This document shows positions 1 through 32,213 of a stretch of 32,213 nucleotides of DNA, piece by piece (within the stretch, counting starts at the first letter, position 1; the number at the start of each line of letters is the position of its first letter). Source of the DNA: Bacteroidales bacterium (GTDB lineage Bacteria; Bacteroidota; Bacteroidia; Bacteroidales; P3); contig JAFSYK010000035.1 in assembly GCA_017449975.1 (NCBI GenBank), positions 1 through 32,213 on the forward strand. Direction: 5' to 3'. The notes beneath the pieces are model-generated. The model worked only from the letters and a program-made list of their open reading frames with translations, was not told the origin of the DNA and searched no databases. The translations under genes and the position numbers were made by a program.

Positions 1-65
1 AGACCATTTTCTTTCTGTGCATGCTTGCACATTAGCTCAGAAATTTGTTCCTTTGTAAACTTCAT
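1..65 (-). CDS. Probable IS256-type transposase, N-terminal fragment (runs off left edge)
   Basis: Only the first 21 codons are in the window, starting at the ATG at 65 and reading MKFTKEQISELMCKHAQKEN. This lysine/glutamate-rich helical start resembles the N-termini of IS256/mutator-type transposases of Bacteroidales, but it is too short for a firm family call. A candidate -7 box (TATCTTTA, 95-102) lies 30 bases upstream, and two palindromes lie beyond it. A decayed gene follows on the other side, which fits an insertion that interrupted it. It could instead be another small helical protein. Confidence 0.4.
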   Translation of the reverse strand, partial: MKFTKEQISELMCKHAQKENG

Positions 66-94
66 TTTAGTCTGTTTTTAGAGTTTGTGTGCCC

Positions 95-102
95 TAAAGA
101 TA
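95..102 (-). promoter_or_regulatory. Candidate -7 box for the left-edge ORF
   Basis: On the minus strand the octamer is TATCTTTA preceded by G, close to the Bacteroidetes consensus TAnnTTTG. It sits 30 bases upstream of the ATG at 65. The same octamer is found upstream of hsdM. Confidence 0.4.
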
Positions 103-112
103 CAGACTTTCT

Positions 113-160
113 GGGATTGACGGAATCCGTCAGTCCCTTTTCTTTACACGTTAACGTGTA
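113..160. repeat. Two palindromes at the probable IS end
   Basis: 113-137 has arms GGGATTGACGGA and TCCGTCAGTCCC around one base, with a single G/T mismatch. 145-160 is the perfect 16-base palindrome TACACGTTAACGTGTA. The following GACACACTTTTGGGGACAG (161-179) looks like an insertion-sequence terminal repeat. The exact IS border and target duplication cannot be fixed from one end. Confidence 0.4.
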
Positions 161-186
161 GACACACTTTTGGGGACAGTATCGCT

Positions 187-651
187 CGTTGGGTTCTACC
201 GATGCAGTATATGGTAGAATGCTATTTGATAATGAGAGGACGGGAAAGCACTACTTAATATGGGTACAAAGCAGAAGGGATTGAGGCAATCGAAAAGAAC
301 ATGCGTGAATACATTGTTGATATAAATGCATTCCGTAGTGTAAACAATATGGAATTAGTAGATTGCAGTACTGACGATTGTTTAATAAAAACCAAGGATT
401 TCATTGAAAAAAAACTTCTGACATAGACTGATCCTGTCCAAGACAAGCTATTGAATAATAATGACATGAATACCAACAACACCTATTTGTACGAAGAGGG
501 CAGCGACTTGCGCATCCCGATAGAAGGAATGTTCCTCAGAATCGATTATCAATGGGAAGACAGGACGACAACGATACTGAATACAGGCGAACAGCAGTTT
601 GCCCTTAACGGGAGATTCCTGCAGACGTCCTACCAAGGTGTGTTTGATTGA
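187..651 (+). pseudogene. Decayed ORF with two in-frame stops, function unknown
   Basis: One reading frame from the ATG at 202 to the TGA at 649-651 is interrupted by TAA at 256-258 and TAG at 424-426. Between and after the stops the translation looks protein-like: about 55 codons including GIEAIEKNMREYIVDINAF, then about 70 codons including LRIPIEGMFLRIDYQWEDR. A second frame upstream of 256 (including GRMLFDNERTGKHYLIW) may be the original start, joined by a frameshift. The fragment begins just after the putative IS end at about 180, so insertion and decay are a reasonable explanation. I recognise no family. A separate small gene starting at TTG 451 or ATG 466 is possible. Confidence 0.45.
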
Positions 652-784
652 GGCAGATGACGGAAATTACCACATTCAAGGGCAACATATTATCCTAATT
701 TTCTGATAGTCTATGCGGAAACTTGATTCAGATTAAATCTCCAATAGGGGCTTGAAAATATTGTGTCAGAATAAAAAAATATTG

Positions 785-792
785 TATTTTTG
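785..792 (+). promoter_or_regulatory. -7 box of the AAA ATPase gene
   Basis: TATTTTTG preceded by G, with a run of seven A about 7 bases upstream and TTG at 761-763 at a fitting -33 distance (21-base gap). The ATG at 838 follows after 45 bases. The box rules out the in-frame TTG at 790 as the true start, because that codon lies inside it. Bases 652-784 otherwise show no gene. Confidence 0.6.
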
Positions 793-837
793 CAAAAGAA
801 TACTTTAATATATTCGGATAAATTAAAGTACATATTT

Positions 838-1980
838 ATGATAACACGATATTTCAAATTGGAAGACGCTCAGGATGAAAGTGTATTTTTCTTTGGTGCA
901 CGTCAAACCGGAAAAACAACCATACTGAAACAGTTATTCCCTGAAGCTCGATATTACGACTTGCTGAAAAGCGAAGAGTTTGAACGGCTGAGCCGACAGC
1001 CACAATTGCTTCGGGAGGAATTGATGGCTTTACCCGAAGGGGCGTTGGTTATTATCGACGAAATACAAAAACTCCCTGTGCTGCTTAATGAGGTGCATTG
1101 GCTAATGGTGAACCGGGAGTTGCGTTTTATCCTCACAGGATCAAGCGCACGTAAATTGCGTCGCAAGGGAGTGAATTTGTTGGGGGGTCGCGCCATGGTC
1201 AACAATTTTTATCCGCTTGTCAGTACCGAGCTGGAGGACTTCGATTTGAATCGAGCAGTGAACAACGGCATGATTCCGCGTCATTACCTTGTCGAAGATG
1301 CCTCGCGAAGACTGAGTGGTTATGTGGGGGTTTATCTCCAAACTGAAATAGTGGAAGAATCGGTGGTGCGCAACCTGCCGTCGTTTAACAGATTCCTTGA
1401 AGCTGCCGCACTAACCAGTGGAGAAATGCTGGTGTATACAAACATTGCCGCCGACTGTGGGGTGAGCTCCGTGACAGTTAAGTCTTATTTCGATATTCTG
1501 GTGGATACGCTGTTCGGATACATGATTCCAGCGTACACGAAAACGGTAAAACGCAAACTGATACAGGCCCCAAAATTTTATTTGTTCGACGTGGGGGTTA
1601 CCAACTATCTGCTGCGGCGCTCTCACTTGAAACAGGGCTCACCCGAATTCGGTCATGCTTTCGAGCACTTGATTATCCAGGAGATAATAGCCTATCTCGG
1701 TTATCAAGGCAGACAGAAAGAACTCAGCTATTGGCGCACGGGAAGCGGTATGGAGATTGACGCTGTACTTGGCGATGCGCAGGTGGGCATCGAAATAAAG
1801 TCAAGTGCCGAAGTAAAGGACAGCCAGTTGCGAGGTCTCCGTTCTTTCGGCGGCGACTATCCGCAAGCAAGACTTATTGTTGTTTCTCTGGATAGGTATC
1901 GTCGCTCAAAAGACAACATTGAAATCATCCCTGTCCACGAATTTCTCAGCGATTTGTGGGCAAATAGAATTTACCAATAA
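838..1980 (+). CDS. AAA_14/DUF4143 family ATPase
   Basis: 380 residues from the ATG at 838, chosen because the longer frame would start inside the promoter. The Walker A motif GARQTGKTT is at residues 20-28 and the Walker B segment VIIDEIQ at 71-77. The arginine-containing sensor-like stretch LTGSSARKLRR follows, which is typical of this family. The C-terminal third is DUF4143, with a winged-helix-like part and a PD-(D/E)xK-like end (GMEIDAVLGDAQVGIEIKSS). These proteins are common and variable in Bacteroidales. They are often called predicted AAA ATPases with an uncertain role, possibly in defence or nucleic-acid handling. The gene stands alone, converges on rlmN, and has moderately low GC next to the decayed ORF and probable IS, so recent acquisition is plausible. 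Family call is secure, function is not. Confidence 0.9.
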   Translation: MITRYFKLEDAQDESVFFFGARQTGKTTILKQLFPEARYYDLLKSEEFERLSRQPQLLREELMALPEGALVIIDEIQKLPVLLNEVHWLMVNRELRFILTGSSARKLRRKGVNLLGGRAMVNNFYPLVSTELEDFDLNRAVNNGMIPRHYLVEDASRRLSGYVGVYLQTEIVEESVVRNLPSFNRFLEAAALTSGEMLVYTNIAADCGVSSVTVKSYFDILVDTLFGYMIPAYTKTVKRKLIQAPKFYLFDVGVTNYLLRRSHLKQGSPEFGHAFEHLIIQEIIAYLGYQGRQKELSYWRTGSGMEIDAVLGDAQVGIEIKSSAEVKDSQLRGLRSFGGDYPQARLIVVSLDRYRRSKDNIEIIPVHEFLSDLWANRIYQ

Positions 1981-1997
1981 TTTTATCAAGTATAAGT

Positions 1998-3031
1998 TTA
2001 ACCTCTATAAGATATTTCCACATTATTCTCTTTTCCGGCGAGGAGGCCGCAGGCGGCCATGATGTCCTCTCCGCGGGAGGCGCGGAGGGTGCAGGTGATG
2101 CCGTGGCAGTTCAGGTGGCCCTGGAAGGCGCGGATGGCGTCGGCGGAGGCGGTGCGGAAGGGCATGTCGGGCGAGGTGTGGAAGCGTATCAGATTGATGC
2201 GGCAGGGCAGCCCTTTCAGCAATCGCAGCAGTCCGTCGGCGTGGCGACGGCTGTCGTTGAGACCGTCGAACATAATGTATTCAAACGAGACACGCCGCTG
2301 GCCGCTCCAGTCGTATTGGCGCAGCAACTCGATAGTGTCGGCGATGGGATAGGCCTTCTCCATCGGCATCAGCTGTGCCCGCTCGTCACCGAAGGGGTTG
2401 TGCAGACTGACGGCCAGATGGCAGCGGCTCTCGTCGAGAAAACGGCGCATCACTGGGGTGATGCCCACCGTGGAGACGGTGATGCGCTTCGGACTCCATG
2501 CCAGCCCCCAGTCGGCGGTTAAAATATCGGTGGCGGCCAAGATGCTGTCGAGATTGTCCATCGGCTCACCCATGCCCATAAAGACGATATTGGTGAGTTG
2601 TTCCACCTCGGGGATGCAGAGCACCTGACTCATGATGTCACCGGCGGTGAGGTTGCCGTGGAATCCCTGCTGTCCGGTGACGCAGAAACGGCAGCCCATC
2701 TTGCAGCCCCTTTGGCACGACACGCAGAGCGTTGCTCGGTCATCGTCGGGAATAAAACTGCTTCAACAGGATGTAAGCCGTCGGCGGAGAAGAGATATTT
2801 CTTAGTGCCGTCCTTGGAGACCTGGCAGTGTATGGGCTTCGTGTGTCCGATGCAGGCCACCTCGCTCAGCTGGCGACGGGTGGCCAGCGACAGGTTGGTC
2901 ATCTGGTCAATGCTGTCGACACGCTTGACGTAGAGCCAGTCGCACATCTGCTTTGCCGTGTAGCGCGGCAGGTTGAACTCGCTGCACAGCTGTTGCAGCT
3001 GCGGTAGGGTCAGGCCGAACAGATTGGTCAT
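1998..3031 (-). pseudogene. rlmN: 23S rRNA/tRNA (adenine-C2) methyltransferase RlmN, frameshifted
   Basis: RlmN is a radical-SAM enzyme that methylates C2 of A2503 in 23S rRNA and A37 of some tRNAs. The N-terminal part starts at the ATG at 3031 (MTNLFGLTLPQLQQLC). The C-terminal part holds the 4Fe-4S motif CKMGCRFC, the GMGEPMDN segment and the late cysteine region SRGEDIMAACG. The two halves are in different frames. Around 2750-2757 one base appears to be missing: ...VEAVL|P should continue DDDRATLCVSCQRGC. Restoring one base gives 344 residues, the normal length. All catalytic residues survive in the two pieces, so this is either a very young mutation or an assembly error in a short homopolymer (TTTT or CCC in gene sense). 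It follows pbp1A by 4 bases. Confidence 0.9.
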
Positions 3032-3035
3032 ACGC

Positions 3036-5336
3036 TTAGAATAGCCATGGGTCAAACTCTTCCTGCTCAATCTCCTGTTTGAATTTCGAGCAGTCGAGCT
3101 CGGTGTCGAGCGGTATGCTGGGACGGTCGAAATCGCGCCGCGGGAACGCCAGTTGCTGGTCGCGGTAGATGTGCTGCATATAGTAGCCGAAAATGGGCAG
3201 CGCCATAGAGGCACCCTGTCCATAGGTCATGTTGCGGAAGTGGATGGAGCGCACCTCGCCGCCGGTCCAGATGGCGGTGGCCAGCTTGGGTGTGATGCCC
3301 ACAAACCAGCAGTCGGAGTTGTTCTGTGTGGTGCCCGTCTTGCCAGCGATGGCGGTGGAATACTCGTTGAGGTGGTACTTGTAGTTGAGGCGCACGCCGG
3401 TGCCGCTCTCCACCACACCTTTCATCAGATACAGCATCAAGTAGGCGGTGCGCTCGCTGATGGCGTCCTGACGCTTGGGCGTGAACTGTTCCAGCACGAC
3501 GCCCTTGTTGTCCTCGATACGCAGGAGCACGATGGGCTCCACATATTCGCCTCGGTTGGCGAAGGTGGCCATGGCTCCCGCCATCTCCGATACGGTGATT
3601 TCGGGTGTGCCAACGCAGATGGCGGGCACCGCGTCGATGGCGCTCTTCACACCCATCTTGCGGGCGATGTTGACCACCTGCTCGGGCGAGCCCTGTTTCA
3701 TAAGGTAGGCCGACACCCAGTTGATGGAGTGCGCCAACGCCCATTTCAGCGTCACCATCTCGCCCTCGCGCTCGTGGCTCGAGTTCTTGGGACACCAATC
3801 AGGTCCGTTCCAAGTCTCGAAACAGACCTCCGAGTTGGGCACTTCGGTGCAGGGGTACATGTCGAGGTCCTGCAACGCCATGGTGTAGACGAAAGGTTTG
3901 AAGGTGGAGCCCACCTGACGGTGGCTCTGCACGTTGTCGAACTTGAAGTAGCGGTAGTTGATGCCGCCCACGTAGGCACGCACATAGCCCGTTCCGGGTT
4001 CTACGGACATCAGTCCCACGTTGAGGAATTTCTTGTAGTAGAGCAGCGAGTCCCAGGGCGACATGACGGTGTCCACCCAGTCGTGGGGATTCTGTTTGGT
4101 GCGGTAGGCAAAGACGCGCATCTTCACCTTCTTGTTGAAGACCTCACGTATCTCGCGTTCGCTCATGCCGCTCTGCTTCAGATGGTAGTAGCGGTCACTG
4201 CCGCGCATGGCCTGGGTGAGCAGTTTGGTTTGCTGTTCGGCGTTGATGCCCGAGAAGGGGTTGCCTTTGCGGGTGGCCAGCTCACGGAAGAAGGCCGGCT
4301 GTATCTCTTGCGAGAAATGCTGGTAGACGGCTTGCTCGGCATAGCGCTGCATGCGCGAGTCGATGGTGGTGTAGATGCGCAAACCGTCTTTGTGCACGTC
4401 GTAGCGGTCGCCGTTGGGTTTGCGGTGACGCTTGCACCAGTCCTTCATATAGTCGCGGATATACTCGCGCAGATAGGTGGCCAGTCCCTCGTTGTGGCTC
4501 TGCGGTGTGTAGTGGCTGATGTCGATGGGTTCCTGCATCAGGCTGTCCATGACGGCCGTCTCCAGGTAGTCGTAGTGGTTCATCTGCGCCAGCACCGTGT
4601 TGCGACGCTGCAGGGCGCTGTCGTAGTGCAGGATGGGGCTGTAGGCCGTGGGGGCTTTCAGCAGACCCACCAGCATGGCGGCCTCGTTGACGCTCAGTTC
4701 GCTGGGCAGTTTGTCGAAGAAGGTCTTGGAGGCGGTCTTGATGCCGTAGGCGTTGCTGCCAAAGTCCACCGTGTTGAGATACATGGTGATGATCTCCTGC
4801 TTGGAGTAGTTGTGCTCCAGCTTCACAGCCACCACCCACTCTTTGAACTTGGAGTAGATGGTGCCCAGTTTGCCCTTCCGCTCGCGTGGGAAGAGGTTCT
4901 TGGCCAGCTGCTGTGTGATGGTGCTGCCGCCACCACTGCTGCTGTGTCGTCCGAGGAGGGTCTTGAAGAAGACGCGACCCAGACTGCGCGCGTCGATGCC
5001 CGAGTGCTTGTAGAAACGCACATCCTCGGTGGCGATGAGGGCGTTGATGAGGTTGGGGGAGATGTCGTCGTAGGTGACGTTCGACCGGTTCTCGATGCCG
5101 ATGAAACCCAATATCTCGCCGTCGCTGGCAATCACTTCGCTGGCCTGGTTGCTCTTGGGGTTCTCCAACTCTTCGAAAGAGGGCATGAATCCCAGCCATC
5201 CCAGCGAGAGCAGCAGGAAGAAGAGGAAAATGAAGGCCCACACTCCGGCAAATATCAGCCAGAGTTTCTTGTAGCTCTTGTTGCCGTTGTCGCTTTTCGG
5301 GCTTTTCGTGGTCTTCCCGGGGGTATGGTATGCCAT
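3036..5336 (-). CDS. Bifunctional penicillin-binding protein 1A (glycosyltransferase/transpeptidase)
   Basis: 766 residues. A class A PBP that polymerises glycan strands from lipid II and cross-links them in the periplasm. There is a short basic cytoplasmic tail, one membrane anchor at about 25-50, and a GT51 domain with the catalytic glutamate in ATEDVRFYKHSGID (E104) and the SGGGSTITQQLAKNL motif. The transpeptidase domain has STFK (S477-K480), SIN (537-539) and KTG (666-668). Family and catalytic residues are complete. The gene lies 12 bases downstream of gldH and 4 bases upstream of rlmN, inside the holB-ricT-gldH-pbp1A-rlmN run. The gene name (mrcA/ponA) is a matter of convention in this phylum. 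Confidence 0.96.
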   Translation of the reverse strand: MAYHTPGKTTKSPKSDNGNKSYKKLWLIFAGVWAFIFLFFLLLSLGWLGFMPSFEELENPKSNQASEVIASDGEILGFIGIENRSNVTYDDISPNLINALIATEDVRFYKHSGIDARSLGRVFFKTLLGRHSSSGGGSTITQQLAKNLFPRERKGKLGTIYSKFKEWVVAVKLEHNYSKQEIITMYLNTVDFGSNAYGIKTASKTFFDKLPSELSVNEAAMLVGLLKAPTAYSPILHYDSALQRRNTVLAQMNHYDYLETAVMDSLMQEPIDISHYTPQSHNEGLATYLREYIRDYMKDWCKRHRKPNGDRYDVHKDGLRIYTTIDSRMQRYAEQAVYQHFSQEIQPAFFRELATRKGNPFSGINAEQQTKLLTQAMRGSDRYYHLKQSGMSEREIREVFNKKVKMRVFAYRTKQNPHDWVDTVMSPWDSLLYYKKFLNVGLMSVEPGTGYVRAYVGGINYRYFKFDNVQSHRQVGSTFKPFVYTMALQDLDMYPCTEVPNSEVCFETWNGPDWCPKNSSHEREGEMVTLKWALAHSINWVSAYLMKQGSPEQVVNIARKMGVKSAIDAVPAICVGTPEITVSEMAGAMATFANRGEYVEPIVLLRIEDNKGVVLEQFTPKRQDAISERTAYLMLYLMKGVVESGTGVRLNYKYHLNEYSTAIAGKTGTTQNNSDCWFVGITPKLATAIWTGGEVRSIHFRNMTYGQGASMALPIFGYYMQHIYRDQQLAFPRRDFDRPSIPLDTELDCSKFKQEIEQEEFDPWLF

Positions 5337-5348
5337 AGTGCTCTTGTG

Positions 5349-5825
5349 TTAAAGGGTTGTTTCCACCATCCGCAGTCCGATGTCCTTGATGTCGGTCATC
5401 TCGGTGTCGCGCATGCCGTGCGTCACCTCAAAGCGGTAGGTGCCTGTCATGGGGAAGCGTGTGGTACGGCGGAAATAGTAGCGGTTGTCTACATATCGGG
5501 CACCGTTTTTGCCATACCATTTGCCTGTGGGGTCCGCCAGCGGGCATTCCAGCGTGTCGGCGGCGTAGCTGCTGTCGGGAAAATGGGTGGTGATGAAGAA
5601 GAAGGCGTTGGCGTAGGGATAGGTGACGTTGACGCGCAGGTCGAAGAAGATGTCGTAGTACTGCGTCGTGTCGTCGATGTCGACGTCGAACTCGACGGCG
5701 TCGCCCATGTTCCACCCCTTGGCGTCGACGCTGCGGTGCTCTTCGTAGTACACGTCGCCGTTGCAGGCCTCCAGCAGCAGGCAGGCCACCAACAGCGGTA
5801 TCGTCAGTTTGATTTTAGCTTTCAT
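5349..5825 (-). CDS. gldH: GldH-type lipoprotein
   Basis: 158 residues. A lysine-containing start, a hydrophobic stretch and a lipobox (LLLEAC, Cys at about 20) indicate a lipoprotein. The body matches the GldH family: YYEEHRSVD near the N-terminus, then DTTQYYDIFFDLR, ECPLADPTGKWYG and the closing YRFEVTHGMRD. GldH was named from gliding in Flavobacterium but is widespread in non-gliding Bacteroidales, where its role is unclear. It sits between ricT and pbp1A, a recurring Bacteroidetes arrangement. An envelope role is inferred from that. Confidence 0.85.
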   Translation of the reverse strand: MKAKIKLTIPLLVACLLLEACNGDVYYEEHRSVDAKGWNMGDAVEFDVDIDDTTQYYDIFFDLRVNVTYPYANAFFFITTHFPDSSYAADTLECPLADPTGKWYGKNGARYVDNRYYFRRTTRFPMTGTYRFEVTHGMRDTEMTDIKDIGLRMVETTL

Positions 5826-5828
5826 TTT

Positions 5829-5957
5829 AAAGCCGTTAAGCCGTTAAGATGTTAAGTCGTTAAGATGTTAAGAATTTCACAACTTCACAAAATTCAATTA
5901 TCATTTGTCCTTTTTAACTCCCAATTTAACTTCCATTTTTACTTCCTCTTTAACTCC
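5829..5957. repeat. Low-complexity repeat gap between ricT and gldH
   Basis: Five copies of GTTAAG at exactly 8-base steps (5835, 5843, 5851, 5859, 5867) are followed by an A/T-rich stretch with TTTAACTCCC, TTTAACTTCC and TTTAACTCCC (5900-5955). The word CATTTGTCCTT (about 5902) recurs upstream of kbl, and close forms occur at 19846 and 19880. No gene or promoter is evident here. Confidence 0.75.
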
Positions 5958-7757
5958 CTATTTATTCTCTTCGCGGGGCTGACGTGGCGGGCGGTTGCCG
6001 CGCTCTTCACGCTGTCCGCGGGGCAGCCGGTTGCCGCGGGGCTGCCGCTGTTCGCCGCCGTTAGGACGCTCCTGTCCGTTGTGTTCGGGCTTGCGCTCGT
6101 TGCCGTTGGCTCTGCGCTCGCCGTTGTCAGGTCTGCGTTCGCCGTTGTCGGGTCTGCGCTCTCCCCGTTCTTGTCTGCGTTCGTCGTTGGACGGCTTGCG
6201 TTCGCCGTTAGCGGGTCTGCGCTCCCCATTGGCGGCTCTGCGTTCGCCTCGCTCGCCGCGGTCGTTACGTTCACCGCGTTCCGGTCTGCGGTCGTTGCGT
6301 CTACGGTCGCCGCCGCGTCGGTCGCCGCGCGGACTCTCTTCGCGCTGTTCGCCGTTGTCGTTACCGGTGGCGGTGTCGGCCATACGCATCAGCTCGCGTT
6401 CCATCTCGGCGTTTGAGGTCTCCTGTGCCAACGCTGCGGTCGACATCAGCTCCACCTGGAAGTCTTCCAGCCGTTCGGGGTATTCCTGCCGCAGGTTCAT
6501 CTCGATGACCTGCTTCACGCTCTCGGCGGGGATGGCATACAGGTCGTTCTCGCCCTCATAGGCGTACCACATGATGCCGCGCAGCACGTCGGTCTTCTTG
6601 TAGAGCGCCAGTCCTTTCTGGAAGCGTATGGCGGTGCCGGCGGGCGGGAAAGCCTTCAAAGCGTCGGCATAGACTTCGTATTCGAAATTGAGACAGCATT
6701 TCAACTTGCCGCACTGTCCCGCCAGCTTCTGCGGGTTGGGCAGTATCTGCTGTGTCTTGGCGGCGTTGGTGGTCACCGAGCGGAAGTTGGTGAGCCAGGT
6801 GCTGCAGCACAGCTCGCGGCCGCAGGTGCCCAAACCGCCTACCTTGCCTGCTTCCTGGCGCACGCCGATCTGTTTCATCTCGATGCGCACATGGAATGCT
6901 TCGGCAAGCAGCTTGATGAGGTCGCGGAAGTCCACACGGTCGTCGGCCGTGTAGTAGAAGATGGCTTTGGCGTGGTCGCCCTGGTATTCCACATCGTTGA
7001 CTTTCATCTCCAGTCCCAGGCTGGAGGCAATCTGACGCGTCTTGATCAGGGCGTCGTCCTCTTCGGTGATGGCTTGTGCCCAGCGTTCGATATCGTTCAC
7101 CTTGGCGCGGCGGAACAGTTTCTTGATGTTGACGTCGGCGGGGTCCACCTTGTGTTTCTTCATCTGCAGGCGGCACACTTCGCCCACCAGACTCACGATG
7201 CCTACATCGTGACCCGGTGTGCCCTCCACCGCCACCACATCGCCCACACCCACGTTGATGCCGTCGGGCAAGCGATAGAAGTCTTTGCGGTTGTTCTTGA
7301 AGCGCACCTCCACGATGTCGAAGGGCACCTCGGTAGGCTGGCGGATGCCACGCATCCAGTCGCAGGCCGTCACCTTCGAGCAGGCCGATATCTCGGTCTC
7401 GCTGATGGGGATGTACGACTTGGGACATTTGTGGCAGCCGCGCGAAAGGAACGGGCTGGGATGATGCGCCGGCCACGGCAGCGTGGGATCGGGTTCCAGA
7501 TAGGGGTCTATCGATTTTTCCGGGGCGCTGTACTCGCCAAAGATATCGCGCTCGTCCTCGTCCTTTTTTTTCTTCTGTTCTTTCTTGGCTTTCCGGTCGC
7601 GGATAAAGGCTGCCATATCCTCGGCGGTGGCTACGTCGTCGTCATCCGTCTCGGCTGTGCGTGTCGGCTGCTCTGGCAGTGGCTGTTGCTGGCGGTCTGC
7701 TCCGGTCTGCTCCGGTTTATCGTTGATAGGTTGTTCTGTATGTTCGTTCTTGCTCAT
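5958..7757 (-). CDS. ricT: PSP1-domain protein RicT/YaaT with long basic repeat tail
   Basis: 599 residues. The PSP1/RicT core has conserved cysteines in GTCGRELCCSTWLTNF (C312, C317, C318) and GQCGKLKCCLNFE (C349, C354, C355). In Bacillus, RicT belongs to a 4Fe-4S Ric complex that acts on RNA turnover with RNase Y. A further Cys set at 108, 111, 126 and 132 may bind metal. Residues 1-80 are acidic/lysine-rich and probably disordered. From about 465 to 599 the protein is an Arg/Gly/Asn/Glu-rich repeat tail (GERRPDN, GERRPAN and variants), which the Bacillus protein lacks. The start ATG overlaps the holB stop by 4 bases (ATGA). The holB-ricT pairing is also seen in Firmicutes. RNA contact by the tail is inference. 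Confidence 0.9.
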   Translation of the reverse strand: MSKNEHTEQPINDKPEQTGADRQQQPLPEQPTRTAETDDDDVATAEDMAAFIRDRKAKKEQKKKKDEDERDIFGEYSAPEKSIDPYLEPDPTLPWPAHHPSPFLSRGCHKCPKSYIPISETEISACSKVTACDWMRGIRQPTEVPFDIVEVRFKNNRKDFYRLPDGINVGVGDVVAVEGTPGHDVGIVSLVGEVCRLQMKKHKVDPADVNIKKLFRRAKVNDIERWAQAITEEDDALIKTRQIASSLGLEMKVNDVEYQGDHAKAIFYYTADDRVDFRDLIKLLAEAFHVRIEMKQIGVRQEAGKVGGLGTCGRELCCSTWLTNFRSVTTNAAKTQQILPNPQKLAGQCGKLKCCLNFEYEVYADALKAFPPAGTAIRFQKGLALYKKTDVLRGIMWYAYEGENDLYAIPAESVKQVIEMNLRQEYPERLEDFQVELMSTAALAQETSNAEMERELMRMADTATGNDNGEQREESPRGDRRGGDRRRNDRRPERGERNDRGERGERRAANGERRPANGERKPSNDERRQERGERRPDNGERRPDNGERRANGNERKPEHNGQERPNGGEQRQPRGNRLPRGQREERGNRPPRQPREENK

Positions 7758-8809
7758 CGGTTTTTAATCAGTTTACTTAGTGTGAATGAGAGCTGCATGA
7801 AGGTGATCTTTGCTGCAGCGTTGCGCTCAATGGCGTAGGTGGCGTCACTCAGCGCCTTGTATATCTGTTCCGCATTGCGCGGGGTAATCATCGCCGGGAA
7901 GGCGGCGTCAAATTTGGCATCGCCGGTGCGTAGGCCGTTGGGCATGCCGGCCAACGTGTGCAACAGGCACTGGCGCATCATTTCCGACGTGTAGGTCAGG
8001 AAGCGTTTCTGCATCTCGCGTCCCATTCCTGCCAGCTCGTCCACCATACTCGACAGGTTGGCCATGTTGAGTTTGAAGAGCAGTCGCATCCAGTTGACAA
8101 ACATCGAATGAAAGACCTCGGGCCATTCGGCACGCTGGCTGCTGTCGGCAACGTCTATCTGCTGCGTGCGCGACAGGATGGTGGGCAATATCGTGGAGGT
8201 GTTCTCGGCCACCAGTATCAGCAGGGTCTTGTCGGTAGGCTCCTCCAGTGTCTTCAGCAGTTTGTTGGCGGTGACGGCGTTCATCTTCTCGGCCATCCAG
8301 ATGATCACCGTCTTGTAGTTACCCTCATACGATTTGAGGGTTAGCATACGCACGATGTCGTTGGCGTCCTGTTCGCGCACCTGTCCCTGTTGGGTGGTGA
8401 CCCCCAGAAAGGCGTACCAGTCGTCGATCGTGCCGAGAGCCTTGTTCTGCATGACGAATTGGCGGAACTCCTCCTGCAGGTCTGCTGCCGATTTCAGTCC
8501 TTTGGTCGTCTCGGTGGAGGTGACGCTGGGGAAGACAAGGTGCACATCGCTATGCTGCAGCTGTTCGATTTTGCGACAGTGGGGACACACACCGCACGCG
8601 TCGGCACGCAGCCCGTGGGGGTCGGTGGCGGGGTCATGGTGTTGCCGGTTCTCGCAGTAGATATACTGCACGTAGGCCAACGCCACGGCGAGACTGCCGC
8701 TCGCGGTGGGGCCGCACAGCAGCGACGCATGGGCGATGCGACCCGCGTCGACGCTCTCCGTCAGTCGGTTACACAAATCGGTCTGTCCTGCAATATCTCT
8801 AAACAGCAT
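7754..8809 (-). CDS. holB: DNA polymerase III delta-prime subunit
   Basis: 351 residues from the ATG at 8809 (MLFRDIAGQTDLCNRL). A longer frame to 8878 would run through the promoter. It is a clamp-loader AAA+ protein: HASLLCGPTASGSLAVALA is a degenerate P-loop, as expected for delta-prime. The zinc module is CGVCPHC with an upstream Cys, followed by NKLLKTLEEP and LSRTQQI, the SRC-like sensor region. It loads the sliding clamp together with gamma/tau and delta. It heads the run holB-ricT-gldH-pbp1A-rlmN and overlaps ricT by 4 bases. Confidence 0.92.
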   Translation of the reverse strand: MLFRDIAGQTDLCNRLTESVDAGRIAHASLLCGPTASGSLAVALAYVQYIYCENRQHHDPATDPHGLRADACGVCPHCRKIEQLQHSDVHLVFPSVTSTETTKGLKSAADLQEEFRQFVMQNKALGTIDDWYAFLGVTTQQGQVREQDANDIVRMLTLKSYEGNYKTVIIWMAEKMNAVTANKLLKTLEEPTDKTLLILVAENTSTILPTILSRTQQIDVADSSQRAEWPEVFHSMFVNWMRLLFKLNMANLSSMVDELAGMGREMQKRFLTYTSEMMRQCLLHTLAGMPNGLRTGDAKFDAAFPAMITPRNAEQIYKALSDATYAIERNAAAKITFMQLSFTLSKLIKNR

Positions 8810-8828
8810 ACAATACGCAATTAACGTA

Positions 8829-8836
8829 CAAAGATA
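8829..8836 (-). promoter_or_regulatory. -7 box of the holB operon
   Basis: On the minus strand, eight T then CG then TATCTTTG, ending 19 bases before the holB ATG. This matches the Bacteroidetes TAnnTTTG consensus. The -33 element is not clear. Confidence 0.65.
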
Positions 8837-8928
8837 CGAAAAAAAAGTCAAACGTATAAAACCCTTGTCGTGATACACCTGCGCGCACAGGCTAACTCGA
8901 GGGTTGTTTCAGAAAGGTTTCGGAGTCG

Positions 8929-9096
8929 CTACCACTCCCAACTTTCGTGTTCGTAGACACTGTTCTCGTTGCCTTGGGGCTGGTTTTCGGCCTCGGAGGG
9001 ACGTTCCACATTCAGTGAAGAATCGGCATAGCCTCGCTCACTTCGTATGGTGAGGATGTGCAGCGCTGGAGCGGTATAGGTCACGGTAGGCAACAT
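8929..9096 (-). CDS. Small acidic protein, 55 residues, unknown function
   Basis: An ATG at 9096 gives MLPTVTYTAPALHILTIRSE followed by a GYADSSL segment and a polar, acidic tail ending in ESWEW. The pattern (aromatic/Pro start, short beta-like hydrophobic stretch, Glu, GxAxSS, acidic tail ending in Trp) resembles short, poorly annotated proteins I have seen in Bacteroidales, but I cannot name a family. It has its own strong -7 box at 9122-9129, just 25 bases upstream, which supports it as real. It lies between queE and holB on the same strand. A longer frame upstream passes through that promoter and was not used. Confidence 0.6.
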   Translation of the reverse strand: MLPTVTYTAPALHILTIRSERGYADSSLNVERPSEAENQPQGNENSVYEHESWEW

Positions 9097-9121
9097 GCGG
9101 AGGGGGTGATAAACTGGGCGA

Positions 9122-9129
9122 CAAAGATA
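9122..9129 (-). promoter_or_regulatory. -7 box of the 55-residue small gene
   Basis: Perfect TATCTTTG on the minus strand, preceded by G, followed by ATG at 9096. A small hairpin (GGGCA-TCCT-TGCCC, 9151-9164) lies between it and the queE stop and may help end queE transcripts. Confidence 0.6.
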
Positions 9130-9205
9130 CAAATAAATTTGCTTTGTGAAGGGCATCCTTGCCCAAGGGGTTCGCCGTTTTAGCTGAAGGTGGGGCTTTG
9201 GAGAG

Positions 9206-9781
9206 CTATCTAATGTTGAGGATTTTATGCATCTGCAGGGAGAGTCGCCAGTGGGGATGCTGCAGACAGTAGCCCACCACCTCTTCACGGTTGTCGGTGA
9301 GAACGCCGTCCCGCTCCTGTGAGCAGGGCTGCAGGAAGTGCTGCGGTGCGTCGATAGTCTGTGTGTAGTGTTCCACCTCCTGTCCGATATAGACGACCTT
9401 CAACTCGTCGGCATGGGTCAGCACCACGGTGCTCTCCTCCTTGGGTGAGACGGTCACCCAGTCGATGCCGTCGGGCAGGGGATGGGTGCCGTTGGTTTCG
9501 ATGGCGATGGTGTAGCCCGCCTGATGCAGAAGGTTCACCAGGTCGTCGTCGACCTGCAGTGCCGGATCGCCGCCGGTGAGTACGACGTAGCGGGTGGGAT
9601 AATCCAGCAGTTGCCGCAGTATCTCTTCGCCGCTCATCGTGGTGAAGCTGTGGAAGTCGGTGTCGCAAAACGGACAACGCAGGTTGCAGCCGCTGAAACG
9701 CACAAAGGCGGCGGGTCGGCCGGTATGCGCCCCTTCGCCCTGCAGCGAGTAGAAGATTTCGTTGACGCGATAGGACTTCAT
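9206..9781 (-). CDS. queE: 7-carboxy-7-deazaguanine synthase QueE
   Basis: 191 residues. A radical-SAM enzyme that contracts 6-carboxy-tetrahydropterin to 7-carboxy-7-deazaguanine in queuosine synthesis. The start ATG at 9781 (MKSYRVNEIFYSLQGEG) is preferred over a TTG four codons upstream. The substrate/SAM region SLQGEG and the cluster motif CNLRCPFC are present. The C-terminal WRLSLQMHKIL is typical of the family. It is the last gene of queF-queC-queD-queE. The 67-base gap to queD is filled with A-rich word repeats. Confidence 0.96.
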   Translation of the reverse strand: MKSYRVNEIFYSLQGEGAHTGRPAAFVRFSGCNLRCPFCDTDFHSFTTMSGEEILRQLLDYPTRYVVLTGGDPALQVDDDLVNLLHQAGYTIAIETNGTHPLPDGIDWVTVSPKEESTVVLTHADELKVVYIGQEVEHYTQTIDAPQHFLQPCSQERDGVLTDNREEVVGYCLQHPHWRLSLQMHKILNIR

Positions 9782-9782
9782 G

Positions 9783-9846
9783 AAAAACAAAAAACTAAAA
9801 GGTAAAAAGCTAAAATGTCTTCCCTCACTAACGCATTAACACACTC
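9783..9846. repeat. Word-repeat gap between queD and queE
   Basis: 9783-9817 is built from AAAACTAAAAGG/TAAAAAGCTAAAA words. 9822-9846 reads CTCACTAACGCATTAACACA and on. Both word types recur elsewhere: the first at 10196, 18200 and 31471, the second upstream of clpX (12741-12790, minus sense) and before kbl. Confidence 0.7.
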
Positions 9847-9848
9847 CT

Positions 9849-10181
9849 TCAGTTTTTTTCATAGATGGCCAGACTCTCGTCGTTCTCCGCCACATCGACG
9901 CGGTAGCATTTTGGTATCTGGTCGCAGATCCAATGAGCCAGATTCTCGGCGGTGGGGTTGATGGGCAACACATCGTTCAGACAGCGGTGGTCGAGTTTGT
10001 CCTGCACCGCATGCTTGATGTGGCTGAAATCGACCACCATGCCGTCGCTGTTGAGGGTGTCCGACTTGCAATACACGGTGATGGTCCAGTTGTGACCGTG
10101 AAGCATGGAGCACTTGCTCTCGTAGGACAGTTTCAGCTGGTGTGCCGCCGATATGGTAAAGGTTTTCTTGAGGTAATACAT
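9849..10181 (-). CDS. queD: 6-carboxy-5,6,7,8-tetrahydropterin synthase QueD
   Basis: 110 residues. It converts 7,8-dihydroneopterin triphosphate to 6-carboxy-tetrahydropterin, the first committed queuosine step. The zinc histidines are in SAAHQL and LHGHNW, and the catalytic Cys is in ESKCSMLHGH, the standard QueD/PTPS-I layout. NPTAENLAHWI is the usual late motif. It lies between queC and queE on the same strand. A 30-base repeat shared with the lptE upstream region begins 15 bases before its ATG. Confidence 0.95.
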   Translation of the reverse strand: MYYLKKTFTISAAHQLKLSYESKCSMLHGHNWTITVYCKSDTLNSDGMVVDFSHIKHAVQDKLDHRCLNDVLPINPTAENLAHWICDQIPKCYRVDVAENDESLAIYEKN

Positions 10182-10195
10182 TGGAAAATTCCCTG

Positions 10196-10225
10196 TTTTA
10201 GTTTTTAGCTTTTACTTTTTAGTTT
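10196..10225. repeat. 30-base word repeat, copy 1
   Basis: Identical over 30 bases to 18200-18229. In gene sense it is made of AAACTAAAAAGTAAAAG followed by CTAAAAACTAAAA. It covers the last codons and stop of queC and ends just before queD. A related form lies at 31471-31510. Confidence 0.85.
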
Positions 10226-10868
10226 CCATCGGGTCTTCCACTCCTGCGGAGGCGAATGCTTCGCGCCGTTCGACACAGGTGCCGCAGACGCCGCAGGGGT
10301 GGTCGCCGCCCTTGTAGCACGACCAGGTGTGGCTGTAGTCGATTCCCAACTGGGCACCACGCCGCACGATGTCGGCCTTGGTGAGGTGGGTATAGGGAGC
10401 GTTGAGTGTCACACCGTTGTAGGTGCCGGCATTGATGGCGGCATTCATGGCGTCGACAAAGGCGGGACGGCAGTCGGGATAGATGCTGTGGTCGCCGCTG
10501 TGGTTGGCCATCATCACATGCTGCAGTCCTTCGCTCTCCGCCATGCCGGCGGCGATGGCAAGCATGATGCCGTTGCGGAACGGCACCACGGTGGAGTGCA
10601 TCGACTGTTCGTCGTATTGCTGTTCGGGCACTGCATCGGCACCTTCGAGCAACGATGAGTGGAAATGCTGTGCCATGAAGCCCAGCGGTATCACCACATG
10701 ACGGATGCCCAGTTTCTGGCAGTGCCAGGCGGCGCAGGCCAGTTCGGCATCGTTGTGGTTGCTGCCGTAGTGGAAGCTGAGTGCCAGCGCAATGCGGTCA
10801 CGGTACTCGTAGAGCATCGTCGTCGAGTCCACGCCACCGCTGTATATCAGGAGGGTGTCGCGGCTCAT
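10212..10868 (-). CDS. queC: 7-cyano-7-deazaguanine synthase QueC
   Basis: 218 residues from the ATG at 10868. The frame stays open upstream, but that extension is the overlap with queF. It is an ATP-dependent ligase converting 7-carboxy-7-deazaguanine and ammonia to preQ0. The PP-loop SGGVDST (residues 10-16) and the C-terminal zinc cysteines in [17 protein letters not shown] are intact. The start overlaps the queF stop (ATGA). The last codons (ETKK, stop) lie inside the 30-base word repeat shared with the lptE leader, so the repeat forms the 3-prime end of the gene. Confidence 0.95.
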
Positions 10869-11338
10869 TGGATGGTGCTGTTCATTTGTGCCATCATGCG
10901 ACTGTGCAGCAGCGACTGATGGGCGTTGTCGGCATAGTTGACAAAGGGGTGGATGCTGATGCCGCCACGGGCCACGAAAAGGCCGATCACCTCGATATAG
11001 CGCGGCTGCATGAGCTGCACCAGGTCGCGCAGGATAATGTTGACACAGTCCTCGTGAAAATCGCCGTGGTTGCGGAACGAGAAGAGGTAAAGTTTCAGCG
11101 ATTTCGACTCCACCATCAGCTTGTCGGGGATGTAATTGATAACGATGCGAGCGAAGTCGGGCTGTCCGGTCTTGGGACAGAGCGAGGTGAATTCGGGGCA
11201 ATCCAGCGAGACCAGATAGTCGTGGTCGGCATGCTGGTTTTCAAAGGCTTCCAGTACCGACGGCGAATAGTCGCTCAGATAGTCGGTCTGCTTATTGCCC
11301 AAAGAATGGAGATGATCCAGTTCGGATTTAGTGCGCAT
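10865..11338 (-). CDS. queF: NADPH-dependent preQ0 reductase QueF
   Basis: 157 residues from the ATG at 11338 ([14 protein letters not shown]), the short YkvM-type form. It reduces the nitrile of preQ0 to the amine preQ1, which is then put into tRNA. The catalytic Cys is in [14 protein letters not shown], with [20 protein letters not shown] as the substrate region. First gene of the que operon, with its own -7 box at 11404-11411 and a 66-base leader containing a hairpin. It overlaps queC by 4 bases. Confidence 0.96.
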
Positions 11339-11361
11339 GGTGTTTTCAGATTTTTTGTTTA

Positions 11362-11387
11362 CGGAGCGGAAAAACAATAGCGCTCCG
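11362..11387 (-). promoter_or_regulatory. Leader hairpin upstream of queF, possible control element
   Basis: A 7-base-pair stem CGGAGCG/CGCTCCG with a 12-base loop lies in the queF leader, followed by the A-rich stretch TAAACAAAAAA before the ATG. Loop bases TTGTTT could pair with AAACAA in that tail. A hairpin with an A-rich pseudoknotting tail is the general layout of preQ1-I riboswitches, and the operon is right for one. I cannot match the consensus base by base, so this is a suggestion. Confidence 0.3.
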
Positions 11388-11403
11388 GTCGGTTTTTCGG
11401 TTG

Positions 11404-11411
11404 CAAAAGTA
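11404..11411 (-). promoter_or_regulatory. -7 box of the que operon
   Basis: Minus strand: eight T, CG, then TACTTTTG, the same layout as the holB promoter. The queF ATG lies 65 bases downstream. Confidence 0.6.
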
Positions 11412-11422
11412 CGAAAAAAAAC

Positions 11423-11480
11423 TCGTCTATGGGGATTTCTCCGTAATGTAATTCCGTAATCACGCGATTACGACACCCCA
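11423..11480 (-). terminator. Candidate terminator after clpX
   Basis: Just after the clpX stop the minus strand forms CGTAATC-GCGT-GATTACG (11455-11472, perfect 7-base arms), nested between GGGG and CCCC, and a T8 run follows further on. The T run is also the spacer of the que promoter, so its role as a terminator is uncertain. Confidence 0.35.
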
Positions 11481-11484
11481 AGGT

Positions 11485-12732
11485 CTACGCCAGCGTGCCG
11501 GATTGCGTCTTTTTCTTCACCTCTTCGGCAGTGATGCGGAGAGTGGTGCCGCGGCGGTCGGGGAGGGTGAACATGAAGTCGGTCATCAGGTCCTCCATGA
11601 TGGAGCGCAGGCCGCGGGCGCCGAGCTTGTATTCGATGGCGGTGTCGACGATGGCCTCCAGCGCGTCGTCGTCGAACTGCAGCGTCACGTCGTCAATCTT
11701 GAACAGCATCTGGTACTGCTTGACGAGGGCGTTCTTGGGCTCCGTGAGGATGCGCATCAGCGCGTCTCGGTCCAGCGGGTCGAGGTGGGTGAGCATGGGA
11801 AAGCGTCCCACCAGCTCGGGTATGAGGCCATAGTGCTTGATGTCGGCAGGCTTCAGGTAGCGCAGCAGGTTGTCGCGGTCTATCTCGTCGCGTGTCTTGG
11901 TGCCGTTGAAACCGATGATGTTGGCGTTGACGCGCGAGGCGATGTGACGCTCGATGCCGTCGAAGGCGCCACCCGAGATGAAGAGGATGTTGCGCGTGTC
12001 CACCGCCACCAACTCCTGTTCGGGATGCTTGCGGCCACCCTTGGGCGGCACGTTGACCACAGCCCCCTCGAGCAGTTTGAGCAGTGCCTGTTGCACGCCT
12101 TCGCCGCTGACGTCGCGTGTGATGGAGGGGTTGTCGCTTTTGCGGGCAATCTTGTCGATTTCGTCGATGAAGACGATGCCGCGCTGTGCCGCCGCCACGT
12201 CGTAGTCGGCAGCCTGCAGTAGTCGTACCAGCACGTTCTCCACGTCGTCGCCCACATAGCCCGCTTCGGTCAGTGTGGTGGCGTCGGCGATGGCAAAGGG
12301 CACGTGCAGGATGCGGGCGATGGTGCGCGCCAGCAAGGTCTTGCCAGTGCCGGTCTCGCCCACGATGATGATGTTGCTTTTCTCAATCTCCACATCGTCG
12401 ACCTCTTTGTGCGTGGCACTGTAGTTGAGTCGTTTGTAGTGGTTGTAGACAGCCACCGACAGCACCCGCTTCGCCACCTCCTGTCCGATGACATACTGGT
12501 CCAGCACGTCTTTGATCTGCTGTGGTGTGGGTATGTCTTTGAATGTTTGATTGCTTGATTGTTTGATTGCTTGGGTGCTTGAATTCTGGAGCACAATCTG
12601 GTGTGCCTGTTCCGCACAGCTGTCGCAGATGAAGCCGTGGAGGCCTGCGAGGAGCATTCTGGCTTGCGACTCGGGACAGCCGCAGAAAGAGCAGTGGTTT
12701 TCAGAGTTGGTATTGCGGGGTGTTTTGGCCAT
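11485..12732 (-). CDS. clpX: ATP-dependent protease ATPase subunit ClpX
   Basis: 415 residues. An AAA+ unfoldase that feeds substrates to ClpP. The zinc-binding domain uses C14, C17, C36 and C39. Walker A is GETGTGKT (125-132), Walker B VFIDEID (187-193). The pore loops are GYVG (158-161) and the RKH element. The arginine finger region and [13 protein letters not shown] are normal. Odd point: the linker between zinc domain and ATPase (residues about 50-66) is Gln/Ser/Lys-rich and is encoded by low-complexity DNA like the intergenic word repeats. The gene is 75 bases downstream of rodA with no promoter seen, so read-through from rodA is likely. No clpP is in the window. Confidence 0.96.
12535..12588 (-). 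repeat. Word-repeat stretch inside clpX
   Basis: In gene sense this is a chain of AATCAAAC, AATCAAGC and ATTCAAGC words encoding the linker [13 protein letters not shown]. Similar words (AATCAAACACTAACAC, ATTCAAACACC) make up the kbl leader at 31574-31616. Its length keeps the reading frame. Confidence 0.7.
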
Positions 12733-12740
12733 GAGGGAAT

Positions 12741-12790
12741 GCGTTAATGTGGGAGTGTGTTAGTGTGGGAGTGTGTTAGTGTGGGAATCC
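12741..12790. repeat. About 16-base tandem repeat upstream of clpX
   Basis: Roughly three copies of GTGTTAGTGTGGGAGT between rodA and clpX, the first degenerate (GCGTTAATGTGGGAGT). In gene sense the words are CACTAACACACTCCC, also found at 9822-9846 and 31576-31592. Confidence 0.8.
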
Positions 12791-12807
12791 TATTGGACTA
12801 ATTAGTT

Positions 12808-14055
12808 TTATAACAAGTTATTCCGTTCGGCGTCCTGACGGATGAAGATGAAGAGCATGAGTGTGAAAGCCAGCAGCGAAGATCCGCCGTAACTGAAGAA
12901 AGGCAGCGGGATGCCGATGACGGGCAGCAGTCCCAGTACCATGCCTACGTTGACAAACAGGTGCATGAACAGGATGCCGGCTACCGAGTAGCCATAGAAC
13001 CGCGCGAAGGCCGATCGTTGTCGCTCGGCCATGGTGACAAGATGCACCAGCAACACGACGTAGGCGACGAGCAGCAGGGTGCTGCCTACAAAGCCCCATT
13101 CTTCGGCCACGGTGCAGAAGATGAAGTCGGTCTCCTGCTCAGGAACAAAGTCGGCTTTGGTGATGGTGCCTTTCAGGAACCCCTTGCCGATGAGGCCGCC
13201 CGACCCGATGGCAATCTTCGACTGGTGCTGGTTGTAGCCCGCCGCTTTGATATCGTCGGTCTTGCCCAGCAACACGTAAATACGACTCTGCTGATGCGGT
13301 TCGAGCACATGCTCGAAGGTGAAGTCGACCGAGAAGATGAACAGGCAGCAGGCAGCCAGCACACCCAGCGTGTAGAGGTAGTGGCGTCGGGTGCGTTTGT
13401 TCAGCCAGCCAAACAGATAGAAGAGGCATAACGCCAGCACGATGCCCATGAGCAGGTACTGGTTGATGAGGAGCGATAGCACGAAGAGTATCACAGCCAC
13501 CGCACCGATGACGAAGAGTGCCGGCGATAGTCCTTCGCGATAGAGCGGGATGACGAAGCTGAGGAACACGAGTGCCGATCCCGTGTCGTGCTGCAACAAC
13601 ACCAGTCCCATGGGTATGGCAATCAGCAGTGCGACGGCGATTTGCACGTTGCGTTTCTTGATGTCGATGTCCAATCCGCTCATGTATTTCGCCACGGCCA
13701 GCGCCGTGCCAAATTTGGCGAACTCGGAGGATTGTAGCTTGAATGGGCCGATGTTGATCCACGCCTGGTTGCCGTGGGTGGCGGTACCGATTATCAAGGT
13801 TGCTATCAGCAGCAATAGGGTGAATCCGTAGATGATATAGGAGCCTTGTGCGAAGAATTTGGGTTCGATGAAGATTGTGGCCATAGCCACCACCAAGGCG
13901 ATGCCAATCCACAACAGCTGTTTGCCGTGCTGCTGCTCCATGTCCCAGATGAGGGCGTGGCTCTCGTTGTAGCAAGCGGCGTAGATGTTCACCCATCCAA
14001 AGACCACCAAGATGATGTACAGGATGATGGTCAGTTTGTCGAATTTCAGTTTCAT
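12808..14055 (-). CDS. rodA: Rod-shape SEDS peptidoglycan polymerase RodA
   Basis: 415 residues with about ten membrane segments, FtsW/RodA/SpoVE family. The SEDS glycosyltransferase polymerises glycan during elongation together with class B PBP2. Typical segments are GWVNIYAAC near the start, QAWINIGPFKLQSSEFAK (family motif with the catalytic-loop region), TDFIFCTVAEEWGF and GIPLPFFSYGGSSLL near the end. It overlaps the mrdA stop by 4 bases (ATGA), the usual PBP2-RodA pairing, so RodA rather than FtsW. Confidence 0.95.
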   Translation of the reverse strand: MKLKFDKLTIILYIILVVFGWVNIYAACYNESHALIWDMEQQHGKQLLWIGIALVVAMATIFIEPKFFAQGSYIIYGFTLLLLIATLIIGTATHGNQAWINIGPFKLQSSEFAKFGTALAVAKYMSGLDIDIKKRNVQIAVALLIAIPMGLVLLQHDTGSALVFLSFVIPLYREGLSPALFVIGAVAVILFVLSLLINQYLLMGIVLALCLFYLFGWLNKRTRRHYLYTLGVLAACCLFIFSVDFTFEHVLEPHQQSRIYVLLGKTDDIKAAGYNQHQSKIAIGSGGLIGKGFLKGTITKADFVPEQETDFIFCTVAEEWGFVGSTLLLVAYVVLLVHLVTMAERQRSAFARFYGYSVAGILFMHLFVNVGMVLGLLPVIGIPLPFFSYGGSSLLAFTLMLFIFIRQDAERNNLL

Positions 14056-15914
14056 CCTCTCTTCTTTTTCTTGGTTTTGGGAGCTTTATGCGGGAGCGGC
14101 AGCTTCTGGCAGGGTGCCGCCTCCATATACTGGCGTTCCACGTCTTTGCGTTGCACTTCGCCCTTGAGGTATTTCTCGATGATGAGTCCCGAGATAGGTG
14201 CCGCCCAGCTGCCACCGCCACCGGCGGCGTTCTCCACATAGACGGCCACGGCAATCTTGGGATTGATCATCGGTGCAAAAGAGATGAAGACCGAGTGGTC
14301 GTTGCCCTTGTTCTCGGCGGTGCCGGTCTTGCCGCATACGTCGATGTCGGGTATATTGGCGCGACGTCCCGTGCCGCCGGGCAGGTGTACCACGTCGTAC
14401 ATGCCCTGCGCCGCGATGTCGAAGTATTCTTTCTTGATGCCGGTCTCGTGACGCTGGATGAATTCCTCGTTGCGGGTCGAGTCGGGACCGTAGTAACGCA
14501 CCACATGCGGGGTGATATAGTAGCCGCGGTTGGCGACGATGCAGGCCAGGTTGGCCATCTGCAACGGCACCACCTGCACCTCGCCCTGTCCGATACTGTT
14601 GGAGTAGATGGTCGAGAACGACCAGCGGTCTTTGCCGTACCAGCGGTTGTAGTAGGCGGTGTCGGGTATCATGCCGGTGCTCACATTGGGCAGGTCGATG
14701 CCGAGTCGTTGGCCGAAGCCGAATTTCAGCATGTAGTCGCGCCACATGGTCAGACCGTATTGGCTGTCTTTGGCGGCACTCTTGTATTTACCTTGTTGGA
14801 TGACACGCCGGTAGGTCTGGTAGAAGTAGGGGTTGCACGACATCTTGATGGCTTCCTGTACCGATCGTGCGCTGGGGTGGTTGTGACATCCTACCAACGA
14901 TTTGTCGCAGGCGAAGCCGGTGGAGGGGGTGATGGCACCTACCTCCAACGCCGTCATGGCTTGTGCTACCTTGAAGATGGATCCCGGAGGATATTGTCCC
15001 TGCAGCGCGCGGTTGAACAGCGGCTTGGAGATGTCGTTGGAGAGGATGTTGTAGTTCTTTCCACGGGCGTTGCCTACCAGCAGGTTGGGGTCGTAGGTGG
15101 GGGCCGACGCCAACACCAGCACTTCGCCGGTGGCGGGCTCGATGGCCACCACGCAGCCGCGCTTGTTGGCCATAATCTTCTCGGCGTACTCCTGCAGGTC
15201 GGCGTCGATGGTGGTGTAGAGGTTGATGCCCTCGATCGGCAGGGTGTCGCATTGTCCATGCTGGTAAGAGCCGATTTCACGGTTGTGGACGTCCACCTGC
15301 ATGATTTTGACGCCTTTGGTTCCGCGCAGCAGCTCTTCGTAGGATTTCTCCAGACCGCTGCGGCCGATGTAGTCGCCACGCTTGTAGTAACTGTTGTTTT
15401 TCAGGTCGTTCTCGTTCACCTCGCCCACGTAGCCCAGCACATGCGCCGCAATGGGGCGGTCGTAGACGCGCAGGGTACGTTGCTGGACATAGAAACCGTC
15501 GAAGCAATGCAGCTTGTTCTGCCAGCAGGCATATTCCGCCTTGGTAATCTGTTTCATGAAGAGCGACGGCGCATAACGCGAGTATTTTTTCGCCTTGTCC
15601 ATGCGCGCTTCAAAATCCTCACGGGTGATGCCCACCTGCCGACAGAAATAGGCGGTGTCGAGTCCTTTGACCATGCGTGGGATGACCATCAGGTCGTAGA
15701 CAATTTCGTTGTAGACCAACAGTTTCCCATTGCGGTCGTAAACCAGTCCGCGGGCGGGGTACTGCGTGCGGTGACGCAGGGCCTGGACTTCGGCCAGTTC
15801 ACGGTACTCCGATGAGAATAACTGCAACACCATCAGCCTGATGATGAAGATAAGGCCGACGGACATAAAGAGTATTTTCACCCCTCGGTTTCTGTCTGAA
15901 TACTGCTTGCTCAT
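14052..15914 (-). CDS. mrdA: Penicillin-binding protein 2, elongation transpeptidase
   Basis: 620 residues from the ATG at 15914 (MSKQYSDRNRGVKILF). The frame is open further upstream but there it overlaps the preceding gene. Class B PBP: one N-terminal anchor (about 13-33), the dimerisation domain with RGLVYDRNGKLLVYN, then a transpeptidase with SIFK (S312-K315), SCN (359-361) and KTG (529-531). The C-terminus is Lys-rich. It partners RodA, with which it overlaps by 4 bases, and its ATG overlaps the upstream stop (ATGA). A possible own promoter lies at 15923-15930. mreBCD, usual neighbours in Bacteroidetes, are not in the window. Confidence 0.95.
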   Translation of the reverse strand: MSKQYSDRNRGVKILFMSVGLIFIIRLMVLQLFSSEYRELAEVQALRHRTQYPARGLVYDRNGKLLVYNEIVYDLMVIPRMVKGLDTAYFCRQVGITREDFEARMDKAKKYSRYAPSLFMKQITKAEYACWQNKLHCFDGFYVQQRTLRVYDRPIAAHVLGYVGEVNENDLKNNSYYKRGDYIGRSGLEKSYEELLRGTKGVKIMQVDVHNREIGSYQHGQCDTLPIEGINLYTTIDADLQEYAEKIMANKRGCVVAIEPATGEVLVLASAPTYDPNLLVGNARGKNYNILSNDISKPLFNRALQGQYPPGSIFKVAQAMTALEVGAITPSTGFACDKSLVGCHNHPSARSVQEAIKMSCNPYFYQTYRRVIQQGKYKSAAKDSQYGLTMWRDYMLKFGFGQRLGIDLPNVSTGMIPDTAYYNRWYGKDRWSFSTIYSNSIGQGEVQVVPLQMANLACIVANRGYYITPHVVRYYGPDSTRNEEFIQRHETGIKKEYFDIAAQGMYDVVHLPGGTGRRANIPDIDVCGKTGTAENKGNDHSVFISFAPMINPKIAVAVYVENAAGGGGSWAAPISGLIIEKYLKGEVQRKDVERQYMEAAPCQKLPLPHKAPKTKKKKRG

Positions 15915-17674
15915 TCGTGTTGCAAAGGTACGATTTTTCCCTTGTTCTTTTCGTACTGTTTTATGAAACTTTGCCCCACGTAATCGATGAAAACATCCGT
16001 TGTGTCGTGCCAACGTATGTTGTTGGAAAAGTGACGTATACAAGCTGCGGTATCAATCTCGGCACCTGGTGTGTCAGTGATGCGGTAGGTCATTCCCTCC
16101 AGTTGCAGGCAGTTGCCGAACCATTCGTGCAGGTAGTCGTAGGCATACTGGGTGAGGTAGCAGGGACGCTGACCCCTGTTCTCGTCGAGCAGTTTCAGGA
16201 ACCGTTGGTAGCCGATGAGGTTGATGTTTTCGCATCGCATATCGGGTCGCGCCCCTTCCACCTGCTGCACATACCACAGCGGGAAGGTGTCGTTGTCGCC
16301 AAAGGTGAAGAGCAGTGCTCCCTCGTCACACGAGTTGAGCAGGTTCATGGCCACGTCGTGTGTCACCCAGCGTCCCGAGCGGTCGTGGTCGTCCCAGTTG
16401 CCGCAGGCCATCAGCAGGGGTGCCGCCACCGCCAGTGCCGCCACCGTATTGCGCTGCCAGCGCCGTTGGCTCCACCGCAGCAGACTGTCAGCACCGTAGC
16501 CTATCCATAGTGCTACGGCATAGAAGGAGAGGATGTAGGCGTAGTCGCGTTCGCGGGGTTCGTAGCAGGGGTGGTTGAGGTAGAAGTTGAGCAGTGGCCC
16601 TGCAGTGAAGAATAGCAGTAGGGAGGCCCAGAAAAGGGTACGACGTCTGCCCATGGCCGCCAGTCCGACGAGGGCCAGCAGCAGTGGCAGTATATACCAT
16701 ACGGTAGTGTCGCGCCGCTCGTTATGTCGCGCTATGAAGTTGTCGCACAGGTAGCGGCCATACATATAGCCCAGCTGGTAGGTGGCATAGTAGCGTAGGT
16801 TGCCCGCCAGCCCGTCGTCACCGCCCGACCAGACGGCGGCATTTTCGTCGTCATGGTTGTGGTGGCGCCACATACGTGGATAGAGCGGTGCTTTCTCATA
16901 GGTGTCGCGCGTCAGATAGGCGTGGAACCGCTCGATGTTGTCGGGGTTGCCGAAATCGAGCGGCGGATGGCCTGCCGCGCGGATGGGGACGATGAGATAG
17001 GGGGTGAGTCCGATGGTGAAAAACAGCAGTGCCAGCAGCGTCATGCGGCGCAGGTGACGCCAACTCGGTCGGCTCCGCTGCCTGCGCAGCGTCGCTGCCA
17101 CGACGGCCACCACCATGGGCAGCGTCAGCAGGGTAATCTGGTGTACACAGATGCCCATACCTGTCAGCAATGCTATTAGCAGCAGCCAACGGCTGCTGTC
17201 GCCGCGTTCCACACTGTCGCGCCAGCGCCAGGTGGCCCAAACGATGACTGCGGCGATGAACATTGCCAGTGCGTAGACCTCACTCTCGACAGCCGAGTAC
17301 CAAGCGGTGTGGCAGAAGAGGTAGCACAGCGCACCCACGACAGCACCCAGGTGGATGCGCGCCGTCTCCTCTTTGCGTCGTATCATGCGCTCCAGTGTCC
17401 AGTAGAGGAACATTACCGTCAGCCCGGTGGCCACGGCCGACAGGGCGTTGCAGCAGGCTGCCACCCATTGTGTGTGACTGCCGGCGAGCAGACAGAAGAG
17501 GTGGGCGATTAGTTGGTAGAGCGGTGCTCCGGGAGGGTGGGGGACCTGCAGGTTGTAGGCGGTGGCGATGAACTCTCCGCAGTCCCAGAAGCTCACGGTG
17601 GGTTCCAGGGTGAGCAGGTAGACCGTGGTAGCCGTCAGCGCCAGCAACCATCCTAGGCGGTTGATGGTTTTCAC
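15911..17674 (-). CDS. DUF2723 membrane protein (short form)
   Basis: 587 residues from a GTG at 17674 that overlaps the lptE stop (GTGA). Multi-spanning, related to GT-C mannosyltransferase-like proteins. The family is recognised from LEPTVSFWDCGEFIATAYNL, the VPHPPGAPLYQL segment, YLNHPCYEPRERDYAYILSF and LFTFGDNDTFPLWYVQQVEG. Catalytic acids of the GT-C type could lie in FWDCGEF. Bacteroidetes homologues I know are often around 1000 residues or more with a long soluble C-terminus, and this one ends soon after the GDNDTFPLWY domain. Its substrate is unknown. Position between lptE and PBP2 suggests an envelope role. Confidence 0.8.
   Translation of the reverse strand: MKTINRLGWLLALTATTVYLLTLEPTVSFWDCGEFIATAYNLQVPHPPGAPLYQLIAHLFCLLAGSHTQWVAACCNALSAVATGLTVMFLYWTLERMIRRKEETARIHLGAVVGALCYLFCHTAWYSAVESEVYALAMFIAAVIVWATWRWRDSVERGDSSRWLLLIALLTGMGICVHQITLLTLPMVVAVVAATLRRQRSRPSWRHLRRMTLLALLFFTIGLTPYLIVPIRAAGHPPLDFGNPDNIERFHAYLTRDTYEKAPLYPRMWRHHNHDDENAAVWSGGDDGLAGNLRYYATYQLGYMYGRYLCDNFIARHNERRDTTVWYILPLLLALVGLAAMGRRRTLFWASLLLFFTAGPLLNFYLNHPCYEPRERDYAYILSFYAVALWIGYGADSLLRWSQRRWQRNTVAALAVAAPLLMACGNWDDHDRSGRWVTHDVAMNLLNSCDEGALLFTFGDNDTFPLWYVQQVEGARPDMRCENINLIGYQRFLKLLDENRGQRPCYLTQYAYDYLHEWFGNCLQLEGMTYRITDTPGAEIDTAACIRHFSNNIRWHDTTDVFIDYVGQSFIKQYEKNKGKIVPLQHE
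15923..15930 (-). promoter_or_regulatory. Possible mrdA promoter inside the end of the DUF2723 gene
   Basis: Minus strand AAAAATCG then TACCTTTG, matching the -7 layout of the other promoters, only 8 bases before the mrdA ATG. If active, the mRNA would have almost no leader. It is also coding (IVPLQHE), so chance is possible. Confidence 0.35.
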
Positions 17675-18195
17675 CAGTTGACGACGGTTTTGTTAAAGAT
17701 ATCTTCGCTGAGCTCGGTGACAATCTCCTCCACCAAGGCACTCTCCACCGCCGAGAAGTCGCGTGTGGCGTCGTAGTCCTTGTAGCGCGAGAAGGTCTGT
17801 TCGAAGTCGTCGGCAGGGTTGATGAGGTTGACGAATTTCACCTTGATGGTGATGGTGAGCCGGTTGGTGGCCACGTTGTCGTCACTCGACAGCGACGAGG
17901 CTTGCGTGGCGTAGGAAGTAATCTCGCCACTCACCTGCAGGTCGCCGTCGTTGCTGGTCACGCTGAGCCGTGTCTGCGACTCGTAGAGCGTGTGTAGCGC
18001 GTCGTATAGTTTCTGACTTAACTGCGGGTTGACGGTGGTGGCGTAGTTGGGGAATGGTTTTAGCGACAGGGTTTTGGCATCGGCAGGGATGGATGCACCC
18101 GTAAAGCTATAGCCTCCCACGCAGGCCGCCCACAGCGGTGCCGTCAGCAGCAACACCAGCACAAGTGACCATGTAAAACGTTGTGATCTTCTCAC
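17671..18195 (-). CDS. lptE: LptE-family LPS-assembly lipoprotein
   Basis: 174 residues from a GTG at 18195. An ATG two bases upstream is out of frame, and a stop lies just before the GTG in its own frame. A signal peptide (about 8-24) ends in a WAAC lipobox. The mature part starts GGYSFTGASIPADAKTLSL, the characteristic LptE start, then alternates beta strands and helices (QLSQKLYDALHTLYESQTRL, VSGEITSYATQASS). LptE supports and plugs LptD in the outer membrane for LPS export. The stop overlaps the DUF2723 start. The gene is preceded by the 30-base word repeat. Confidence 0.87.
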   Translation of the reverse strand: MRRSQRFTWSLVLVLLLTAPLWAACVGGYSFTGASIPADAKTLSLKPFPNYATTVNPQLSQKLYDALHTLYESQTRLSVTSNDGDLQVSGEITSYATQASSLSSDDNVATNRLTITIKVKFVNLINPADDFEQTFSRYKDYDATRDFSAVESALVEEIVTELSEDIFNKTVVNW

Positions 18196-18199
18196 ATCC

Positions 18200-18229
18200 T
18201 TTTAGTTTTTAGCTTTTACTTTTTAGTTT
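18200..18229. repeat. 30-base word repeat, copy 2
   Basis: Identical to 10196-10225. It lies directly upstream of the lptE start and forms the stop region of the 56-residue gene, just as copy 1 does for queC and queD. In both places the orientation relative to the downstream gene is the same. Confidence 0.85.
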
Positions 18230-18399
18230 TAATAGTCGCGTGAGTCGTTGTCGATACGCTGCTCCTCTTCCAGCGTCCAGAGCATATAGGCAGCTTGCTG
18301 CTCCAGGTAGTTGAGGATGTCGATTTTGATGTTGAGTTCATTCACCTGGTTGATTTCCCCAACCAACGTATCAATCTTTATTTTGAAATTGTTGTCCAT
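18229..18399 (-). CDS. Small coiled-coil protein, 56 residues, upstream of lptE
   Basis: The ATG at 18399 gives MDNNFKIKIDTLVGEINQVN, then a heptad-like helix (NELNIKIDILNYLEQQAAYM) and an acidic end LEEEQRIDNDSRDY. The codon use resembles its neighbours and the frame is complete. It is predicted to be a single soluble helix or coiled coil. It lies 27 bases after the ribBA stop and 33 bases before lptE on the same strand. I do not recognise a family. It may simply be cotranscribed with lptE. Confidence 0.6.
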   Translation of the reverse strand: MDNNFKIKIDTLVGEINQVNELNIKIDILNYLEQQAAYMLWTLEEEQRIDNDSRDY

Positions 18400-18426
18400 C
18401 TATATTAACTTCTTGGTTCTTAACAC

Positions 18427-19647
18427 TTACTTCTTGCTTCCCAAGTGCAGCTCATGTCCCATGCGGTCTTGTTTGGTGCGCAGGTAGCGTTCGTTGTACT
18501 GGTTGGGTTGGATGACGATGGGCACGGTCTCCACAATCTGCAGTCCGTAGCCTTCGAGACCGCTGCGTTTGACGGGGTTGTTGGTGAGCAGCCGCATCTT
18601 CTTCACGCCGAGGTCGCGCAGCATCTGGGCTCCGATGCCGTAGTCGCGTTCGTCGGCTTTGAAGCCGAGGGCGAGGTTGGCGTCGACGGTGTCCATGCCT
18701 TGCTCCTGCAGGTGGTAGGCTTTCAGCTTGTTGACTAAGCCGATGCCACGCCCCTCTTGACTCATATAGAGGATTACGCCGCGACCTTCCTGCTCTACCA
18801 TGCGCATGGCCTCGTGCAGCTGGTCGCCGCAGTCGCATTTACAGCTGCCGAAGATGTCGCCGGTGGCGCAGCTGGAATGCACACGCACCAGCACGGGCTC
18901 ATCGTCTTTCCATTCGCCTTTCGACAGCGCCATGTGTGTGGTGCCGTTGTCCAGCTGGGTGTAGGCGGTGAGTTTGAAATTGCCCCAGCGGGTGGGCAGG
19001 AACACCTCTTCCTCTTTGCGGATGAGTGTCTCGTGCGCTACACGGTAGGCGATAAGGTCTTTGATGGTGACAATCTTGATGCCGAAACGCTGGCTCACCT
19101 CCATCAGCTGTGGCAGACGGGCCATGGTGCCATCGTCGTTGATGATTTCGATGAGGGCACCGGCGGGGTAGAGTCCTGCCAATCGTGCCAGGTCGACAGC
19201 CGCCTCAGTGTGGCCGGCACGCACCAGCACGCCGCCGTTGCGGGCCCGCAACGGGTTGATATGACCAGGACGACCTAAATCGGCTGCCTGGGTCTTGGGG
19301 TCGGCGAGGGCACGGATGGTGGCGGCACGGTCGTGCATCGACACACCCGTTGTGCAGCCGTTGCCCAGCAGGTCAACGGTCACGGTGAAAGGAGTGCCCA
19401 GCAGCGAGGTGTTGTCATGCACCTGCATGTCGAGGTTCAGCTCATGGCAGCGCTCTTCGGTGACAGGCGAGCAGAGCACGCCGCGGCCGTTCTTGAGCAT
19501 GAAATTGACATGCTCGGGTGTGATTTTCTCGGCGGCAATGATAAAGTCGCCTTCGTTCTCGCGGTCTTCGTCGTCGACGACGATGACGAATTTTCCGGCC
19601 TTGAAGTCTTCAATGGCTTCTTCTATTGTGTTCAGTTTTATCTCCAT
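18427..19647 (-). CDS. ribBA: Bifunctional DHBP synthase / GTP cyclohydrolase II RibBA
   Basis: 406 residues from the ATG at 19647 ([15 protein letters not shown]); the frame further up crosses the promoter. The N-terminal RibB half makes 3,4-dihydroxy-2-butanone 4-phosphate ([22 protein letters not shown]). The C-terminal RibA half opens GTP, with zinc ligands in [18 protein letters not shown] and the motifs [10 protein letters not shown] and LLTNNPVK. Both start the riboflavin pathway. It has its own -7 box. The last codons (GSKK, stop) run into a repeat of AAGAAGTAAG-like words. No FMN riboswitch is seen in the short leader. Confidence 0.96.
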
Positions 19648-19688
19648 AACTATTCTTTCGGCATCGGTGAAACCCACCTTGCCCACTG

Positions 19689-19696
19689 CAAAGATA
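19689..19696 (-). promoter_or_regulatory. -7 box of ribBA
   Basis: Minus strand: six A, GCG, then TATCTTTG, 41 bases before the ATG. It fits the TAnnTTTG consensus. Confidence 0.6.
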
Positions 19697-19794
19697 CGCT
19701 TTTTTGTCGTAGTCGATTTCTCTAAATTTTACCGAGCAGCAGTATTTTCCTATTAATGAATCGGGCGTACACAGGGGTACGCCCCTACATAATC

Positions 19795-19927
19795 TTGTGT
19801 ATTACCTTAACTACTAAATTCAATAACCCATAACCACTAACCATTCATTTGCCTTAACTACTAACCCACCGCCCAATAACATTTGCCTTAACTACTTAAC
19901 TACTTACCTCCTTAACTACTGAAATCC
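19795..19927. repeat. Word-repeat gap between ribBA promoter and the pqqD-like gene
   Basis: Repeats of CCTTAACTACT, with CATTTGCCTTAACTACT at 19846-19862 and again at 19880-19896, plus CTAACC-type words. The same vocabulary occurs at 5900-5957 and 31516-31566. No precursor peptide gene or other ORF is seen in 19697-19927. Confidence 0.75.
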
Positions 19928-20197
19928 CTACTCCTCAACCAATCCAGCCTCCAACCACTGCTTCGCGATGGCTTCGGCGTCGTGGAGTGCGGTGTCGCCG
20001 TCGATGCCGTATTCTTCGGTCAGCAGCGCGGCGAGACGTGCGTTGTCGAAATCCTCACCTTCCACATGGCTCCACAGAAAGGCGGCGGAGGGGTTGAGCA
20101 CCATCAGTTTGTTGAAGTTGACGTGGTTGATACCCTCGGCGGTGATGATGTTCTCACCGCATATTTGGCGCAATTTGAATCCTGCTTTCTGTTTCAT
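19928..20197 (-). CDS. PqqD-like protein (RiPP recognition element fold)
   Basis: 89 residues. MKQKAGFKLRQICGENIITA, then FNKLMVLNPSAAFLWSHVEG, then a winged-helix end (LAALLTEEYGIDGDTALHDA). This is the PqqD fold: three beta strands then helices, with the typical LNPSAAFLW motif. PqqD-like proteins bind leader peptides and hand them to modifying enzymes. It lies 20 bases after the kinase/peptidase fusion, the usual pairing with HPr-kinase-like proteins. No precursor, radical-SAM enzyme or cyclase is nearby, so the substrate is unknown. Confidence 0.85.
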   Translation of the reverse strand: MKQKAGFKLRQICGENIITAEGINHVNFNKLMVLNPSAAFLWSHVEGEDFDNARLAALLTEEYGIDGDTALHDAEAIAKQWLEAGLVEE

Positions 20198-20217
20198 GGT
20201 TATCTATTTTATTGTTT

Positions 20218-21558
20218 TCAATTCTTATTTCCCCACAGCCACTCTGTGCGGTGCAGTACCGCCAGCACTATCCGGCGCACCCAGTAGGGCAGTCGCCGCC
20301 ATAGTTGGGCCGTTGCCACCTTTCTCTCTCGCCCTTTCGGTCCGACGATGGCTTCGGCGCGACCGATGATGTTCTCTGTGCGACAGTGTTCGGTGCCCTG
20401 TAGGTTGCCGTCGCCCGACAGGGTGACGGCGTCGCCCGCTATGCCGATGATGCGGTGAAGCACATAATGTTTCGGCAACACCTCGGCCAGCACCACGTCG
20501 CCCACACTGTAGTGTTCGTGACGTTGCAGGCGCACGCTGTCGACGTTGCCGCGTATGAAGGGCAGCATACTGTATCCTTTGGTGGCGAGGGTCACCTGTT
20601 TGCCTTCGCGGAGCATGTCGGCTACGGCGGAGAGCAGTATGGCGTTGGATATTTCGATGGGTTGTCCGGCCAGGGGCGCTGTGACGCCCACGGTGCTGTG
20701 GCAGAGTTGTGCTGCGGCGTGGTCGGGCAGGCAACGCAGATGCCAGCATCCCACCTGCGTCAGCAGGGCGGCCAGCGTGTTGTGCAGTCCGTCGGCTGTC
20801 GCGCTGTCGCATTTCATGCCCGACGACGAAGAGAGTATTGCGGCGTAGGCCTCAGGTGCTGACAGTCGTACAATCTCGTTGTAGGGTGCCTGTTCCAGGT
20901 CGACGATGGCGCCGACAGGAGCGCTATGGTTGAGGTAGCATGGCGTCTTGCCGCTCCAGGGTGTCCCGTAGACACGTGCCACACCATCGTCGCCGATGTG
21001 CACCACGGGGTTGTCGTCGTTGAGCAGCGTCACCTCGTCCAACGTCTCCAGCCACAGACGGCTGTGGGTACTCTTTCCGGTGCCGCTGATGCCGAGGAAG
21101 AGGTAGCCGATGCCCGACTTCACGACCGTCGAAGCGTGCATCAGCAAGGTCTGTCGGTTGGCGCTGAAGAGGGCGTAGAGCAACATCAGGCTGCTGTCGA
21201 CGGCAAAGCGTCGTTCTTGTTCGTCGTTGACCACAATCCAGCCCTTGCCGCTGTCGCGCTCCACCAGCAGTTGTGCGGAGGTTGGCGCGCTGGCGTTTGG
21301 TGCCAGCTCGAAGAGGAAGCCGCGCCCGTCGTCCCACCGCGCGGTGGAGAGGATGATGTGGGCAGCGTCGGCGTCCTGCGCCGACGGCAGCGCCACCGGC
21401 TCCAGTGTCAACGGCGGCAGTGCCGTCACCTCCTCCAACGTGAAGACCACCGGTCCCGCCGTCGCGACAAACGGCCGGTAGTTCTCCAGAGGAAGCGGCT
21501 GCAGCAACCTCACCGCGAAGCCATGCCCCGCCACATTATAGTATTCCTGCCCCGACAT
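20218..21558 (-). CDS. HPr-kinase-like domain fused to an S26-type peptidase domain
   Basis: 446 residues. The middle is an HPr-kinase-like P-loop domain: GISGTGKST (156-164), acidic LLNDDNP (178-184), then the GTPWSGKT element (198-205) seen in PqqD-associated kinases. From about 320 there is an S24/S26 peptidase domain with GYSMLP (Ser330), VLHRI (His368) and LSGDGN (Asp383), the Ser/His/Asp arrangement of SipW/ER-type signal peptidases. I see no membrane helix, unlike a normal signal peptidase. The first 120 residues resemble the N-terminal part of such kinases. It begins 5 bases after hsdR and precedes the pqqD-like gene. Phosphorylating and cutting a small peptide is an inference. Confidence 0.75.
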   Translation of the reverse strand: MSGQEYYNVAGHGFAVRLLQPLPLENYRPFVATAGPVVFTLEEVTALPPLTLEPVALPSAQDADAAHIILSTARWDDGRGFLFELAPNASAPTSAQLLVERDSGKGWIVVNDEQERRFAVDSSLMLLYALFSANRQTLLMHASTVVKSGIGYLFLGISGTGKSTHSRLWLETLDEVTLLNDDNPVVHIGDDGVARVYGTPWSGKTPCYLNHSAPVGAIVDLEQAPYNEIVRLSAPEAYAAILSSSSGMKCDSATADGLHNTLAALLTQVGCWHLRCLPDHAAAQLCHSTVGVTAPLAGQPIEISNAILLSAVADMLREGKQVTLATKGYSMLPFIRGNVDSVRLQRHEHYSVGDVVLAEVLPKHYVLHRIIGIAGDAVTLSGDGNLQGTEHCRTENIIGRAEAIVGPKGRERKVATAQLWRRLPYWVRRIVLAVLHRTEWLWGNKN

Positions 21559-21563
21559 ATAAA

Positions 21564-24500
21564 TTACAAAAATAAGAAATTTTCTCCTTCCGCCGCCATA
21601 GGAAGCGGTTCTTCTTCGTTCATCGAGTAGGGTTTTACATTTAAGGCTATCGTAGTGGCTCTGTTCTTCTTGAAATTCTCCGCCTGCTCGAAGATGGCCT
21701 TGAACACCTCGTCGCGTGTCGCCGGCGGGTATTTGTGTTTGGCGAGGGTGAGGATGATTTGTACCTTCAGCTGCGCCTTGATGTCGGATTTCTTGTCCCA
21801 GTCGATGTATTGTGTCTTGTCGTCGACCACCTCTTTCACATCCTTGGCCAGGGCAATGTACTGCTCCTCTGTGTATTCGTTGAGAAATCCATACTGCTCG
21901 GCCACGGCCTTCAGAATGTCGTAGAAGGCTTTGACCTCGATGTTGGGTATTCCTTCGGGCAACACGCTGTCTTTCTTGATTTCTTCAAACAGCTCCGCCA
22001 GCTGGTTGGCTACCTCTGTCACAATCTCATCGGCCAGCACAATGTCGTCCGACCGGTCGTTGTACTGGTCTATGATGCCGTTCAGCCGCTCGGTGAAACA
22101 GACGGCTTTCACCTTGTTCACCTTCTTTACGCTGTCAATGACCCGCTTCAGCAGCTGCTCCATCAGTTTGACTTTTGTGTTCTGATAGGGCAGTCGTTTC
22201 AGGCGTTCCATATACTGTGTGGCCAGCAGGTCGATCTGTTCGGTGTTGTCGAGCGACATGCTGTTGATGACCACCACCTCTTCCGAGATAAGCGCCTCGT
22301 TGACCAGCTGCAGCACGTGGCGGTTCATCTGCGAGGCATCGGGCGATTCGCCGACGGTGGTCTTGTAGATGACCGAGCGCACACCCGTGAAGAAATGCAC
22401 ATCGTTCACCTCGTCCCTGCTGATACGCTCGTCGTTGTTGCACATGTTGTAGGCCGACTTCATGATGGTGGTGTGCTTCATGAATCGCTTCTCCGTCTCG
22501 TCGGTCTGTTGAATGCGCTCGGCGGCCAGTTGCAAGGTGTCGAGTTGTTCCAGCGGTGTGCCCGTGAAGAATTTTTTATAATCGAAGCCGTGGAACATGC
22601 GCCGCAGCAGGTCCAGTTCGTCCTTGAACAGCTTGACGGCACTGTCGATGGTCTCCACCGGCGTCTCGTTCTGTCCGCCGTTGGCATATCTCTTCATCGC
22701 CTGGTTGAACTTCTTCTTGATGCCGAGGTAATCGACAATCAGGCCTTTGTCCTTGCCGGGATAGTTGCGGTTCACGCGGCTCACGGTCTGTATCAGTGTG
22801 TGCATCTGCAACGGCTTGTAGCAGTACATCGTGTCCAGACAGGGCACGTCGAAGCCCGTTATCCACATGTCCACCACGATGGCGATCTTGAAGTTCGACT
22901 TCTCTTCTTTGAACTGCAGGTCCAGCTTCTTGCGGTCTTCGTCGGTACCCAGCAGGTTGTACAGCTCTTCGGGGTCGTCTTTCTGACGGATGAAGACCAT
23001 CTTGACCTTCTCCATCGGCTTTATCTTCTCGGCCTCCTCTTTGCTGAGTTCTTCCCCGTCGCCGCATACTTTCACCTCTGCCCATTCGGGTCGCAAGGCA
23101 ATTATCGCCTTGTATATGGCATAGCCTATTTCGCGGGTGGCGCAGACTATCATCGCCTTGCCTTTCACGGTGCTGCCCTCTTCCACACGGCGCTCGTAGT
23201 GTTGTATGAAGTCCACCGCCAGCCTATGGATAAGGTCGGGACTGTTGAGCAGTACGCTCATCTGGGTCATTGCCCGTTTGCTTTCCTCAATCTGGTAGTC
23301 GGTCGAGCCCTCTTCGGCACATTTGTCGTAATAGGCTTCTATCTGCTTGATGAGTTCGCTGTCGGCGAAGACATGCGAGGCACGTCCCTCGTACATAATG
23401 GTCTTGGTGATGCCGTCGTTCACGGCCTCTATCATCGAGTATTCATCCACTATGGGACCGAAGACCTCGAGCGTCGGGTCGATGGGTGTGCCGGTGAAGC
23501 CCACGTAGGTGGCGTTGGGCAGCGAGTCGCGAAGGTATTTGGCAAAGCCATACGAGCGGCGCACACCCTTGTCAGTTATCTCCACCTTCTCCTCCAAGCC
23601 CGTCTGAGAACGGTGTGCCTCGTCGCTGATGCAGATGATGTTGGCGCGGTTGGATAGCAGGTTGATGTCCTTGGAAAACTTCTGTATGGTGGTGAGGAAC
23701 ACGCCGCCGCTAGTGCGTCCCTGTAGTTTGGCCTTCAGGTCCTCGCGGCTCTCCACCTGCTCTATCACGCTGTCGCCCACAAACTGCTTGGCGTTCAGCA
23801 ACAGACGCGACAGCTGGTCGTCGAGGTCGGTGCGGTCGGTGATAAGGATGATGGTCGGGCTGCACAGGGCTTTGCTCTTCATCAGCAATCGCGACAGGAA
23901 GAGCATCGTCAGCGACTTGCCACAGCCCGTGGCGCCGAAATAGGTACCGCCCTTGCCGTCGCCGCCGGGGTTGAGCTTGCTGTGGTTGAGGATATTCTGG
24001 TACAGGGCTCGGGCAGCGAAATATTGCGGATAGCGGCAAATGAACTTGCGCTCGTCTTTCGAGGTGTCGGGGAAGTAGATGAAGTTGTGGACGACATCGA
24101 TAAGGCGGTCCTTACGAAACAATCCTGCCACCATCGTCTTCAGCGAGGGGATGCCGCTGTCGGCCTTGTCCTTGGCGTTGACTTTGCGCCAGGCGTAGAA
24201 GAATTCGTAGGGGGTGTAGAGTGTGCCGAATTTGTTGTTCACGCCGTCGGAGATGACGATGAAGGCGGTGTATTTGAACAGCGCAGGGATGTCGCGTCGG
24301 TAGCGGATGGTCAGCTGCTTGTAGGCATCCTCGATGGTGGTGTTCTGCTTGATAGCGCTCTTGAACTCAAACACCACTACAGGCAGGCCGTTCAGGAAGA
24401 TAATGGCATCAGGTATGCGACGCTGGTTCCCTACGATGTCGTATTGATTGACAACCTTGAAGATGTTATGTTTCTGCTGACTCTCTTCGAAAGCGATGGG

Positions 24501-24818
24501 TTGGATGTAGAGGTTCTGCCGGGTCGCGTCCTCACGTTTCAGCGAGAAGCCGTCCATCAGCAGATTCATCGTGTGTCGGTTCTCCTCGTAGAGGCTGCCG
24601 CCGGCCTTCTGCATGATGATGCGGATGGCTGCCTCCACTTCCTGCTCCGTGATGCCGTCGTTCTTGTAGCGGCTGCGGAGATATTGCGCAAGGTCGTCGC
24701 GCAGCACCACCTCGTCAAGGTCGCGCACGATATCCTCTCCTTTGACGTAGTCATACCCCTGCTCCTGCAGCAGGGTGACAATCGACATCTCTAATTGGCT
24801 TTCGTTGAAGTATGGCAT
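21564..24818 (-). CDS. hsdR: Type I restriction enzyme subunit HsdR
   Basis: 1084 residues. The ATP-driven translocase and nuclease of a type I system, needed for cleavage but not methylation. The nuclease motif is D137 (PDAIIF) with E151-K153 (FEFK). The superfamily 2 helicase motors have GATGCGKS (295-302), SDEAH (398-402) and the late VSRVNRNYPGKDKG motif. The C-terminal helical region binds the methylase core. GC-rich like hsdM. The start overlaps the upstream DUF1016 gene by 68 bases; Met12 is an alternative start that would shorten the overlap. Confidence 0.95.
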   Translation of the reverse strand: MPYFNESQLEMSIVTLLQEQGYDYVKGEDIVRDLDEVVLRDDLAQYLRSRYKNDGITEQEVEAAIRIIMQKAGGSLYEENRHTMNLLMDGFSLKREDATRQNLYIQPIAFEESQQKHNIFKVVNQYDIVGNQRRIPDAIIFLNGLPVVVFEFKSAIKQNTTIEDAYKQLTIRYRRDIPALFKYTAFIVISDGVNNKFGTLYTPYEFFYAWRKVNAKDKADSGIPSLKTMVAGLFRKDRLIDVVHNFIYFPDTSKDERKFICRYPQYFAARALYQNILNHSKLNPGGDGKGGTYFGATGCGKSLTMLFLSRLLMKSKALCSPTIILITDRTDLDDQLSRLLLNAKQFVGDSVIEQVESREDLKAKLQGRTSGGVFLTTIQKFSKDINLLSNRANIICISDEAHRSQTGLEEKVEITDKGVRRSYGFAKYLRDSLPNATYVGFTGTPIDPTLEVFGPIVDEYSMIEAVNDGITKTIMYEGRASHVFADSELIKQIEAYYDKCAEEGSTDYQIEESKRAMTQMSVLLNSPDLIHRLAVDFIQHYERRVEEGSTVKGKAMIVCATREIGYAIYKAIIALRPEWAEVKVCGDGEELSKEEAEKIKPMEKVKMVFIRQKDDPEELYNLLGTDEDRKKLDLQFKEEKSNFKIAIVVDMWITGFDVPCLDTMYCYKPLQMHTLIQTVSRVNRNYPGKDKGLIVDYLGIKKKFNQAMKRYANGGQNETPVETIDSAVKLFKDELDLLRRMFHGFDYKKFFTGTPLEQLDTLQLAAERIQQTDETEKRFMKHTTIMKSAYNMCNNDERISRDEVNDVHFFTGVRSVIYKTTVGESPDASQMNRHVLQLVNEALISEEVVVINSMSLDNTEQIDLLATQYMERLKRLPYQNTKVKLMEQLLKRVIDSVKKVNKVKAVCFTERLNGIIDQYNDRSDDIVLADEIVTEVANQLAELFEEIKKDSVLPEGIPNIEVKAFYDILKAVAEQYGFLNEYTEEQYIALAKDVKEVVDDKTQYIDWDKKSDIKAQLKVQIILTLAKHKYPPATRDEVFKAIFEQAENFKKNRATTIALNVKPYSMNEEEPLPMAAEGENFLFL

Positions 24819-26019
24819 AATGCTGTTTTTCTTTGTGTTGCAAATAGTATATATTCTTTTGTGCCTCTATCTCTGCACGCAACTCCTCGTCTGTTGGCAT
24901 ATAGGTCTTATATTTAGCAGCAAACAGTTGGTCATTGTCGTGGAGTACTGAGTATCGTGCAATGTCTTCATCCGTGTCGGCACATATCAAAATGCCAATG
25001 GTGGGATTGTCATTCTCACCTCGTTTCAACTCATCATACATCCTAACATACATATCCATCTGGCCTACATCCTGATGGGTTACCTTGGTCGTTTTGAGGT
25101 CTATCAACACAAACGATTTCAACAAGTAATTATAGAAAACCAAGTCAATATAATAATCCTCCTTCTCTGTATGGATGTGTTGCTGTCTGGCAACAAAGGC
25201 GTAGCCCTTCCCCAGCTCCATAATGAACTTTTGCAAGTTGTTGATGATACTTGTCTCAAGTTCAGACTCTGTAAACGTCACCTCCTGTGGAAAACCGAGG
25301 AATTCGGCAATTACCGGATTCTTGATAAATTCCATCTTGTCCTGCAGTGGAGTGGTTTTCTCAATCATTTCCTCGTGCACCAACTCTTTGTGTTGCGATA
25401 TCAGCATTCGATGGTAGTACTGGCTGCTGACGTTACGTTGCAGTGTCCGTGTGCTCCACATCTCGTTGGCAGCCTCACGTTCATACCAATCGCGAGCTTC
25501 CTTGCTAGTCTCCTGGAGAATAATGCGATAGTGTGTCCAGGAAAGGCGAATGGGTGATTTTGCAGTTAATGATTGCAGTATGTCTGCCACAGAAGATTGT
25601 GAACTCATTGCGTTCACAATGTTGGTTGTAGTAATTGATAATTGTGAACTCGCTGCGTTCACAATCTCAAAACCTTCAGATTGTTCCAGCGGTGTTGGAA
25701 CAATTTCGGATTTTCCACTCACTGCGTGGAAAAAGTCCTGGTGCTTACAATAGAAATCCACAAAATGATGCAGATTCCTTTTGATAAACCCCTTTCCATA
25801 TTTATCTGTCAATCTTTCTGCTAGCTGCATCACCACCTGCTCTCCGTACTCTGCCCGTTGTTCATTGAGAATTTCTTTCTGGATACGCATGCCAAGTAGC
25901 CAGTTGCGTTTGATTAGCGTGACGTTAACTGAATTATAGGCAGTCCGTTGTGCTTGCTCGACAATAGTGCAAGCATCGCCGAACAAAGAACCCTTTTCAA
26001 TAGGAGTAATATCTTTCAT
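24751..26019 (-). CDS. DUF1016/YhcG PD-(D/E)xK nuclease, copy 1
   Basis: 422 residues. The N-terminal DUF1016 domain (ALERTs such as LIKRNWLLGMRIQKEIL and LTDKYGKGF) is followed by a PD-(D/E)xK domain with DYYIDLVFYN and LIDLKT as the metal and catalytic region. Such proteins are common beside type I systems and are probably DNA nucleases with an undefined part in defence. Residues roughly 95-143 are a repetitive insertion (IVNAASSQ, IVNAMSSQ, FHAVSGKS) encoded by four 25-base hairpins. The last about 25 residues are read from the start of hsdR in another frame, so the normal stop may be lost. More AT-rich than hsdR. Confidence 0.82.
   Translation of the reverse strand: MKDITPIEKGSLFGDACTIVEQAQRTAYNSVNVTLIKRNWLLGMRIQKEILNEQRAEYGEQVVMQLAERLTDKYGKGFIKRNLHHFVDFYCKHQDFFHAVSGKSEIVPTPLEQSEGFEIVNAASSQLSITTTNIVNAMSSQSSVADILQSLTAKSPIRLSWTHYRIILQETSKEARDWYEREAANEMWSTRTLQRNVSSQYYHRMLISQHKELVHEEMIEKTTPLQDKMEFIKNPVIAEFLGFPQEVTFTESELETSIINNLQKFIMELGKGYAFVARQQHIHTEKEDYYIDLVFYNYLLKSFVLIDLKTTKVTHQDVGQMDMYVRMYDELKRGENDNPTIGILICADTDEDIARYSVLHDNDQLFAAKYKTYMPTDEELRAEIEAQKNIYYLQHKEKQHYAILQRKPIRDVDCHPAAGAGV
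25596..25734. repeat. Cluster of four 25-base hairpins in DUF1016 copy 1
   Basis: 25596-25620: arms ATTGTGAAC/GTTCACAAT, loop TCATTGC. 25641-25665: the same arms, loop TCGCTGC. 25680-25704: ATTGTTCCA/TGGAACAAT, loop GCGGTGT (related to the others when inverted). 25710-25734: TTTTCCAC/GTGGAAAA with one end mismatch, loop TCACTGC. Starts are 45, 39 and 30 bases apart, all multiples of three. Confidence 0.85.
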
Positions 26020-26071
26020 CTTGACTCTATTATCTGATTGTTACCAATTCATTTTATATTAATTACTCTCT

Positions 26072-26194
26072 AAAACCGACCTTTTGCCTACCATTACCAA
26101 TCTCGAACAATGTCCGAACGAATCCCGAAGAAAACCCGAACAAAACCCACCTGTTCAAAAGCCATTCCCTAATCCACAAAACCGACCTTTTGCC
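26072..26194. repeat. 17-base direct repeat in the gap before DUF1016 copy 1
   Basis: AAAACCGACCTTTTGCC at 26072-26088 and again at 26178-26194, with CCCGAAGAAAACCCGAAC-type words between. The gap 26020-26226 holds no gene that I can see and no clear -7 box. Confidence 0.75.
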
Positions 26195-26226
26195 AAAAGT
26201 TAAAAATCTGTATGTCATAAAGTACA

Positions 26227-27039
26227 TTAATCAATATAGTAGGCTGATTTGTGTGCATCATTTAATTCATTTTTGCATTTATATAATAAATCCAAATAAT
26301 CTTGATTGTAAACCACTAACTTTTCTAACAAATTCACACATAACTGACAATATCTTGTTTTAAGCATTGCCATACAGTTTGGGAATGCAAGATTTACAGA
26401 TTCCCAATCTCTGCAAACTAAACTATTTTCAGTGTATGGTATTTTGTCGAAGCTACTATAATCAATTCCGCATTTATCGCACTCCTTTATAAGATCTTCT
26501 TGCAATCTTCTAGAAGATTCAACGACTGAATTAATGTTATTTTGCAAACATTCGTATGTCTCTTTGATGTTTTCCATTAAAGAATAAATATCGTTTTCTC
26601 CCAATTCCATTTTGAAACCAGAGTCATCCATTTTGTCCATCAAATGCAGTGAAGTCCAATATCTTTCCGAATCCTTTTGCAACAAAAGTAACATTGTATC
26701 GGTTGCTTCTAAATGCTGTGCCGAATATTTATTTTCGTGTGATTTTTTGATGGTTTTCAGTTTTTCAACAGTATATTGCTCTGGATGACTATCTATGATT
26801 TTATGGTGTCTATGGCACATGAACACTAAATTACCATAACCATTTCTTTCCTCGTCCGTTTGTTGTTCATTATATCTTGGACCATCTTTGGAATAGGCTT
26901 CAATGTGACAACACTCTCCTGTCAATGTTCCGTCATCCTCAAAAATGGGATTATGACATCCTTCAAATGCACAACAGTTCCCCGAATGGGCATATAGAAG
27001 GCGTAGTGTTTTATTGGGTATAGTGTTCCGGCGTGCCAT
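26227..27039 (-). CDS. HNH-type endonuclease with helical C-terminal domain
   Basis: 270 residues from the ATG at 27039 (MARRNTIPNKTLRLLYAHSG); an ATG eight codons upstream (27063) is possible. The N-terminal half is an HNH module: CCAFEGCHNPIF zinc-type start, then ECCHIEAYSKDGPRYNE, NLVFMCHRHHKIID and SHPEQYT, giving the His-Asn-His set. After about residue 115 the chain is mainly helical and I do not recognise it. Strongly AT-rich compared with hsdM and hsdR. It lies between a coiled-coil/zinc protein and DUF1016 copy 1 inside the type I operon, suggesting acquired defence cargo. Confidence 0.8.
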   Translation of the reverse strand: MARRNTIPNKTLRLLYAHSGNCCAFEGCHNPIFEDDGTLTGECCHIEAYSKDGPRYNEQQTDEERNGYGNLVFMCHRHHKIIDSHPEQYTVEKLKTIKKSHENKYSAQHLEATDTMLLLLQKDSERYWTSLHLMDKMDDSGFKMELGENDIYSLMENIKETYECLQNNINSVVESSRRLQEDLIKECDKCGIDYSSFDKIPYTENSLVCRDWESVNLAFPNCMAMLKTRYCQLCVNLLEKLVVYNQDYLDLLYKCKNELNDAHKSAYYID

Positions 27040-27119
27040 ATTATTATTCCCCAACTTTTTCAAATGAATTATTTTTAATTTCTCGTTTTATGTTTCTGCA
27101 CAATAATAATTATCTACTA

Positions 27120-27497
27120 CTAATAATAATATCTTTGTTTATATTTCTCATATTCAATTTTATCATATATACAACTCCAGTGACATTGAGGGCATGTGCT
27201 CTCTCCGTACGACTTCTCCAACTGAATCAGTTTTCTATCATTATCCCAACAATGTGAACAAAAAAAGATGTCGCAGTCCTCTCCTTCTAATGTTATGTAT
27301 AATTCTTTATGTCGTTGGATGCGCTCTTCTAAATTATGCTTCTTCTTAAGTTCTGCATTTTCCTCCGTCAGCTCTCTTATTTTGGCTTGTAAATCTAAAG
27401 CTTGTTCGCATAAATCAATTAGTTGCCGATATAATTCAACATTATCAGCCTGTTGCACGACTTTAGCAACATCCTTTAATCCTTCGTAAAGACTCAT
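27120..27497 (-). CDS. Coiled-coil plus zinc-ribbon protein, unknown function
   Basis: 125 residues. Residues 1-70 are a helical, heptad-rich stretch (LQAKIRELTEENAELKKKHN). The rest carries CSHC and CPQC pairs, a likely zinc ribbon, and ends in Lys/Tyr-rich KYKQRYYY. AT-rich, 16 bases after hsdS and 56 before the HNH gene. Not a family I can name; small zinc/coiled-coil proteins of this kind often accompany mobile or defence genes. An adaptor role is a guess. Confidence 0.65.
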   Translation of the reverse strand: MSLYEGLKDVAKVVQQADNVELYRQLIDLCEQALDLQAKIRELTEENAELKKKHNLEERIQRHKELYITLEGEDCDIFFCSHCWDNDRKLIQLEKSYGESTCPQCHWSCIYDKIEYEKYKQRYYY

Positions 27498-27513
27498 ATT
27501 ATCATTAATTTTA

Positions 27514-28656
27514 TCATTTCCCCATCTTTGCCAGAAGCAAAGACTGTAATTCTGTTAATTTTGTGTTTTCTTGTTGTATTATCAGCATATTCTCATAAAG
27601 AACTTCTGCTTCTTTATTAAAAGCATTTCTTGCTTTTATCGGAGCTATTACTATTTCTGTGTTTTCAAAATCTTTAGTAACCAGCGCCTCAAAGGTCGCT
27701 CCAACAGCCTCATTCTTTAATGATATCATCATTTCCAATGCTAACTGATGAACATAAAAGGAATTCTGCCTATCTTTTGCTACAAGTGCATAGCATGTCT
27801 GATTCATTGCCATAGGACATCCTGTCAAGGTCAGACCTCCTGTAGTAGCACCACGAGCCGTAACAAATGTTGTATTTTCTGGATATAACTTACTATTACA
27901 ATGTATTAATCCTTTTTCTGTAATATGCTTTCCCGTTACCAAGGAATAATAGAAACTTGTTTTATCTCCTGGTGAATAAAACGGAATATTACCATCTTCC
28001 CAATATTCAATAATATCCGTACTTGGTGTTCCACCACCACAAATATCTATAACTTCCGTAAATGTTCCTATGCGCCAGCCGGCGGGGAGGTTTTCTTTGT
28101 CGATGTTGTCGACGAAGGTTTTGCGGTAGAGGGCTTGGGCGGTGGCTTCGAGGTGCGCAATCATCTGCTCGTTGAGGCGGATGCGGCGCGTCAGCGTCTC
28201 GTATTCCGACACGATTTCCCGCTGCCGCTCAATGCTCGGAACGGGAAGTTGCATATTACAAAAATCTTCCCAAGTCAAACTGCCTCGAACACCGCCAACG
28301 GCATAGTAACTTGCCTCGCGGTCGAACTCACTGCGTGAAAACCACATCATCAAATATTGAGGCAACAACTTCGTTTTGTCAACCACCTCAAACATAGGGT
28401 AGGCAGGAGACATAATGGCCTCATCTTCTTCAAACATAGCAATGGGCATTTTCCCATCACGACTTACCTGCATCAAACTACAGGCAAACTGCTCTCGGCA
28501 GATAACTTTATAATTGGACAGGTCGGTACCTATAACATTCGCAACCGAAGGAATAAACGCCTTGTCAATCGTAAGCCCTACCAGCCGCGTCACCTTCAAG
28601 TCGCGGTTGCGGACATTCACCTCCCTGATATAGTCGCCTAATTGCTTATATTCCAT
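27514..28656 (-). CDS. hsdS: Type I restriction specificity subunit HsdS
   Basis: 380 residues from the ATG at 28656, which overlaps the upstream DUF1016 stop by 11 bases. Two target-recognition domains each end in helical spacers: TRD1 with MMWFSRSEFDREASYYAVGG, a central spacer (LPVPSIERQREIVSEYETLT) and TRD2 starting LPAGWRIGTFTEVIDICGGG. It sets the DNA sequence recognised by HsdM/HsdR. The central spacer region (about 28070-28250) is visibly GC-rich while both TRDs are AT-rich, which fits TRD exchange. TRD2 looks somewhat short, but the C-terminal spacer (ENMLIIQQENTKLTELQSLL) is intact. Confidence 0.92.
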   Translation of the reverse strand: MEYKQLGDYIREVNVRNRDLKVTRLVGLTIDKAFIPSVANVIGTDLSNYKVICREQFACSLMQVSRDGKMPIAMFEEDEAIMSPAYPMFEVVDKTKLLPQYLMMWFSRSEFDREASYYAVGGVRGSLTWEDFCNMQLPVPSIERQREIVSEYETLTRRIRLNEQMIAHLEATAQALYRKTFVDNIDKENLPAGWRIGTFTEVIDICGGGTPSTDIIEYWEDGNIPFYSPGDKTSFYYSLVTGKHITEKGLIHCNSKLYPENTTFVTARGATTGGLTLTGCPMAMNQTCYALVAKDRQNSFYVHQLALEMMISLKNEAVGATFEALVTKDFENTEIVIAPIKARNAFNKEAEVLYENMLIIQQENTKLTELQSLLLAKMGK

Positions 28657-29716
28657 TTTCCTCACTATTTTTTGCAGCTTCAGTATATTCTTTGGCAATA
28701 AGAATAGAACGATTCAGCTTATCCACAAACCATTGTTTATCAGGTAGACAAGTAAGGTACTGAGCAACCTTGATACGATCTTCGTTCAGCATCATTAGCT
28801 CAATATGTTCGGTATTCCCCTCGCTGCAAAGTAATAGGCCAATAGGTGGGTTTTCATCTGGCTGCATATCATTTTTCTGCATGTATCTTAGATATAATTC
28901 CATCTGACCCTTATATTCTGGCTTGAATTTCCCGAGTTTCAAGTCAATGGCAACCAAACACTTCAGTTTCCGATGATAGAACAACAAATCAAGATAGTAA
29001 TCAGTTCCATCAATGGTGAAACGTTTCTGACGTTCAAGGAAGGCAAAACCTTGCCCCAACTCCAAAATAAAAGCCTCTAACTGCAATGCTATAGCATCCT
29101 CAAGTTCTTTTTCGGTGTAGTAACGACCTAATCCCAAGAAATCCAGTATATACGAATTGCGAAGAACCACATCTGGTTCCATATGGATAGGCGATACTTT
29201 CTCCAAAGTCTTAACGATTTCGTCCTCTGGCTTTACCGCAACCAGAGAACGCTCATAGAGCATCGCATCCTGCTTGTCACGCAGTTGTCTGATGCTCCAA
29301 TGTTCAGCAATTCCCATCTGCTGATAGAATAATCGTTTAGCATCATCATCAATAGTGACAAGTTCTATAAAGTGGCTCCAGGTTAATGTTTGCGACAGTG
29401 TCGCAAACATTGCTTCGTCACTGTAACACTTGGCGACTTTCATCATTCTCGTCAAAGCGGAATAGGTATATCCCTTCCCAAAACGCTCTGTCAATTTTTG
29501 CGACAGTGTCGCAAGAATCTTGTTACCATAAGACGAGTACTGCCTGTAGCCAAGATCATCATTGATGTACTGACCAATATGCCAAAACATCATATTGGCA
29601 TGCTTGTTAACATACACCACAACCTCTTGGCGTGCATGATCGATTATGCTAGCGACTCCCGTATATAGGCTGCTGCTAACATTTTCAATGGCATTTATAT
29701 CTATTTCGTTACTCAT
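28646..29716 (-). CDS. DUF1016/YhcG PD-(D/E)xK nuclease, copy 2
   Basis: 356 residues. Same architecture as copy 1 without the long insertion: DUF1016 part with ILATLSQKLTERFGKGYTYS and FATLSQTLTWSHFIEL, then a PD-(D/E)xK domain with DYYLDLLFYHRKLKCLVAID-LKLG. Two 25-base hairpins encode the two ATLSQ segments. It starts 14 bases after hsdM and overlaps hsdS by 11 bases, so it is in the operon. Copy 1 and copy 2 are clearly diverged, so not a recent duplication. Confidence 0.85.
   Translation of the reverse strand: MSNEIDINAIENVSSSLYTGVASIIDHARQEVVVYVNKHANMMFWHIGQYINDDLGYRQYSSYGNKILATLSQKLTERFGKGYTYSALTRMMKVAKCYSDEAMFATLSQTLTWSHFIELVTIDDDAKRLFYQQMGIAEHWSIRQLRDKQDAMLYERSLVAVKPEDEIVKTLEKVSPIHMEPDVVLRNSYILDFLGLGRYYTEKELEDAIALQLEAFILELGQGFAFLERQKRFTIDGTDYYLDLLFYHRKLKCLVAIDLKLGKFKPEYKGQMELYLRYMQKNDMQPDENPPIGLLLCSEGNTEHIELMMLNEDRIKVAQYLTCLPDKQWFVDKLNRSILIAKEYTEAAKNSEENGI
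29386..29518. repeat. Two 25-base hairpins in DUF1016 copy 2
   Basis: 29386-29410: arms ATGTTTGCG/CGCAAACAT, loop ACAGTGT (palindromic throughout but for the central base). 29494-29518: ATTTTTGCG/CGCAAGAAT with one G/T mismatch, loop ACAGTGT. They are 108 bases apart (36 codons) and have the same 9-7-9 layout as the copy 1 hairpins. Confidence 0.85.
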
Positions 29717-29730
29717 TTATACTATCATTT

Positions 29731-31293
29731 TTAAATACTATACCCCAGTTTTTTAAAGAGTGATTTCAGTTCCTTTGTGCTTGCCTCTTCCTGTTTCAGC
29801 AGGTCACGCATCTCGGATTGCAACTCTTTCATCTTAGCATCGAAGTCTATCTGCTCGTCGCGGTTGCGGAACTCGATGTATTTGCTGGGGACAAGGCTCC
29901 AGCCTTTCTGCTCTATCTCTTGGCGGGTGGCGGAGTAGCAGTACTCCGGCTCGTTGTGGTAGGTCTGCTCGTGGCCGGCACGCTGCCAGCAATGGTAGGT
30001 GTTGGCAATCTGCTGTATTTGCTCGGGTGAGAACTGGATGTATTTCTTCTCGAAGGGCTCGCCCTGCTGCCGCAGGTCGATGAAGAGCACCTCGCCCTCA
30101 CGGTCGCGGTAGTGTACCTCCTCGCCGTTTTTCGTCTCGACATGCGCTTTCTTGTTGTTGTTCAGTATCCACAGCGTGACGCTGATGTCGGTGGAGTAGA
30201 ACATGTTTCGGGGCAGGATGAGGATGGCCTCCACCTTGTCGTTCTCGATGAGCTTGCGACGGATGGCCAGCTCGGTGCCGTCGGCACTCAGGGCGCCGTT
30301 GGCCAGCAGGAAGCCCGCCACACCACGGTTGGAGAGCTTCGACAATATGTTCAGAATCCAGCCATAGTTGGCGTTGGATGTCGGAGGCGTCTCGTAGCCA
30401 CTCCAGCGTGGGTCAGAGGTGAGCTGGTTAGCTTCGCGCCAGTCCTTCTGGTTGAAGGGTGGGTTGGCCATGATGTAGTCGGCCTTCAGGTCGGCGTGCT
30501 GGTCGTTGTGGAACGTGTCGCCCTGACGGATGGCCGCCGAGATGCCACGGATGGCCAGGTTCATGCGTGCCAGCTTGAAGGTGGTGTTGGTGTTTTCCTG
30601 TCCGTAGACGCTGATGTTCTTCATATTGCCGTGGTGGGCGCGGACAAACTTCATCGATTGCACAAACATGCCGCCCGAGCCGCAGCAGGGGTCGTAGATC
30701 TTGCCGTCGTAGGGCTCGATGAGTTCGGCAATGAGGTTGACGATGGACTTGGGGGTGTAGTATTCGCCCTTGCCTTTGCCTTCGGCGATAGCGAACTTGC
30801 CGAGGAAGTACTCATACACGCGACCGATGAGGTCGTTCTCGGAGTCGCGGACGGTGTCGAGCTTGTTGATTTCGTCGAGGAGGGAGGCGAACTTGGTCTT
30901 GTCCAGCCCGAGGTTGGAGTAGTAGTTGTTGGGCAATGCTCCCGCCAGCTGCTTGTTCTTCTTCTCGATGTCGGCCAGCGCGTCGTCGATAATCTGGAAG
31001 ATGTTGCTCTGCTTGGCGTTCTGCATGATGTACGACCAGCGGCACTGTGGTGGCAGGTAGAAGACGTTTTCGGCAGTGTAGAACTCCACCGTATCGACAT
31101 ATTCCTTCAATCCCTGCGCCTCAAGTTCCTGTTTGCGCTGTTCGAAGCGGTCGCCGGCATACTTGAGGAAGATGAGACTCAAAACCACATGCTTGTATTC
31201 CGCCGGTTCCACGGCCCCGCGCAACTTGTTGCACGACTCCCACAGCGCCGCCTCCATGGGTTTTGATTGTTTGGTGTTATTTTGTTTTGCCAT
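29731..31293 (-). CDS. hsdM: Type I restriction DNA methyltransferase subunit HsdM
   Basis: 520 residues. N6-adenine methyltransferase. The N-terminal HsdM helical domain starts LWESCNKLRGAVEPAEYKHV, the SAM site is DPCCGSGGMF (201-210) and the catalytic NPPF is at 277-280. EFRNRDEQIDFDAKMKELQS forms the C-terminal helical end. With HsdS it methylates, with HsdR it restricts. First gene of the operon, with its own -7 box 47 bases upstream. GC-rich. Confidence 0.96.
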   Translation of the reverse strand: MAKQNNTKQSKPMEAALWESCNKLRGAVEPAEYKHVVLSLIFLKYAGDRFEQRKQELEAQGLKEYVDTVEFYTAENVFYLPPQCRWSYIMQNAKQSNIFQIIDDALADIEKKNKQLAGALPNNYYSNLGLDKTKFASLLDEINKLDTVRDSENDLIGRVYEYFLGKFAIAEGKGKGEYYTPKSIVNLIAELIEPYDGKIYDPCCGSGGMFVQSMKFVRAHHGNMKNISVYGQENTNTTFKLARMNLAIRGISAAIRQGDTFHNDQHADLKADYIMANPPFNQKDWREANQLTSDPRWSGYETPPTSNANYGWILNILSKLSNRGVAGFLLANGALSADGTELAIRRKLIENDKVEAILILPRNMFYSTDISVTLWILNNNKKAHVETKNGEEVHYRDREGEVLFIDLRQQGEPFEKKYIQFSPEQIQQIANTYHCWQRAGHEQTYHNEPEYCYSATRQEIEQKGWSLVPSKYIEFRNRDEQIDFDAKMKELQSEMRDLLKQEEASTKELKSLFKKLGYSI

Positions 31294-31340
31294 AGTGCCT
31301 CTTGTTTTTCAGTCGAATGAACGGATGATTTTAGAATTTG

Positions 31341-31348
31341 TAAAGATA
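31341..31348 (-). promoter_or_regulatory. -7 box of the type I operon
   Basis: Minus strand: six A, TGTG, then TATCTTTA, 47 bases before hsdM. One base off the TAnnTTTG consensus, and the same octamer as at 95-102. Confidence 0.5.
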
Positions 31349-31442
31349 CACATTTTTTCTGACATGGGAAGTGGTGTCATTTGAATCTGTCTTTTTGAAA
31401 AAGTTAGGTATGAAAGTGCGACACCAAGTGAAAAAAAACTTG

Positions 31443-31450
31443 TACCTTTG
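31443..31450 (+). promoter_or_regulatory. -7 box of kbl
   Basis: Eight A, CTTG, then TACCTTTG. It is divergent from the hsdM promoter, about 95 bases away. It would give kbl a leader of about 160 bases. Confidence 0.55.
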
Positions 31451-31470
31451 CAAGGATAATTTAGTGATCC

Positions 31471-31616
31471 TTTAAAACTAAAAACTAAAAAGTAAAAACT
31501 AAAAATTTAGCGGCTAGTACATTTGTCCTTTAACTACTTTTACTTCCTTTAACTAATTTAACTACAAATAAATAATCAAACACTAACACATTCCCGAATT
31601 CTCAAATTCAAACACC
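31471..31616. repeat. Long word-repeat leader of kbl
   Basis: Successive blocks: AACTAAAAACTAAAAAGTAAA-type words (31471-31507), CATTTGTCCTTTAACTAC and CTTTAACTAA words (31520-31566), AATCAAACACTAACAC (31574-31590), then ATTCTCAAATTCAAACACC up to the ATG. All four word families found in the window are strung together here. No ORF is present. Confidence 0.75.
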
Positions 31617-32213
31617 ATGTATACCAAATTCCAACAACATCTTCAGAAAGAGCTGGCCGACATCGAGGCCGCTGGTCTTTACAAACATGAACGCATCATC
31701 GAGAGTCCGCAGGGCGCCGAAATCCTGGTGAAGGGCAAGAAGTGCCTGAACTTCTGCGCCAACAACTACCTGGGTCTCGCCGACAACCCCGAGCTTATCG
31801 AGGCCGCCAAGAAGGGTATGGATGCCCGCGGCTACGGTATGGCCTCCGTCCGCTTCATCTGCGGCTGCCAGGACCTGCACAAGCAACTTGAGAAGAAGAT
31901 TGCCGAGTTCTTCGGCACCGAGGACACCATCCTCTACGCTGCCTGCTTCGACGCCAACGGCGGCGTGTTCGAGCCCCTGCTCACCGAAGAGGACGCCATC
32001 ATCAGCGACGCCCTCAACCACGCCTCCATCATCGACGGCGTGCGTCTTTGCAAGGCACAGCGCTACCGCTACGCCAATGCCGATATGGCCGACCTCGAGG
32101 AGCAGCTGAAGGCCGCCCAGAAGAACCGCTTCCGCATCATCGTGACCGACGGCGTCTTCTCGATGGACGGCAACGTCTGTCCGCTGGACAAGATTTACGA
32201 GCTCGCCAACAAG
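31617..32213 (+). CDS. kbl: Glycine C-acetyltransferase Kbl (partial, runs off right edge)
   Basis: The first 199 codons, open to the window end. PLP-dependent alpha-oxoamine synthase that joins acetyl-CoA and glycine to give 2-amino-3-ketobutyrate. The start [67 protein letters not shown] and TDGVFSMDG fit KBL better than BioF or HemA (FICGTQ-like region, here FICGCQ). The PLP lysine lies beyond the window. The start ATG is the first in frame after the repeat leader. Confidence 0.92.

Follow-up and report, generated by a model that had tools for sequence, protein, structure and literature searches.

Regulators can have their binding sites inside a reading frame, and such intragenic operators serve autoregulation; in Bacillus subtilis a parS site lies inside spo0J. 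In the ParB-parS and Noc-NBS systems a helix-turn-helix protein reads a palindrome two-fold symmetrically, and one study describes DNA contacts by the recognition helix as well as by helices that follow it, switches of one base pair by one residue, a role of ParB residue 201 in setting specificity and a contact of R204 with parS (PMC7383237). Nematomorph mitochondrial genes contain perfect coding palindromes whose complementary arms are kept in evolution, and which are long, scattered over many genes and, as far as the available text of that report goes, of no known function (PMC6649704). REP elements and Rickettsia palindromic elements are short palindromes, some intragenic, described in the available parts of two reports as repeats inserted at many loci (PMC3733652, PMC4316617).

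The palindromes analyzed here lie in two DUF1016 (YhcG) genes, A and B, of a Bacteroidales bacterium, in a window of 32,213 nucleotides (the whole stretch of DNA under analysis). As with ParB and Noc, a helix-turn-helix protein is proposed to read them two-fold symmetrically, and the involvement of recognition and later helices, residue by base pair, would be alike as judged by covariation. The DUF1016 site is unlike theirs in being 27 bp long, odd-centred, hypervariable and within its own coding sequence, while the protein carries a nuclease domain and no ParB CTPase domain among the families listed. Unlike in intragenic operators, the putative site occupies the sequence that encodes the DNA-binding domain of the reader itself, is in fixed phase, is found family-wide and coevolves with the reader. 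In contrast to the nematomorph palindromes, these are 27 bp, in one gene family, at one place and coupled to a DNA-binding domain; unlike REP and Rickettsia palindromic elements they hardly occur outside a single gene family and its 3' flank, and their arms are gene-specific. The features of the window are listed below, with pairs numbered k=1 to k=13 and the "code" being the residue-to-base code described further on.

24751..26019, minus strand: gene A, DUF1016/YhcG, 422 aa, with DUF1016_N and the YhcG PD-(D/E)XK domain
25709..25735, minus strand: palindrome A1, peptide FFHAVSGK, 10/13 pairs; follows the code at k3, k4 and k5, breaks it at k7
25679..25705, minus strand: palindrome A2, peptide IVPTPLEQ, 10/13 pairs; exception to gene A's code
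25640..25666, minus strand: palindrome A3, peptide IVNAASSQ, 10/13 pairs; follows the code
25595..25621, minus strand: palindrome A4, peptide IVNAMSSQ, 11/13 pairs; follows the code
28646..29716, minus strand: gene B, DUF1016/YhcG, 356 aa
29493..29519, minus strand: palindrome B1 (site 1), peptide ILATLSQK, in the helix before FGKGY, 11/13 pairs
29385..29411, minus strand: palindrome B2 (canonical site), peptide MFATLSQT, immediately before LTWSHF, 13/13 pairs
29291..29482, minus strand: putative ParB-like helix-turn-helix region of gene B, residues about 79-142
28733..29167, minus strand: YhcG_C PD-(D/E)XK nuclease domain of gene B

Both genes match DUF1016_N (PF17761) and YhcG_C (PF06250) above cut-off, and by sequence the PADLOC defence candidate PDC-S02 (E 9.2e-126 for gene A, 1.7e-114 for gene B). 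The N-domain of gene A contains an insertion of about 51 aa that houses its four palindromes (Pfam aligns residues 17-204 with 137 positions of DUF1016_N), and a possible fifth, decayed module, judged by eye, lies at about 25557-25581 (peptide DILQSLTAKS). Palindromes A3 and A4 have an identical k3-k9 arm, and B1 and B2 share the same bases at k3-k8. Within its own genome the core of gene B occurs exactly only at its two sites and at one further place with two mismatches. The arms of gene A, at up to one mismatch, are found in gene A only; with two mismatches they occur at ten or so places, one of them in a third DUF1016 gene. Targets elsewhere in the genome, outside the gene itself, were rejected since exact and near-exact cores are confined to the own gene.

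The initial annotation had reported six in-frame modules with 9-base arms and a 7-base spacer. All six were recovered, with 9/9 complementary arms at 25596, 25641, 25680 and 29386 and one mismatch in nine at 25710 and 29494, and the matching changes on both arms and the kept core were also as it described. Its 9-7-9 geometry holds for arms and spacer, yet the unit is larger, a 27-bp dyad of 13 pairs around a single centre base with a symmetric "loop", because pairing exceeds background from k=1 to k=13 and is at background level from k=14. The k=1 pair is matched in 71% against 37% expected. Among palindromes of at least 11 pairs, 177/180 share one codon phase, and column 90 is the position in 91/177. 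Most genes that have a main copy have it in the same column and phase, in canonical domain columns and without insertion, and this copy looks ancestral. Extra sequence specificity at the module ends, considered from codon tables, was rejected, as pairing and peptide account for them.

A hairpin of mRNA or single-stranded DNA could be the functional form of such a unit, a hairpin-level function being one of two readings offered by the initial annotation: in many genes the arms pair perfectly, they vary freely, and one count, which takes in the ends, has more G.T than A.C at k4-13 (33 vs 22). However, symmetry continues inside the loop at k=1 and k=2, and a k=1 pair cannot form in a hairpin loop. 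At the synonymous-determined pairs k4, 5, 7 and 8, G.T numbers 6 against 13 A.C, and at k3-9, where the count is partly dictated by amino acids, 11 against 46; at these pairs G.T is not favoured over A.C, which speaks against an mRNA hairpin. With the arm bases also covarying with helix-turn-helix residues, which points to a protein-dimer site, we regard a hairpin-level function as very improbable.

Palindromes of at least 10/13 pairs were present within 60 nt upstream of the LSW Trp in 58/80 GTDB genes from bacteria and archaea (the best 80 of at least 586 relatives), compared with 3.8% of synonymous shuffles. Upstream of the motif Trp, the same score was reached in 52/71 unselected genes of the order (5.6% of synonymous-codon shuffles) and in 31/53 viral-contig genes (3.2%); genes with N, domain matches of <100 columns and duplicates were dropped from the gene set for a synonymous shuffle run. 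The synonymous shuffles rule out chance or codon usage as the source. The initial annotation had named equally strong palindromes in codon-shuffled genes, or their absence from homologues, as grounds for abandoning its view, and neither was seen. A viral search with gene B alone as query gave no relative. Palindromes of at least 12/13 pairs number 114 in 245 kb of DUF1016 ORFs versus 6 in 451 kb of surrounding DNA, a density 35-fold higher; 26/211 genes have neither an odd palindrome of at least 10 pairs nor an even one of at least 11. Loci L075-L105 were fetched by a palindrome pattern that fixes k8 = T.A and k10-13. They were left out of, or shown apart in, the shuffle test of the three gene sets, the pair profile, the k=1 symmetry, the density comparison, the codon-phase count, the upstream-operator search and the 26/211 count, and are included in the shuffle run for which genes with N and duplicates were dropped, the 148-gene covariation, the prediction tests of the couplings, the fit of the window sites to the code and the count of two-sided changes. 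DUF1016_N is present in 181/295 sampled genomes of the order, with up to 14 matches per genome, and both DUF1016_N and YhcG_C are matched by 70/70 members of alignment A2. In E. coli, yhcG DNA matches occur in 4417/5426 genomes, 3310 of them covering at least 80% of the gene. No description of palindromes in DUF1016/yhcG was found in the literature covered, most subscription papers and bioRxiv lying outside that coverage.

Copy number varies between strains, as the initial annotation had anticipated: E. coli yhcG alleles carry one, two or three modules, K-12 having three. Extra copies are found in tandem, N-terminally, at site 1 or 3' of the gene. Both observations would agree with a selfish palindromic element inserting in frame in the manner of Rickettsia palindromic elements, and spread within the family, the other reading of the initial annotation, may hold for the extra copies. 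It does not fit the main copy, with its fixed column and phase. Moreover, 19/23 palindromic pattern matches lie inside DUF1016 genes, with two of the other four (L099 and L100) in apparently broken DUF1016-like genes; each E. coli genome has few copies, and the arms covary with the reader. Insertion in many unrelated genes, by which Rickettsia-type elements are recognized, was not seen in the DUF1016 ORFs and neighbouring DNA compared above. A selfish element is in our judgement highly unlikely as the general explanation.

Two-sided arm changes outnumber one-sided ones (49 vs 8, the pairs not being independent), and two close E. coli alleles differ by one compensated change plus core changes. 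Such patterns would be produced if replication template switching between the arms perfected imperfect, functionless palindromes, a process proposed for the palindromes in nematomorph mitochondrial genes (PMC6649704) as well as for RNA hairpins (PMC8794818). Template switching does not, however, lead one to expect that length, place and phase are fixed in bacteria and archaea alike, nor enrichment in one family or covariation with helix-turn-helix residues. Mutational self-maintenance of this kind is accordingly an improbable account of the palindromes, and template switching may be the way in which compensated changes arise.

Across 148 genes, residues in the helices of DUF1016_N covary with individual arm pairs: R69 goes with G·C at k7 (56/57), R100 is accompanied by C·G at k4 (39/41) and S97 by A·T at k3 (81/88). 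Five of the six couplings rank first to fifth among 880 tested. Tables fitted on 60 genes predict the 88 others (0/1000 shuffles for each of the six couplings), the couplings having been chosen on all 148 genes, so that independence in the prediction tests extends to the fitted tables and not to which couplings were selected. Tables from 93 canonical sites likewise have predictive power for 163 palindromes located elsewhere (0/500 shuffles each), where copies within one gene may share bases through duplication. Shuffles in the covariation tests ignore relatedness; in 46 nearest-pair contrasts column 97-k3 was the best of 895 (Fisher P 4.4e-6), and 73-k5 was not significant (P 0.12). Because the code predicts other genes as well as palindromes elsewhere in the gene, it appears to reflect the reading of DNA and not protein packing; packing of the palindrome-encoded helix against the reading helix is an unlikely source of the covariation, since palindromes elsewhere obey the same code. 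Variation of the reader seems to be what makes the arms vary. In some genes site 1 and the canonical site are unlike at k7. In gene B the covarying columns 67, 69, 72, 73, 97, 100 and 125 hold T, S, T, R, S, I and I (residue numbers mapped by eye). The violation of the code by A2 and part of A1 in gene A runs counter to the explanation we consider best.

That explanation is that the palindrome is probably a self-encoded, parS- or operator-like site of a protein combining a ParB-like helix-turn-helix with a PD-(D/E)XK nuclease, and that it is read by the protein of its own gene. The palindrome itself, where and in which phase it lies, that it is conserved as DNA and that residues and bases covary are observations; from the coevolution we infer physical binding and dimerisation. 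Each palindrome would be recognized, with two-fold symmetry, by the DUF1016 (YhcG) protein of the same gene, bound by a dimer through the ParB/Noc-like helix-turn-helix of DUF1016_N with one half-site per subunit. The recognition helix (columns 69, 72 and 73) would read the outer pairs k7, k8 and k5, and later-helix residues (columns 97, 100 and 125) k3 and k4, the inner pairs. An evolutionary change of the reading residues would be followed by both half-sites, which would account for the matched arm changes. The main site falls in the stretch encoding the helix that separates the recognition helix from the LSWSH helix, an arrangement in which specificity would travel together with its target in recombination and transfer. 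Extra sites lie at other places in the gene or directly 3' of it.

The resemblance of DUF1016_N to the ParB/Noc helix-turn-helix is weak. HTH_ParB was matched in 33/70 members at E <= 1 (best 8.4e-5), and the matches inspected singly, in 6/10 proteins, were all under the curated cut-off. Foldseek returned the Noc DNA-binding region (probability 0.99, E 0.07) and no match at E <= 0.001, and hhalign of DUF1016_N against ParB gave E 0.0011 with a probability of 20%, the domains not being aligned in global mode. In a profile alignment with ParB proteins from five of 14 loci (L270-L283), DUF1016 S97-H-x-x100 lies opposite ParB G-H-A-R, the stretch with the specificity-setting residue 201 and the parS-touching R204. 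The ParB N-terminal CTP-binding (ParB/Srx) domain is absent among the 25 listed of the 33 families matched by the 70 members, and from single-protein scans including genes A and B. A sequence search of solved structures returned neither a DUF1016 relative nor ParB.

As to purpose, our guess is that by binding the nuclease controls its own gene, in all likelihood as a negative autoregulator that forms a roadblock within the coding sequence. No consistent operator-like palindrome was found within 700 nt upstream of the domain, and ordinary autoregulation is unsupported because of this lack of an upstream operator pattern. The same lack would suit a possible but doubtful alternative, in which the palindrome is bound by the protein for cleavage or loading and does not serve as an operator: the nuclease would nick or cut DUF1016 genes, as in homing or competition between alleles, or load like ParB at parS. 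The PD-(D/E)XK domain, the cataloguing of the family as PDC-S02, the occurrence of several sites in one gene, reminiscent of parS clusters, and the high copy number in genomes (up to 14 matches) are also in keeping with it. Cutting its own intact gene would, however, have to be tightly controlled. Moreover, no allele cleanly lacking the site was found, and the ParB CTPase domain is absent from the families listed.

Should the palindrome indeed be a site for its own protein, as we favour, a wider reading can be put forward tentatively: DUF1016 nucleases may be self-addressed, the coding sequence of the DNA-binding domain doubling as its cognate target, which would make reader and site a single unit, inseparable and freely rewritable. 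The family would have diversified into many code-readable specificities in bacteria, archaea and phages, and the self-site would control or propagate a defence nuclease as its gene moves between genomes. If the palindrome is a site for its own protein, an uncharacterised and very common nuclease family would gain a DNA target that can be read from the gene, and hence a testable role. It would also provide a large set of naturally matched protein-site pairs in which to study the evolution of DNA-binding specificity, and a source of orthogonal DNA-binding domains. The palindromes also illustrate that strong DNA-level constraint can hide inside a variable protein segment.

The minus strand of the window, which belongs to a genome of 2.31 Mb, carries a type I restriction-modification locus with the following genes.

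29731-31293, minus strand: hsdM of the type I restriction-modification locus
28646-29716, minus strand: DUF1016 gene B, two palindromes
27514-28698, minus strand: hsdS
27120-27497, minus strand: small ORF between hsdS and gene A, without Pfam match at 1e-3; zinc-ribbon-like CxxC pair by eye
26227-27063, minus strand: small ORF between hsdS and gene A, without Pfam match at 1e-3; HNH-like Cys/His pattern by eye
24751-26019, minus strand: DUF1016 gene A, four palindromes
21564-24818, minus strand: hsdR

The six hairpin modules described in the initial annotation were recovered in place, four in gene A and two in gene B, with 9-base arms that are fully complementary (9/9) in four palindromes and carry one mismatch in nine in two. 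Those of gene A lie inside an insertion of about 51 aa (Pfam aligns 188 residues on the 137-position domain). The third and fourth DUF1016 genes of the genome score 11/13 and 10/13 pairs, respectively, at the homologous place.

When 211 genes were aligned at the Trp codon of the LSW motif, Watson-Crick pairing exceeded background from k=1 through k=13 (pairs counted outwards from one centre base) and matched it from k=14. Modules were selected by the other pairs for each per-pair rate, which avoids circularity. Pairing was 0.71 at k=1 (expected 0.37), 0.86 at k=2 (expected 0.29), 0.61–0.84 at k=10–13 (expected 0.35–0.49) and 0.29 at k=14 (expected 0.31). The commonest form reads AATT, seven free but complementary bases, CA, the centre, TG, seven bases and AATT, while one subfamily has AAAA at the left end; several or all pair types occur at arm pairs k=3–9. 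The ratio of G.T to A.C mismatches depended on the set: 33:22 at k4–13, 11:46 at k3–9, where amino acids partly set the mismatches, and 6:13 at pairs fixed by synonymous choice. In none of the three counts are G.U pairs favoured as clearly as in an mRNA stem, which speaks against the hairpin-level function first proposed.

DUF1016_N is present in 181 of 295 sampled Bacteroidales genomes, and a palindrome directly 5' of the LSW motif was found in most domains among the matches listed (90 distinct domains scanned), over varied peptides (IVQTVSAQLSW, IVYTLCRQLSW, PKWNAVRSELSW, EKLRQLVAEIPW). A wider set comprised 224 distinct genes: 4 from the source genome, 84 from the order, 3 from E. coli, 80 from GTDB (the best 80 of 586 relatives, archaea among them) and 53 from viral contigs. 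In the 60 nt preceding the Trp codon, 52/71 order genes (unselected), 58/80 GTDB, 31/53 viral, 3/4 source-genome and 3/3 E. coli genes reached a score of at least 10/13, and 12, 5, 10, 1 and 1 of them scored 13/13. Codon shuffling, proposed at the outset as a control, gave at least 10/13 in only 5.6%, 3.8%, 3.2%, 2.5% and 11.7%, respectively, so that the palindromes stand. Anywhere in the gene, 13/13 palindromes occurred in 45/224 genes (pattern-selected loci included) versus 1/4480 synonymous-shuffled genes, and those of at least 12/13 numbered 114 in the DUF1016 ORFs (244,782 bases) versus 6 in the surrounding DNA (450,612 bases). One codon phase is common to 177 of 180 palindromes of at least 11 pairs. 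Of the 177, 91 are centred at column 90 of the DUF1016_N alignment, 59 in insertions that follow column 82 and 7 at column 54, called site 1. With even-length forms admitted, 142/211 genes have a palindrome of at least 11 pairs no more than 200 nt 5' of the Trp codon (shuffles 2.1%); neither an odd palindrome of at least 10 nor an even one of at least 11 pairs was found in 26/211. Four of the 142 genes are even-length cases. L159, L063, L061 and L207 have an even-length form centred on ACG^CGT, with its distance to the Trp unchanged, as if the half-site spacing were one base shorter.

Some palindromes lie outside the usual place. Locus L089 (1501-1527) has a palindrome of this form, perfect at 13/13 pairs, that lies between HypE-like and aminotransferase-like ORFs, and its genome is absent from the list of genomes with a DUF1016_N match. 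Locus L080 (1501-1527) has one of 11/13 in a short ORF that lies upstream of an ATPase-like gene, with a second of different arms seen by eye about 54 nt further; no DUF1016 gene was detected at that locus. AATT-ended palindromes lie 12–30 nt 3' of the DUF1016 stop in L131, L133 and L223 (compare E. coli yhcG), and a different palindrome, CTTGATATC...GATATCAAG, recurs close to the start of two unrelated genes (L051 and L232), about 75–90 nt upstream of the domain start.

Arm similarity tracks columns 66–77, the putative recognition helix, best (partial r 0.18 with rest-of-domain identity removed, 174 genes), and the top single columns are 69, 67, 97 and 73. Among 148 genes, residues and base pairs were coupled as follows: column 69 with k7 (R69 G.C 56/57, K69 C.G 11/12, Q69 C.G 9/10), 97 with k3 (S97 A.T 81/88, T97 A.T 0/35, G97 C.G 8/8), 100 with k4 (R100 C.G 39/41), 73 with k5 (N, Y or Q73 A.T 84/88, R73 C.G 19/25) and 72 with k8 (E72 C.G 15/16). 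Tables from 60 source-genome and order genes predicted 88 genes from E. coli, GTDB and viral contigs, and every one of the six couplings beat 1000/1000 shuffles; among 880 column-pair tests five ranked first to fifth and 73-k5 twelfth. The six were picked on all 148 genes, and the shuffles, here and below, ignore relatedness. In a relatedness-respecting test, which used each of 46 nearest pairs once, 97-k3 was best of 895 (P 4.4e-6), followed by 72-k8 (0.0034), 69-k7 (0.0036), 100-k4 (0.012) and 125-k3 (0.018), and 73-k5 gave P 0.12. Code-residue agreement between distant pairs (25–40% identity elsewhere) was 0.38 if all five code base pairs were shared (n=37) and 0.12 if none was (n=1008).

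Tables from 93 canonical sites (directly before LSW) also predicted 163 palindromes elsewhere (0/500 shuffles per coupling). Because the peptides of the latter sit away from the canonical peptide's place, the coupling appears to act via DNA. Palindromes of one gene, which may be duplicates, agree above chance at k3 (0.76, expected 0.38), k4 (0.78, 0.36) and k8 (0.67, 0.37), and less at k6, k7 and k9 (0.46–0.53, expected 0.33–0.38). At columns 67, 69, 72, 73, 97, 100 and 125 gene A has I, R, H, H, T, R and T; its third and fourth palindromes match the code (G, C and G at k7, k4 and k3), the first fits at the inner pairs and the second is a misfit. Gene B has T, S, T, R, S, I and I, and its k3–k8 bases are identical in both palindromes, though the encoded helices differ; elsewhere in its genome this core had no other exact match and one with 2 mismatches.

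In K-12, yhcG has three palindromes of the same phase at nt 316, 355 and 394. Copy number does vary between strains, a check suggested at the start: of 15 E. coli alleles nine carry three modules, and alleles with two modules or with one number three each. The change looks like deletion, and the shortened alleles form two classes that end at different points, one of them frameshifted. In one module L262 and L263 differ at 5/27 positions, made up of a compensated pair and three bases of the core, versus 29/1086 outside. A related palindrome is centred 27 nt 3' of the yhcG stop and another, in strain L108, lies 3' of gltD; at BLAST E <= 10 these had 1–6 similar places per genome in 4386/5426 genomes and 1–4 in 5331/5426, respectively. 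Among 60 E. coli records listed, the yhcG match ends at nt 406 in 10 (a transposase gene follows in the one examined, L107) and begins at nt 385 in 2 (IS1 in L108). Both breaks fall inside palindrome 3, which spans nt 381-407. L113 is broken at nt 235 and L114 at nt 1060.

An AlphaFold2 model from 70 sequences predicts an all-helical N-domain (mean pLDDT 81.5), with site 1 in helix 62-79, a further helix 85-97, the canonical palindrome encoding helix 100-110 and the WSHF motif beginning helix 113-119. Foldseek gave no match at E <= 0.001; weak matches included Noc (7nfu) and EndoMS, both at probability 0.99, and the Holliday junction enzyme 1ob8 at 0.93. HTH_ParB matched at E <= 1 in 33/70 members (best 8.4e-5) and in 6/10 proteins scanned singly, every one of these below the cut-off. 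A profile alignment of 148 DUF1016_N domains with five ParB sequences places S-W-S-H-x-x opposite S/T-M-G-H-A-R and W-S-x-R-E opposite L-S-V-R-E, but is weak (E 0.0011, probability 20%) and lost in global mode. According to excerpts of one study, ParB touches parS through helices 4, 6 and 8, with specificity set by residues 173 and 201 and R204 as a DNA contact (PMC7383237). Use of the site for cleavage, homing or parS-like loading is a rather unlikely alternative to regulation.

From the coevolution of residues and base pairs, the palindromes are taken to be dimer sites of the protein they help encode. Helix-turn-helix, palindrome and intragenic site are known kinds of parts; their self-encoded, hypervariable, family-wide arrangement appears to be new, and we found no description of self-encoded palindromes in this family in the part of the literature covered by our search. 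Binding of the protein at its own gene may serve negative autoregulation, which would be fitting for a defence gene that is toxic or mobile; the family is listed by PADLOC as defence candidate PDC-S02. An operator written in the reader's own codons would travel with its reader in transfer.
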